From: Pohlia nutans
Lineage: Eukaryota; Streptophyta; Bryopsida; Bryales; Mniaceae
Reading direction: 5' to 3'
DNA length: 64,000 nucleotides
Assembly (NCBI GenBank): GCA_022496805.1
Contig: CM040086.1
Coordinates: 2,730,501 to 2,794,500, forward strand
Below the pieces are notes generated by a model, which saw only the letters and a program-made list of their open reading frames with translations, did no database searches and was not told where the DNA came from. The position numbers and the translations under genes are program-made. This document shows positions 1 through 64,000 of this stretch, one piece after another. The number at the start of each line of letters is the position of its first letter. Position 1 is the first letter of the stretch.

Positions 1-40
1 CTTGACATTGAACAAGAGTAGAAAGGCAGCAAGCTCATAC

Positions 41-2129
41 CGGATTATTCTGAATAGCTCCTCCATCAATCATTGTTCCCTGGAACTTGCCATCAACAGA
101 AGTCACGAATGCAGGTGGAAAGAAAGTGGGTGCTGCAGCCGTTGCGCGACACGCTTCCCATAGACTGAAATTTCACACACAGTGAGCACGTCGTTATGAC
201 TGATATCCCTAACTCTCACATGAAGAGAGGAGCAGAAATACTACACTCAGAACTCTTTTATATCACCCATTTGGCAACCAACGTAAACGAGTTCAGAACT
301 TGCCATATGGAAAGTGTCCAATCACATGTGTACACCATAGCAAATATTCTGTGATGTAATACTGGAGAATGTGATAACAACGAGTTCCGAGTGTACAGTC
401 AAGTTCATGCGTAACAGCCCGATTTGGAAACAAAGAATTTGTTACATTTTAACCCCTAAACGCCCAATATGGCCATCTGCATCACTGAGCTTTGCAACGG
501 TGGCGTTTTCTCATTTAACCTCGGATTTCTGATTGCAATACATCATTTTAAAGCTCTTGTTCTATACTACAAGATCAACAGTGTCGATCGTGTCAAACTA
601 AAGTCATTTTCACACAAACAGATGATTTGCAGCAGGGGGTCCAATTTTCCTACACTAAAGAAAACACACAGTGGAGTGTAAACAATGCATTCGAAAATAA
701 CAGAATATATACATATCACTAGTGCTGTTACCTGAAGTTGCGGCTGGGATCATTAGCTGCCGCCTGGCGCACAAAGAAAAACGGAGTAGCTCGGGAAATG
801 TCGAAGGAGGTGATGAGAAGGGGCTTGAGAGTGTCCACCAAGGTGAGCACCGTTCCATCTTTCCGGATGGTATACTCCTTGAGCAGGTTTTCGAATCTCC
901 GCGGCGAGTACTTGGGCCTGTAAAACTGTCGCACTGTGCCGTGAAAGGGATCATACCACCGCGGGCGAAAGATGTAACTCCCATTTTTGGAGTAAAACTC
1001 ACAACAGCCTTTGGCTGAAAACAGAGGGCGCCCTTTCTCGTTGGGTACCACCAGCATGGTGGCCAGAATGGCCCCAGTGCTGGTGCCCGTGAACAGATCG
1101 AAGTAGTCACACAGATGCACTTCACCCCCTTCATTCCCTAGTTTCTCCTGTCATCCACAAAAAACAAGAAGCAGAGGCTTTACATTCAGAACATGCATGT
1201 GAATCAGCAACCCCTACTTCCCAAAAAGGCAAAAATAACCAAACAAAAAAAGGCCCTTGGTTTCCTAGTTTCTCCTGTCGTTCACAAAGCCAGGATGCAG
1301 CTTTACACATTCAGAACATGCATGTGAATCATCCACTATGACTTTGTTCAATGAGAATCATTATAGAGTTATCATACAACTCACAACCCTATTTCCAAAA
1401 ATGGAAAAAATGACCAATAAAAGACCCTTCATTTCCAGTTTCTCCTGTCATTCACCAGTTTCAGCCAGGATGCAGCTTTACACATTCCGAAAATGCATGT
1501 GAATCAGCATGTTCACAGTACGGACACATGAAACTGAAAACATAATAGTGTTCTCCTCTGACTCATAGGATTTTCAACCAAAAGAAAAAAACGACTATCA
1601 ATCAAGGTTACCAATTTGTTGAGAAGTTTTAGATGGACCCAGGGTTACACAAAGTTAAGACCTCCACTATGACACAGGTAGCATAAACCTCTGACGGATA
1701 AGAATTGAATACCTGAATTAAAGTCTCTAGCCGAGTTAAGATGCGAGCTGCAATGAGTCCTCGAATGCCGCCTCCATCCATACTCAATATACACAATTTT
1801 CGTTTTGAGGCGGGGCCGCCCTCGCCAATGGGGAGATCCAAAAGGTCCGAATCCCAGCCTTGAAGCCCTGACTTGCCGCCTCCAATGGGCCCTCGTTGAA
1901 TGGGAGCTGCCGCGTCGGCTTCACAGGGCTTGGATGGGTAAGTGTCCAAGAAAGCCCGAATGCCCACCATGGTGGCGCTGGACATCCGACCAAGGCCCCC
2001 ATCGTCTCTAGTATGATACTCTCCTGCATTATTAGTATTGTACATGTTGGGGTCCTTGAATTCTTGGTTTTCTTCAATGGAAACCGCATGGTAGAGTCTA
2101 CGTGGAATAGAGCCACTTTCTCTCCTCAT
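41..2129 (-). CDS. patatin-like phospholipase A, 5' part (runs off left edge)
   Basis: Lipid acyl hydrolase of the patatin family, which cleaves acyl chains from membrane glycerolipids with a Ser-Asp dyad. Three exons are visible on the minus strand: 2129-1713 (139 codons), 1147-732 and 164-41, all with GT-AG borders and matching phases (0, then 2, then 0). The first exon ends with the oxyanion-hole loop DGGGIRG (residues ~118-124). The second begins EKLGNEGGEV and carries the nucleophile elbow GTSTG (Ser ~162). The third carries the catalytic Asp in IDGGAIQNNP (~311). ATG at 2129 is the first in-frame Met after a stop, so it is preferred, although an upstream coding exon is possible. The ~110-residue N-terminal extension is Gly/Pro-rich and not part of the fold. 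The rest of the gene lies outside the window. Family assignment is secure; substrate is not predictable. Confidence 0.9.
1137..1540. repeat. imperfect tandem triplication inside patatin intron 1
   Basis: Three units of about 105-170 bp start near 1141, 1264 and 1435. Each opens with a TTTCTCCTGTC block followed by matches around CAGCTTTACACATTC and ACATGCATGTGAATCA. On the gene strand the TTTCTCCTGTC block is the splice acceptor of exon 2, so the intron holds two decayed copies of its own 3' splice region upstream of the one in use. Confidence 0.75.
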
Positions 2130-4400
2130 CTGGTGGTGTCTCAAGGCTGGAGTCGTCCCAGTTGTCGCAGACCCTGCACCCCATCATCCCAATATAGAAG
2201 CTCACAATCAAATTTGAACCATAAATAGCCTCAGAGAATGGAAGCAACTTCACTTACTACCATATTTTCTCCCTATATTACCACACTTTTGATGCACAAA
2301 AAACAACAGTATCGTTACAATGTTTACTAAAACCGTATGGTTTATGTACTTTAATTGTACAAACATGATATCCAAAATGCACGACAACCACACTAATAAC
2401 GTTACAGAAATTGTATGTTGTTGATAAATATTGTTTTTGCACTAATTTAGTGCGTAGAATACACGTAAGATGAGCGAACCGTACACATGATAACTAATAC
2501 TTTTACGTAGTAAGCCACATTTGAGATGCAACCACCAACCCAACACAGCAGCAAACCAAGGTGACAGAATCAAATTCCAACAATGTCCTAATTCCCAACA
2601 CCCTAAAAAATAACTTAGATGGAGAGTACGTATTTGGCAATGTCAAAACCGGGGAAAGAAGGAATTGTGTTACAAAAGTTAAGGAGAATTGCCTAAAATG
2701 GGGATCATGGTACTTTGAGGAAAGAAGGATTACGTTGTGTGCAACCTGCAAATCACAAAGCAAGAATTGGCAAGGTTTTACATCCCTAGGCTGACACTGC
2801 TGTTGTTTACGAGGATTTACACCACCAGAACAGACAAGCTTGTTTTGGTTCTAGGTCATCTATCAGTAAAGCTTTTTAGCCATACGGTATCCAAAAAACG
2901 TATGCTTAAGTGCGTTGGAATCCCCTTCCATTTGCTACCAATCTAGTCCAACAAATGAGACTATGCTCAGTGGCAAATGTACCAGTTTAATTTTTTCCTA
3001 CCTTGTTGCCACTACTTCTAATTGATCCACAACTGTCCATTTCAGAGGGGAAAATTGACTGTTCAGCGACAATGCTAGGAACTCATTAGCCTCAAATGAA
3101 AATGGTCAACAAACGGAATCAGGAGCACTGCGCATCATAAAATTCTTTAGCCCTCCATTGCAAGTTGGGCCAGTTCTTATTCTCTACAGTATCTTCTTAT
3201 CACAAACATATCACCCCCAGAATTCCAAACAAGCTCTTGTTAGAATTTTGACCTCTTCAGCTAAAAAATAAATTACAATAGCCTGTGAAACACGAAATCA
3301 TTTCAGCTCTTTGAAGCGTGCAGCATAGAAATCCCTGGCAGCTTAGAGAAAATTGGAAAATCGCAGTATCCTCTTACCACAAACATCTCATCTCGTATTA
3401 AAATAAGCTAAAGGATTATTATAACAGCCTGTGAAAGGGCTCTAAACATAAAAATATTTCAGCTCTTAGAAGCGTGCAGCATAAAATCCCTAGCAGCTTA
3501 GGGAGGATTGGAAAATTGCTACCAAGGTGGACTATATCCCTTAAACTCTGAGACAAGAACCATTTGCGGCAACAAGTGTAAGAATTCGGTAACAAAGCAA
3601 CACGAAACATACCAGCATTGATTTGTTTTGGTACAGGAACAGAATGCTCTTCCGCTTCCTCCATTGAATCTGCTCACAAAGACTTGCGATCCCTCCACAA
3701 TTTTAAAAAGAGGCGCACATCATATGCACCGCCTGTTCAAAAATCTGAAACTTGCTCTTCTCCATCAGAGAGAATACTTAACTTCCTACAGAAACGGTCA
3801 CGCAACTGAAAGCAAAGCTGTAATCCCAGTGAGCAAACCCTGTAACACTTGGATAGGTCCTCAGCTGTAGCACCCCAGCTTGTAGGGAATAAGCAACACC
3901 GCGATTTGAAATGAATCTCCACCTGTGCAAAAGCACCTCAACAAAAACATTCCGCAACAACAACAGAAGAGATTTATCGATGGAAAGCGCCTACAAAGTG
4001 GAATCGTGAGCCAAAATGGAAGACATCGCACACCCGATTTGCAGGGAGCGAAAAGTTTCGAGTGAAGCCTTTGACAAAAGTTCGTGAGATCGTGGCCGTT
4101 ACAGTTGAGATCGGACGGTGATGGGAGGCTGGAAGGGGACTGAGGAGGCTCTTTTCGATTGCGGCCGCTGTTGTGGCGCCACGTGGTGAGCCAAGCTGGA
4201 TGCCAAGTCGACACTTGGTGGGGTCCGTTGGGTCGAGCTGGCAGACCGTGTTTGAGGTATTACCTGCATTTGGAAAATTTGAGGTACTCGGGTTTCGCAA
4301 ATTGTGGGGGAGTTTGTGGACTTGGTGTTTTCAGGCTCTATCATCGGTGTGAAAAGGGTTGCTTCTAGAAATATTGAACTTTAACACTTGAAAAGGATTG
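2130..4400. promoter_or_regulatory. upstream/5'-leader region of the patatin gene
   Basis: No supportable protein gene. The stretch 3960-4340 is clearly richer in G+C than its surroundings and sits where the promoter or first untranslated exon of the minus-strand patatin gene would be. Exact transcription start and any 5'-UTR introns cannot be fixed by eye. Confidence 0.35.
3186..3520. repeat. tandem duplication, ~160-bp unit
   Basis: The block at 3186-3363 recurs at 3364-3520. Shared marks are CAGTATC..CTTA.CACAAACAT, AGCCTGTGAAA, TTTCAGCTCTT, GAAGCGTGCAGCATA and AATTGGAAAAT. The copies differ by scattered substitutions and small indels, so the event is not recent. Confidence 0.75.
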
Positions 4401-4428
4401 CTTCTAGAAATATTGAACTTTAACACTT
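4349..4428. repeat. 37-bp tandem duplication
   Basis: GAAAAGGRTTGCTTCTAGAA followed by ATATTGAACTTTAACACTT occurs twice back to back with one or two differences. Confidence 0.85.
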
Positions 4429-4429
4429 A

Positions 4430-5108
4430 AGCGTTCACATTATAATTACCCAGTCAAATCTCATCAATTTCTCAACTTGAAATATATTATATTTTCTAGT
4501 ATTTTTCTCATATAAGTTATTGTTAAACTAATTTACTTTGATTTTTTTCACAATTATGTAAATAAAAATGAATTTTATAAAAAAACTATAAGTTTATTTT
4601 TCTAAAATCATAGTTTTTTTTGAGGAAAAATGTAAATAATAGTGATGAACAACAAGGTGTAGGTGGCATGCTTCGTGAGCTTATATGATATATAAACTTT
4701 TTCTACAATGTATTTATTGGAATTTTAGGATTTTGAGTTGTGTCATAAAAATGTGCAATTTTAACAATTTTGAAGAATAGTAAATTGAATTAGAAAGTAG
4801 AAGCTAGCCTCCACACTTTCTTAGTGGGGTCCATTTTAATTTGAATAAGGAACTAGGTAAAAATCAACGTTTGGCTAAAAAAATGGGCGTTTTAGACGAT
4901 TAGGGTTTGTAAACTTCCAGTTTGTAAACTTATTCTGGTTTATCAACTGCAAGTTGATTTAATTCTAGACTACACAATAGTCCATGGTTAGTTAAATATC
5001 GGTTGTTGATTCGATATGATTTTTATTATTTTTAATTCGTTACAAATGGAACACAATTGATTCTCTACAACCAAAAAGTAAATGGTATCAACCCCGACTA
5101 TCCCGCTG
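4430..5108. other. AT-rich intergenic DNA
   Basis: No gene, RNA or clear repeat structure recognised. Confidence 0.5.
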
Positions 5109-5260
5109 TTTTTTTTTTTTTTTTTTTTTTTTTTGAGTAAACCCTAAAACTCGAGCTAAAACTTGGTGGGCTCTGGCTCCTACCAGACCCTCGCCCTTAT
5201 TTTAACCCTTCTCGCTCCGCTCCATAGGTTTGATAGGGCTCGCGTTGTTTGGGTGGTTCC
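5109..5260 (-). repeat. possible poly(A)-tailed retro-insert, minus strand
   Basis: A run of 26 T (5109-5134) is followed by a sharply bounded, more GC-rich block to about 5260 (GGGCTCTGGCTCCTACCAGA within it). Read on the minus strand this is a ~125-bp body ending in a long A tail, the layout of a SINE or processed-RNA insertion. No flanking duplication could be recognised, so this is tentative. Confidence 0.35.
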
Positions 5261-5261
5261 A

Positions 5262-5395
5262 TAAATAGAATTTAAATTCTATAATTTACAACTTTTATTC
5301 ATATGTCAAGTGCAAGACATCCCTCTTAGTTGCATTTTATAATCCGTCTTTGCAAAACTGCCAAATTTGGAGGGGTAAGGACATATGGAGGTTAA
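5262..5395 (-). mobile_element. MITE family B, truncated copy
   Basis: Matches one end of the ~570-bp TTAA-type family seen whole at 11022-11589: TTGCATTTTATAATCCGTCT, then CAAAACTGCCAAATTTGGA, ending in GGTTAA at 5391-5395. The other end is missing. Confidence 0.7.
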
Positions 5396-5530
5396 AATCA
5401 TATACAACACCAAACTCAACAACACACATTAGGACAATGCCCAAATAGACAATAGAGCAACATTAGAATAATTTAAAAGCAATTGGAAGTTTTTTTTTAC
5501 AAGTGAACTTCATTTAGTTCACAAGAATTG

Positions 5531-5942
5531 CACGGGAGGTCACTCCATTGTCAAGTTGAAAACCACGTGCGAACAAAATAAATCTAAGTTTTCTAAGTTG
5601 CATCACCAAAATGGGTCAAAATTTTATCAATTTTTTTTCACGAGTAGATATACTCAGTATCTATTACATAGTAAAAAAAAGATAACCAAATTTGATGATC
5701 TTTCTTTTTTTATAAAACATACCGTTTCTAACTAGAATGACGTAGAAATGAACTAAAACAATTACTAAAAAAAATGAAGATGACTGAAAATTTCAAAAAA
5801 ATATACAAAAGATGTTATCAATGGTTACGTATATGTAGAAAAAATATCATAATTTTTAAAATTATTTATGGCATATAATATAGGGGTAGCAAACTTTGTT
5901 CGCACGTGGTGTTCAACTTGACAATGGAGTGACCTCCCCGGG
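5531..5942. mobile_element. 412-bp MITE with 8-bp target duplication (hAT-like)
   Basis: Terminal inverted repeats about 44 bp long and nearly perfect: GGGAGGTCACTCCATTGTCA at 5534 onward against its reverse complement ending near 5937, with GCGAACAAA at the inner end. The element is flanked by AAGAATTG at 5523-5530 and 5943-5950. An 8-bp duplication is the habit of hAT transposons. The interior is AT-rich and non-coding. Confidence 0.85.
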
Positions 5943-6341
5943 AAGAATTGTGATTTACTGTCCGGCGAGAAATGGATGTTTTAATCACAAATTATTCACA
6001 GGCGAGAAGAAAGTGTTTCTATAATACATTGGAGTATGTCGTTTGTCATTCTAGGTGATGCCATGTTCTTTTCAAGGAGGGTTCTTCTGGCTACTTAGAG
6101 CTAGACTCCAATGTAGTGGCATAGTACAGTGGTCTAAATCTAGAGGGATCACCTTGCACAACATGCAAGAAATACTGCTACAATAAAAATAAAGAAAACA
6201 ACCTCGCTTCCAGATGATGACAATGACACGAGTTGGCATGCTATTTATATTATAAAGTTATCATTTGTCATTGGATCACTACTTCCAAAAGGTTTAGTTC
6301 ATTTTTTCAAATTTAGCAGTGCCAAAAATAGGCCAGATTGC

Positions 6342-6745
6342 TTAACCCTTAAACGTCAAGGTAAGCCACATGGTCTTATTTAAAAGAGAATAATGAAGAA
6401 AAAAAGTTGATTTTCTCAACCAAATCAAGCAAGGATTGGTGCATTGGAAAGCTACTGAAAAAGCTATCTAGATTCCAAATTTCGCCTCATTTGAGAGATT
6501 GTGGAATCGTTGGTAAGCAATCAAAGTTATCAAATTGAACAAGTTTTGAGGTTGGATCGGAGCAGCTAAAGTTCAGCAGTGCCGCATTGCTACAGTGCTA
6601 CAGTGCCAGCCAGCAGTGCACTACAGAGCCGTTTTTGCAAAAAATAAAATAAAAATAAAAATAAAAAATAAATTTTTTCTTCCTCCAAAAATTTAGATGC
6701 CTTCCGGAGTGCCCGGTCCAGGCCCTCTTCACGTTTAAGGGTTAA
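6342..6745. mobile_element. MITE family C, TTAA-type
   Basis: Starts TTAACCCTTAAACGTCAAGG and ends ACGTTTAAGGGTTAA, so it has ~15-bp inverted ends and TTAA duplications. A second copy lies at 39279-39634. Both carry a conserved GATTTTCTCAACCAAAT block near the left end and GGCCCTCTT near the right end. Non-coding. Confidence 0.85.
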
Positions 6746-8592
6746 ATTGATAGTTTTAGGACAACCAACCATATTTTGTTAACTGACCTCAATACTATCT
6801 GCAATTTTTTATCTTACATAAACTGTTTGTTGCTCCCCTGAGATATTTTGGAGCCCTTCAACACTTCCAATTGCAGCAGGAATTATAGTGCCTTTAGAAG
6901 GCATTGTAAGTATAAGTATGCTTTTAAGAATTATTCATTCACATATTGTCAATGTATTCTTGAAGAATTTAAGATTGGCACGATCACTTGATGCAATTTT
7001 CTTTCACCATGTGCATTTTTCTTTTAATGAACAAAGGTTCTTTTCTTTTCTTTTCTTTTCTTTTCTTTTTTGGAATTTAATTCTGGGTTTCGTTCCTGGC
7101 TAAATTCTACCGCATGTTTAACCCAACTGGATTAACTCAACTACTTGGTTAACCAATCACTTGAGTTACTTTATAACCAACAACTACGTGGTGGCTTCTC
7201 AACTAGGAGTTGTTTTCCGTGTATCAAGCCTAGTCCTTGGGGCTTTTTTATATAGCCCGTTCATCCCACTACAGTTGGCTGTGTCGTTTGACACGTTCAT
7301 TGTACACTATCTCCCTCCATGTGTTCTGCCGCTTGACGGCACATTGAATTGCGAGCCGTAAAACGCCGCAATTAGCTTACCGATCGGAATTGATGAGCGA
7401 CTTCATGGTTGCGACGAATTTATATTGCTTGTTCATCCTACCTTAGTTCTTTCACAAATGAGTCTTATTTAGGGAAAACCTAAGTTTGCTTGTGAGTTGT
7501 TGGAAGAGAAAAGCTGGTAGCGATAAGCGCTTTGTCTCGTTGTCAAGGGAGGTTGTGGAACAATCTAAGCTTGTTACGATGGTGTTGGGCTCCCAAAACA
7601 GCGGACAACAGGTTGTATAATTTTTGTCAACAGCATCACTCCTTTTCTCCAATTAGTTGTAGTCAATGCTTGTTCTTGTTATGAGTCTGTTGAACTTTTT
7701 CTCTGGTGAATGAACGATAACAAGTTGTGGTAACCTGCAGACACCTCGTACACATCAAGTGGCACACTAATACTTTGCTGTTTGGCATGAGTACAGGTGA
7801 GGGTTACCACCTCCTAAGGATTTTTTCAAAACCTCTAATTTGAGCTTCTTGATTGTCGACTTTTGGAGATGCTGTTCGACATGCTCTGCCCTGGTCCTTC
7901 ATTCCCTGGTGTTGATATTTATTTTATGGCATAAGTGTAGTGTTTTTTTCCTTTGGTTGTAACTATTGCTACCCTTATTTAATCAAGTAGGGTGTCACAT
8001 GTTATTGCAACCTTTTCAAATGTTGTTCACAATGATTTGGTTTCTCCTTAGCGTTTTCCTTTTTTTGGGTTTTCTAGGCTTTCAATCGATTGTTGATTTT
8101 ATCAACTTTGATTAAGCTTCTTGCTCCTTGATATGCATGTATATGTATGTACTGGAGTGGGAGCATTTTAAATGCTGGTCATTCTTGTGCTTACCTGTTC
8201 AAACCACTGGGTCCTTTTGTTTTTAATTATTGAAACGGCTTTAGTTTGACGTTTTTTTATTATAGCTTTTTATTCATATCATTCATTCTCATGAAATTTT
8301 ATGATACTATGACGTTTCGTTAAAAAATCTTCTTGACTTCAAGCCTACATTTGTTTGCTTTGACTCTTTTGATAAGATGATTTTGTTGTAGAAACAAAAT
8401 TGTATCTTTTCTTCTATCATGAGTATGATTTCTATATGGGAAGTAGAATCTACTTTGATTCTATCAGGGAAGTATCGAACAATCCTTTTTTTCGAGCACC
8501 ATATTCACAACTTTCCTTTCATTCTTTTGCGATTTCAAAAAATGATAATTATAGTGTACACCAAAATGAAGCAAAATGCTTAATTTATTACT
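6746..8592. other. gene-less intergenic DNA with (TTTTC)n microsatellite
   Basis: No supportable gene; short open frames here lack recognisable domains. A (TTTTC)n tract lies at about 7033-7069. The stretch 7100-7800 is less AT-rich than its surroundings and may be an old decayed element, but I see no ends or coding motifs. Confidence 0.4.
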
Positions 8593-9101
8593 TTAACCCT
8601 TAATTGCTTGGGCGTTCATTTTTTGGATGATGTACATATTTCATCCATGTTTTTTCATTCATCATGTACTTTTGGCAGTGCCAATTTTTTACTATAGATT
8701 TTATGGGAAGTTAGCTTCATGTATGATTCGAAATGAGTGACTTGTGGAATATTTGTACCTCATTTCATGTCGTAGTGATCCACCAAAAAATTCTAAGATC
8801 GCAATTCAAAACTGCTCTTGAAAAATCCAACTCATAAAATTAAGCAATCAAAAAATTCAGTCACATATTGTCAATATCTTTCGTAATCAAATTACAAAAA
8901 AAACAAACTGAAATTTTAAGTTTCAAATTTATACAAAATATTGGTGATAACAATCATAGATCTAAATATATGGAATTATAAACAAATCTAAAATTCATAA
9001 TGTAAATTTTTTATATACACATCAAGTTCAAAATATCCCTCCTAGTTGCATTTCATAATGCATCTTTGCAATTGTTCAAATTTAAACAAGGGTTTAAGGG
9101 A
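8593..9101 (-). mobile_element. MITE family B copy, one end decayed
   Basis: TTAACCCTTAATTGC at 8593 and the CATCATGTACTTTTGGCAGT-like block match the family seen at 11022-11589 in inverse orientation. The far end (TTGCATTTCATAATGCATCT near 9050) is recognisable but the terminal TTAA is degenerate. Confidence 0.7.
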
Positions 9102-9789
9102 TTGATAAATAAACAACTCTAATACATGGGTTTAGGGTTTATAAAATGGATGATTTTATTTTGTTTTCCAAAAACCATTTTAGAGCTCCAAATATCATTT
9201 TTTTGGTTGCATTAACCCTTTCATTAACATATGTGATTTTTATTTGAGATTTAGTAAGTTATGACTAATGTGACTAACATTACTTGGAGGAGGTTGGTCC
9301 CATTATGCACAACTTACTAAATCTTAAACAAAAATCACAAAAATCACGTGGTAAAAGTGAAAAGCTTTCAAAGCTAAAAATTTGTGTTGAAGTTCCTATA
9401 ATAACGCAACCTCGGCACTTAAAATTATTATTTTTATTTGTGTTGAGGTTGCTTTAGGGTAGACTTCAAATATTTTGCATTTCAAAATTGTACCAAAAAA
9501 ATAAGTATGCATGAAAAATACAATAAACAAAATTATAATAACAAAGATGCCTATTTATACAAAGTAATTGAAAACAAAGGTTTGATACGTATTTAGCAAA
9601 TCATCAATACAAGTATATAAAAATAATAAAATGGTAGCAAGAACCATCTTAATATAAATATTCATTACATATAAGGATAAATTCTACCAATACTAAGTGG
9701 CAAATTTAAATCCTTATACAAAAGCTACAATTATGTTTTTTACATTTTAAAATATTTCCAAGTTTTTAAAAAACAACTTTATATCTTGG
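9102..9789. other. AT-rich intergenic DNA
   Basis: Nothing recognised apart from short A/T tracts. Confidence 0.4.
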
Positions 9790-12080
9790 TCGGCCTCATA
9801 TCCATCCTTATTTAGTGCAACACTATAACCTTCCTTTACAATCGTGTATTAGCAGTTGTGACACTCAATAATGGTGACTCCATCAGAAAATATGTTGAGA
9901 CCTTCACATTCTGGACATTACTCTTTGTACAATTTAGGCAATTTTACTCGTGTTCTTTTTTTTCTTCACAATTTCCGTTCAACATAACATTTTGATTCCA
10001 TCGGGTCTTGGCAATTATAGTATGGGTTGTTCACCTCCATATGGTTCTTTGTCATTGAATTTTTTTTTTGGCTTCCATGTCCAAGTCTTCTATTTGTTAC
10101 ATGAACTTGAATTGGAGTGATGCTTCCACCTTTCCTTGGCATTAATATTCGAGTTGGTCTTCACTCCAAGTCCATCGTGCTTTGCAAAATTGCCAAAAAT
10201 GATTTCCCCATATTCTTTGAAAGTTCATATTGCTTTCCTTGTTGGGCTCCCAATTTCTCTACAATCCCATATTCTTTATTCCAAGTGATAACTCCTTCAC
10301 AAGGTCATGTTGCATATCATCAATGTCTTCACTCCAATCTTCACTACTTTGACCATGTGTGGTGTATGGCGTCGCAATTAAAGGTTCATCATCTCTAATT
10401 TGTTCTTCAAAATGACGGATGAATCTTTCGGGTTTATAAGTGCTTGGCATTCAATCGAGGAGATGTGGAAACTTTTCGCGAACTATTATCTTCACTGCCC
10501 ACATGTGCTTGCATATGGGGTTATAATCATCACATTCGCACCACTCTCAATATAAGCTAACAATGTACCACTTGTTGTTATCCGTTTGACTTCTAAATGC
10601 AAACCCGAGATAACATTCATCAATGACCTCCAAATATGACGATGGGTCCGATTTGTAACGTTGAACTAATGTCTTGGCCTTTTGTAACTTCAATGTTCGA
10701 TATTTGTCTCTTCTCCTCTTAGAGTACTTTTCAGATTCGCTTAATCAATGAGCTTTGTCATAATGTTCCATTAAAGTGATTCCACCAAATCTTCGTCCTG
10801 TATTTGGATTGTCGATTAATGCAAGAATGGGTTCACCTAATCGACAGTTAACTATTCCATCTAATAGAGTGTACTTGACATATTGCCACATACGTTCCAC
10901 AAAATTAGTTGTGTTCGCATTTCTATGAGAAAACATCCTACTCCATTTAGGCCACACACACTTCCATAGACTATCATCGCCGGCCCATTTTTTCTCCACA
11001 TATTTTAAAATATGTGGATTGTTAACCCCTAAATGCCTAGAGCCCTCTCCGAATTTGGCAGTTTTGCAAAAATGTATTGTAAAATGCAACCTAGAGGGAT
11101 ATTTTGAACTTGATATATGAATAAAAGTTGTACATTATGAATTTTAAATTCTATCCATAAGGTTAGATCTATGATTTCTATTACCAATAATTTTGTATAA
11201 AATTTGAAACGTGAAATTCAAAATTATTTTATAATTCAATTATGAATAAAATATTGACAACCTACGGATGAAATTTTTTGTGATTGGTTGAAATGTAATA
11301 GTCTAAGTGTAGTGATTTTTGGAGATTTTTTGGTTGCTTAATTTTATGAGTTGACTTTTTTTAGAGCACTTTTACATTGAAATCTTGGGTGAATCACTAC
11401 AACATGAAATGAGGCATAAAAATTTCACAAATCATTCCCTTTCTAATCGGATCACATATGCGTGAAGCTAACTTCCCATAGAATCTACTGTAAAAATTCC
11501 ACACTGCAAAAAGTGCATGACAGATGAGAAATTATGGATGAAATCTGTACGTTGTCTAGAAAATGGACGCTTAGATAGTTAGGGGTTAACATATTTTACT
11601 TTGAAGTTTTCATATGCTTCATGAAAACTTTTAAGAGATGATGTCTCTAACATGGCACACATTATCTTGTACAAATCACCGCGCTCTACCTCGGGCAATT
11701 TTGGCAACAAATGGTTTATTCTAGTCTTTTTTGCATGGAACCAACATAGCAACAAACGACATGCCACCGATTTCTTGGTTTTCCCAACACCAAATATCAT
11801 CATAAATTGCTTTTGTTATAGCAATCCTTGAAGTCTTGTCCTTGTCAATTACAATAGCGTTTGGCCCAATTGTATTCAACTATTCATTTTCAAAAGCATA
11901 GCCTTCATTGTGAGCCACAATACAGTTCCTACGTCCCCTTGTTCTTTGTCATCATTACATAACATGTAAAAGATAGGCATTCTCAAACCATTTGCATTTA
12001 AACACAATTCAGCAAACAATGACATGCCCCAATGATTCGTTGTAAAGGTCGAATCGTTTACCCATTTTGAATTATGGGTG
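9790..12080 (-). pseudogene. MULE-type transposase with SWIM zinc finger, broken
   Basis: Read on the minus strand, pieces of a Mutator-like transposase appear in order. FTTNHWGMSLF and MPIFYML at ~12060-11960; NAIVIDKDKTSR (the DKD core) near 11870; CWFHAKKTRINHLLPKLP near 11730; WAGDDSLWKCVWP and NANTTNFVERMW near 10950. A SWIM-type C-E-C...C-K-H motif follows at 10541-10505, then a charged tail. At least two frameshifts lie near 11800-11850, a stop sits just before the SWIM motif, and a 568-bp MITE interrupts it at 11022-11589. Fragments beyond the tail (10120-9790) may belong to it. MULE transposases of this kind move DNA in the nucleus; this copy cannot encode a complete protein. Confidence 0.8.
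11022..11589 (+). mobile_element. MITE family B, full-length, inside the MULE pseudogene
   Basis: TTAACCCCTAAATGCCTAGA at the left and TAGTTAGGGGTTAA at the right give a TTAA duplication. The element separates two open pieces of the MULE frame; leaving out the element and one TTAA makes them contiguous and in frame (VKYVN to NPHILKYVEKKW). Other copies lie at 5262, 8593, 20753, 23744, 44567, 60917 and 63555. Non-coding. Confidence 0.9.
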
Positions 12081-12419
12081 ATTTTTTTGCCCTTTCTAAC
12101 ATCTCCTCTCTCTGCAAGACAAGTACAAATTGCCGTTTATCCGGAGTGTTTTGTAATTGTTTCTCTGATTCAATAGTTCATTCAATTAAAAATCACTAGT
12201 CACTCCATATATAAAGGTGGATGAAACTAAAAGGCACCCTCTTGTAAGGCTACTGAACATTATGAAAATGCTATGTAATCGAAAAGAGTATTTCTTATTT
12301 GTGGTGACATGGATAAATTTTTAATAGGATAGGTCCACGAATATTCTTTATGCTTTCTTCATCGTTGAAGAATGAAGGAAGGCAAAGAGTGCTGGATGGA
12401 AATGGGAAACGGGGAAAAG
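12081..12419. other. region upstream of ATP synthase gamma copy 1
   Basis: No gene. It becomes GC-rich from about 12370, where similarity to the other gamma copy begins; the promoter probably lies around this border. Confidence 0.35.
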
Positions 12420-14566
12420 GTCGAAAAGGGCGATGCCGGGCCGAAGCCGTGAGTGTCGCCCGCCACCCGATCCGCATTGCAGCTGGATAAGGCGCCATCT
12501 CCCCCATAGCCAGCCAACCTCAGGCTCAGGCTCTTCGACGGCCTCGCTTCAATTCCTCACCGCTCTGCCCTAACCAAATCCCTCGCAACCATTCCGCATT
12601 GCACAGACAGGGAGGGTCAACATCGCAGCTCGAAACCAGCGCCTGAGTGTTGTTTCCGCTACTTGGACCTGTTTGATTGATCTCGGCCCTGAGCGATGGC
12701 GTCCTCGCTCGCGTGCGGCTCGTCGCTGAAGCTGGCCTCGTTCGACGGGCTGTCCGCGCGCTCGCTGGGCCTGCGCGGCGCCGACCCCGCCTCCTCCGTC
12801 GACATGCTCGCGGGCTCCGAGAGCAGCGCCCATGTGGCCCGCCGCGGGAGCGCCGTGGTCACCGCCGGGCTCAAGGACTTGCGCGACCGCATCGCCACCG
12901 TGAAGAACACGCAGAAGATCACGGACGCCATGAAGCTCGTGGCCGCCGCCAAGGTGCGTCGCGCGCAGGAGGCCGTGGTGAACGGGCGCCCGTTCTCGGA
13001 GAATCTCGTGAAGGTGCTGTTCAATGTCAACGAGCAGCTGGCCACCGAGGACATCGACATCCCGCTGACCAATGTGAGTGGAATTGCTCTTCCTGCATTT
13101 TGATTGTGTGGGTGGGATTGGGCATTGGTGAATTGGAGCATTGGGAATTGGGAATTGAATGTGGCGGAAATGGTGATTGGGCATGCGCATGGTTGGTGGC
13201 TGGAGAATGAATGAATGAATGAATTTATGAATCGCGATTGTAATGAATCGGCTGGATTTTGAGATTGTGAGGTGGGTGGCGAATGGAATGGAATGGTGGT
13301 TTTAGGTGCGGCCGGTGAAGAAGATCGCGCTGGTGGTGATGACGGGCGACAGGGGGCTGTGCGGGGGTTTCAACAACTACGTGCTGAAGAAGGCGGAGGC
13401 GCGGATGAAGGAGCTGCGCGACATCGGGTGCGAGTACACGGTGGTGAGCATCGGGAAGAAGGGCAACGGGTACTTCAAGAGGCGGCCGCAGATCCCCGTG
13501 GACAGGTTTCTGGAGGCCGGGAACGCGCCGACGACGAAGGAGGCGCAGGCCATCGCGGACGAGCTGTTCTCGCTGTTCGTGTCGGAGGAGGTGGACAAGG
13601 TGGAGCTGCTGTACACGCGGTTCGTGTCGCTGATCCGGTCGGACCCCATCATCCACACGCTGCTGCCGCTGTCGCCGCAGGGCGAGGTGTGCGACATCAA
13701 CGGCAACTGCGTGGACGCGGCGGACGACGAGATGTTCCGGCTGACGACCAAGGACGGCAAGTTCTCGGTGGAGCGCGAGGAGCTGCGGACGGAGACGGTG
13801 GCGTTCACGGGCGTGCTGACGTTCGAGCAGGAGCCGGTGCAGATCCTGGACGCGCTGCTGCCGCTGTACCTGAACAGCCAGGTGCTGCGCGCGCTGCAGG
13901 ACAGCATCGCCAGCGAGCTGGCGGCGCGGATGAACGCCATGAACAACGCGTCGGACAATGCGGCGGACCTGAAGAAGTCGCTGTCCATCTCGTACAACAG
14001 GCAACGTCAGGCCAAGATCACGGGCGAGATCCTGGAGATCGTGGCCGGCTCCACCGTCACGATCTAAGTCAGAAAGATCGCTCACTCGTCGACATACATC
14101 TGGGCGTCGTAAGGATTACGATGTTCCCGGAACGATTTGCTGAGAGTCGGTAGCGTTGAGTTTAGTTTGTGTACACTAAATTAGGTGGAGAAGTGGGGAG
14201 GAGTGATTGAGAGCGGGCCCCTGGCTGGCGAGGAGCGGCAGACAGGCGGACGTCGGTGGGAAATGGATGACGAAGCAACAGCGTCGTGCAGTGCATGTGG
14301 ATCTTAGATCACTTGAATTTTGATGGACCGCGGGGTTCTTGGTAGCCACCAATAATTTTTTTCTGTTGAGTAATTATGATGTTGACGATGCTACTTTTCT
14401 GTATCAAGTATTGGAGTGCGTTTCCATGTGGGGCTGGGAGCTGAGAGGTGAGGCACCTTCCAGCGACTTGTGTGGTCCACGGACATGCGCAGAGAGTGTA
14501 ATACCAAATTTGCCGAAATTCCCTTTTATGCCATTTCCTTGTCTGCGTGGCCGTGGTGAATGTGGA
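12420..14566 (+). repeat. inverted duplication, left arm (ATP synthase gamma locus)
   Basis: This ~2.15-kb block recurs in reverse at 30342-32490 with a ~15.8-kb spacer. Similarity covers the proximal promoter/5' leader, both exons, the intron and ~500 bp of 3' flank. It stops near 14566 (GCCGTGGTGAATG) and near 12420. Leaders and 3' flank show indels and substitutions, whereas the exons and intron are almost identical. Confidence 0.9.
12696..14067 (+). CDS. atpC: chloroplast ATP synthase gamma subunit precursor, copy 1
   Basis: Central rotary shaft of the chloroplast F1 ATP synthase, coupling proton flow through the thylakoid CFo ring to ATP synthesis. Two exons, 12696-13073 and 13306-14067, with a 232-bp phase-0 GT-AG intron give 379 residues, close to other plant precursors. 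The first ~50 residues are rich in Ser and Ala with few acids, as in a chloroplast transit peptide. [14 protein letters not shown] marks the mature N-terminus, [12 protein letters not shown] the conserved central region, and [11 protein letters not shown] the C-terminal helix. CDINGNC (Cys ~255 and ~261) is the thioredoxin-controlled disulfide loop found only in photosynthetic gamma subunits. ATG at 12696 opens the frame. GC content is far above the flanks. It converges with the IQD gene; an inverted second copy lies at 30852-32223. Confidence 0.97.
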
Positions 14567-15346
14567 GGATTAAAGTTGATGTTTGATCATAAGAAAGCCT
14601 GTTCTTTTGAATATGCAGTATCTTATGTTTACTTAATACATAATCACATTATCAGCTGGTAAGTTTTAAGGTCAACCCGAATTTTATTGTGCTTGCAATC
14701 CTTGGGCTGCTGGAGATGAATCGGTTGGCTCTTCGTTCATCGGGCTTCCCATCTGGTACTAGGACTTGTGGTTGTGGTTACTGCAGACATATAGTTTGAT
14801 TCTTATCATTCACATCCAAGTGTTGAGAGTATGAACATGACAGAAGAGGTATGCACTTTGGATCGGATTCAAGGAATATTTCTTTAAAAGTAGAAATGGA
14901 TATTCTGTGAGGTTTGGACTCGCAGCGTACTATCCTCCGAGCTGGTCGTGTCGAAAGTGAGTTCAACGATATTTACAGCAGACCTGGCGAATGGAGATTG
15001 TAAAGAGTCTCGGAAGAGAGACATACAACAAGGGTACAAACATTACTGTAAAGGTACGTGCATCCAATTTCACTGCCTGAAATTTATTCCTGGGTGCACA
15101 TACCATCTCCGAGTGACATCTTAGGAGTTGAAATAAACCAACGCTTCAATTTAGAAGTTGTAGAAAATCATTTAAAAGATTCAAGAAAGAAAAAAGAAAT
15201 GTCCCAATAGAAAGAAGAAATCATATTCTACATTTTGAATGATAGAAATATGTTTTCGAAAGTTGGTATGATTAGAGTCCAAGTGGACTTTCTATTTAGA
15301 GCTTGGGCACTTGGGAGTTAAATTGGAGAGGGTAGTGTAATAGGGT
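14567..15346. other. convergent 3' intergenic region
   Basis: Lies between the 3' ends of ATP synthase gamma copy 1 (plus) and the IQD gene (minus) and probably holds both 3' untranslated regions. No further gene recognised. Confidence 0.5.
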
Positions 15347-18300
15347 CTATCTGTAAAGCACAGTTCTCAAGCCTGAGACTTCTGAAGTGGGCGGGGTGGC
15401 ATCACCCTGACGGCTGCCCAGCGAAGACACAGATCGCTGGTCGAGGCGGAGGCTGGGGCTGCGTGGAGCAGCAGATGAAGGCCGCTGCAGGGCAATGGGC
15501 CCCGAGCTCCCCATCACATTCTCATGCGAGATGGGCAAAGAAAACCGCTTCTTCGACGTCCAAGAGGGGTCCTTCTCTGGCGTCCCGGGCCGTTGCCTGG
15601 GTGTGCTGTGAGAGCGCACTTTGGCTTTGGCAGACTGCGTTGCTTGCATGTAGTTGGGCACCGAAGGCGAGCTTGCCAAGCTTTCGTCGTCACGGCTCCT
15701 CACCGACCCTGCGTGGCTATGGCGAATACCATACGGAGCTCGGCCACCAGAAGGCGTCGTGGTCCCGGGCTGGCAACAGCTGCTGTACCCTGCACAGGTA
15801 CTCGGATAATAACAAGACCATTTCAGAGCTGACACTGGCTAAGTTTATAATAATGTATCATACAAGAAATTGAAAGCAAGGAACATTGATCACATGTGAT
15901 ATAATACGATTGAATGTACTTGCCTGTTGTGGAGACCTGGCTTCCAGCTTCTTCGATATCTTCTCTTCGAATGCTGGCGCGAGGACTGGCTGAGCGGATG
16001 AGCATAGGCTTGGATTTGTAGGCTGAGCCTGGTGGGGTGATAGGAGTTGAGGTTCTCTGCATGGGACTGTAATGGCCGTTTGCACGTGGAGGGGTGGCGT
16101 GACGAGAGTGAGTTTCAGCCTGGCTAATTCTCAAGCTCATTCTTGTTTGAGAAATATTCGAAGGTACTACTGGCTGCTGGTGCCGGTGCAACGTTGATGG
16201 CTTGTTCAAGAGTGAAGCCTGGTCTTGCTTATTCTGGGCTGTAGATGGATCCATATTTGCGGGGCTTAATCTGACGGAGTGGCTGTCGAAGACATCTTTG
16301 GAGACGGAGTCTGCGCTGTCGAAGACGCGATTCTCCCAGGGCCGCGCTGCCATCCATCGCTCCAACCAGCTCCATCCCCAATGAGGCTTTTCTGCCTCAT
16401 TGCCGTCGATGTACCTGAGCTGCGACATCTGATTCATATGTGGAGCCGCCTTCCACAACTGTCAGTACAAGTTCGTGTACCCATCATATATGTCTCAAGA
16501 TCACGTACAATAAGGTATGTACACCTAAAAACATCCTAATGAGTGTTTGAGCATGGTTCAGTTCAGGCTATTATTTTTGAACTGCAGCCTCAATTTCTGT
16601 TCAGTTTTTATTGGCTTGCAATCGACTGACTATTTCAATATATCTTGATATGTATATTTTGAACCCTGAGTAAACTATAAATTTTCAAAGTGTCGATCCC
16701 AGGCTCTCATGTTTACATCATGAACATTTTGTGCGAGAAATTATAGAAAACACTTTTGGGAGAGGGTCATGCACAATTCGGTCTGGTTGCCTTACTTCCA
16801 GATTCTGAATGGAAATGAATATTGTTCAAGAGATTATAGCACCAAAAGATTGACCTTAGAGCCCAGGGAAGGAACTTCTATCTGGGCATTGGAGATATGT
16901 ACTGGAAGTGCTCAAAATATTCAACAGAATCTCGGCGGTGAAGGCATCACGACAGAAGGCAGAACATCATTGTGCATACTAGCTGTCGGTACATCATTTT
17001 GAATGCTAGATCTGACTAGGTGGCATGCGGCATACCTGATGTGAGAAGGCGTACGCCAATGCTCGTTCCCTTTTCAATGCGGCCTCTTGTTTGTACTGCA
17101 ATTTCGCTTGAATCTCCTCTGGGGTTTGGGTGCTGTCATCCCACCCTCCGTCCTGCCATTCATATTTTGAGCACCAGGTGATTAAAATTCTTGTCCGTGA
17201 GAGTGGTCGCCATTTCCAGCCAAATGAAGGCAAGTGTCAGAAATGTTTTAGGGACTCCCGTGAATTTATATACAATGTAACGTACCGTAGATATTTCGGG
17301 ACGAGAATCCTGTTGCCTTCGTTCCAGTAATTGCCTCTGCACAGCTTGGCCTTCATCTGACATTCGAACACGCCGGGCACGTACGCGGGCCTGTACGCGA
17401 ACCAATGCTTGCATGCAACGGAGTGTGATCGTTGCTTGACGACGCACGGAGTGTCCTCGATATAAGGCTTGCAATCGTACTAAGCCTTTTAGAGCTCGCA
17501 ATGCTCGACGTGCCTGCAGCAGGACAAGCGAAATTCAAGAGTAGGGGCTGAAGCGGATCACATGTTTCTGGATTACATACTATCTGGAGTGCTCGAGTCT
17601 GCAGGCAATTGCTTGAGCTTCTCCTCATAGTTCCACAATGCTAGAGATACACGCATGTCTACAATTCGTTCCGAGCAGCTTCAGATAAAGAGAACTCCAC
17701 CATTTTTGTAGTGAACCTCCCATGAGTCAAGTGGAAGACGTATTATCTCAAGCATGCCAGTATGTTGGTGCAAAGAATTTAACTTATGAGGAGCTGATAG
17801 CAAGAAAATGCACAGTTGAAGTTTAGGTTGGGTGCTGTCGAATTACTTTCGAGAGGCAGTTGCTTTCATGGAAAATTTCGACAGCCTGTAATAAAACAGA
17901 TACCAAGTACATATATAGGTACATATAATGGCCTGATATGGGTACCCCCTCCAAAAATAATGTGGTTTTTGAGAAATATCTTTTTGCTAAGAAAAGAACA
18001 TTGGAAAATTACAAAAATTAAATGGTGTTATAGGCACCATGGCTGCAACTATACACATGGTGTTAAAACGGAATTTTTAGCAATCATAAAATGAGTTAGA
18101 CATAAGTCACACTATGTGAGACACGTAAAAGTGGTACCCATATCAGGCCATTCCCCATTACATATATTGTTGACAGGGACGATCATTTAGTGCACATACT
18201 AGAATGGATGGTTTTTCGCATAATTACCAGATATGCTCGAAATGCTGATTGTATTCTGATGGCTGCCAAGTCTTCACGAGAGTACACATGAGCAACGATA

Positions 18301-18765
18301 TGTACTGGAGTAGTACTGCAGCTGGTGGCGAAAGACATGTCCGGAGTCCTGTAGGGATCCCGCTGGTGATCTAGTTCCTGCTTGCTGTACTCTTCACCGG
18401 TCAAGTCTGCTGCATAAGCCTTGGGTTCGATGCAAGACGGTTGATGCAATGATTTACCAAAGCTCCATCTCCTCCTGCTTTTGGGTTTGACCTGCCAGCA
18501 AGAAACAAAATGCATTAATACACCAGGGCAATATTCGAAATCAAGCAGAGTTTACGAAAGAACTTGTATTCATTTCGAACAGGATCTTTTAGGTGATGTC
18601 GATACTTACTGGCACTTCAATTGGGGCGACGTCTCTAACGGGGTTCACAAATTTGGGAACAGTTTTGATGACGTCCTTCTCCTTCTCCTTGTCTCTGTCC
18701 TTGTCCTTGGAAGGAGAACGAAATGCTTTTTTCACAGCGCTAAACCATGTTCCCTTCTTCCCCAT
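15347..18765 (-). CDS. IQ67-domain (IQD) calmodulin-binding protein
   Basis: Plant IQD proteins bind calmodulin through clustered IQ motifs and act as scaffolds at microtubules, nucleus and plasma membrane. Six exons fit with kept frame: 18765-18610, 18491-18228, 17513-17286, 17152-17036, 16458-15924 and 15789-15347, giving 580 residues. The N-terminus [15 protein letters not shown] is the family signature and is followed by a Lys/Asp/Glu-rich stretch. The IQ67 domain begins [15 protein letters not shown] at the end of exon 2 and continues [20 protein letters not shown] in exon 3; the phase-0 intron inside the domain is at the family's conserved place. Exons 5-6 encode a Ser/Pro/Arg-rich tail with [15 protein letters not shown], a motif common in IQD proteins. 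The fifth intron uses a GC donor (CAG/GCAAGT), the only one that keeps frame. A MITE sits in intron 2. Confidence 0.93.
17927..18152. mobile_element. 226-bp MITE in IQD intron 2 (family I)
   Basis: Perfect 20-bp inverted ends, AATGGCCTGATATGGGTACC at 17927-17946 and its reverse complement at 18133-18152. The interior is non-coding. A related larger element lies at 34493-35227. Confidence 0.85.
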
Positions 18766-20304
18766 TTTGCAATCTCTGGAGGTACAGTAATATAACCTAC
18801 ATGCTCCACACTTGTCAGAAGCTAGAATTATATCACGGCATTATAGAGATAAAAGAGGCCCTTGGCGTCTAAAACCCCAAATATGCCTGATATTTTGGCT
18901 GCTTACTACAGCGCCAAAACGACAGGTGAGTTACGTAAACTCAACAACCAAAGATCTAGATGACAGCATATGCTCTAGATCATAAAGTAAGCACACATGA
19001 CGGGGGAAGAACGTGGTACCTAGTTTTCAAAATATGTGCAATTGTTGAAGCTCGCTATCCGACACATGGAATTGCTAAGTCCCTGCAAAAAAAATCTTCC
19101 TTCACCACGCTCTTTCTTGAACCAAATGTCTGATGCCTTAAGCTGCGCTACATGTCCAGTGCCTGCTCTGTTTCAGACATTGTGAACTCAGACGCCAGGG
19201 GTAAACCTTGAAGGAGCTAGCGCCATGAAACTGGAACTACCACATTGCCAATGTCGCTACTGTCAAAGCAATTAAGGCCAGAGCATCAGGAGACAAGGCT
19301 CTCGACCCAGGTTCTTAGGATTCACGCTAAGTGTCGGGGCGTGGTAACGAGCATCCAGCATTGGACTTCCGTGCAGATACCTATTCTTTGTCAGCCCTGG
19401 GAAAAAAGACGGAAGAAGCATGCTTTCAAGACCGGAGGCACTGGAAAGAGACGGTCGTAGGGTTGTTCTTGCTTCTTGAAGTGACGGACAATGTTGGGCA
19501 AGTGCAAGCCGTGCAGTATCTCTGCCACTGCAGAGGATATTTCAAGCATCTGGTGACAGGAGTATATACTCGTTACTTCTAAGACGTACCCGGCTATCAA
19601 CAAAGAAGACTCATGAAGGGAGACGTAGAAGCTGAAGCTGGCAATGACTCAAAACCTCCCCGTCTCGCTTGGCCCACATTGCTGCATCCATCGCCAGAGA
19701 AGAAAGATAACAGACCAACACTACGGGACAACAATTACAGTATTTGGATGGTCTCTGTAAATGAGAAGGCCAGTCACTAAATGAAAGAGATATTCAAAGG
19801 CTCTATTATATTGTTCAGGTCATCTACCAATGAGCTCCATAGCTCACAAGACCAGCATTACCCTAGTCTCGATCTCTGAACCAGAATTCAACCAGGCAGA
19901 ACGAGGTACCAAATTAAGCCTAATAACTTAAGCACAGCTAGCTGCTGCCATCGTAGTTTCATGTGCACAAGAAGCGAAATATTATTTCTGCACCAGAAGG
20001 AGTTCAGCGTGAATCCCCCGAGCTGCAAGCTAGCGATTTGCGAGGTTCTAAAGCAGGATTTCTGAGTGCAGAAGTGCAGAGAGACGAAAGCTAATGGGTG
20101 ATGGATGCATAGAGGAGCTCCTTTGTGAAAGAATACGGGAAGCGACAGCAGCATTGATGGAAGCCTCAGACTAACACAGTAAGTTACTGGTGTGCAAATT
20201 TGACCAGAGCTGGCAGTAGCTCCTAGGGGGGTCAGAAGAGTGATGGAGTCGGCAAAGCTAGCTCGCTGCTGCTCCCAAATAGATAGATAAAGTGTCTAAA
20301 GTAG
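18766..20304. promoter_or_regulatory. upstream region of the IQD gene
   Basis: About 1.5 kb without a supportable gene. It is moderately GC-balanced compared with the repeat-rich DNA beyond it and probably includes the IQD promoter and leader. Specific elements cannot be assigned. Confidence 0.35.
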
Positions 20305-20574
20305 GAGGCTCTAAACCCGCCACTTTAAGGGCTGTGAATTTATGAGGACACATGGAGAATTGAGCATGATTTTTCACTGGAAGACAAATCCAAGCAAAGA
20401 TCAACATACTTTGAATCAATAAATTTGGATGTTCCTAAAATTAGTTATGAATTTCTGAATTTGAAATGACATGGGTTCTAAAGTGGTGCTCTTCACCATG
20501 AGTACATTCAAAATTTCAAAATGTTCGTCCTTGGTAAAGTGCGGGTTTAGAACTGTGGTGGGTTTAGAGCCCTC
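20305..20574. mobile_element. probable ~270-bp MITE
   Basis: GGCTCTAAACCCGCCAC at 20307 faces GTGGTGGGTTTAGAGCC ending 20572, a 17-bp inverted repeat with one mismatch. A second internal GTGCGGGTTTAGAAC lies at 20539. No clear target duplication and no second copy seen. Confidence 0.55.
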
Positions 20575-20752
20575 TACCTTATGTGAGGTCGATGTGAATA
20601 AAGTGTTTGTTTGTCTCGTCAATGATTCGATGCCTACCAGACAAAGGGCCATTGGTGAATTGCTGCTCTCATTACATACTATATTGCATGTCACAAACTC
20701 AAATTTCCTGCTTCTTTCAACTCAATTCTCGAAGATGATAGAAGTGTTCCTT

Positions 20753-20897
20753 TTAACCCCTAAACATTCTCACCCCTCTCCAGATTGGGCAGTTTTGCAA
20801 AAATGCATTATAAAATGTAACTAAAAGGGATATTTTGAACTTGATGTATGAATAAAAATTGTACGTTATAAATTTTAGATTCTATCCATGTAACTTT
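20753..20897 (+). mobile_element. MITE family B, truncated copy
   Basis: TTAACCCCTAAACATTCTCA then TTTGCAAAAATGCATTATAA match the family start; the match ends abruptly at about 20897. Confidence 0.75.
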
Positions 20898-21558
20898 TTG
20901 TTTTTTCTCTTTGGTGAAGAACCCACAAAGCAAAATACAACTATTGGACTTGACTTGTAGAAGTCATATTATTGAACAAATACTTGGAATGAGACTCCTC
21001 ATGTGCAATATTATACCTGCGTGAGAAGAGTTGGCAGAAAATAAATGTCAAATTCTTCAAAGCAATAAAACGGGCTTTTCAAGAAACATTGTATGACACT
21101 AGCATCAAATTGAAAACATTTGTCCAATGTGAAATATTTTTCACTAACACATACTTCTCCAAAATGTGTTGACATAATATTGGGCTCATAGTCATAGTTT
21201 CTTCATATGACTATATGAAGAACCTTGAAAGGATATTCACAAATTTGAAAGTTTTTCTTCAAAAATCATAGAATTTCAGCAAATAAGTGGGGAGAATCAT
21301 TAAATTGACTGACTGAAACTGACACTTGACTAATTGAAATTGACATTTCATTGTTTCAATATAAAAATCTAAAAAAAACAATAAATTCTTTAAAAACAAT
21401 GGAATGTGTTTACATCAAGTTTCGTTGAGAGGCCATGACTGACTCATTTCTGGCAAATCCTCCCCAAACCTTGCAAAGAGAATACAGTATCTAAATATGT
21501 AAGGGCATATCAGTACAGTACTGACTACACAACTCTACTTACTTACTTACCAGTAAAG
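20898..21558. other. AT-rich intergenic DNA
   Basis: Nothing recognised. Confidence 0.4.
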
Positions 21559-22106
21559 TTAACCCTTTAAGGCCCCAATTCAACGCTGTTTTCAAAGAAA
21601 CGTTATAAAATGTTAGATGAATACCAAAAATTGGGTTGATGTACAAAGCAAAGTTGTAAATGTCAACGTGAAGATCACATCTGTACGGTTGGATTTATCA
21701 TGTTTTTTATTAAGTATTTTTAATTAATTTTGCAAGGTTTTCTCTTGAAATTCGATTAAAAATCCCACTTCAACACCAAAAAAATTTAAAATATTGTAAT
21801 GAAATTGGAATAATGTGCTCTATGAGATGGTATGGTTTCCATTATTTGATTCTACTTATTTTGGAAAATCATGTTTTAGGTCTCACTTTTTGAACTAAGA
21901 ATGAAACTTGACATAAACCAATTGTGTGATTTTTCCAAAAATCATAATCACCCATTTTAAATATCCAAACCGTACAATAGATAGTAAACTTGCACAAGAA
22001 CCAAGAGAAATTTATTTGGATGAAAACTATCCAATTCGGATGAGAATCCAGTAACTTGAATCTGTCCATCGTTCAGATATTGGACGCAGGTGCGTTCAGG
22101 GGTTAA
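21559..22106 (-). mobile_element. MITE family A copy, TTAA-type
   Basis: TTAACCCTTTAAGGCCC at the left, TTCAGGGGTTAA at the right, TTAA at both borders. The terminal hairpin of the family (see 25790) is reduced to ATATTGGACGCAGGTGCG here. Interior marks such as CAAGGTTTTCTCTTGAAATT and AAAATCATGTTTTAGGTCTC are shared with all other copies. Confidence 0.85.
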
Positions 22107-22413
22107 GTTACTCATAGTACAGTATACTGAGTATAGGAATGATGGGCATAACATTCAGTAGCCTTCATGCTCTCTGCCTTTTTTTCATGCATCATTTTGA
22201 GACTCCACGTGTCCACTTAGCTACTGATTTGATCTTGTCGGGTGTGGAATATGTTGCACCATTTACTGTGGAGCAAGGGAGAGCCACTACAAGCTACTGA
22301 ATGTTATGGGTCTTTCAGGGACTCATCCTCACTTCTAACCTTTGGTTTAGGTAATGATCCTTGTGATCCAGTTCAACAAATAATTTCACTTGAGGCCTTT
22401 TTTCCTTTCTTTC

Positions 22414-22962
22414 TTAACCCTTTAACGTCCCGATTCAACACTGTTTTCAAAGATTTGTTATAAAATGGTTGATGAAAAACGAAAATGGAGTTGATGTACA
22501 AAACAAAGTTGTAAATGTCAATGTGTAGATAACATCCGTACGGTTGGATTCATCATATTTATTATTAATATTTTAAAAGTAAATTTGCAAGGTTTTCTCT
22601 TGAAATTCAATTAAAAAATCCAAAATTAACACAAAAAAATTTAAAAATATTGTAATGAAATTAAAATGACATGCACTACGAGATGGTATGGTTTCCATTA
22701 TTTGATTCTACTTATTATGGAAAATCATATTTAAGGTCTTTCGTTTTGAACTAAGATTGAAACTTGACATTAATCACTTTTGTAATTTTTCAAAAATTCA
22801 CATTATCTTATTTGGAAGATCCATACCGTACAAATGGTATTCAACTAGCACAAGAATGAAAAAAAATTAAAATGGATGAAAAACATCCGGTACCTACAGA
22901 AATCGAGCTGCTGAAATTCATCCGGCGTCTAGAATCTGGACGCCGGCGCGCTAAAGGGTTAA
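22414..22962 (-). mobile_element. MITE family A copy, TTAA-type
   Basis: TTAACCCTTTAACGTCCCGA to CGCGCTAAAGGGTTAA with TTAA borders. It carries the family's subterminal hairpin (CCGGCGTCTAGA / TCTGGACGCCGG, one mismatch). About 550 bp, non-coding. Confidence 0.9.
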
Positions 22963-23081
22963 CTCCTCTAATATTTTTATAATTTCACATGGTCAGCTGC
23001 CAAGCTTGAGATTAATTTAATTCTAATCATTTGAACTAGGAATCTGGCTAAGCAGCTTCATTTTGCCATCAGAAGTAGTAA

Positions 23082-23476
23082 GGGCATCCTCAATCTTGCC
23101 TCTGCAAAGTGTCCCGCCACCCGCATTTGGAGGGGTTCTTTTGACAATGGATTTACAAAAAAAAAAATGCCGTTGAAGCAGCCCCAACCCTGCTGCGCTC
23201 CAGAATCCTTATCCTGTGCTCATGCGCTCCTCGATTGATGTACCCGCAGATCCTACGCTCCTGCGCTCCTCGATTGACCCTCCTGCGCTAGTCGACTTGA
23301 TGTACCGTGGGGTTTCCAGCTATGGCAAAGAAGCCAAAAATACCGAGCGATGATGTTCATTTGGAGGGGCCGGGAAGGTACCTTCGCCTTTTGCGGTGGG
23401 ATTGGGGCAGGTAGGAGACTCTGCTCCGGGAAAGTGCAGTTGGCGGGACCTTTTGCTGTGAAGATTGAGGATGCCC
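23082..23476. mobile_element. 395-bp Tourist-like MITE (PIF/Harbinger type)
   Basis: GGGCATCCTCAATCTT at the left faces AAGATTGAGGATGCCC at the right, a perfect 16-bp inverted repeat, flanked by TAA at 23079-23081 and 23477-23479. A 3-bp TAA/TTA duplication is typical of PIF/Harbinger. The interior holds two CTCCTCGATTGA repeats near 23227 and 23266. Confidence 0.85.
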
Positions 23477-23636
23477 TAACACTTGAATGTATGTGGTCAG
23501 CGGACCTGTGGACGAACTTACTCAACTTACTTCTCACATAAAAGACATCAGTATATCCGTCAGTTTTCACAAAGCATATAATTATGCTCATAATCCTCAC
23601 GCACACAAACTAAGTGGTATGTTTAGTAGGTAGTAC

Positions 23637-23743
23637 TACTCCCTCCGTCCCACAGAAGACCCTGTTTTCATTGAAATCCATTGATTAAAACTTAATCCCA
23701 TGAGTACAAAAGGAATATGTTGACTGTGATGCAAATCTATGGA
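23637..23743 (+). mobile_element. left part of a Stowaway-like MITE, interrupted
   Basis: TACTCCCTCCGTCCCA is the well-known terminal sequence of plant Stowaway (Tc1/mariner-type) MITEs and follows a TA. The body is cut at 23744 by a family B MITE; the expected right end is not clear beyond 24271. Confidence 0.65.
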
Positions 23744-24271
23744 TTAACCTCTAAACGTTCTCACCTCTCTTCAAATTTGGTAGTTTTGCAAAGATGCATC
23801 ATAAAATGTAACCGAGATAGATATTTTGCACTTTATGTATGAATAAAAGTTGTACATTATAAATTTTAGATTCTATTCATACAATTAGATCTGCAATTGC
23901 TATGACCAACATATGAAACTTGAAATTCAAAATATTTTGTGAATGAAATTTGTTGTGATGGGTTAAAATGTAATAATCTAAGTGTAGTGATTTTTGGAGG
24001 TTTTTTGGTTGCTTAATTTTGTGAGATTATTTTCTCAAGAGCACATTTAGACAAAATTCCTTGAAATGTTTGGTGAATTAGTGCAACATGAAATGAGGCA
24101 TAAAAATTTCACAAATCATCCCCTTTTTAATAAGATCACACGTACATGAAGCTATCTTGTCATAGAATTTGTTGTATTTCCGTTCCTTACATAAAGTGCA
24201 TGACGGATGAGAAAACGTGGATGAAATTTATACATCATCCAAAATTTGGACAATTAGTTCTTTAGAGGTTA
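23744..24271 (+). mobile_element. MITE family B, full-length
   Basis: TTAACCTCTAAACGTTCTCA to AGTTCTTTAGAGGTTAA with TTAA at both borders. Non-coding. Appears inserted into the Stowaway-like element at 23637. Confidence 0.88.
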
Positions 24272-24995
24272 AATGAATGCAAAGGAAGTATTTTGACTAC
24301 CAGAAAGTGTATAGATGATCATAATACATCTACCAAACCTTTTTTCTTTTCAAAAAATGTAAAAACTTTCAACACAGATGTGTCACCCTCCAAGTATGGT
24401 ACTGTAGGTGAATATTTTATTTCAATTTTTAATAGTCTGCTACCTTGTTTTGTCTGAGGATAAATTATACTAAGTGGCATAGTGATATTTTTTTGGTATC
24501 TAAACGCTAAAAAGCACCAAAAAAATTGGCCTACACCAATCATTCAGGAGAAATTTGAAAAAAGAATGGATGAAATGCCAGATTGTTCCAATTATTGGGA
24601 ATAAATCGGACGAAATTGCCACTTTGAATGAAATCATTCAAATATGTGGATGAAAATATATTTCTATCCAAAACATGGATGAATATTAAAATATTTGGTT
24701 ACACCATTTTATTTTACATGGCCACTTTAGCACTTCCCCAAAAACCAAAGAAAAATCCCTGGTGTAGTATGACATAGCACAGTTCTTCGAATCATAACAT
24801 TGTTAAGCCCTAGACTTTCTACCCCTACTAAAGTTTCCAAGATTCTCTCGGATGCTCTTTGTTTTCACATTTTAAGTTTGTCTTACTTGTTTGACTCCTA
24901 CAAAATTCCCTCATATAATAACAAGTGTCATTTTTCACTCTAGTTTCAAGGAAAGATACTATATCAATGAAAAATCAACCAAGTAGTAGTTGGTG
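24272..24995. other. AT-rich intergenic DNA
   Basis: No gene or element recognised. Confidence 0.4.
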
Positions 24996-25270
24996 CAGTA
25001 CCGTAGTACCATAACTCGGTCGTCACCCCACGAACGAATATTTAATATTTTCTGAAAAATAAAGTTCATTCCTCGAAAAATGAATTCTCTTGAGCAAAAA
25101 ATATTTAAAAATGGCCCAAAATGGCCCGAAATAGCTGAGAAACATCAAAAGATTCACTGCTAAAAATAATTTATTCTATTTCATTCTTTTGTCCTCATAA
25201 TTCCCAATTTTTACGTTTTTGTTTTTTTGAATTATTTTTTGGCGTCCCAGCTATGATACTACAGTACCCT
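24996..25270 (+). mobile_element. MITE family H copy
   Basis: CAGTACCGTAGTACCATA at the left faces TATGATACTACAGTACCC at the right. Interior shares GAACGAATATTTAATATTTT and GAATTATTTTTTGGCG with the copy at 61566-61824; a third copy is at 60349-60620. Non-coding, ~275 bp. Confidence 0.78.
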
Positions 25271-25789
25271 ACTGCTAAAGAATGTTATGGTGACAGATGT
25301 GCATCAATTGTTTGTCATGTGGGAGCTTGAGTGGAATGTCATTCCAAAGAAATGAAATCATGTATTATTCTGACAGTCAACCTTATGATGTGACACTTTG
25401 ATTTTATTAGAGCTGGTAATGAGGATCATCAATGAATGTAGTGAACAGGGAAAACTGACCTCTACGGGTGGTTACAGAATGACTGATCTATTTGTCACTG
25501 GATTGGTTGAATTTCAAAATCACAAGAAAACAAACTTAATTTTTTTGTGAAAAGTAACACATGTCATGACTTAACTGGTTGGGACGTTAGGACCCTATAG
25601 ACATAACAATCAACGTATATAGAGCATACAATTAAAGGATTTCAAAATAGAAAATATTATTTTATGGTTCTTCCCAAGTGCTTCCCACACCGTACATTAA
25701 TCTCCTCAAACATGTATCATTTTCACCATAAATTTTTGGACTATTTATTGTAATATTTCTATGCAAATATGTTGTCCAAAAATGGAGTG
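25271..25789. other. AT-rich intergenic DNA
   Basis: No gene recognised. Confidence 0.4.
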
Positions 25790-26334
25790 TTAACCCTTTA
25801 GCGCGCCGGCGTCCAGAATCTGGACGCCGGATGAATTTGAGCAGCTCGATTTCTGTAGGTACCGGATGTTTTTCATCCATTTTTTTTTCCCATTCTTGTG
25901 CTAGTTGAATACCATTTGTACGGTATGGATCTTCCAAATAAGATAATGTGAATTTTTGAAATATTACAAAAGTGATTAATGTCAAGTTTCAATCTTAGTT
26001 CAAAAAGAAAGACCTTAAATATGATTTTCCATAGTAAGTAGAATCAAATAATGGAAACCATACCATCTCGTAGTGCATGTCGTTCTAATTTCATTACAAT
26101 ATTTAAAAAAAAATTTGTGTTAATTTTGGATTTTTAATTGAATTTCAAGAGAAAACCTTGCAAAATTACTTTAAAAATATTAATAATAAATATGATGAAT
26201 CCAACCGTACGGATGTTATCTACACATTGACATTTACAACTTTGTTTTGTACATCAACTCCAATTCCGTTTTTCATCAACCATTTTATAACAAATCTTTG
26301 AAAACAGTGTTGAATCGGGACGTTAAAGGGTTAA
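25790..26334 (+). mobile_element. MITE family A, full-length, with perfect subterminal palindrome
   Basis: TTAACCCTTTAGCGCG to GGGACGTTAAAGGGTTAA with TTAA borders, 545 bp. Just inside the left end lies a perfect hairpin: CCGGCGTCCAGA, one A, TCTGGACGCCGG (25807-25831). Nearly identical to the copy at 62214-62761. Open frames over it are chance. Confidence 0.92.
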
Positions 26335-27424
26335 AGTTGAATCCAAAAATGATTTCAAAAGAATGTTAAAGTTGCTGAAAATGGACGTAAGGTAAGTGGC
26401 TAATATCATACATTTTGGATGAATAAATCATATTCCATTCATATTTTACATGTTTCATCAAAATCATGGATGTAAATAACTTCATATATATTCATATGTA
26501 TAATTATAATTATAATTATTTTATTTTATTTTATTTTTAGATTTTAAATCACAGATTGTGTGCGTGACATGCTTTGTTGAGGAATTAGAAAACATGCACT
26601 AGCCAAGTGTTGGCTCAACAAGCATAAAGACACTGAAAGACAACTATGCTTCAAAGGCCTCCTATTGACTATTTTGGTTTTTTGCAAGTTTATTGGCTCT
26701 ATCGTTTGCATCAAGTGCAAAGAGTCTTTGCATTCACAAAAGCTACATTTATGATAAATGTGAGGAAGTTTGAGGTGGTCCTTATTCCAAAAGAAAATGA
26801 TTGTTGTATAAATTACAAGAAGAGACAAAGTAACTTGTAGCATAGTTGTTTATTTAGTCCTTTATAAATGGCCTTGTAATTCAATTTTAAGCATTTAACT
26901 TTTTTAAGATTAGAAGACTTATCATTTCTAAATATTATTTTTATCTTCATAACATGCTTGAGAATGGTGTGGAGATTTCAACATTATTTGAATGGATGGA
27001 AAGTAGTAGGATTAGGCGGGTGTGTTATAGCCTTAGGTGCACTCTTTAATAAACCTTGGCATTATGTGCGTTCATGACCCCCTTTAAAATACCCGTATAT
27101 GCAAAAAAATTACCGAAATTTAATCATAAAAAAAAATTCAAATTTAAACCTATAGCATAAGTATACAACACCCCTTTTGTTATGTAAAATGTCAAATTTT
27201 TTTTTTTCATTTAGAAAGTCATCAAAGACTTTTTCATCTCAAATATGTAATTCATACATATTTGATTGAACATTATAATTCATCTTATTATTTACTGCAA
27301 TGATCATTTCTAAACTTATTATGACGTGATCTACTAAAATCATAAGTCCACTTTGACCCACTAAACTTATGATAAGGGCACAAGCTTGCCTCCATATTTG
27401 ATAAACTAACCATCAATTCTATCA
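26335..27424. other. intergenic DNA, decayed repeats
   Basis: No gene. A fragment near 27040-27090 (GTGCGTTCATGACCCCC) matches one end of MITE family G. Confidence 0.4.
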
Positions 27425-27630
27425 GATCCCTCAAGGATTTATGATTTTCAAATGAAAAATTCAATACATTGTATTGTGAATAATATCATTCATATGGGAC
27501 CAAATTTTACATCACTAGAGTGATTGGTGAAGAACATTGCATGTGTTGGTGGGAAAAAAATTTGAACAAGAGGAAGCCCACATAGGACCCACTCAAAACA
27601 GTGCAATGCGAGGATGGCATATCACCATGT
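27425..27630 (+). mobile_element. family D fragment
   Basis: Internal similarity to 43750-43900: ATATCACTAGA-like and GTGAAGAACATTGCA.GTGTTGG blocks in the same order, followed by GGAAG.CC.CATA. Both ends are decayed. Confidence 0.6.
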
Positions 27631-28129
27631 TCAATCTTTTAGAGCAACAAGTTTTGCAATTTATAGCTATGCATTGTTTCACATAACAATTAGAATACTT
27701 TTTAGCACAATGTCATGTACAATGGGTACACCAATAATTCAAATTTTTTCTCCCAACTCTGAAACCTTGAACTTTCAGAAGTTCATGTAGGCTCAAAAAT
27801 ACATCAAATCACAAAATGTAAGTACATTGAAAAGATAATAGAGTCTAGACTTAAGTTTTTATAATTTTAATAATGTTTGAAATTATTCAATAGAATTTTA
27901 AGATATGAAAAATAATTGCTTGGATACCCAAATCATTGCAAGTCAGTGTAGCAGATACCCGAATCATTGCAAGTCCACGCATCTTTGGCTAAAGATTGAA
28001 TGGCGAAACATTGTGTTTCATGTTAAAGCTTCTCCAATGCTACTGTTGAAAAGGGTAGACTCCACTAATTGCTAAAGAACCTTATATTCAGGTCTGTATC
28101 AAAAGTCAATTACAACATTCATGCTTTCA
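27631..28129. other. AT-rich intergenic DNA
   Basis: Nothing recognised. Confidence 0.4.
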
Positions 28130-28144
28130 AACTATATCCGAAAT

Positions 28145-28233
28145 CTGCCAAAAGCAACTCGTCAGCTTTGCCGCGGGTTGCGAAGCAACTCGTGTGCCTC
28201 AATAGAAGAAGAAAAAAAAAAAAAAAAAAAAAA
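28145..28233 (+). mobile_element. 89-bp poly(A)-tailed retro-insertion
   Basis: A short body (CTGCCAAAAGCAACTCG...) ends in an A-rich tract of about 24 bases and is flanked by the same 15-bp sequence, AACTATATCCGAAAT, at 28130-28144 and 28234-28248. A poly(A) tail plus a ~15-bp duplication is the mark of LINE-driven target-primed insertion. The body repeats GCAACTCGT and matches no RNA I can name. Confidence 0.75.
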
Positions 28234-28254
28234 AACTATATCCGAAATGCAAAA

Positions 28255-28312
28255 AACAAGACAGGGAGGGCACGCTTTTTGAGGTATTTTGAGACAGGGA
28301 GGGCACGCTGTT
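28255..28312. repeat. short tandem duplication
   Basis: The block AGACAGGGAGGGCACGCT occurs twice about 35 bp apart. Confidence 0.7.
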
Positions 28313-29089
28313 GTTTGTAGCTGTAAATTTCTAACTACCGAATGGCAGCTGGAATCCTGTTGAAGCAATTGAAAAAAGTTACCACCCATAGAAGCAAGCT
28401 ACATGGTGTCTCCAGAGAAGCCTCAACACCTCCGAGGGTACAACTTATTATCATGAAGACAAGCTGAGATGCCATTCAAGCCACAGAATGCTAGCTAACA
28501 AAGGCCAGATAACTTCAAATTAGAATCAACTCTCTGCAAGTTCATGAGAGTCAAACGTGTTGTCTCACGTTGATCTCTCTCTACTAGAATACTTGTGTAT
28601 ATATGCTCCTGGTTGGATTCACATATGCATTGACTACAAAACAGGCTATTCTAAAAAGGTAAATTACCGAGAAGTTGCACAATGTCAGTGAATGCAAATG
28701 AACTTACCAAAATCCAGATAGCAGTATTCTCTGCCACGTGACCCGCCTCATCGGAGGATATGCCAAGGCCGAAGCTCACACACAATTATAGAGAAATTTG
28801 TAAAGTAGCAAAAACTATGGGTTCTGGGCCTGGGTCAGGAGTAAAGACCCGGTGAATCACGAAAACAATTCCAAGCATGTGAAGGTCCAAGCTCACTATT
28901 CATGTATTGGCCCACTCAACTAAGCTCACTATTTCAAGGTATACTTTTCGTTTCTCTCCATAGGAGGAAATATGAGGAATCTTCAATAATTTTCGTTTCT
29001 CTCCATAGGTCTGGATGGGGTATAAAAAGCAGGATTGCTCACCCAATTACTTTGCGAATTTTTCTAATGTCGTCCGGAACAGTTTATTT
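28313..29089. other. intergenic DNA
   Basis: No gene recognised. TTTCGTTTCTCTCCATAGG is repeated near 28947 and 28989. Confidence 0.4.
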
Positions 29090-29909
29090 TTACTTGACCA
29101 AATTTGGAAGCTCACGCCACTCAACTGTAGATATGTAGAGCCACAAGCGCTGATGACGAAAAGGAGAGTCTTCGTTCTCTTCGTTCTGTGCACATAAACT
29201 TACCAGCAGAAACTCCTTGAACGCAAAAAGGGACAAGTCGTAAGAGTATCTCGACAGCCATGAGTCCTCTCTAGCAACCAAGTGGTTCCATTTTGAGCGC
29301 TTCCAGGATGCACATCAGCATGATATTCTGAGATACGATTCACTTCGTCCCGCTCTTCAGTAATAAACTCATCCTGCACAAACAAACAATCCTCCGTAAC
29401 TGCATAACTTCTCGCGTTTCTCTCTTCCCCACGGTTCGCCTTTGCAGTCGTGTTGTTGCAAAATCAAATTTACATGGAGGTGTGGCCACCGTTTCAGCCT
29501 CCATGGGCAAATCAGGCGAAGAGTAGGACATCCCAAATATCACCCTCGAAGTCTTCTCCACTTTGCTCCACTGTTGGGATTGAGAGTCATATATGTATGC
29601 TCCTTGAATTCCAGGGTTGTTTATATTCTCATTCGCCACCATCACCTTGTAATGCTTTGCCTGAGGATCCACAACGAGTTGCACCGTTGTGCCAGGGTAT
29701 AATCCATCCAGATGATCCAAGTCAAGGAGTTCATCGTTCTCTCTGGTCAACAGGTTCCATATAGTAAGGAAGAGCAGCTTTGGCAAATCTTCATCAGAAT
29801 CATCCTCATCCTCATCATCAGGGATCACGGAAAGGAGACACACCAAACCACCGTCACACGCAACCAGAGCTAACACAATACTCATCTTCAGAGTCAAATT
29901 CAAATTCAT
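29090..29909 (-). pseudogene. F-box/kelch-type protein fragment
   Basis: The minus-strand frame at 29909-29340 contains YPGTTVQLVVDPQAKHYKVM, GAYIYDSQSQQW and VIFGMSYSSP, with the spacing of kelch-like repeats in the plant F-box/kelch family (substrate receptors of SCF ubiquitin ligases). Further downstream, in another frame, WLSRYSYDLSLFAFKEFLL and VEWRELPNL look like the continuation, so at least one frameshift separates them. No F-box is present and the frame start is an acidic, non-conserved stretch. Probably a decayed gene piece; a short intron cannot be excluded. Confidence 0.55.
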
Positions 29910-30341
29910 GCCATATGTTTGCTCTCATGTCAAAAACTCAAACACAAAACACACTGTGCTGTGGTAACAAGTGCAAAGCTGTTTGAAGTTGTAGCACAAA
30001 AGGATTAAAACCCCGAAATAGTGAGATTCCATGCACCATGTGATGCTAAAAACATGAGCGATTCAAAAACTGCAATGCAACAACAATTCATGAAATAAAC
30101 ACCACTGCCCAAATATCAGAAGCAAAACGCCTACAAGAGTCAAAAAGGCACCTCCAGATTTGCCGTCACATGCATCAAGAATAATGTAGGTCCGTTGATA
30201 GACATTTCCAGGCATACCTGTATCCGCCTCATCAAGTTTGCGGCAAACAGCAAAATTGCTAAGCGAACATATTTGCGTATTCCAAGAACAAGCGCATTCC
30301 AAGAACAAGCCCACCAATGATCAAACATACATTCTAATCTT
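29910..30341. other. intergenic DNA
   Basis: No gene recognised between the F-box fragment and the end of the inverted duplication. Confidence 0.45.
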
Positions 30342-32490
30342 CAACATTCACCACGGCCACGCAGACAAGGAAATGGCATAAAAGGGAATTTCGGCAAATT
30401 TGGTATTACACTCTCTGCGCATGTCCGTGGACCACACAAGTCGCTGGAAGGTACCTCACCTCTCAGCTCCCAGCCCCCACATGGAAACGCACTCCAATAC
30501 TTGATACAGAAATGTAGCATCGTCAACATCATAATTACTCAACAGAATTTTTTTTATTGGTGGCTACCAAGAACCTCGCGGTCCATCAAAATTCAAGTGA
30601 TCTAAGATCCACATGCACTGCACGACGCTGTTGCTTCGTCATCCATTTCCCACCAACGTCCGCCTGTCTGCACCTCCTCGCCAGCCAGGGGCCCGCTCTC
30701 AATCACTCCTCCCCACTTCTCCACCTAATTTAGTGTACACAAACTAATCTCATCGCTACCGCCTCTCAGCAGATCGTTCCGGGAACATCGTATCCATACG
30801 ACGCCCGGACGTTACGCGGATGTATGTCGACGAGTGAGCGATCTTTCTGACTTAGATCGTGACGGTGGAGCCGGCCACGATCTCCAGGATCTCGCCCGTG
30901 ATCTTGGCCTGACGTTGCCTGTTGTACGAGATGGACAGCGACTTCTTCAGGTCCGCCGCATTGTCCGACGCGTTGTTCATGGCGTTCATCCGCGCCGCCA
31001 GCTCGCTGGCGATGCTGTCCTGCAGCGCGCGCAGCACCTGGCTGTTCAGGTACAGCGGCAGCAGCGCGTCCAGGATCTGCACCGGCTCCTGCTCGAACGT
31101 CAGCACGCCCGTGAACGCCACCGTCTCCGTCCGCAGCTCCTCGCGCTCCACCGAGAACTTGCCGTCCTTGGTCGTCAGCCGGAACATCTCGTCGTCCGCC
31201 GCGTCCACGCAGTTGCCGTTGATGTCGCACACCTCGCCCTGCGGCGACAGCGGCAGCAGCGTGTGGATGATGGGGTCCGACCGGATCAGCGACACGAACC
31301 GCGTGTACAGCAGCTCCACCTTGTCCACCTCCTCCGACACGAACAGCGAGAACAGCTCGTCCGCGATGGCCTGCGCCTCCTTCGTCGTCGGCGCGTTCCC
31401 GGCCTCCAGAAACCTGTCCACGGGGATCTGCGGCCGCCTCTTGAAGTACCCGTTGCCCTTCTTCCCGATGCTCACCACCGTGTACTCGCACCCGATGTCG
31501 CGCAGCTCCTTCATCCGCGCCTCCGCCTTCTTCAGCACGTAGTTGTTGAAACCCCCGCACAGCCCCCTGTCGCCCGTCATCACCACCAGCGCGATCTTCT
31601 TCACCGGCCGCACCTAAAACCACCATTCCATTCCATTCGCCACCCACCTCACAATCTCAAAATCCAGCCGATTCATTACAATCGCGATTCATAAATTCAT
31701 TCATTCATTCATTCTCCAGCCACCAACCATGCGCATGCCCAATCACCATTTCCGCCACATTCAATTCCCAATTCCCAATGCTCCAATTCACCAATGCCCA
31801 ATCCCACCCACACAATCAAAATGCAGGAAGAGCAATTCCACTCACATTGGTCAGCGGGATGTCGATGTCCTCGGTGGCCAGCTGCTCGTTGACATTGAAC
31901 AGCACCTTCACGAGATTCTCCGAGAACGGGCGCCCGTTCACCACGGCCTCCTGCGCGCGACGCACCTTGGCGGCGGCCACGAGCTTCATGGCGTCCGTGA
32001 TCTTCTGCGTGTTCTTCACGGTGGCGATGCGGTCGCGCAGGTCCTTGAGCCCGGCGGTGACCACGGCGCTCCCGCGGCGGGCCACATGGGCGCTGCTGTC
32101 GGAGCCCGTGAGCATGTCGACGGAGGAGGCGGGGTCGGCGCCGCGCAGGCCCAGCGAGCGCGCGGACAGCCCGTCGAACGAGGCCAGCTTCAGCGACGAG
32201 CCGCACGCGAGCGAGGACGCCATCGCTCAGGGCCGAGATCAATCAAACAGGTCCAAGTAGTAGCGGAAACAACACTCAGGCGCTGGTTTCGAGCTGCAAG
32301 GCTTCCCCTCCCGGTCTGTGCAATGCGCAAGGGATTTGGGATGGGCCGGGGCATGCACGGCAGGGCTCAGTGGTGGGGAATTGATGGGATGAGGAGGGAG
32401 TGAGGCTCAGGCTGGCTGGCTATGGTGGAGATGCGCCTTATCCAGCTGCAACGCTGATCGAATGGCGGGCGACATGGCGCAGCGCCCTTT
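30342..32490 (-). repeat. inverted duplication, right arm (ATP synthase gamma locus)
   Basis: Reverse copy of 12420-14566. The intron is identical in both arms and coding differences are few, but the 3' flank has an ~11-bp indel near 30805 and the leader has a 3-bp indel near 32260 plus many substitutions upstream. Confidence 0.9.
30852..32223 (-). CDS. atpC: chloroplast ATP synthase gamma subunit precursor, copy 2
   Basis: Same role and structure as copy 1: exon 1 at 32223-31846, a 232-bp phase-0 intron, exon 2 at 31613-30852, 379 residues. Every landmark is kept, including the [12 protein letters not shown] region, the redox loop CDINGNC and the C-terminal [11 protein letters not shown]. 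The only protein differences seen against copy 1 are Thr for Ala at ~39 and Asp for Glu at ~42, both in the transit-peptide region, so the mature subunits are identical. The frame is intact and the 5' leader is GC-rich, so it is probably expressed. Its proximal upstream sequence has diverged from copy 1, leaving room for different control. Confidence 0.96.
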
Positions 32491-32621
32491 TCCGTAAGCC
32501 CCGATTACAATTGACTCTGCACTTCATTCTTCAGCAATGGAGTTTCCCGCAATTTTGGGTCATGCAATTGTCATTGCACTTCTCCTTATAACTCATTCTT
32601 GTAACATCGGTAACTTATTAA

Positions 32622-32670
32622 CCCTTAGCCCTAAAAGGACCAAGACGCCCTAATTGCGCTTGATGTTTTT
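32622..32670 (+). mobile_element. end fragment of a TTAA-type MITE (family D-like)
   Basis: TTAACCCTTAGCCCTAAAAG followed by GACCAAGACGCCCTAA resembles the family D terminus; the rest is replaced by the foldback element that follows. Confidence 0.5.
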
Positions 32671-32674
32671 TTTT

Positions 32675-33877
32675 AGCACACATGATGAATATCATTCATT
32701 CACTCCCGACTAGTACTTAATAAACCAGTTAAGTCATAGTAGGTAGATAGCGATAAGATAGATGGATGGTAAACCCAGTCACACTCTAAACCTTAACCCG
32801 AGTTAACCAGTTGTCTCCACCCCTATATAATCTTAATGGAATAAAGCTTCAACTCATTCTTTGATGCTCATGTTTTGTGTTAATGTTTTTTATTTTTTTA
32901 TTTTTTTATTTTTATTTTATTTTTATTTTTAGTTTGTTTTTGGCATCAAAGAATGAACTGGAGTTCTATTCCATTAAGATTATATAGGGGTGAAGACAAC
33001 TGGTTAACTCGGGTTAAGGTTTAGAGTGTGACTAAATTTACCATCCATCTATCTTATTGCTATCTACCTACTATGACTTAACTGGTTTATTAAGTACCAG
33101 TCGGGTAGATATGGTGACTAAGCTGTGGATGGAGAGTGAATGGATGATATTCATCATGTGTTAACTGCTTTTCTCATTTAACTCTAAGTTCACTTTTCAC
33201 TCCTATCTCTAAATTTTGCAAATTTGTTGCTAATTTCAAATCCTAAGGTTGTTCTCTACGCTCGAGGACTACTATAGTTAGCGGAGAGATTCTGTAGAAA
33301 GAGGAGAAATGAACAGATAGAGGGTGAAGGAGAGCAAGAGCAAGAACTGCAAAGAGCTAACAAAAGCTATGGCAGAAGAGCAAAAGCAAGAGCTATAAAG
33401 AGCTACAAAAAACTATCTCAGAAGAGCAAAAACAAGAGCTAGAAAGAGCTACAAAAAGCTATATCAGAAGAGTAAGAGCAAGAGCTACAAAAAACTACAG
33501 TATATCAAAAGAGCAAGAAGAATAACTACAAAGAGTTACAAATTAAGAGCTACAAAGAGCAATGGTGGAAAAACTATGGTGGAAGAGCTAACGGTGTTGG
33601 GAGACAAACTTAAACACAAAGTATAAAAAACATTAACACAAAACATGAGCATCAAAGAATGAGCTGGAGTTCTATTCCATTAAGATTATATAAGGGTGAA
33701 GACAAGCCGAATTGGTTAACTCAGGTTAAGGTTTAGAGTGTGACTGGGTTTACCATCCATCTATCTTATCGCTATCTACCTACTATGACTTATCTGGTTT
33801 ATTAAGTACTACTCAGGTAGATATGCTGATTAAGTTGTGGATGGAGAGTGAATGGATGATATTCATCCTGTCTTAAC
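32675..33877. mobile_element. compound foldback element, ~1.2 kb
   Basis: A ~210-bp arm (32675-32883, from TGATGAATATCATTCATTCA to GATGCTCATGTTTTGTG) occurs inverted at 32944-33165 and again inverted at 33625-33877, so the last two are direct repeats of each other. All carry ATTCCATTAAGATTATATA and AGGTTTAGAGTGTGACT. The stem-loop 32675-33165 has a ~60-bp T-rich loop. No coding capacity. Confidence 0.8.
33320..33600. repeat. minisatellite of AGAGCAAGAGCTACAAAGAG-like units
   Basis: Degenerate repeats of a ~48-bp higher unit built from GAGCAAGAGCTA, CAAAGAGCTA and AAAAAGCTAT fill the core of the foldback element. Confidence 0.8.
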
Positions 33878-33989
33878 AAGTAGTTTTGAGTAAGTCATAT
33901 GTGGAGTTTCTTTTGTTTAAATTTGTTAGTGTTTTTTTAATCAACACATGCAATGTTCTTTACTGATTTCGGTGATATAAAATTCAATT

Positions 33990-34075
33990 CTATCTGAATT
34001 ATATCTTTTCACAATATGATCAATTAAATTTATCATTTTATAACCATGAATCCTTGGTCCTTTAGGTGTTAAACG
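33990..34075 (-). mobile_element. family D fragment
   Basis: Reads toward CCATGAATCCTTGGTCCTTT and AGGTGTTAA, the family D end in inverse orientation; the other end is missing. Confidence 0.6.
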
Positions 34076-34492
34076 TTAGGTCCTCAATGGGCAACCCAAG
34101 GATTTTTGAAAGAATATGGTTTACATATTTAGGACATGTATGGGTGCAGGACTAATCACAACAAAGAAACTAGCATAAGAGGTATTAATTGGGAACTTGG
34201 ACAAGAATCAAATGATTCTTCAATACATTTGATCTAAGTAGACATTGTGAACAAGCATGGAAAAATTTGTTATTGCAATTAAGCACATTAGATGCCTCAC
34301 TTTGTTGTGCATTCATGTATGGTCAAAAGTAATTGAGTATTGTAGTACTCCTGCCGGGACTCCTGCTAGAAGAATGATTCTTTCGAAATGAAGCCCGTCT
34401 AGCTTGGAAAGACGTTTAAAGGTTAATTGAATCATCTTTCTATATGCGATTAGAAGAATTGTTAATAGGTAATAATTTAAACAAGGTCCAAA
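34076..34492. other. AT-rich intergenic DNA
   Basis: Nothing recognised. Confidence 0.4.
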
Positions 34493-35227
34493 CATGATAT
34501 GGGTACCCTTTCGTGGAGTCTTTGGACTTTAGAAAAATGTTCTTTCGGAATTGAAAAAATTATTAGAAAATTACAAAAAGTACGTGGTATTATAAATAGG
34601 ATGTTGGTACATAAAAATCATGTGCTAAATAGTTCAAATTCAAAAGTTGATGCTTTTCTTAATTTTACATATTCATGACCTGGTCACACTACAGTAGTGA
34701 AAGAACTACGTATTTAATGATTTTTTTTATTGAAGCAAATAGTCATACATTTTAATAATTTTATATTGAAATATATCATATGGTCTTTAGATGAAGACGT
34801 TTTGAAATCCTAGTCCTTTTTTATTGTGTAGAGAACATGTGAATTTCACAAGTTCTCATAATTAAAGACAAATAATAATACATAAATGTAAGAGTCAAAA
34901 TTGAACTTGGATATGTCTCAAACATTGTTTTAACTAAATTTCATGTTTATGAATCAATTCACTATAAATTGGTATTCCGGATTGTTCCTTTTGCTCCAAA
35001 TTTGGAAAATAAGACATTCCAGATTTGAAAGAAAAGGAATGAAAAGGAATATGAAAATTGTTCAATTTTTCTTGCTCAATAGTATTTTGAATGGAATATT
35101 ACAATTATCTCATGACTTTTTCATCAAATTCATCTAAATAGAAAATGTGTAATTTTTATCACACATTACATGAGTTAAAAAAATGACATTGTTTTAGTGG
35201 ATGTTCCTTTTTGATACCCGTATCATG
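34493..35227. mobile_element. family I element, ~735 bp
   Basis: CATGATATGGGTACC at the left faces GATACCCGTATCATG at the right. The left end, including GAAAATTACAAAAA and a TGGTATTATA-like block, matches the MITE in IQD intron 2. The interior is AT-rich with no coding signal. Confidence 0.7.
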
Positions 35228-35298
35228 CTTGAACCGAACAAAAACTTGTTATTGAATAACAACCTTAACATAAACTTGTTCACAAGCAATGATTTGGG

Positions 35299-36094
35299 GC
35301 GTTTGTATGGTACGGTCCACTAACTCCTCTTTTTGAATTAACTACATTTTGATGCACAATTGTGCACTTTGAGCATTTTGTTTAAAATTGTAATTTTCAA
35401 ACCAATTTGAAAATTATGTAGCAATAAAAATGAGTGAAACAACTTCTAGATTTATGTACATATTATTCAAAAAATAAAATTTTAGAATTTTAAAATCATT
35501 TTAAGTATCAAAACTCCCATTTTAATAACAACTTTACCAATTTACGATCAAACTTTGAATGTAAATATAGGTCACATTTTAATCTATATTTAAAATCTAA
35601 AATTCAGACAACCTAAAAAATTTCATTCCCAAGTACATTAAAAAAATAAATCCATCAATTTTCTTTTTTAAGAATAGAGAAACAATTAATCCCTCCCAAA
35701 AATAACACAATTTTAAATTTGAAACTTTAATTAATTCAAAAAAATTGAAAAAATTGGAAGATATTTTTCTTTACATATTTGAACACTAGAAAAATTCATA
35801 GCTCAAAATTCCATGCACAACCCTCTATTCTCCTTCTCTTTTAGAATTTAAAGTGCGTATTATGCACTATGACAATGCACTAGTTTACCCTTTGTTTCAT
35901 CCTCCATTAAAATATTATGCTAAATTTTTAATTTTCTATCAATTTTTTTTTCTCTTTTATCAGTACGGTCCATCCTACCACCATAGATTTAACACAAACA
36001 TTTTTCTCTCTCTCAAATGAGTTTTTCAAATTCTCAAAATCCTCAAATGAGTGCACAAGGATAAAAATTCTAGTGGACCATACCATACAAACAC
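35299..36094. mobile_element. ~796-bp inverted-repeat element
   Basis: GTTTGTATGGTACGGTCCAC at 35301 faces TAGTGGACCATACCATACAA ending 36090, 22-24 bp inverted ends with two or three differences. Interior very AT-rich, no coding frames. No clear target duplication. Confidence 0.7.
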
Positions 36095-36710
36095 CTTGTA
36101 AACTATTTGGGGGTTCAAGGCCTCCTTCTCACTATACCTCTCTTTGTTGATTTGCTAGTGACATTCTGTTCCTTTGAAATTGTTGAAATACGTTGAAGAA
36201 TTTGAGCAACAAAGTTCGGATACTTCCGATTCAATTAGAAACCCATCTCCTCATGTAACACTAGTAGAAAAGGTGGCGCTCCCAGGAAGATGCCCATGCA
36301 AAATCACTATGCATGCGTGGAATTGGGCACTACTTGCTTGGGCATCTCCCTCGACAATGGCATTTTTTTTTTTACTAGTGTAAGAGAATCCATTTCACTG
36401 ATGAGAAAATATCCCGCACCGTTGATAAAGAAGATCCAGAAGAGGAAGAAAGAAAGACTGGTGGTTACTGTAGTCCAGTCTATGGCATCAAGGCCAGTGC
36501 ATCCACCAACGTCACACACTTGATAGCTCAGCTTCTCAATTCTCAAACTTGGTCAGTCTCGAGTTGGAGCCAAAATTAGACCTATCTTGTTTGCAACAGC
36601 CACCAATCTTTACATGCTCTTTTTGAACATGGTGCAGATTTAACTGTTACATGCGACTTTACTTGGTGTCAAGGTGCGAGTATTTTGATTGTTGCAAAAT
36701 GGTACTCTCG
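36095..36710. other. intergenic DNA
   Basis: Short open frames at 36174-36546 have no recognisable domain or splice context; no gene called. Confidence 0.4.
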
Positions 36711-36911
36711 GGGGTGCACTTTACATTATGTTTGAGAATCACGTGCGTTCATGACCCTTTCAAAAAAACCCTTGTATACAAGAGGTTATATGTCTAAATA
36801 CCTTTGTATACAGATGTATTCCGTTTTAAATATATGTTTAGTTTAAGTGTACGTGAATATTTTCAGTTCTAAATGTGTTTATTGTATGTATACAAAATAC
36901 GGCAGTGTTTA
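36711..36911 (+). mobile_element. family G repeat
   Basis: Runs from GGGGTGCACTTTACATTATG through GTGCGTTCATGACC and TTGTATACA blocks to CAGTGTT. Inverse copies lie at 60627-60817 and 62793-63010. Ends do not form obvious inverted repeats. Confidence 0.7.
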
Positions 36912-37082
36912 AATTAATACTCCTCCTGTGCACTCACGTATACTCGTACATGTTTTAGTACAGTGCACCCCCCGAGATGGTTCTGACATGTACTCAGTAC
37001 GACGCGCTTAGTACCTGTTTTTTTTTAGCTTGACCTAAAGATTTGACTTTCAAATCCAAATGTTCATTTGGTTGTTCTCACA

Positions 37083-37270
37083 CTAGTAGGAAATGTGTCG
37101 TTTTTCACTTGCTATAAATGAAAAAGGAATGAAACCGCGCCTGGCACATGGGTTGTGTCCGTGTTGGTGAGTGCTTTTGGTCACAAGAAGACAAAAATAT
37201 AATCACAATACCCTGCCATTGTTCACTGTTTCTACGAAGTGGGGAATGAAAAATGCTAGAACTGCTACTA
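37083..37270 (+). mobile_element. family F MITE, copy 1
   Basis: Begins CTAGTAGGAAATGTGTCGTT and ends AACTGCTACTAG. It shares GAAACCGCG, GGCACATGGGTTG and TTTTGGTCACAAGAAGACA with the direct copy at 37838-38017, whose intact right end (TGAAAAACGACATTTC) pairs with the left end. Confidence 0.8.
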
Positions 37271-37615
37271 GTAAGTGTTCGTTTGTTCAAGTATATTCCA
37301 CATGTTCGTTTTGGGTTCTATGCATAGCTTGCATCCTGCAATGTGTATCGGAGGAAGATCGAGATCTTGCCATTGAATTACAGGATTCTGCATCAAACGT
37401 GAATTACAGCCTGATTGGATTCGCCATAGCCGTGCTCAAGGCGGTGTGAAAGAGCATTAGTAAATTACTTGTGAATTGTTTGAGTTGGTTGTGCAATGGT
37501 GTAAGACAAGTAGCCAGGAAGCGTACCGTGTTTGCTGTGTAGAAGAATTGTGCATGTACATGTCAATGTGGAATGCTGACTTGTAGTTGACAAAGGAGGG
37601 CAAGTGTGCAAAGGT

Positions 37616-37842
37616 CACTACACTAAATAGGTAGATTAGTGTTAGATACACTAATTTACATAAACATGTTGTAAGTTTTTACTGTTGACCAATTTTTTTA
37701 CCCTCTATATTGGTCAAGATGGGGATCTTTCAATAGTATTGGAATCAATGTTTTTGGTAATTTTTTTTGTCAAGAGTAAAAATCTATAATATTTTCAAAT
37801 CTTATGATTATCTAACACTAATCTACCTATTTAGTGTAGTAG
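37616..37842. mobile_element. ~227-bp inverted-repeat element
   Basis: CTACACTAAATAGGTAGATT at 37619 faces AATCTACCTATTTAGTGTAG ending 37840; the inverted ends are about 31 bp and almost perfect. It abuts the second family F copy. Confidence 0.82.
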
Positions 37843-38017
37843 GAAATGTGTCGTTTTTCACTTACTATAAATGAAAAAGAAATGAAACCGCGACGGGCAC
37901 ATGGGTTGCGTCAATGCTGGTGAGTGGTTTTGGTCACAAGAAGACAGAAATCTAGACACAATTTCACTGTTTCCACAAAGTGGGGAATGAAAAACGACAT
38001 TTCTGCTACTAGTGGGT
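37838..38017 (+). mobile_element. family F MITE, copy 2
   Basis: Direct copy of 37083-37270, ~180 bp, with ends GTAGGAAATGTGTCGTTTTT and AAAAACGACATTTCTGCTAC that are near-perfect inverted repeats. Confidence 0.82.
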
Positions 38018-39278
38018 GCTGTGAAGCATTATGTTCTTGATAGGAGTTCCCAACACCTTGGGCGTGTCCACTAATTCAAGGAAGAATCAAGGTATCCAAT
38101 ATGCTTTGATCTTCTGACAAAATATTTTTTTTGACACACATCCTTCTACATGTTGAGTGCAAGAATGTTGGTGAAGGAAGTCCTCATCAATCACTTCAAT
38201 AGCTTTTTGACAAGCTCTGGAATTGCCACTTGTAAGCAAGCACAAGAAGCACCATTTTTAACCATGTAGGTTGAATCCAAGTCATCCTATTAAATTCTTA
38301 ATCCTTTTTCAGGTGAACAATAAGATGGAACAACTTACGATGTCATGAGGGCCTTTGATCAAGTGATCTCTAAGCTTGTCATGAATTCTGCAGGATTGCC
38401 TTGCTCTTCGTCTCCAAGTCTTCAAATCAAGAAAGGCCAATTACAAAACTAAGGAGCATCTTTGAGCAAGTCCAGTTGATATATTTTGTGTTACATCGAT
38501 CATATGCAAGTTCTCTGCATTTCTTTCTTTCAGCAATAAAGCGAAGGCTGGGGAATTGCAACCTTCTCTAGTACTCTCGGAGTTCTTGACTTCCTACTCA
38601 ATTACATGTCAACTTCATGTAATGTAGAGTATATTATTTGCTGTCACTTCAAGCTTTTTTAACATGCATAGGAGTTAGATCTTTGGGAGATGTATAGATT
38701 TGTAGAGACAGATCTTTTGGTTACAAGAGTCAAATTTGTTGAGACCAAATTCATATCATTATGTATGCATTTCCTCAAATGGGGAAGCTGTGGACAACTA
38801 TTAGACAACCTCATTTCCATTTGAAGATTAGTGACTAAAAATATTTAGCCAAGTCATACTTACATCACTTCCTATACCTTTAGTATTGGGCGACAGTTTT
38901 GAACACTTCTTTTGGTGACAAGTATGGTGTAGAATTCAGATATACTATAATTGCTGATGAGAGTGTGAGGATGTGAGGGTGGATTTATATAGAGAGCTGA
39001 CCTCACCTATAAGGTGGTGAAAATGCACAAGAGTTTTTGAAGAGGAGGTGCATTGAGTAGGTTACTTAAGATGGGAAGCAGACCAGTAACTTGGTTGGAA
39101 AAGAATTAAAGTCTTGCAATTTTTTCTACATGGTATTTGAGTCATAACTCTGTGCTATCAAGAGTGAGGAATGTTGTCTGTACATTGCCTTCATTTTAAG
39201 ATTTTTCTTGTAGAAAAGGATTTAAGGAAAGGAATCAGGTTAAGGTAGCTCAAGAATGTCATAGTAACATGATGAATA
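38018..39278. other. gene-less intergenic DNA
   Basis: No supportable gene; less AT-rich than the MITE fields, possibly an old retroelement remnant, but no LTR, primer site or protein motif recognised. Confidence 0.35.
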
Positions 39279-39634
39279 TTAACCCTTAAACGTCAAAAAA
39301 AGTCCCACAGGGTTGTTTATAAGAAAATAATGGAGAAAAAAGTGAATTTTCTCAACCAAATATGAAATGGATTGGTGATGAAAAAGTGAGGCTAAATTTA
39401 GCAAATATGCCTAAATTAGATAATTGTGGAGCAATCCACAATCAAATGGAGGAATGGGGAGGAGGGGGAAGCTATGATTGGGCAACAACTATGGAGAGGG
39501 ACAAAGCATTTTTTATATTTTTTTAAAAGAGGAAAAATGTTGGTCAAACAACATTTCCTGGTCACGTTGATGTAGACTTTTGGAGATGCTTTTTGGGCTA
39601 CCCTTAAAAGGCCCTCTTGACATTTAAGGGTTAA
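39279..39634 (+). mobile_element. MITE family C copy, TTAA-type
   Basis: TTAACCCTTAAACGTCAAAA to GACATTTAAGGGTTAA with TTAA borders, 356 bp; shares GATTTTCTCAACCAAAT-like and GGCCCTCTTGAC blocks with 6342-6745. Confidence 0.85.
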
Positions 39635-39695
39635 TACAAAATACAGTTGTGAAAACATGATACTCTACTTTCTATTTACATTTTGTTGTTTGTTC

Positions 39696-40821
39696 TTAAC
39701 CCTTAGACGCGCCTGCATCCAGAATCTGGACGATGGATGATTCTGGACGCGTCCTTTCACCACGCAATTGGATGTTTTTCATCCATTCAATTTTTTAAAA
39801 ATTCTTGTGCACCATTTGTACGGTATGGATCTTCAAGATAAGATATTGAGAGTTTTTGAAAAATAGCAAAAAGTGGTTTATGTCAAGTTTCATTCTTAGT
39901 TCAAAAAGTGAGACCTTAAACATGATTTTCCATAATAAGAAGAATCAAATAGTGAAAACCATACCCTCTTGTAGTGCATGTTATTCCAATTTCATTACAA
40001 TATTTTTTAATTTTTTAATGTTAATTTTGGATTTTTAATTGAATTTCAAGAGAAAACCTTGCAAAATTAATTAAAAAATATTAATAATAAATATGATGAA
40101 TCCAACCATATAGATATAATCTTCACATTGACATTTATAACTTTGCTTTGTACATCAACTCCATTTTAATTTTTCATCAAACATTTTATAACGAATCTTT
40201 GAAAAGAGTGTTGAATCGGGACCTTAACCCCTAAACGTCACAGCGTCCAGAAACTGGACGACGAATGATTTCAAAGCCTTCTCACGTTCTCATCAACGCT
40301 TGGATGATACTCATCCAATTTTTTGGAGATTCTTCACCAAGTTGTTGTCTTATCTAATGGCTGGATTTAGTCATACTAGAGTACATATTTTTCTAAAATT
40401 ACAAATGTAGAAGTATGTCAAGTCCTTGACCGAGCCAAAATTGCATTGACTCTAATTCAAAGTGGAATCGTGAAAAATGAGGTCATAAATTTAAGAAACA
40501 CAAAAATTTCAAAGTATCACCACGTTTAAGAGTATCTCATTTCAAACTCATTTCGACAAATTTTACTCAAAAAATATTGAAATTTAGTTTGTAATCGAAT
40601 TTACAAGGAATTTTTAATTTTAACTTTCAATATTTTATAATTAAATATTGGTGATTATATTAGTGAATGGAACCGTACGGATGGAATCTAAAATTCAAAA
40701 TCTAGAACTTTCATTTGTATATCAATTCCAGAATATTCTTCTAAATAGTAATTTATAATGCTTTTTCTCAAATTGTCAATTCCAGGGACACCCTGGTACG
40801 TTTTTGAGGTTAAAGGGTTAA
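39696..40821 (+). mobile_element. MITE family A copy split by a nested TTAA-type MITE
   Basis: The outer copy runs TTAACCCTTAGACGCGCC to TTGAATCGGGACC, resumes after the inner element with TTAAAGGGTTAA, and so ends exactly like the copy at 42014-42528. The inner element (next entry) sits in the outer copy's subterminal TTAA, which is now present on both sides of the insertion. Confidence 0.88.
40228..40809 (+). mobile_element. nested TTAA-type MITE, family A-related
   Basis: CCCCTAAACGTCACAGCGTC at the left faces CTGGTACGTTTTTGAGG at the right, with TTAA at 40224-40227 and 40810-40813. It carries its own hairpin (CGTCCAGAAACTGGACG). The interior differs from family A proper. Confidence 0.85.
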
Positions 40822-41267
40822 ATTGAATCTCTTATAACTCTACTAAACAAAAGGAAAATAAGAATACATACATGTGTGTGCAATTCCAGTGGGCCAAGGA
40901 CGTACTGAGTTGGAAGAAAATTTACAGTATCCCTCGGGAATTGCACAGTTTCATGTACCACATACATTTGTGTTACTCGTAGCAATATACTGATATTGGA
41001 GAAATGTCAAGCTTACAGCATCCTCAATGCATTCTCATTCTCAGTATCAGGGTACACTAAAGTTCATGTGTTGGGGATTAGTCCCTCAATACTTTTGTGC
41101 AGTTTGATGAGAGTGGATATCCAATGGGGGAAGCAACAACAAGCATACTATTTGTTATGAAAGTGCATTTGACCAGTTCCCACTTTTTTTGCTCATGTTC
41201 CAAAGATGGCTTGGACTTTGATTGTTGTGTGCCTTGAAGGGCTCAATAAATATATATAAATAAATCC
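40822..41267. other. intergenic DNA
   Basis: No gene recognised. Confidence 0.4.
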
Positions 41268-41270
41268 TTA

Positions 41271-41575
41271 GAGCAGCTCCACCGCAACCCTTCAGAGTCT
41301 CTCATACTCCACAAGTAAATGAAAAGTGCCAAAGGCCCTTCAAAAATGCCTTTTGACTCTTGATCCTAGCGTGTTAAGAAATGGCCCTTCAAATCACTAT
41401 TTAATTAACTATATCCCCACATTCTACTTGTGATTGGTCCATTGACTATTTGATGTGCACTTTTGATGTGTGAGGGGCGTGCAAGGGTGGGGGAGTGTAA
41501 GTGCAAGGGCTCTTCAAATGTAGATGAATAATTTCAGCAAATCATCTCTGGCATGTACTAAGAGTGGAGATGCTC
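41271..41575. mobile_element. 305-bp Tourist-like MITE (PIF/Harbinger type)
   Basis: GAGCAGCTCCACC at the left faces AGTGGAGATGCTC at the right, flanked by TTA at 41268-41270 and 41576-41578. Ends of the form GAGCA..TCCA with a TTA/TAA duplication are usual for plant Tourist elements. Confidence 0.85.
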
Positions 41576-41578
41576 TTA

Positions 41579-42013
41579 GTAAAGGCCAAATGTGCTATGG
41601 CCTGCATAGTACTACTTCATATGATGTCTGCATTATGACAAAATTATTGAATGAGGTTCTGTCACAAGTATATTGGTAATCAGTGATCTCAGAACCACTT
41701 TATAACATTTAGCACAGGGTGCTACCTCCCACATAAAGAGTAGATACTTTTGCTACCTTGTGAATGTACTACTCACGATACCTCTATAATATCCGGCAAT
41801 ACCCTTGATATATTAAGGTGATACCATGATGATTTCCGCGGATATCACCTCATGAAGTTGCTATATGTTTATAACATGATGAGCATTCTCATTACATTTC
41901 AAATTTTTTTTCATTTTCTTTCTTTGTATGTTTAGCAGCTCCAATTTTGGGTAGAAATACAGCTAATTTTAGCCATTTTTGAGATCACTGTTGGTAATTA
42001 TTGCCCCTCTAGC
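41579..42013. other. intergenic DNA
   Basis: Nothing recognised. Confidence 0.4.
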
Positions 42014-42528
42014 TTAACCCTTTGACGCGCCAGCGTCCAGATTCTGGACGCTGGATGATTTCTGAAGCGTCCTTTCACCACGCTCGGTGATTTTTTTCAT
42101 CCATTTTTAATTTTTTTAATTCTTGTGCTAGTTGACTACCATTTGTACGGTACGGATTTTCAAAATAAGATATTGAATTTTTTTGAAAAATAACAAAAGT
42201 GATTTATGTCAAGTTTCATTCTTAGTTCAAAAAGTGAGGCCTTAAACATGATTTTCCATAATAAGTAGAATCAAATAGTGAAAACCATACCATCTTGTAG
42301 TGCATGTTATTCTAATTTCATTATAATATTTTTTAATTTTTTAATGTTAATTTTGTATTTTTAATTGAATTTCAAGAGAAAAACTTGCCAAATTAATTAA
42401 AAAATATTAATAATAAATATGATGAATCCAACCGTATAGATGTTATCTTCACATTGATATTTATAACTTTGCTTTAAAAATCAACTAATCTTTGAAAACA
42501 GCGTTGAATTGGGACCTTAAAGGGTTAA
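42014..42528 (+). mobile_element. MITE family A copy, TTAA-type
   Basis: TTAACCCTTTGACGCGCC to GGGACCTTAAAGGGTTAA with TTAA borders, 515 bp. Its hairpin is again perfect (CCAGCGTCCAGA, T, TCTGGACGCTGG), with a paired G-to-A / C-to-T change compared with the copy at 25790. Confidence 0.9.
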
Positions 42529-43683
42529 TACTTTGGATTGAGAATGCTCTTAGTTTGCACTGTAATGGAATAATGTAGATTAACTTCCAAACTAGAGCCC
42601 AATGTAGCCTGCATATGCACCTATATTTTTTGGGCCTTTACAAAACAAATTTATGATTCGGCAACTTCCGTCTTTATGTCGGGTCCTTCAATAAGCATGC
42701 CACTTCTGATGACTACACTACTTTTTGCTAATAGTGCGTGTGATACTAATTCCAAAGGTCAAATTTTACACCCAATCATTTGCTTACATAGTAACAAGAA
42801 CCTATTGCACAGTGACACACAACAGAAGGTCCAATTACAGAAGGCCACGGAGGCACTAAAAACCCACCTTGACTATCATATAATTGGAACTATCATATGC
42901 TACTTGTGAATTATTTATGATTTGGTTTGGATTTTCTTTCTATTTAAAGCAAGAAAAGATGCAAATATAGAAGTAAAATATGCATTACCGGTAAATAAGA
43001 ACTCATTGGTCTTCTTTTAAGACCAACCCTTGGTTCAGTGCCCATTGGTGCAAAATTACTTCTCCCTTTTGAGGATAGACACTACAATATTTCACGTAAC
43101 CAAATAGCCAAGTGACTCAGTAAAGTTGGGGAAGTAAAAGATGCACTAATAACTTCATATTTCCCTTTTCCCATGCGGAATAAAAGGCCCAATACATGTG
43201 ATTTGATGAGCCTCATTGTTGTATCTCGATTGAGGATGCTCTAATGGTTTTGTCACGAACGCACTGATCAACGTTTTTTTTCTAACTATATTTCTCCAAA
43301 TTTCTCTACAAAACATGACATTTCTCTTTTGTTAAGAAAAAAAATGAAAAAAAATGATTTTTTTGCCAGATTTTCTCTATAATTTTTGCATAGAAGATAG
43401 CTAGATTTTGTGAAGAAAACTTCCAAAATATGAAAAAATTCTATCAAAATATGATTGTAAGCTTAAAATATTGCCAAAGATTCTTTCTCAATTCTTTTTT
43501 ACGTCACGAGTAAGGCTTCAAAAATTCAAAAAAAAAATTAAAATAAAACACACACACACACAGGAAAAATACTGATGAGGAATGGATCATATTTGTGCAG
43601 GCAAGAGGGATTCTATTTGTCCTTTGTCCCAGCTCGCAGGATTTATGACATGTGCTTCTGGAGAGGAGACTGCCCTATCCCGG
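42529..43683. other. AT-rich intergenic DNA
   Basis: No gene. A (CA)n tract lies at about 43547-43562. Confidence 0.4.
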
Positions 43684-43922
43684 TTACCCCCTAAAGGACC
43701 AAGGATTCATGGTTTTAAAATGACCAGTTCAATCTTATCACATTATGAAAAAAATCATTAAAATGAGACCAAGTTTTATATCACTAGAATTAGTGAAGAA
43801 CATTGCACGTGTTGGTCAGAAAACAAATGAGTTTGTCCAAAAGGAAGTCCTCATAAGACTTACTCAAAAATGCTAAAAAATCATGAGGCACAATTTGGGC
43901 TTTTTGGTCCTTTAGGGGTTAC
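43684..43922. mobile_element. MITE family D, ~240 bp
   Basis: TTACCCCCTAAAGGACCAA at the left faces TTGGTCCTTTAGGGGTTA at the right. Fragments lie at 27425 and 33990. The border tetranucleotides are TTAC/GTTA rather than clean TTAA. Confidence 0.8.
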
Positions 43923-44213
43923 AGGGGTAGAGATTGTCCCAATAGATTGGTTAATATTTCTTGCTACCATAAACACATACAAGCCGTGACAAATATTGTG
44001 GTGCCAACTAGATTATTTTTTTCATTATAGCCTATGCATACGTGACACGTGGCAAGATAAATTTCATTAAACTAAATATAATTATGTTTGTACAAATCTA
44101 CTAAACAAGTCTAATCATGATTTTTTGTTTGGCAATATATGTCACTCTCTTACAAGTTTGAACCTATGCATCCACGTCCCTCTAAATATTCTTTTGTAAA
44201 ATGATTTTTATAA
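43923..44213. other. AT-rich intergenic DNA
   Basis: Nothing recognised. Confidence 0.4.
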
Positions 44214-44566
44214 TAACCCTTAAATGTCTGTGCCAACCCCATGGGCTTGATTTTTAAGGAATTTTTCTTTTAGCAGGAGCACTGCTGAACTCCTTTTGAC
44301 TAGACATGGATCAATGGATACACAACAAAGTGCAACATCTGATGTGCTTAGTTGCAACACCAATTTTTTTGTGGTTGTTTGCAATGTCTAAATCAAAGGT
44401 ACTAGAGGACCATGACCTTTTCTTCAAGCATTATCCAATTGATTGCTCGAGCTACTCCATTGGTTGCTAGTTTCCTATTTTCAGAAACAGCACTCATGCT
44501 TGGAGTTAAGGTTCTTTGCAAGATTCCCCGGGTGGGCAGCCTAAGCTCTAAATTTTCATTTAAATG
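44214..44566 (+). mobile_element. probable degenerate MITE family C copy
   Basis: AACCCTTAAATGTCTGTGCC at the left and TTTCATTTAAATGTTAA at the right recall family C ends, with CCCCATGGG near where family C has its CCACAKGG. It directly abuts the family B copy that follows. Confidence 0.5.
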
Positions 44567-45131
44567 TTAACCCCTAAATGTCCTCACCCCTCTCCATATT
44601 TGGCAGTTTTGCAAAGATGCATCATAAAATGCAACGCAGAGGGATATTTTGCACTTGATGTATGAATGACGGCTGTACATTATAAATTTTAGATTCTATT
44701 CATGCAGTTAGATTTGCAATTGCTATCACCAATATTTTGTATAAAATTTGAAACCTGAAATTGAGAATTCTTTTGCAATTTGATTACAAATAAGATATTG
44801 ACAATTTGTACATGAAATTTGATGTGGTTGGTTGAGATGTAATACTCTAAATGTAGTGATTTTTGGTGATTTTTTGGTTGCTTAATTTTATGAGTTAACC
44901 TTTTTAATTGCACTTTTATAGTGAAATCTTCAAAGTTTTGGGTGAATCACCACAACATCAAATAAGGATCAAACTTTTCACAACTCATCCCCTTTCTAAT
45001 CGGATCACACATGCGTGAAGCTAACTTCCTACAAAATATATAGTAAAAAACCTACACTGCAAAAAGTCAATGATGGATGGGAAAACTGTGTTTGATTTTG
45101 TCTCGGGGGGATTAGTGTGTTGAAAAGTTAA
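44567..45131 (+). mobile_element. MITE family B copy, right end decayed
   Basis: TTAACCCCTAAATGTCCTCA, TTTGGCAGTTTTGCAAAGAT and the later CACACATGCGTGAAGCTAAC block match the family; the right terminus near 45131 is degenerate. Confidence 0.8.
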
Positions 45132-45460
45132 GGATATAGGTGCAAACAACCACTATTTTATATGGGGTATTACTTTCTTTTCTTTTCTTTCACATGCATT
45201 ATGTAATTTTCTACTTTGGGTTAATAGAAAAGGAGCTTGCATTACTTATAATTCCAAATTGATATGAATAAATGATATGGTAATTTGGATTTAAAAAGAA
45301 TTCTACTACATTTTTTGTCCTACATTAGATTATGAACACATACATGAAATCAAACAATGTAGGCTAAACTATAAATGATATAAAAGAGCAATTTGTATAG
45401 ATCACGTAAAAAAGATACAAGCTTTTAGTATGAAATCAGTCATATTATGAAACACAATTA
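45132..45460. other. AT-rich intergenic DNA
   Basis: Nothing recognised. Confidence 0.4.
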
Positions 45461-45819
45461 GAGTTATCCTAAAAGTCAAGTGGCGTTTGAACAAGATACC
45501 ATGTGATTTGATTTAATGTACTTTTATGTGTTCACTGTAAATAGTTATGAAGTTTGAAAGAGCTTGGTGGTCTCTCACTGTTTGGGTGTGTAAGAGCTTG
45601 GTGGTCTTCAAACTCATGCACAACTAGTTTAGTTGTCTTTTGTGACGGCTAAACTAGTTGTGCATGAGTTTGAAGACCACCAAGCTCTTACATACCTAAT
45701 AATGAGAGGCCACTAAGCTCTTCTACATCTTTGAACTATTTAGAGTGAACAAGTAAGAGTATATTAAAGCAAAACACACGGTACCTTGTTCAAACGCCAC
45801 TTGACTTTTAGGATAACTC
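45461..45819. repeat. 359-bp near-complete palindrome (foldback/hairpin)
   Basis: GAGTTATCCTAAAAGTCAAG at 45461 faces its reverse complement ending 45819, and pairing continues almost to the centre (ACTAAACTAGTT-type core near 45640). The stem is ~175 bp with few mismatches and a loop of roughly 15-20 bp. Non-coding; either a foldback MITE or a hairpin-RNA source. Confidence 0.85.
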
Positions 45820-46017
45820 AAATATGCCACTACAATGTAGCATTTTCTGACTTTTGGCCAAAAATAATAATATAAAGGCCGGGGGTTATTTTAGGACTAC
45901 TTCATTTTCTAATGAGACCTATTCTTTCATACCCTATAGTACTTTAAAGATGTCTAGTGCCATTTTTGATATCTTGTATTACTCTAAGTCCATTTATAAT
46001 CTTTTGCCCCCATGTTT

Positions 46018-47176
46018 TTAACCCCTAAAGGACCAAGTGTCCTAACTTGGACATTTAGAGAATCGGGTAGGTTCCGATGAACACATTTTTAATCGAATTT
46101 TGAAGGAAATTTAATAGTAGATTCCCCAATGTGCCACGAAAATGGGGATTCTTTTTTTTTGAATTCCGACACCGTATGTGAAAGTTATGAGGGGAAATGT
46201 GTTTTTTTCGGGAAAAAGGGCAGCGAGGCAGTAGAGAAATAGTTGAATTTTAGGGGGGGGGGGGCAACAAGATGGGCGGTGTGTGGAAAATGGGGTGCAG
46301 AAGACCACCCCGTTTTCCAAACTCATAAAAAATTTTAAAAATTTTAAAATATTTTTTTATAAATAAAAATAATTATTTTAAATTGAAAAGTATTATTTTA
46401 AACTAAAAGTTCAATTTCATAATTAAAAATACTATTTAAAAAATTGAAAAATAAAATAATTTTTAAAAATAAAAAATAAAAAATAAAATCGTTCAATGAG
46501 AGACTGCCACGTGGCAGTGTACCTTGAGAGTTAGTGGGGTCATGAACATTGGAATGAGCAATTCCCTTCCTCCACCCTTTATTTCCCCCCTAACCCCCAA
46601 AATTCTTAGAAAATGTGCTACATGTCTTCTAAAACTTGGAGATTTAATTTTTTTCAAATTTTTTTTCGCCATTTTGTAGAGGGTGGAATGTACTTGTGTT
46701 TCACCGCTCGGATTTGTATTTTAAATAAAGAAAGTCGAAAATATTGCAATTCCAAAAACATAGTCTTTTCTGAACTTTTAAACCCCCAACAAGTGCAAGG
46801 TGTTATTCAACATCCTAAACATCTCCAAACGCAACGAAAATTGGTACACAACTAAGTAACATCATATAGAATGTGAAAGTGAAGTGCGACAAGTTTCGGT
46901 AGTGAGGTTTTTTTGATGTAGCTGTGGTCAAACGCATCTGAAATTTTCGGGCATGTGTTTTTTTGGGTGTTTTTTTCCATCAAACGCAATTATCTAGCAA
47001 TCCGTGCGGTCAAAATCAACGAAATTTGTTGTGTATGTTTTTCAAATAGTTTAGGACAAGATCTTACGGTTAGAAGGTAAAAAATAACATTCTTTTGGAT
47101 TTTTTGCATGGGGGAGTAAAAATGGCAGCATTGGAGTGTTTTTGGAGGAAAAACACTCTGGTCCTTTAGGGGTTAA
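46018..47176. mobile_element. 1.16-kb TTAA-type element, non-autonomous
   Basis: TTAACCCCTAAAGGACC at the left and GGTCCTTTAGGGGTTAA at the right are perfect 17-bp inverted ends including TTAA. They match family D ends. The interior is A/T- and G-tract-rich with no transposase-sized frame. It stops 10 bp before the large transposon. Confidence 0.85.
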
Positions 47177-47186
47177 AATACCCTAT

Positions 47187-47212
47187 AACACCCATTTCGT
47201 TAAAAGTGCACA
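47187..47212 (+). repeat. left terminal inverted repeat of the large transposon
   Basis: 26 bp beginning AACACCCATTTCGTTAAAAG and ending TGCACA; differs from the right end only at position 9 (T versus A). Confidence 0.88.
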
Positions 47213-47733
47213 TGCCCCTCTAAAATTGCACATTGTGAATTTTTGATAGGACTCTGGATGAGTGAAAATAGCATAAAAAGGCTATGAAAATATATGCCAA
47301 AAAATAATGTAATTCTTGAATTAAGCCATTGGCAAATTTTGTGTTAAAAGAGTACATTGGGGTTCATTATATAAAAATTGTCCTCCACGCAATTATTTAA
47401 GTTTTTTTAAATTGTTTTTTGGAGTTTCTAAAGTTTAGGTTTATGTTTTTGGAGTGTTTTAAATTTTACATGTTTTTATGTGGATTTTGCAATAAGTTAA
47501 TTGCAAAGACGGCACTAAATCCAACCAATCTATACTACTTATTCTACAACAACTCCTTAAAAAATCCGATAAATGGTTAGGCGTATGCCTAACCCCTCAA
47601 CATGTTTGCTAAAATACACTGAAAATAGCTTGCTAAAATACACTGAGAAATGCACACCATGTATTAAACTAAAGCAAAAGATTGTTTTTCCACCATACAA
47701 CATATACCATAAAACATTGCAATTCTATTTTCC
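47213..47733. other. left arm of the transposon
   Basis: Non-coding. One perfect palindrome unit, GGTTAGGCGTATGCCTAACC, lies at 47575-47594, about 390 bp inside the terminus; the transposase gene ends shortly after. Confidence 0.7.
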
Positions 47734-50700
47734 CTATATCTGGGCTACGTCGTTCTCCATACTAACTTGATGTTGCCAATTTATCATCTCTAAATGGTTG
47801 TAGAGATGATTTTTTTCAGCAGTAGGAATCTTTATATCTTTCTCTGTTCTATTGCCAAATATTGTTACTAAATTTTTAGTTCCCACTGTATTTTTCCACG
47901 CAGTAAAGATTGATTGAATGGGAATACAATCATTTCTTTCTCGAGAGGGTTCCCATCCTCGTTCTATGCAATTCCTATACCGTTTGAAAAACTTCCCAGT
48001 CTCGTCCCGCACACCAAAATGCATTTTTGGTTGATACCACGTAACAGTTGCAGTACCATCAGTACATGTTTGTCGGCTCATCTTCAACACCTTTGCTATA
48101 AAAAACGGTATTCCAATGCTGCGATCTTCATCAGTAGTTTCCAAAGCGGCGAACATTCCAATAGAAACATCCTTACTAGGATTGAATGGAGGAAAAGCAT
48201 TGGGGACCACTGAATTTGATTGTACCAATGAGGCATTCGGCAAATTTTGAGTTACATTTGTAACTCTACCATGACTATTGTTTCTCGGTCGTACTCGATG
48301 GCCTACAGGTCTTTGGGACCGAGGCCCAAAGAAATCTGAGACCATCACTGGAGGTAGAGATTGAAGAACACTTGCGATCGCTTCATTTGATGTAGTCTCC
48401 TCTATTGAAAGCATAATATTTTGTTCTATGCCTTCATCTTCAAATGGCCAAAATGGTGATAATGCATCCATACTCCGATCCCTCTTAGGAAACTCTTTCA
48501 AATACGTGATCAGCTTTGAAGTCTCTTCAATTGCTTCAAGGTTTCTTTCCACGTTCGTCTGTCTTAGAATTTGCCGTTCCTTTAGCAATATATAGTCCTC
48601 TAGTGCCTTCAATTCCCTGTCATCTGCTTGAGAAACTTCAGCCAAATCGGGTTTTGAATGAACTGAAGGAATTGTTTCAAAACAAACATAGCCAGTAGGA
48701 GGCAACCACAATGGAGATCTTGCATATGGTTTGTATTGTACATGTGCTTCACCTTCTTGTACATAAAATCTAAAATGATGAGGTTGGCTTATGCCAACAA
48801 ATGCATCTTTTCGCAAGTGCGGAGAGATGAACTTCTTCCAATCTTGAACATGCTCCAAATGTTCAGCCCGAATGAATGGTTCGGAACGTGACGGCTTTTC
48901 TTGAATTATTTGCAACAACTCTTTCAATGAGTTTATATCTCTGAGCTTCAATGCAGACGATATGGAGCTAAATCTTTGGTCAATATCCTCATGTGTATGA
49001 CCCACAATCAGGAAAGATAATTGGATTTCTTTGAAAAATCCTAAGCCAACTAGAGCAGCACACATGCCCAACATGTATACATTCTTGTTCTCTCTCCCAC
49101 AGTTGTCGGCTTGAATGTGGAGAATAGGAGGCAACTTCTTCTGAATGCGTTGAACATCTTGCAATACCTTCATTATAGACGTTACAACTTGATTGCTGTC
49201 ATGTTTATGATGAGAGTCAATCCATAGATGGCAATATAGGCCTATACCATGTACCAGAATCCCACATAAATGTGTCTTGACATACCGAGATTCAATATTC
49301 TTCACGTTCTGCTTGAATTTTGGCACGTATGTTGTATTTTGATCCATGCCATCAATAATAATGCTCATGCTATCTTCAGGATTAGCAATAGCCTTTTCTC
49401 TTACTCGACTATAAGCCTTTCTTTCTTCAATCGTCAAGTCAATATGAAGGCGATACGCTGCGTGTATAGCTTCCCTCATGGCTTGATTAGGCATTGACTG
49501 CCTACTTTCCTTGTATTCCCAACAATGTTGGCATTTTGAAAATCTGGACTCCTCTGGCACATGCACATTTGTAAACTCCTTCTTCCACATCTTCGAAAAC
49601 GTTGACAGTCCAATTTCTTTTTCACCCATTTTGGACAATGATGTATTTATAACCATTAGAACTTCGTGCTGCAAAACACCCATAGGTAAACAAATCACAG
49701 GAACAATTTCACCGTCCGCCTTACGTCGTACTTGACGATGGGGTTGAGTTTCTCCAAAACATTGGATAAACGATTCAAACTTTGCCCTTGCCATAGATAT
49801 ATGTGTCGCTTCCCTTTGGTTGCCCGTATTACCGTGGATGGGGTTGTGTACATCTTTCTCTCGAATATTTGACATGATTTTGTTCATCCTCCTTCTTGAA
49901 TATCCAATTGCTGCTGCAAAGCAACTATTACAAACTTTCATCCCAGAGATCTTTGTTTCAAACTTGAATCCAATTTCCAAATCATGACGTGCTACTTTAA
50001 ACGCTCGTAGTGTAGTTACCAACCACATGGCCCGCTTTGCGTAACTTATATCTTCCCATGCTTGGTATCTTAAAGATAAAATATCAAATGCACTTATAGG
50101 CTCCAAGCAATGTTTTGAGCAAATTGGTCTTTGCTTCACTTCTTCTACTGCAGCTAATGTTACCTTTTCTCCCCGTCTCATTCCAATTTGGCGAGGTCCC
50201 CCGGGACATCTCTTCTTCCGACGTATACTAACATATGACCTCTTTGGAAGAGATGATGACAATCCATCCATAGAATGCACAAAAGATGATCCTTGCGCAT
50301 TTCCAGCACTTCTATTTACACTATTTCCTGCTTGAGTATTTTCAGGAATTTCAACTCCATCGACATTTGGAGATGAAATCAACCTTAGTTCCTTTGTTTG
50401 GGAACAAGGCCATCTGATAACTTTGCCATGCACTCTCCCATTGTTGACATGTATAATTCATACACATTTGCATTCTCATCCTTCACACTTCGCACTAGTA
50501 CAACTACATCACTTGCTCGAACAGGACGTCCTCCAACCATACATCCCACAACATGTTCTTGAACTACACCGCGAGCAACCTCAAGTCCTCCAATGTCTAA
50601 AAGTGCTACATATTTATAGTTTCCCGATGAATTTGGTGTAGGAAAGTTTGTAGATGCATCTGACGTTCGAAAATTTGAGATAAATCCAGGACTTGAGAGG

Positions 50701-50771
50701 CCATGTGAACTAGAAGCCAAATCCACAAAACTCATCTTCTTAATCCACTCATTCCAAAATGGCTGCATCAC
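47734..50771 (-). CDS. DUF7869-type DDE-like protein, probable transposase
   Basis: Main frame 50433-47734 (~899 codons), preceded by an overlapping 128-codon frame (50771-50385). The upstream piece (KYVALLDIGGLEVARGVV) and the start of the main frame (HGKVIRWPC) look like one N-terminal domain, so they are probably joined by a short intron or separated by a frameshift. In main-frame numbering: Cys pairs at ~105-109, 168-171 and 301-304 suggest zinc binding; then IIIDGMDQ (361-364), HIQADNCGRENKN (Asp443) and VGHTHEDIDQRFS (478-488). This D...D...E/D order with DN.G..NKN and GHTH..ID is the DUF7869 pattern and fits an RNase H-like nuclease core. A C-terminal WYQPKMHFG region resembles small chromatin-binding modules. 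Its place inside a TIR-bounded element makes a transposase role likely but unproven. Confidence 0.75.
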
Positions 50772-50894
50772 AAAACAGATTAAATCAAACTCATGTTTAG
50801 AATGAAGTCCCCAAATGAAAAAAACAAAATATTGTAAGATTAGCTAATCCTCCCCCCTCTCCAATCACTTGCAATTATTATGTAGAGCACTAAG

Positions 50895-52000
50895 TGACGG
50901 GGATTAGCCATACGCCTAACCCCCTATGACTATAATTATTTGATACTATACCAAGTGAAGGGGTGTTAGATGTATGTTTAACCCATCTCACTTTTATTGA
51001 TTTTTAAAACTGCAAGTGATGGAGGATTAAACATATACCTAACCAACCTCCGTCCATTATCACTTGCAATTATTACCCAAACTAGCAAGTGATGGGAATT
51101 GCACATATGCCCAATCCCCCAAACATTTATAATTTTCAACAAAATAAATGTCTGGGGGTAAGGCATATGCCTAACCCCTCAACACTTACAATTTCTAACA
51201 AATTAGAATATTGAAGGGTTAGGAATAAGTATAACTTTCCAACTTTTAAAAACTTTAACAAAATAAGATGTTAGAGGGTTAGGCATATGTCTATCCTACC
51301 AACACTTCAATTATATAGTAGAATAAAATATGGAAGAGTTAAACATACGCTTAACCCCCTATCACTTCAATTAGTTGTTAAAATACCAAGTGACGGTGGT
51401 TTAGTATACGCCTAACCCATATCACTTGAATCATTTGTTGCAATATTGAGTGATAAGGGTTAGGCATGTGCCTAATCCCTTTTAATTAATTTTAAAAATT
51501 ACAAATCATAATAATTGAAAGTAACTTGTCATTACCTTCAAGTATTAGGTAAAATACCAAGTAATACAGGTAAGTAATACCAATGATAAGGGCTTACAAC
51601 ACACAATTCGCTATTTACGCACTTGGCTATATAATCATGCACTTCGTCCCCGAGCGCATGATTTTATTTGTCTAACTTTTATTTTTTTTAAACCAACGAT
51701 TATTGTCTTTCTTCAATCCCTTACATTGTAAACAAATAATTATTTTAATAAATTTTTATTCTCATCTTTATCTTTTCTTTTATCTTTTCTTTTTTATCTT
51801 GATTTCTTTCTCGTCTTCTTTCTTGTCTTCTTTCTTGTCTTCTTTTTGTCTTTCTTCTTGTCTTCCTTTTTGTCTTCGTTATCTTTTTTTTCTTCTACTT
51901 TTTCTTCAGAGGGTTAGGCATGTGCCTGATCCACTAATACTTTATTATGTAGCATAATAATACCTGGGAGGATTAGGCATATGTCTAACCCCTCAACTCT
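50895..52000. repeat. palindrome array 1 (about 12 units)
   Basis: Units based on GGTTAGGCATATGCCTAACC recur near 50900, 50958, 51020, 51096, 51152, 51214, 51272, 51338, 51402, 51458, 51909 and 51973. The best units extend to AAGTGAT..G at one side and ATCACTT at the other, making ~40-bp palindromes, spaced about 55-75 bp. The array begins ~125 bp upstream of the transposase frame. Confidence 0.88.
51690..51905. repeat. pyrimidine-rich tract
   Basis: C/T-rich sequence built from CTTGTCTTCTTT-like repeats interrupts array 1 between its tenth and eleventh units. Confidence 0.8.
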
Positions 52001-52433
52001 TACAATTTCTAAACAGAGTATAATATGGGAGGTTTCCATGGAACAGTTTCCACAATTAATAAGTCAACTGACTAGCCGTTCGCTTCAGTTCGCAGTTTAA
52101 TTACAGACTTGATAGCTTCTTCACATCGAATTATGCAACTACAGAAATAGTACGACTTACTGCACACAGGGCTCTTCAATGAGCACAAGCGCCGTTGGAA
52201 ACGAATACTCTGGTTCCAACAATTTCTCCCCGTCTACTCAAAATTACATAAACACAAGCTTCCTCGTTCCGCGTGCGGTTCAGGAGCCACGTTTTCCACC
52301 ACCGCACGGCTTCGAGCTCGGTTCGGGAGCCAGGGTTTCCGCCGCCGCGCGGTTTGGTGCGTGGTTGGTGCGTGGTTTGGTGCGCGGTTTGGTACGTGGT
52401 GCCAGGGTTTCCGCCGCGTTCTGCTTGCTGCTG

Positions 52434-52650
52434 AATCACGATCACGAAGGCGATCACGAAGGCGATCACGAAGCCGATCACGAAGCCGATCACGAATGCG
52501 ATCACGAAGGCGATCACGAAGGCGGAATCACGAAGGCTGAATCACGAAGGCTGAATCACGAAGGCTGAATCACGAAGGCGATCACGAAGGCTGATCACGA
52601 AGGCTGAATTAGGAAGGCGATCAGGAAGGCGATCACGAAGGCGAATCAGG
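52434..52650. repeat. 12-bp minisatellite GATCACGAAGGC
   Basis: About 16 units of GATCACGAAGGC and variants (AATCACGAAGGCT) in tandem, the last few diverging to AGGAAGGC. Confidence 0.92.
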
Positions 52651-52840
52651 TCGGCCGATGAAGGAGGCTGTGACGCAGTCTTGGATTCGCACTACCTCGG
52701 GGGAGGCGACTACGACTCAGTCTCGCAGTGAGAATGGCTTCAATACACGGGAAGGTCGGCCGGTGAGGGACGCTGTGATGCGGTCCTGGGATTCGAACTA
52801 CCTCGGGGGAGGCGACTACGACTCAGTCTCGCAGCTCATT
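52651..52840. repeat. ~108-bp tandem duplication
   Basis: AACTACCTCGGGGGAGGCGA followed by CTACGACTCAGTCTCGCAG occurs at ~52690-52730 and ~52797-52834, each preceded by AGG.CGGCCG.TGA.G and GCTGTGA.GC.GTC.TGG. Confidence 0.85.
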
Positions 52841-53415
52841 TCCAGATCACTCGTCTCCAGATCACTCGTCCATTCTGAATTTCACTCGTCCAGGTCTGAA
52901 TTCTGTCCATTCTGATTTCTCCTTCTCTTCTCTGTAACGCTGATCCAATGGCAGTAGCATTGCATTGTAAGAGTACCTGTCTGTGTGTTGTTGAATCAAG
53001 GTGCTGATACTTTTGTGCAGTAGGAGGCCTTCGGCGTGCAGGGGTCATTCTCTCATATCAAGTGTGTGTCCAGATTAGAACAAGTTTTGAAGTCAAGCAT
53101 AGGGATCAAACATGGTTGCTAGAGAAATTTCAATCCAGGCTGGTTACTTCTGCACACTAGGCTTGAACTATGCGGCGCAAAATGGTAGTGATTCAGTGCG
53201 GTCAAGTGAATTTATATGCATTGCAGACATTTGATATCTGTAAGTTTCAAGCAGAGGATAATTACCTGAGGTGGCTGTAATTCAAGAAACCTACACTGTA
53301 GTGGAACGGTTGTAGAGACCCGCACTCTAGTGTAACAGTGGATATTAATCTCGTTTTCATTTTCACCTAATTTGCGGTACCCTTTCCAGCGATTCATACG
53401 CATAATTAATCGCAG

Positions 53416-53507
53416 CAAGCCACATGCGGAGAGAGATAGTCAACTTCATCCACTGGCAGCTAATTGTGGCTGGAATCGTTCTTTCTGGTGGCCTCATCGC
53501 CCCTGTT
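53416..53507 (+). pseudogene. captured host exon, unidentified (piece 1)
   Basis: A segment bounded by an acceptor-like ATCGCAG and a donor-like GTAAGAC reads HMRREIVNFIHWQLIVAGIV in one frame, followed by LSGGLIAPV, resembling a membrane-anchored N-terminus. Not recognised; shown only because splice borders and frame agree with the next piece. Confidence 0.4.
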
Positions 53508-53632
53508 GTAAGACACTGCATTCTCCCTTAGTTTTGTGTATTTTATAGTTCGAGAGCCTTGAAGTCATTCTTAGTTGTTACCTTTTGAGGACCATTTCCA
53601 CGCGCTTACTAGTGTGACGTGGCTTTGTACAG

Positions 53633-53709
53633 CTGGAGTTGAAGTTGGGTCTGGGAGGTACATCATACAAAGACTTCATCCAAAACCTGCATCATCCCAT
53701 GCAACTGAG
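53633..53709 (+). pseudogene. captured host exon, unidentified (piece 2)
   Basis: Bounded by TTTGTACAG and GTGCGC, reads LELKLGLGGTSYKDFIQNL and then HHPMQL. Could continue piece 1 in phase. Not recognised. Confidence 0.4.
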
Positions 53710-53899
53710 GTGCGCTGATACTAATTGCCTTATTTTTTCTTTTCCTTTTCTTCCAGCCAGATCATCATCGGTTAAACCATTTGGTGTGAACATCAATTGG
53801 GCTGCATATCCTCTCTTTTGATATGTTTTCATCAAGAAAAAAGACGTTTGTTTTTCAGTGATGGGATTAGATCCTAACTTGCAATTATTTTTTAAATAC

Positions 53900-54260
53900 T
53901 AAGTGATGGGGTTAGGCATACGCCTTACCCTCATCACTTTGATTATTTTTAAAATTCCTAGTGTTGGGTTCAGGCGTATGCCTAACCCCTACCATTTGTA
54001 TTATTTGTTAAAACACCTAGTGATAGAAGGATTAGACGTATGCCTAACCCCTATCACTTCAATTAGTTTTTAAAATTGCAAGTGATGAAGAGTTAAGCAA
54101 ACCCCTATTCCTCCAATCATTTGCAGTTATTTTCTAAAACACCAATTTTTTAAATACTAAATGATGGAGGGTTAGGCATATGTCTAACCCCCTTAACAAT
54201 TTGGATTTTCAAAAATAATTGTAGTGATAGGGAGTTAAGCGTATGTCTAATCCTTTATGT
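53900..54260. repeat. palindrome array 2 (about 6 units)
   Basis: Units near 53912, 53970, 54030, 54088 (decayed), 54168 and 54240. The first three, with spacers, recur almost exactly at 54663-54783, a segmental duplication. Confidence 0.85.
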
Positions 54261-54314
54261 TTATTTTCTTAAGACATCAGAAGGGATGGTGAATTTTGTT
54301 CTCGTTGTGTGCAG

Positions 54315-54397
54315 TTGCTGAAATCCCTAAGTTTGCTTCTGGAAGCTAAAGTTTTTCATTGTGACTTGAGGCCAGAGAACAGTCTTCTTATTGAAAG
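54315..54397 (+). pseudogene. captured protein-kinase catalytic-loop exon
   Basis: Between TGTGTGCAG and GTAACC lies an 83-bp open stretch, LLKSLSLLLEAKVFHCDLRP followed by ENSLLIE. This matches kinase subdomain VIb, where DYRK-type kinases have HCDLKPENILL; the catalytic Lys has become Arg and Ile has become Ser. Because both splice borders are kept, the piece came from genomic DNA rather than from mRNA. No other kinase domain follows, so it is a fragment carried by the transposon between palindrome arrays 2 and 3. Confidence 0.7.
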
Positions 54398-54604
54398 GTA
54401 ACCATTATGAATTCCATTTTCTACTTACCGAAATCTATCATTTAGATGGAATGTGAGTTAATGTGAGTTAATATCACTGGCTTTGATGATAATGTGAGTT
54501 AATGTGAAGCATCTCGCTTTGTGGATGTATCACTCATTTACCTTATAGGCCAGAGGATATAATAGTACGGATTCAATTATTTGATCGAAGTTACTAACAA
54601 GATT

Positions 54605-54995
54605 TTAAGTGATGCAGGGTTAGGCATATGTCCAATCCCCTAATAACTTGCAATTATTTTTTAAATACCAAGTGATGGGGTTAGGCATACGCCTTACCCT
54701 CATCACTTTAATTAATTTTAAAATTCCTAGTGTTGGGTTTAGGCGTATGCCTAACCCCTACCATTTGTATTATTTGTTAAAATACAAAGTGATGGAACGG
54801 TTAGGCATTCACCTAACTCCTATCACTTCAATTAGTTTTAAAAACTGCATACATAACATTTAGATATGTCTAGTCAAGTGATTGAATTTCTTGTGACTGT
54901 TGCCGTGATGATGTGATTGAGACACAATGAAGAATTGGTAGAAATGGTATCATGCAATTAATACCATTGGGGGGTTAGGCGTGTGCCTAACCCTC
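54605..54995. repeat. palindrome array 3 (about 5 units)
   Basis: Units near 54618, 54679, 54740, 54800 and 54972 (GGGTTAGGCGTGTGCCTAAC); the last lies about 100 bp before the ParB/methyltransferase-like gene. Confidence 0.85.
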
Positions 54996-55069
54996 TTATG
55001 TTTAATCTCTTGAAACATTTTTGATTTTAATTTTTCAGTGCAAAATTTTGTAGGTGATCAAGGGATCTA

Positions 55070-58000
55070 ATGGCTTCTTGAAAGCAACGGCCCCCTAAGG
55101 AAGCTCCAAAAGTAGTGGATTCTTTTAAGAGCCATGGATGGTGGATATCACGAGATGACAAGCTTCCTATTTTGCGATTATCCGATTATGCATGGGAAGA
55201 GAAGGATCTATGGTGTGGACTAACTTATGGTGCAGGCTACATAGCTAAAGTAGCTGAAGTCTCATCAACTGAAGAACAAGGCTTGTGTGAAGTGTTTATG
55301 CGGGGGATGAAGAGCGGTGAACCGTCTTTATATATTTTGAGGACCAAAAACATAATGCAATCTCCAGATTGTTTGTTGGAGTTGAAATTTGGGGGTCTAC
55401 CAAAATATCGAAAGTGGTGGAGTAGTGTTGGAAGTATTGAACAAGATTTGCGTGAGAAGATGGTGTTTGTAGTTTCCAGCATGAATGCAAATAAGAAGGA
55501 GAGATTGAAGGTTTATATGGAGAAGCACGAGAGGGCTATTGCTGTTTTTACCTCTCGTGATGGAGGGTCTGAAATCGTACCAACTTCATCTTTGAAAGAA
55601 GATGTTATCATTGATGGGTTATCGTTTATGTGCATAGGCGAACATTGCTTGATAAAGTTTTGCCTCCTACATCAAATGTTGCCTCTACATCAAAAAAGAG
55701 GAACCCAAGTTCTATACTATCATTTTCTCAAGGTGGAGGGGCTTCATCAAGTGCTAACATTTGTTTATCAGTTTTTGATTTTGACGCACCACCTCAGCCC
55801 TCAAAGAAGATTTCAAGTCGAAGTTGGAGTAACTTGTTAGTAGGCGATGGTTCTACTTCACAAACAGTTTTAAAAAAAGATAAAATGATCTTGCCAACTC
55901 CTCATGAGATTGAGTCAGGATACGTGTTTGGTAGGGATCATTTTTTTTATGTTGATATTGCTAATGTGAGACCTGCAAGCAATATTCTTACAAATCAACG
56001 AATGTTGAACACTGCAAATGCTGAGTTTGTTTACAAAAGGTTGAGGGAAAATCAACTTCTTGAAACAAACGTGATGACGTTGCGTCCTATGGAATACTTG
56101 CCACTTTCTAACGAAGAAAATGTTATTGAACGCTATACGTTCAAAGGAAAAGAAACAAGGATTGATTTTTTGAGGTGTTTGAATGCTATGCCCGGAGATT
56201 CATTTGAAGAAAAAAGGGATAATTTTTTACCTTTGGTTATTTGGGAACCTGTCGATGGCCAACATATTCTGCATGCTTGCCAAGTATTAGCACAACGTGA
56301 TCGCGAGGCTGGTCTCATTTCTGAAGCTGAATATGAAAAGTCATTTATGAAAAGACCTGCTCAAGTTGTAGCCTACGACGAAGAGTTCAGGTATTTGGTG
56401 GCTTCTTGCAAGAAAAATGAAGAGAATACTGAAAGAATATATCATAGCACTGTTGGGGAAATCTTGGCAAAAACGCGTGCAGTATGGAAGCAATTTGGTT
56501 CACCAAACCCATACAACGATGAAGACATAGATCGCCGACGTTTTTTTTTACAATGTTTGCCTAGTATTACAGAGGTTCGTTTAGGAAAAGATGGAAGTGA
56601 GTTCACTGTCTCAAAAATGAATTTACAATTTAGAGATTATATCTCAATGGCTACAGTGAGTGATGATTGTTGGATAGCTTTTAACAACATGTGTAAGTCT
56701 TATGATCAAGGGTTTACATATTATTCAGAGAAGGCACGAAAAGAAGCAGTCCAACAAGAAGGTGTTGTTGGAAATACAAAATCTAAAAAATTCAAGTTAA
56801 GTGAGCGTCCACGTATATCGATAACATGGCTTAGACCATTGCAAGGAACAAGTGGAAATGATTTTGTTTTACTATGTCAAGGCGCAACGGTGACCGAGGA
56901 GGGTCATTTGCAGAAAGTGTATTTTGGAGCTTCTTCAAAATCTACTTCAGAAATGGACGTGCACACCTTGCAATATTTAGCAGATACATCAAAGCTTCGA
57001 ACAGGAATTCACAATGCTCTCAAATGGCTTGATGCCGAAGCATCTGGAGGAATTGATGATAAGAAGAATTGGTTAAGTAGAGATGTGCAAAAATATGGGG
57101 ACACAAGCGCGTTAGATTTTTTTGGGAGGGATGCAACTAAAGATTTCAAGAGCAAATGGGTGCATCTAAAAGACTTTACAAGTTTTGAGGCAATGGAGAA
57201 GCATAGTGCTTTGATTCCTTCTAATGTTCGAATTCACTTGTCGAAGTTGATTTTGGAGGGAAAATCGGGACTTTTTGCAAATGGAAAAGAGTTGTTCATA
57301 GGAAGTGAAGGAGTTTGGAATCTAGAATTTAATTTTTCTGGAGTTAGAGGTGCAGGTATGGATACAACGGTAAAAGTGGGAGGCAACATATTTTCTGAAG
57401 TTATGGGGAAGTTTGGAAGTCCAGCATTGTGGGTTTTTGATTGCCGTAAAGGACAAAATGGGCAGTTCTGGACAGAAATGGAGTACAAGAGTATTGTTGG
57501 GATCATATCAAAGTGGATGGAAGATGTGCCTCGTTGGATTGCAATTTTTATGTTGCCAGCTGGCGAGAATGCAGATATGGTTATAGAGCTGTTAGGATTG
57601 AAGACTTCTCTGGGGTGGCACGTTACAAAAGGAAATTATGTGTTCTCCAACCAATGTCAGGCCTCAGGAAGTGTTATCAGGGATGGACAATGCATAATTG
57701 CAAAGTATACACCAGTGGGACCAATTATTTTTGTCATACATCATCCTCCAACAGCTCCAGTTGCAGATAATCTTGCAGCAAATGTGAAATTGTTGGATTC
57801 TATTTTTGTAGAACCTCGAGGTGGTTGGGATTTGTGTACAAAATATCGTGATGCACGTTGTCCAGCAGTTGTTGATCAAATTATTGAATCTTACTATCGA
57901 CTAAGGTCGTGGATGATAGTTGCTCATGGAATCTCTCACATGATTCACACCCTTGCTGGAAAGACAACAGAAGTTATAATATTTGAATCAGATGAGAACA

Positions 58001-58638
58001 TTGCACTTTGGTTGCGTCGATGGAAACGAGAGGCAGTGGATGGAATTAAACCTCGAGACGGAGAGGAGAAATTGTGGGAAGACGGAGAAGTTGATTCATC
58101 GGAAACATCCAATGAAAGCAGTGATGATTCTTTGTGTGCAGATGAAGTCCAGAGTCCAGCGCCAAAGAGAATGAAGACAACAAATATTCAAGGAAAAGAG
58201 AAGAATGTTGTCACAAATCAAGTTGCTAGGAAGAGTTTGCTTCAAGATTTTGACGGCGAAGAGAACTTATCACAAGAAGAAGAGATAATTGCATCAACAC
58301 CAAACCCAGAACGTGATGGTTTCAATTTAGATGGATATAAGTATTTTCCAGAATTTGATCTATGGTTTGATGGAGAAGGTTGGAATACACGTGAAGAAGT
58401 CCCAAATATTGATGTAGAAGGGAGGAAAACGTACAAATATGTTAAATCGATTGGACTAGGCGAAATGTTTGGTGGTCCTTCAACAACTTCAAATGCAACA
58501 GATCTCGATGATCAGGCTCACGTTGAAGTTATAGCTGGGTTAAATGCTGCTGAAGAGTTTATCAATAGATCATCTCTTGTTTCATTTGGAAAAGATGCAT
58601 TTAGCTTAGGTTTGGGAAATACTGAATCTCAAACTTAA
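55070..58638 (+). CDS. ParB-like / DNA-methyltransferase-like fusion protein
   Basis: Two overlapping frames: 55115-55840 (~241 codons, opening VDSFKSHGWWISRDD without ATG, so an upstream exon is likely) and 55630-58638 (~1002 codons). A short intron or frameshift near 55620-55640 would join them. In second-frame numbering: a Ser-rich linker; residues ~145-255 (TLRPMEYLPL, PLVIWEPVDGQHILHACQVL, RPAQVVAYDE) follow the order of a ParB N-terminal domain; residues ~590-800 follow the layout of an amino-methyltransferase, with PALWVFDCRKG where DPPY/W is expected, RCPAVVDQIIESYYRLRSWM like the helix before the SAM site, then EVIIFESDE. Both the catalytic D-P-P and the Gly-rich SAM loop are altered, so it may bind DNA without methylating it. 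The C-terminus is acidic with PKRMK, a possible nuclear signal. ParB-methyltransferase fusions are known from phages and bacteria; here the assignment is by pattern only. Confidence 0.6.
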
Positions 58639-59525
58639 GAGACTACTTGGTAATAGATTTTATGTAGTAGTGAAATGTTTTTAGATACTAAAATTATAGA
58701 TATTATAGTATTTTTACTACGAAGTTATTTTCTTTATATATATGTTGGTATTGTGTGTCTTGAATATAAATGAATTTTTGAGTATTAATTTTTTTTTGTA
58801 TAAAGGTTGTAAAAAAAGGAATGTTTTATGAAAATAAAGGACTAGATTGCATGTATGTTGTGAAGCATTGGATTATAGAAGTCTTGAATAACATCATGGA
58901 TGTCAAACTTTTTTAATTCTACTATTTAGGAACTATGATATTATATTCATTAATTTTTATATTATATTAGAATACAAAAGACAATTATAGAAAATCTCAT
59001 GAATAGGAGATTTTAGACTTGAATGCAATCAAGATGGAATTCAATTTCCAAAGTGCAGATCTAGATTACTGATGTATGGATTTTAGTACTAATGATTTCT
59101 AAATTCAATTTTATTTATCAATTTTTTTAAATGTACATGTTTGATTTTCAAACTAGAAGTTCTAGATACACGTGATGGATTGGCACTTCGGCATATGCCT
59201 AACCATTTTATTGTAATTATTTTGTAAAGTTGCAAGTTAGAGGAGGTTCATTTGTATTCCTATCTGTGTCAAAAACTTAATTGACAATTGCAAGTGAAAA
59301 AGGTTAGGCTTATGCCTAACCCTTTTATTTGATTTTATTAATTGATTCTTTCAATATTCTAATTTGGAATAAGTATTTGTCATACTTGTTGTATTGGAAA
59401 TGGCAGCATCACTTCAATGTAAATAAGAACATAAAAAAAAATTATGAATCATTTTTACTTGTATTTTTAGGTGTTTCAATCAATCAAAAACAAATTTTGA
59501 CCAAAATTTAAAGTGCACATGCTGT
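58639..59525. other. right arm of the transposon
   Basis: AT-rich, non-coding. Two palindrome units lie at about 59190 (GGCATATGCCTAACC, half decayed) and 59299-59320 (GGTTAGGCTTATGCCTAACC), ~240-360 bp inside the right terminus, mirroring the left arm. Confidence 0.7.
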
Positions 59526-59551
59526 TGTGCACTTTTAACGAATTGGGTGTT
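59526..59551 (-). repeat. right terminal inverted repeat of the large transposon
   Basis: Reverse complement begins AACACCCAATTCGTTAAAAG and ends TGCACA. CTAT follows at 59552-59555. Confidence 0.88.
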
Positions 59552-59649
59552 CTATCATTTGTTCGCACGTATATTGCTACTCCAACCACTCACTACCCTT
59601 CATGAGGATTTTGTTCATTGCCCATTTTCTAGGTGGTTGGATGTTTAGG

Positions 59650-60260
59650 GGGTTATCACGTTACACACCTTTGTCCATATAATGGACGACAAACAACCAT
59701 TGCAACCTTTTCCTCAACTACATCTTGTATTATTTTTCATCCATCAATACTTCTTTTGGTTCTTGAGCTAGTTGGCTATCATTTGTGTAGTATAGATCAT
59801 CAAAATAAGATAATGTGATGGTTTCAAAACATCACAATTGGTTTATGTCAAGTTTCATTCTTAGTTCAAAAAACGAGACCTTAAACATGATTTTATAAAA
59901 TAAGTAGAATCAAATAATGGAAAGAAACCATCTTGTAGTGCATGTTATTCCAAATTCATTACAATATGTTTTTTTTCAATTGTGTTAATTTTGGATTTTA
60001 AATTGAATTTCAAGGAAAAAAAAAAACCTTGCAAAATTCATTGAAATTTATTAATAAAAGAATATGATGAATCCAACCATACACATGTGATCTTCACATT
60101 GACATTTACAACTTTGCTTGTACATCAACTCCATTTTTGTTTTTCATCAAATATTTTATAACAACTTTGCTTTGTACGTCAAGTCCATTTTTGTTTTTCA
60201 TCAAATATTTTATAACAAATCTTTGAAAACAATGTTGAAACGTGACGTTAAAGGGGTAAT
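59650..60260 (+). mobile_element. decayed MITE family A copy
   Basis: GTCCATATAATGGAC near 59683 is the worn hairpin; from 59735 the family body is clear (CTTGAGCTAGTTGGCTATCA, TTCATTCTTAGTTCAAAAAA) and it ends GACGTTAAAGGGGTAA. A ~50-bp stretch near the right end (TTTTTCATCAAATATTTTAT) is duplicated in tandem at 60140 and 60195. Confidence 0.75.
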
Positions 60261-60348
60261 TTGAACCGTCAAGTTGCAAAGAGATTACTTTTTTTTTCCG
60301 AAGGTGCACTGTATTAAACATACACAAGTATATGTGAATGCACAGAAG

Positions 60349-60620
60349 GGGTACCGTAGTACCATAGCAGGTTTGTCCTAAAATAATTCTAAAAACAAAA
60401 AACGTAAAAATTAGAAAATTCTGAAGACAGAAAAACGAAAACAGAATAAATTGGTTTTCGCAATATTTTGTTATTTCTAAGCTGTTTAGGTCATATTATC
60501 TGTTTTTTTTGCTAAAAAACGAAAATTGAGAAATTCAGTTTTTGAAAGGCGAACCTTATTTTTTCCAAAAAAAAATATATTCGATCGCCAGGTGGCGAAC
60601 ATGCTATGGTGTTACGGTAC
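60349..60620 (+). mobile_element. MITE family H copy
   Basis: GGGTACCGTAGTACCATAG at the left faces CTATGGTGTTACGGTAC at the right, ~270 bp, non-coding, A/T-rich core. Confidence 0.8.
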
Positions 60621-60626
60621 TGATTT

Positions 60627-60817
60627 GAACACTGTTGTATGACATATGAATACAATAATCGTATTTAGAGCTGAAGTTATTGATGTATGTTTAGGACGGA
60701 ATGGATCATCTATATACTAAGGTTTTAAGACATATAATCCCTTGTATACATGGGGTTTTTTTATAGGGGTCATGAACGCACATGATTCTCAAACATAATG
60801 TAGAGTGTACCCCGGGG
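60627..60817 (-). mobile_element. family G repeat
   Basis: Inverse of 36711-36911: GAACACTGTTGTATGACATA through TTGTATACA to TCATGAACGCACATGATTCT and GAGTGTACCCC. It directly follows the family H copy. Confidence 0.72.
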
Positions 60818-60916
60818 ATTTTTTTGGCATGCAATTACATTATTTATTATTGTGAGATGCATTAATTGTTTTATATTACTTTTCCCTACTAGAAACCATA
60901 CATTCTATTGTCATCT

Positions 60917-61493
60917 TTAACCATTAATTGCCCAACCATGCATATTTTGCATGATGTACAGAATCAAACTCCGATTTCTCATCCATCATGCACTTTTTGC
61001 AGTAAAAGTTTTTTACTGAATTTTTTATGGGAAGTTAGTTTCATGCATGTGTGATCCGATTAAAAAGGGGATGATTTGTGAAACTTTATGCCTCATTTTA
61101 TGTTGTAGTTTTTCACCAAAATTTTTGAAGAATTTATTCTAAAAGTACTCTTGAAAAACAAAACTCATAAAATTAAGCAACCAAAAAATCTCCAAAAATC
61201 ACTACACTTAGAGTATTACATTTTAATCCATCACAAAAAAAAATCATTCACAAATTGTCAATATCTTATTAGTAATTAGTTTACAAAATAATTTTGAATA
61301 TTTTATTCCAAAATTTATAGAAAAATATTGGTGAAAGAAATCGCAGACCTAACCATATAAATAGAATCTAAAATTCATAGTGTACAACTTTTATTCATAT
61401 ATCAAGTTCAAAATATCCATCTTAGTTGCATTTTATAATTCATCTTTTCAAAACTTTCCAAATTGAACAAAGGTGAGGACATTTAGGGGTTCA
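60917..61493 (-). mobile_element. MITE family B copy, inverse
   Basis: TTAACCATTAATTGCCCAAC at the left; at the right GGTGAGGACATTTAGGGGTT, with TTAA worn to TTCA. Interior blocks CATCATGCACTTTTTGCAGT and AAATCACTACACTTAGAGTA match the family. Confidence 0.85.
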
Positions 61494-61565
61494 AATGAAA
61501 ATTGGACAAAGAAGAACGTATCATTCTCTCTTCTCTTTGAATTCATGAAATAAAATTCTTGGTGG

Positions 61566-61824
61566 TAGTTGAGTCGCCACCCCCATGAACGATTATTTAA
61601 TATTTTTTGAAAAATAAGGTTTTTGTTTCTTAAAAACCAAATTTCTTGATTCTTATTTTTTGTAAATAAATTGATTAAAAATGGCCCAAAATAGCTTAGA
61701 GTAGAAAAATATGAAGTTAATTAATTTATTCTATTCTCGTTTTTTTATCCTCATAATTTTCAGTTTTTTATGCTTTTTTATTTTTTGAATTATTTTTTGG
61801 CGACCCAGCTATGGTACTACGGTG
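61566..61824 (+). mobile_element. MITE family H copy, left end worn
   Basis: Shares GAACGATTATTTAATATTTT and TTTTTTGGCGACCCAGCTAT with the copy at 24996; right end CTATGGTACTACGGT intact, left end decayed. Confidence 0.75.
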
Positions 61825-62213
61825 TAAGAATGTTACACAAGACAATTACCGGGAGTGCGTGGCTTAGGAATAAATAGTGTAGTCGTGAAAGAGTCACGAA
61901 TTGGTCAGGCACTTTTTTCCCTGCAGAAAGTTGCAAGTTTCTTGCTCTGGTGGGCAAGCTTGGTGAGAACTAGTCCATGGGAATCTAGTTTATGCCTTGG
62001 GTATTACTTGAAAACCAATGGCAAGTATATTACTTGTGTCGGTGCCACTGCTGGACTTAAAAAATTAATTGCATTAATTTTTACTAAACACGTTCCAGTA
62101 TACGTGAGTGCACAAAAGGATAAATAGATAAGAACTCCAGTCCAAATTATGGGCCGGCGTGAATAAAGTGACTGTTCGTTTAGCCACTAATCTAGTGCTC
62201 ACAAAACAAAGGG
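61825..62213. other. intergenic DNA
   Basis: The open frame at 61855-62127 has no recognisable domain; no gene called. Confidence 0.4.
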
Positions 62214-62761
62214 TTAATCCTTTAGCGCGCCGGCGTCCAGAATCCGGACGCCGGATGAATTTCAGCAGCTCGATTTCTGTAGGTACCAAATGTTTTTCAT
62301 CCATTTTTTATTTTTTTCATTCTTGTGCTAGTTGAATACCATTTGTACGGTATGGATCTTCCAAATAAGATAATGTGAATTTTTGAAATATTACAAAAGT
62401 GATTAATGTCAAGTTTCAATCTTAGTTCAAAAAGAAAGACCTTAAATATGATTTTCCGTAATAAGTAGAATCAAATAATGGAAATCATACCATCTCGTAG
62501 TGCATGTCATTCTAATTTCATTACAATATTTAAAAAAAAAATTGTGTTAATTTTGGATTTTTAATTGAATTTCAAGAGAAAATCTTGCAAAATCACTTTA
62601 AAAATATTAATAATAAATATGATGAATCCAACCGTACAGATGTTATCTACACATTGACATTTACAACTTTGTTTTGTACATCAACTCCATTTTCGTTTTT
62701 CATCAACCATTTTATAACAAATCTTTGAAAACAGTGTTGAATCGGGACGTTATAGGGTTAA
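62214..62761 (+). mobile_element. MITE family A, full-length
   Basis: TTAATCCTTTAGCGCGCC to GGGACGTTATAGGGTTAA with TTAA borders, 548 bp. Hairpin CCGGCGTCCAGA / TCCGGACGCCGG (one mismatch). Closest relative in the window is 25790-26334. Confidence 0.92.
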
Positions 62762-62792
62762 TGGTGCTAAACACACAAAAGGATATTAATTT

Positions 62793-63010
62793 GAACACTA
62801 CTGTATGACGTATATGTACAATAAACATATTTAGAGCTGAAAATATTAACCTATACTTACATTAAACATACATTTAGGACGGAACAAATTTGTATACAAA
62901 GATTTTGACATATAATCCTTTGTATACATGATTGGGGTTTTGAGAGGGGGTCATGAACGCGCATGATTCTCAAACATAATAAAGAGCATAATAAAGAGTG
63001 CACCCCCAGG
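62793..63010 (-). mobile_element. family G repeat
   Basis: Inverse of 36711-36911, with a small internal duplication of ATAATAAAGAG just before GTGCACCCCC. Confidence 0.72.
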
Positions 63011-63554
63011 ATTCTTTTACGTTGAGATTGGTGGCCTGAAATTCACAAATACGGTATACAAGCTTTGGTATATTGATAAGAGCATGAATATGAATAGTTA
63101 GCACATATGCAAGGTAACAAAAGAAAAAGAACAAAGTAAACGTATGACGAGCTCTACACATTCATTTGGGTCAACCTAACTAAAGGCAATACCCAAATTG
63201 ACCAATAAATCAAACAATACAGTGATTGGCATTGAAGATTTTCATTCAACAAGATATTGACCATTGTTTGCATTCTTTTCTAGCTCTCCACTTTATAATA
63301 TTGTTCATTTAAACAATTTTTACCTCTTAATAGGCTTTGGTTATCCATTGTTGTCCTTCAACCTAAAGGGGTTTATATCTACAAGCCTCCTAACTTTCAA
63401 CATTAAAATGAATGATCGTTGTACGTAGGACATTTTTGGGTTCGAAGACGACAATGGATAATCATACCCTATCAGTTCATTTGGAATTTGAATTTCAAAT
63501 GTTTGTTCTCGACTAATTCCGAGTAGATTACAAGAATATGCTTTAGAGTACTCA
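63011..63554. other. AT-rich intergenic DNA
   Basis: No gene or repeat recognised. Confidence 0.4.
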
Positions 63555-64000
63555 GTGAGATTTGGAGAATTGCAAAAATGCATTATTAAATTCAACTAAA
63601 AGGAATATTTTGAACTTGAGCGTATGAATAAAAGTTGTACATGATGAATTTTAGATTCTATCCATCCGGGTAAATCTACGATTGCTATCACCAATATTTT
63701 GTATAGATTTTGAAACTTAAAATTCAAACTAATTTTGTAATTTGATTACAAATAAAATATTGACAATTTGCGGATGAAATTTTGTTGTGATGGGTTGAAT
63801 TGTAATACTCTAAGTGTAATGATTTTGGAGATTTTTTTTCGTTGCATAATTCTATGAGTTGACTTTTCCAAGAGCACTTTTGAACTAAGATCTTAGAGAT
63901 TATTGGCGAATCACTACAACAAGAAATAACGCATAAAATTTTCAAAAATCATTTCCTTTCTAATCAGATCACACATGATGCATGAAGCTAACTTCTTATA
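63555..64000 (+). mobile_element. MITE family B copy, start worn and running off the right edge
   Basis: From TTGCAAAAATGCATTATTAA onward the family body is followed in order to the window end (ACATGATGCATGAAGCTAAC). The left TTAA end is not recognisable. Confidence 0.78.

Follow-up and report, generated by a model that had tools for sequence, protein, structure and literature searches.

The 64,000-nucleotide stretch of the Pohlia nutans genome analysed here (contig CM040086.1; hereafter the window) raises the question of whether a segment bounded by inverted repeats, in which a gene for a DUF7869 protein (ORF1) stands back to back with a second long gene (ORF2), is a mobile element and, if so, what part the second gene plays. 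Genome copies, target-site duplications (TSDs), empty sites and linkage support the proposal of an earlier, sequence-only reading that it is mobile and that it pairs a DUF7869 transposase gene with a divergently oriented partner gene.

Ends, copies and insertion sites

The segment is a DNA transposon with 26-bp terminal inverted repeats (TIRs) and the sequence CTAT duplicated on both sides, and these ends, the duplication and the two divergent long frames all lie where the sequence-only reading had placed them (Table 1). Its suggestion to search for further copies with the same ends was productive: when up to three mismatches to the end pattern were allowed, 841 matches (434 + 407) were found in the 698-Mb host genome, compared with 0 + 0 for the reversed control. 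A perfect 4-bp TSD is present at eight of the 11 full-length places of subfamily A1, and 4-bp TSDs also flank the single copy read of each of A2, A3 and B. The duplicated sequences are varied (CTAT, AAAC, AGTA, TTGG, TCCT, GTAG, TCAA, TTTG, CCAT, ATTA and AGAT), and the termini across the elements read are AACACCC, AACACTT, AACAAGG and AACACY. The search for empty sites succeeded in part, recovering them for 5 of 11 junctions but not for the window's own insertion, for which none was seen in 40 scored places. This last result says little, because the sequence to the left of the insertion belongs to the end of a repeat with many copies.

Table 1. Features of the element and its flanks, in window positions.
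Feature	Position	Strand	Details
Left target-site duplication	47183..47186		CTAT
Whole transposon, subfamily A1	47187..59551		12365 bp; TIRs, TSD and 9 further two-ended copies alignable to it
Left terminal inverted repeat	47187..47212	+	AACACCCATTTCGTTAAAAGTGCACA
Single palindrome between left TIR and ORF1	47577..47592
ORF1, main open part of transposase gene	47734..50433	-	899 aa in window copy; Pfam DUF7869 E 3.2e-57
DUF7869 domain	48721..49290	-	ORF1 residues 382-571
Candidate catalytic acids	48985..49353	-	D361 (DGMDQ), D443 (QADN), D483 (GHTHEDID), window-ORF1 numbering; near-invariant columns
ORF1 N-terminal part, other frame (frame break)	50385..50771	-
Left palindrome cluster, upstream of ORF1	50904..51988		7 of 20 sites
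12- to 14-bp minisatellite in variable centre	52427..52655
Right palindrome cluster, upstream of ORF2	53912..54990		10 of 20 sites
Exon-like fragment resembling protein-kinase catalytic loop	54315..54397	+	83 bases, AG before, GT after
ORF2 N-terminal part, other frame in window copy	55115..55840	+
ORF2 main open part, orphan partner protein	55630..58638	+	1002 aa
WEPVDGQH motif	56242..56265	+
Two palindromes between ORF2 and right TIR	59187..59319
Right terminal inverted repeat	59526..59551	-	25/26 identical to left
Right target-site duplication	59552..59555		CTAT

The element had also been called intact or near-intact, which is true of its boundaries but not of its genes, as the reading frame of ORF1 is broken near 50.4 kb and that of ORF2 near 55.6-55.8 kb, leaving each gene in two frames. 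A single ORF1 frame of 1045-1046 codons, including the N-terminal region, is found in seven of 10 other places fetched. The N-terminal part of ORF2 is in frame with the remainder in copy L013/L014 and in P0001, and one ORF2 place carries an uninterrupted frame of 1192 codons. Between the window ORF1 and that of copy L011, differences number 69, 134 and 113 at codon positions 1, 2 and 3, and without a third-position excess there is no sign of selection between these copies.

The DUF7869 protein and its divergent partner

ORF1 passes the Pfam DUF7869 profile (PF25273) with 193.7 bits against a cut-off of 26. An AlphaFold2 model of its core is RNase-H-like, with the fold of DDE transposases, and the matches returned by VIA-align are DDE enzymes. 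Together these uphold a DDE/D fold for the transposase, whereas Foldseek with the same model returned no match at E <= 0.001, and its list below Metnase consists mainly of Argonaute-type proteins. Five aspartates (D132, D135, D214, D254 and D256 in alignment A5) are near-invariant; in the predicted secondary structure they fall where two core strands end and a helix begins. Read against the secondary structure of the model, D361, D443 and D483 are candidates for the DDE positions. A pattern scan of IMG/VR revealed no viral relatives of ORF1. DUF7869 proteins appear across many eukaryotes as uncharacterised proteins.

The partner gene adjoins ORF1 divergently even in subfamilies that are only about 25% identical. 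Of 116 ORF2 places, 76 have a DUF7869 match no more than 30 kb away, and the order is divergent in 75 of these; the other 40 have no such match within that distance among the best 150 of 1932 candidates. The retention of both genes back to back in diverged relatives within the same genome suggests that ORF2 is part of how the element works. Literature searches, at the level of their listings, yielded no description of a DUF7869 and ORF2 gene pair, and the name DUF7869 occurs in none of the papers searched.

Given that host exon-like DNA sits in the centre of the element, ORF2 might likewise be a passenger that an ancestral element picked up once and that has hitch-hiked since. However, neutral cargo is expected to be lost or scrambled, whereas in four subfamilies ORF2 keeps its side and its orientation, and blocks of it are conserved although identity is about 25%; we judge this explanation highly improbable. 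If ORF2 were instead not a regulator but another subunit of the transpososome, catalytic or structural, as in two-protein transposases, this would agree with the consistent pairing of both genes over large divergence and with an ORF2 at least as large as the transposase. We nevertheless hold this to be rather unlikely, since no catalytic motif was recognised in ORF2 and since, in a listing of proteins alone, the DUF7869 members from animals and protists appear as single proteins.

Palindrome arrays and the nature of ORF2

Palindrome arrays had been said to be confined to the element. This is correct for one motif, whose core TTAGGCATATGCCTAA (with up to three mismatches) occurs at 20 sites in the element and at none in the window's other 51.6 kb, compared with a mean of 0.05 sites in the base-shuffled element (20 shuffles). 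It is not correct for palindromes of any kind, whose density is 2.43 per kb in the element versus 2.51 per kb in window positions 1-47000; thus one motif is arrayed, rather than palindromes at large. Seventeen of the 20 sites form two central clusters on either side of a variable segment, which holds a minisatellite and exon-like DNA, while one lies left of ORF1 and two lie right of ORF2. The minisatellite has more repeat copies in L009 and L011, and the exon-like fragment matches the Pkinase profile with E 0.023 and 14.5 bits, which is below the cut-off of 31.7.

In three of the four subfamilies read, the palindromes are spaced 60-80 bp apart, and their arms vary between subfamilies yet remain complementary. 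Because sites were selected through their match to the core, the apparent conservation of the palindromes is inflated, and in A2 it only slightly exceeds that of the spacers (1.84 versus 1.63 bits). Subfamily B retains ORF2 without a comparable array in the 16.3 kb read, so the array and ORF2 are not strictly coupled. Furthermore, an 897-bp copy that has the ends and only two palindromes suggests that an element can spread without the array in cis, although this copy lacks a clean 4-bp TSD.

The E-box consensus is CANNTG, and the cores CATATG (A1) and CATGTG (A3) resemble it. The arrays might accordingly be docking sites for a host factor of the bHLH type that drives both promoters, instead of sites for a protein of the element. 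The A2 core, AATGTG, departs from this consensus, and arms that differ between subfamilies outside the core but stay complementary are a better fit for an element-specific partner, which leaves a host factor rather unlikely.

The sequence-only reading had described ORF2 as ParB/methyltransferase-like, a description that finds no support: profile searches gave no match, the structure model is unusable and HMM comparisons stay near control level. We consider it quite unlikely that ORF2 derives from a phage or bacterial ParB-methyltransferase that binds the palindromes as ParB binds parS and thereby serves to mark, protect or silence the element. Such an origin would suit arrays that adjoin the gene and whose arms have changed together. 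It would also suit the motif WEP(V/I)DGQH, which is invariant in five aligned ORF2s (one each from A1, A2, A3, B and C) and is the only feature, a short one, that resembles ParB/DGQHR proteins. A further point in its favour is that the C-terminal region of ORF2 can be aligned colinearly, though weakly, with N6/N4 methyltransferases by HMM comparison (P 0.14 versus 0.71 for the reversed set); the whole protein gives P 0.57 versus 0.79 reversed. However, the aligned region has no DPPY-type motif, and placing the invariant FDCR of ORF2 at that position is only a guess. Comparison with ParB gave P 0.24 against 0.14 for the reversed control (sets of four and five sequences, respectively), whereas known relatives reach 58.6-99.9% probability in the same setup; under default settings only two columns were aligned.

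Nor do database searches favour such an origin. No ParB or methyltransferase match to ORF2 was found in Pfam, PHROGs, NCBIfam or PDB sequences, and family scans at E up to 10 gave only scattered single-member matches (best E 0.12 in Pfam, 0.071 in PHROGs and 2.4 in NCBIfam). The window ORF2 has no relative in phages or, by pattern scan, in GTDB genomes or IMG/VR viruses, and a B-group ORF2 has none in plasmids. CxC3, a cluster associated with KDZ transposases, was rejected as a relative because its match (E 0.16, one of eight members) was taken as chance. Outside the host genome, the relatives detected are six database fragments, and the AlphaFold2 model built on an alignment with these six alone has a pLDDT of 36, which is unusable for fold assignment.

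We regard it as probable that these elements are a two-gene family of cut-and-paste moss transposons, with a DDE/D transposase (ORF1), a needed partner (ORF2), central arrays as likely docking sites, and the window copy as a frame-broken member. The two genes of these large elements would be transcribed outward from a common centre. ORF1 would recognise the AACA... ends and insert the element with a 4-bp stagger into varied targets, as seen in the ends, TSDs and empty sites; that it is the catalyst is deduced from its predicted fold. ORF2 would be an element-specific partner, kept because the element needs it, that most likely binds DNA and regulates or assists transposition, much like TNPA for En/Spm. 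In three of the four subfamilies examined, the central arrays would most likely be where a dimeric protein docks to regulate both divergent promoters. The window copy appears to be a fairly recent member.

A bolder version, which we rate as very unlikely, is a superfamily branch whose palindrome-binding partner, possibly a distant ParB-like clamp, acts on a centromere-like array to control expression, silencing or transpososome assembly. Such a plant transposon would possess a nucleoprotein complex akin to a partition system, with protein and array co-evolving between subfamilies.

Similar known systems and wider meaning

Among described superfamilies, Sola elements encode a DDD transposase and make 4-bp TSDs, their TIRs vary in length and their size may exceed 15 kb (PMC10741241), and Sola1 is reported from the moss Physcomitrella (PMC9033089). 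TSD length, TIRs of varied length, large size, moss host and, going by its candidate acids, transposase type are shared with our element, whereas the passages on Sola in these sources mention neither a second gene nor a palindrome array (PMC10741241, PMC9033089). The 4-bp TSD, candidate DDD pattern and moss host fit the published description of the Sola superfamily.

The En/Spm system has two proteins, the DNA-binding regulator TNPA and the transposase TNPD, but we know of no En/Spm element with the DUF7869 transposase or the divergent gene order that are present in the moss element. CACTA (En/Spm) elements are plant elements of more than 10 kb with short TIRs and captured host sequences, all points of similarity (PMC10741241). 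Membership was rejected, however, because our element has AACA... ends in place of CACTA/CACTG and a TSD of 4 bp instead of 3 bp. Mutator (MuDR), also a plant element, likewise combines a transposase gene with a gene for another protein, but its TIRs are long and its TSDs 9 bp, where our element has short TIRs and TSDs of 4 bp. Additional protein(s) may assist movement (PMC10741241). KolobokP, a lineage of eukaryotic DNA transposons, carries another gene too, for a His-Me nuclease, beside that for its DDD/E transposase; unlike the moss element, it has long terminal direct repeats and is described from seven animal phyla, and Kolobok in general targets TTAA (PMC9587614). None of our 11 TSD sequences is TTAA, and membership of Kolobok or piggyBac was rejected.

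What is new is the conserved two-gene architecture, with its orphan partner and palindrome arrays. DUF7869 proteins are now placed in elements that have defined ends, duplicate 4 bp of their target and have empty counterparts; this speaks for DUF7869 being a transposase family and opens the DUF7869 genes in databases to re-examination. The partner, an orphan of more than 1,000 residues, has stayed next to the transposase while the subfamilies diverged deeply, so that its role in movement is directly testable, and the changes in palindrome arms between subfamilies form a natural series in which an element protein could be matched with the site it binds. The share of DNA transposons in the Pohlia nutans assembly is 23.68% (PMC9247546), and families like this two-gene moss element may contribute to that share.

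Copies of the element

The sequence-only reading proposed a transposon with inverted ends and a 4-bp flanking duplication, and both features are present around the window copy (Table), whose 26-bp ends are inverted with a single mismatch. If this were a mobile element, other copies with the same ends would be expected, and these exist in abundance. With up to three mismatches, the end sequence of A1 (the subfamily of the window copy) occurs 434 times in forward and 407 times in reverse orientation in the 697.8-Mb genome, and a control using the same pattern read backwards yielded no occurrences there. For the Antarctic moss Pohlia nutans, PMC9247546 gives 698.20 Mb and 22 chromosomes.

Ten further places were taken from the list of DUF7869 matches, making 11 with the window copy. 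Both ends are present in nine of these ten, 11.5-13.5 kb apart, and at the tenth (L015) the right end was not found within the stretch read. Perfect 4-bp target-site duplications flank eight of the 11 A1 places, each with a different sequence (CTAT, AAAC, AGTA, TTGG, TCCT, GTAG, TCAA and TTTG), and the flanking 4-bp sequences at L009 and L027 do not match. Mean K2P divergence among ten copies is 0.0126 (range 0.0017-0.0161) over the left 3.65 kb compared. Two full copies on contig C3 (L009/L010 and L011/L012) lie in opposite orientation with ~56 kb between them, differ by a K2P of only 0.0017, and carry stops in the partner gene ORF2 that are the same in kind and number. One has a target-site duplication and the other has none, and the pair may reflect a segmental duplication or rearrangement.

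Three shorter copies measure 897 bp, 5.6 kb and 5.5 kb, and of these the 5.6-kb one alone is flanked by a 4-bp duplication that matches. The smallest consists of ends alone, and the 5.6- and 5.5-kb copies retain ends, 25 and 26 palindromes, respectively, and only short remnants of the ORF2 start, with no match to the DUF7869 gene ORF1. Separately, an array on C6 contains at least 22 transposon ends, all in the same direction, with 20 of 21 spacings at 16.27-16.34 kb and one at 20.0 kb among the matches listed. This array is a macrosatellite that includes part of the transposon, and it may extend beyond these ends. One unit, the start of which lies in L047, has in the stretch read an open 711-aa frame that matches a GTPase family (MMR_HSR1, E 1.9e-8).

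Table. Locations of the features discussed
Feature	Location	Length	Ends	Target-site duplication
Window copy (A1)	window 47187-59551	12365 bp	26-bp inverted	CTAT
Variable centre of window copy	window ~51.6-53.9 kb			
Repeat end, left flank of window copy	window 47097-47186			
Inverted duplication	window 12454-14590 and 30317-32474	2.1 kb		
A2 copy	C11	~16.7 kb	AACACTTGTTTCGTTAAAAGTGCAC	CCAT
A3 copy	C15		AACAAGGGTTTCGTTAAAAGTGC	ATTA
B copy	C20	~21.7 kb	AACAC(C/T)GTATTAGCAATTCATGCACTTG	AGAT
Array of transposon ends	G000:C6:19538962-19885072			
Other DUF7869 subfamily, example frames	C19:17728351, C15:20399316	1066 aa		

The divergent gene pair

At least five ORF2 groups exist in this genome: A1, A2 (~49% identity), A3 (38-39% to A2), B (~25% to A1) and C (~50% to B). 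Copies from A1, and a single copy from each of the A2, A3 and B groups, were read to both ends, and ORF1 and ORF2 have the same divergent order in the copies read. A DUF7869 match lies within 30 kb at 76 of 116 ORF2 places (75 divergent, one on the same strand and none convergent), against 0.48 divergent pairs on average when the places are randomised. The other 40 places lack such a neighbour among the best 150 of 1932 DUF7869 candidates, which may partly be because these 150 were the ones compared. A limited literature search found no description of this pair. Another DUF7869 subfamily is also present in the genome (Table). Because ORF1 and ORF2 are each split between frames, the window copy is probably dead, and the earlier description of an intact or near-intact element holds for its ends and fails for its genes.

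At the thresholds applied, searches of Pfam, PHROGs and PDB sequences gave no match for ORF2, and eight ORF2s searched together gave just scattered weak matches by single members. A profile search that scored 7,991 candidates from a 5.8-billion-protein set recovered six relatives, all shorter pieces of 337-561 residues. The stretch WEP(V/I)DGQH is invariant across five aligned ORF2 groups, and we take it to resemble DGQHR/ParB motifs. When this region was compared by HMM with four ParB-type sequences, P was 0.24 (reversed control 0.14), and for the C-terminal region against nine methyltransferases from E. coli and viruses P was 0.14 (reversed control 0.71), whereas known relatives in the same setup reached 58.6, 99.4 and 99.9% probability. 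Because these comparisons are weak and the predicted structure is unusable at a pLDDT of 36, we have dropped the PARB/METHYLTRANSFERASE label initially given to ORF2, although a very distant relation to ParB proteins or methyltransferases is conceivable.

Empty sites and insertion targets

The genome was searched with the joined flanks of 11 copies bearing target-site duplications, eight from A1 and one from each of the A2, A3 and B groups. Among the best 40 candidates scored, 44 matches cover five of the 11 junctions (L019, 33; B, four; L023, three; A2, two; L011, two). Eight matching places were read, and seven align gap-free across 176-180 bases at 88-98.9% identity with a single target copy at the junction, which in the two B sites is ACAT instead of AGAT. 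The eighth, at 81% identity with four gapped columns, likewise has a single copy. These places are empty sites.

At four places, on C5, C12, C16 and C17, empty sites of different insertions (L019 with A2 or L011) lie ~0.1-1 kb apart, and therefore the L011, L019 and A2 copies seem to share one type of high-copy repeat as their insertion target. The left flank of the window copy consists of the end of a different high-copy repeat, and most matches to it end a few bases short of the insertion point.

Palindrome arrays, variable centre and classification

Nine fetched A1 copies carry 17-30 GGTTAGGCATATGCCTAACC-like palindromes, with 20 in the window copy. Conservation across the central 22 positions of the window sites is 1.45 bits per column versus 0.45 in neighbouring spacers, the former being inflated because sites were chosen by their core. 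In A3, 13 sites built around GTGAGGCATGTGCCTCAC recur about every 80 bp. In A2, 47 sites built around GGTGGGAATGTGCCCACC recur about every 60 bp over 3 kb of what looks to be a young tandem repeat, its spacers being nearly as conserved as its sites (1.63 versus 1.84 bits). The centres in A2 and A3 are imperfectly palindromic. No comparable array was found in the 16.3 kb of B read, and general palindrome density in the window element is not above that of the rest of the window. Palindrome arms differ between subfamilies, yet are complementary within each, and we infer that an element-encoded dimer binds them.

Between its palindrome clusters, the window element holds a minisatellite and exon-like pieces. 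One piece of 83 bases, with AG before it and GT after it, codes for a peptide that resembles a kinase catalytic loop and whose Pkinase match (E 0.023) is below the cut-off. Much of the centre varies between copies, as it does in gene-capturing CACTA and Pack-MULE elements (PMC10741241). Elsewhere in the window, the two arms of an inverted duplication (Table) share 95.8% identity and have open frames that overlap on both strands, with no Pfam match in the four frames scanned.

CACTA is a poor fit in its ends and the length of its target-site duplication, and Kolobok and piggyBac are a poor fit in their target. Sola elements have a DDD transposase, 4-bp target-site duplications and sizes to >15 kb, and are known from a moss (PMC10741241, PMC9033089). 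The features that could be compared with these descriptions agree, and on this basis we call these elements a Sola-like family of two-gene transposons that encode an orphan partner protein and bear palindrome arrays.
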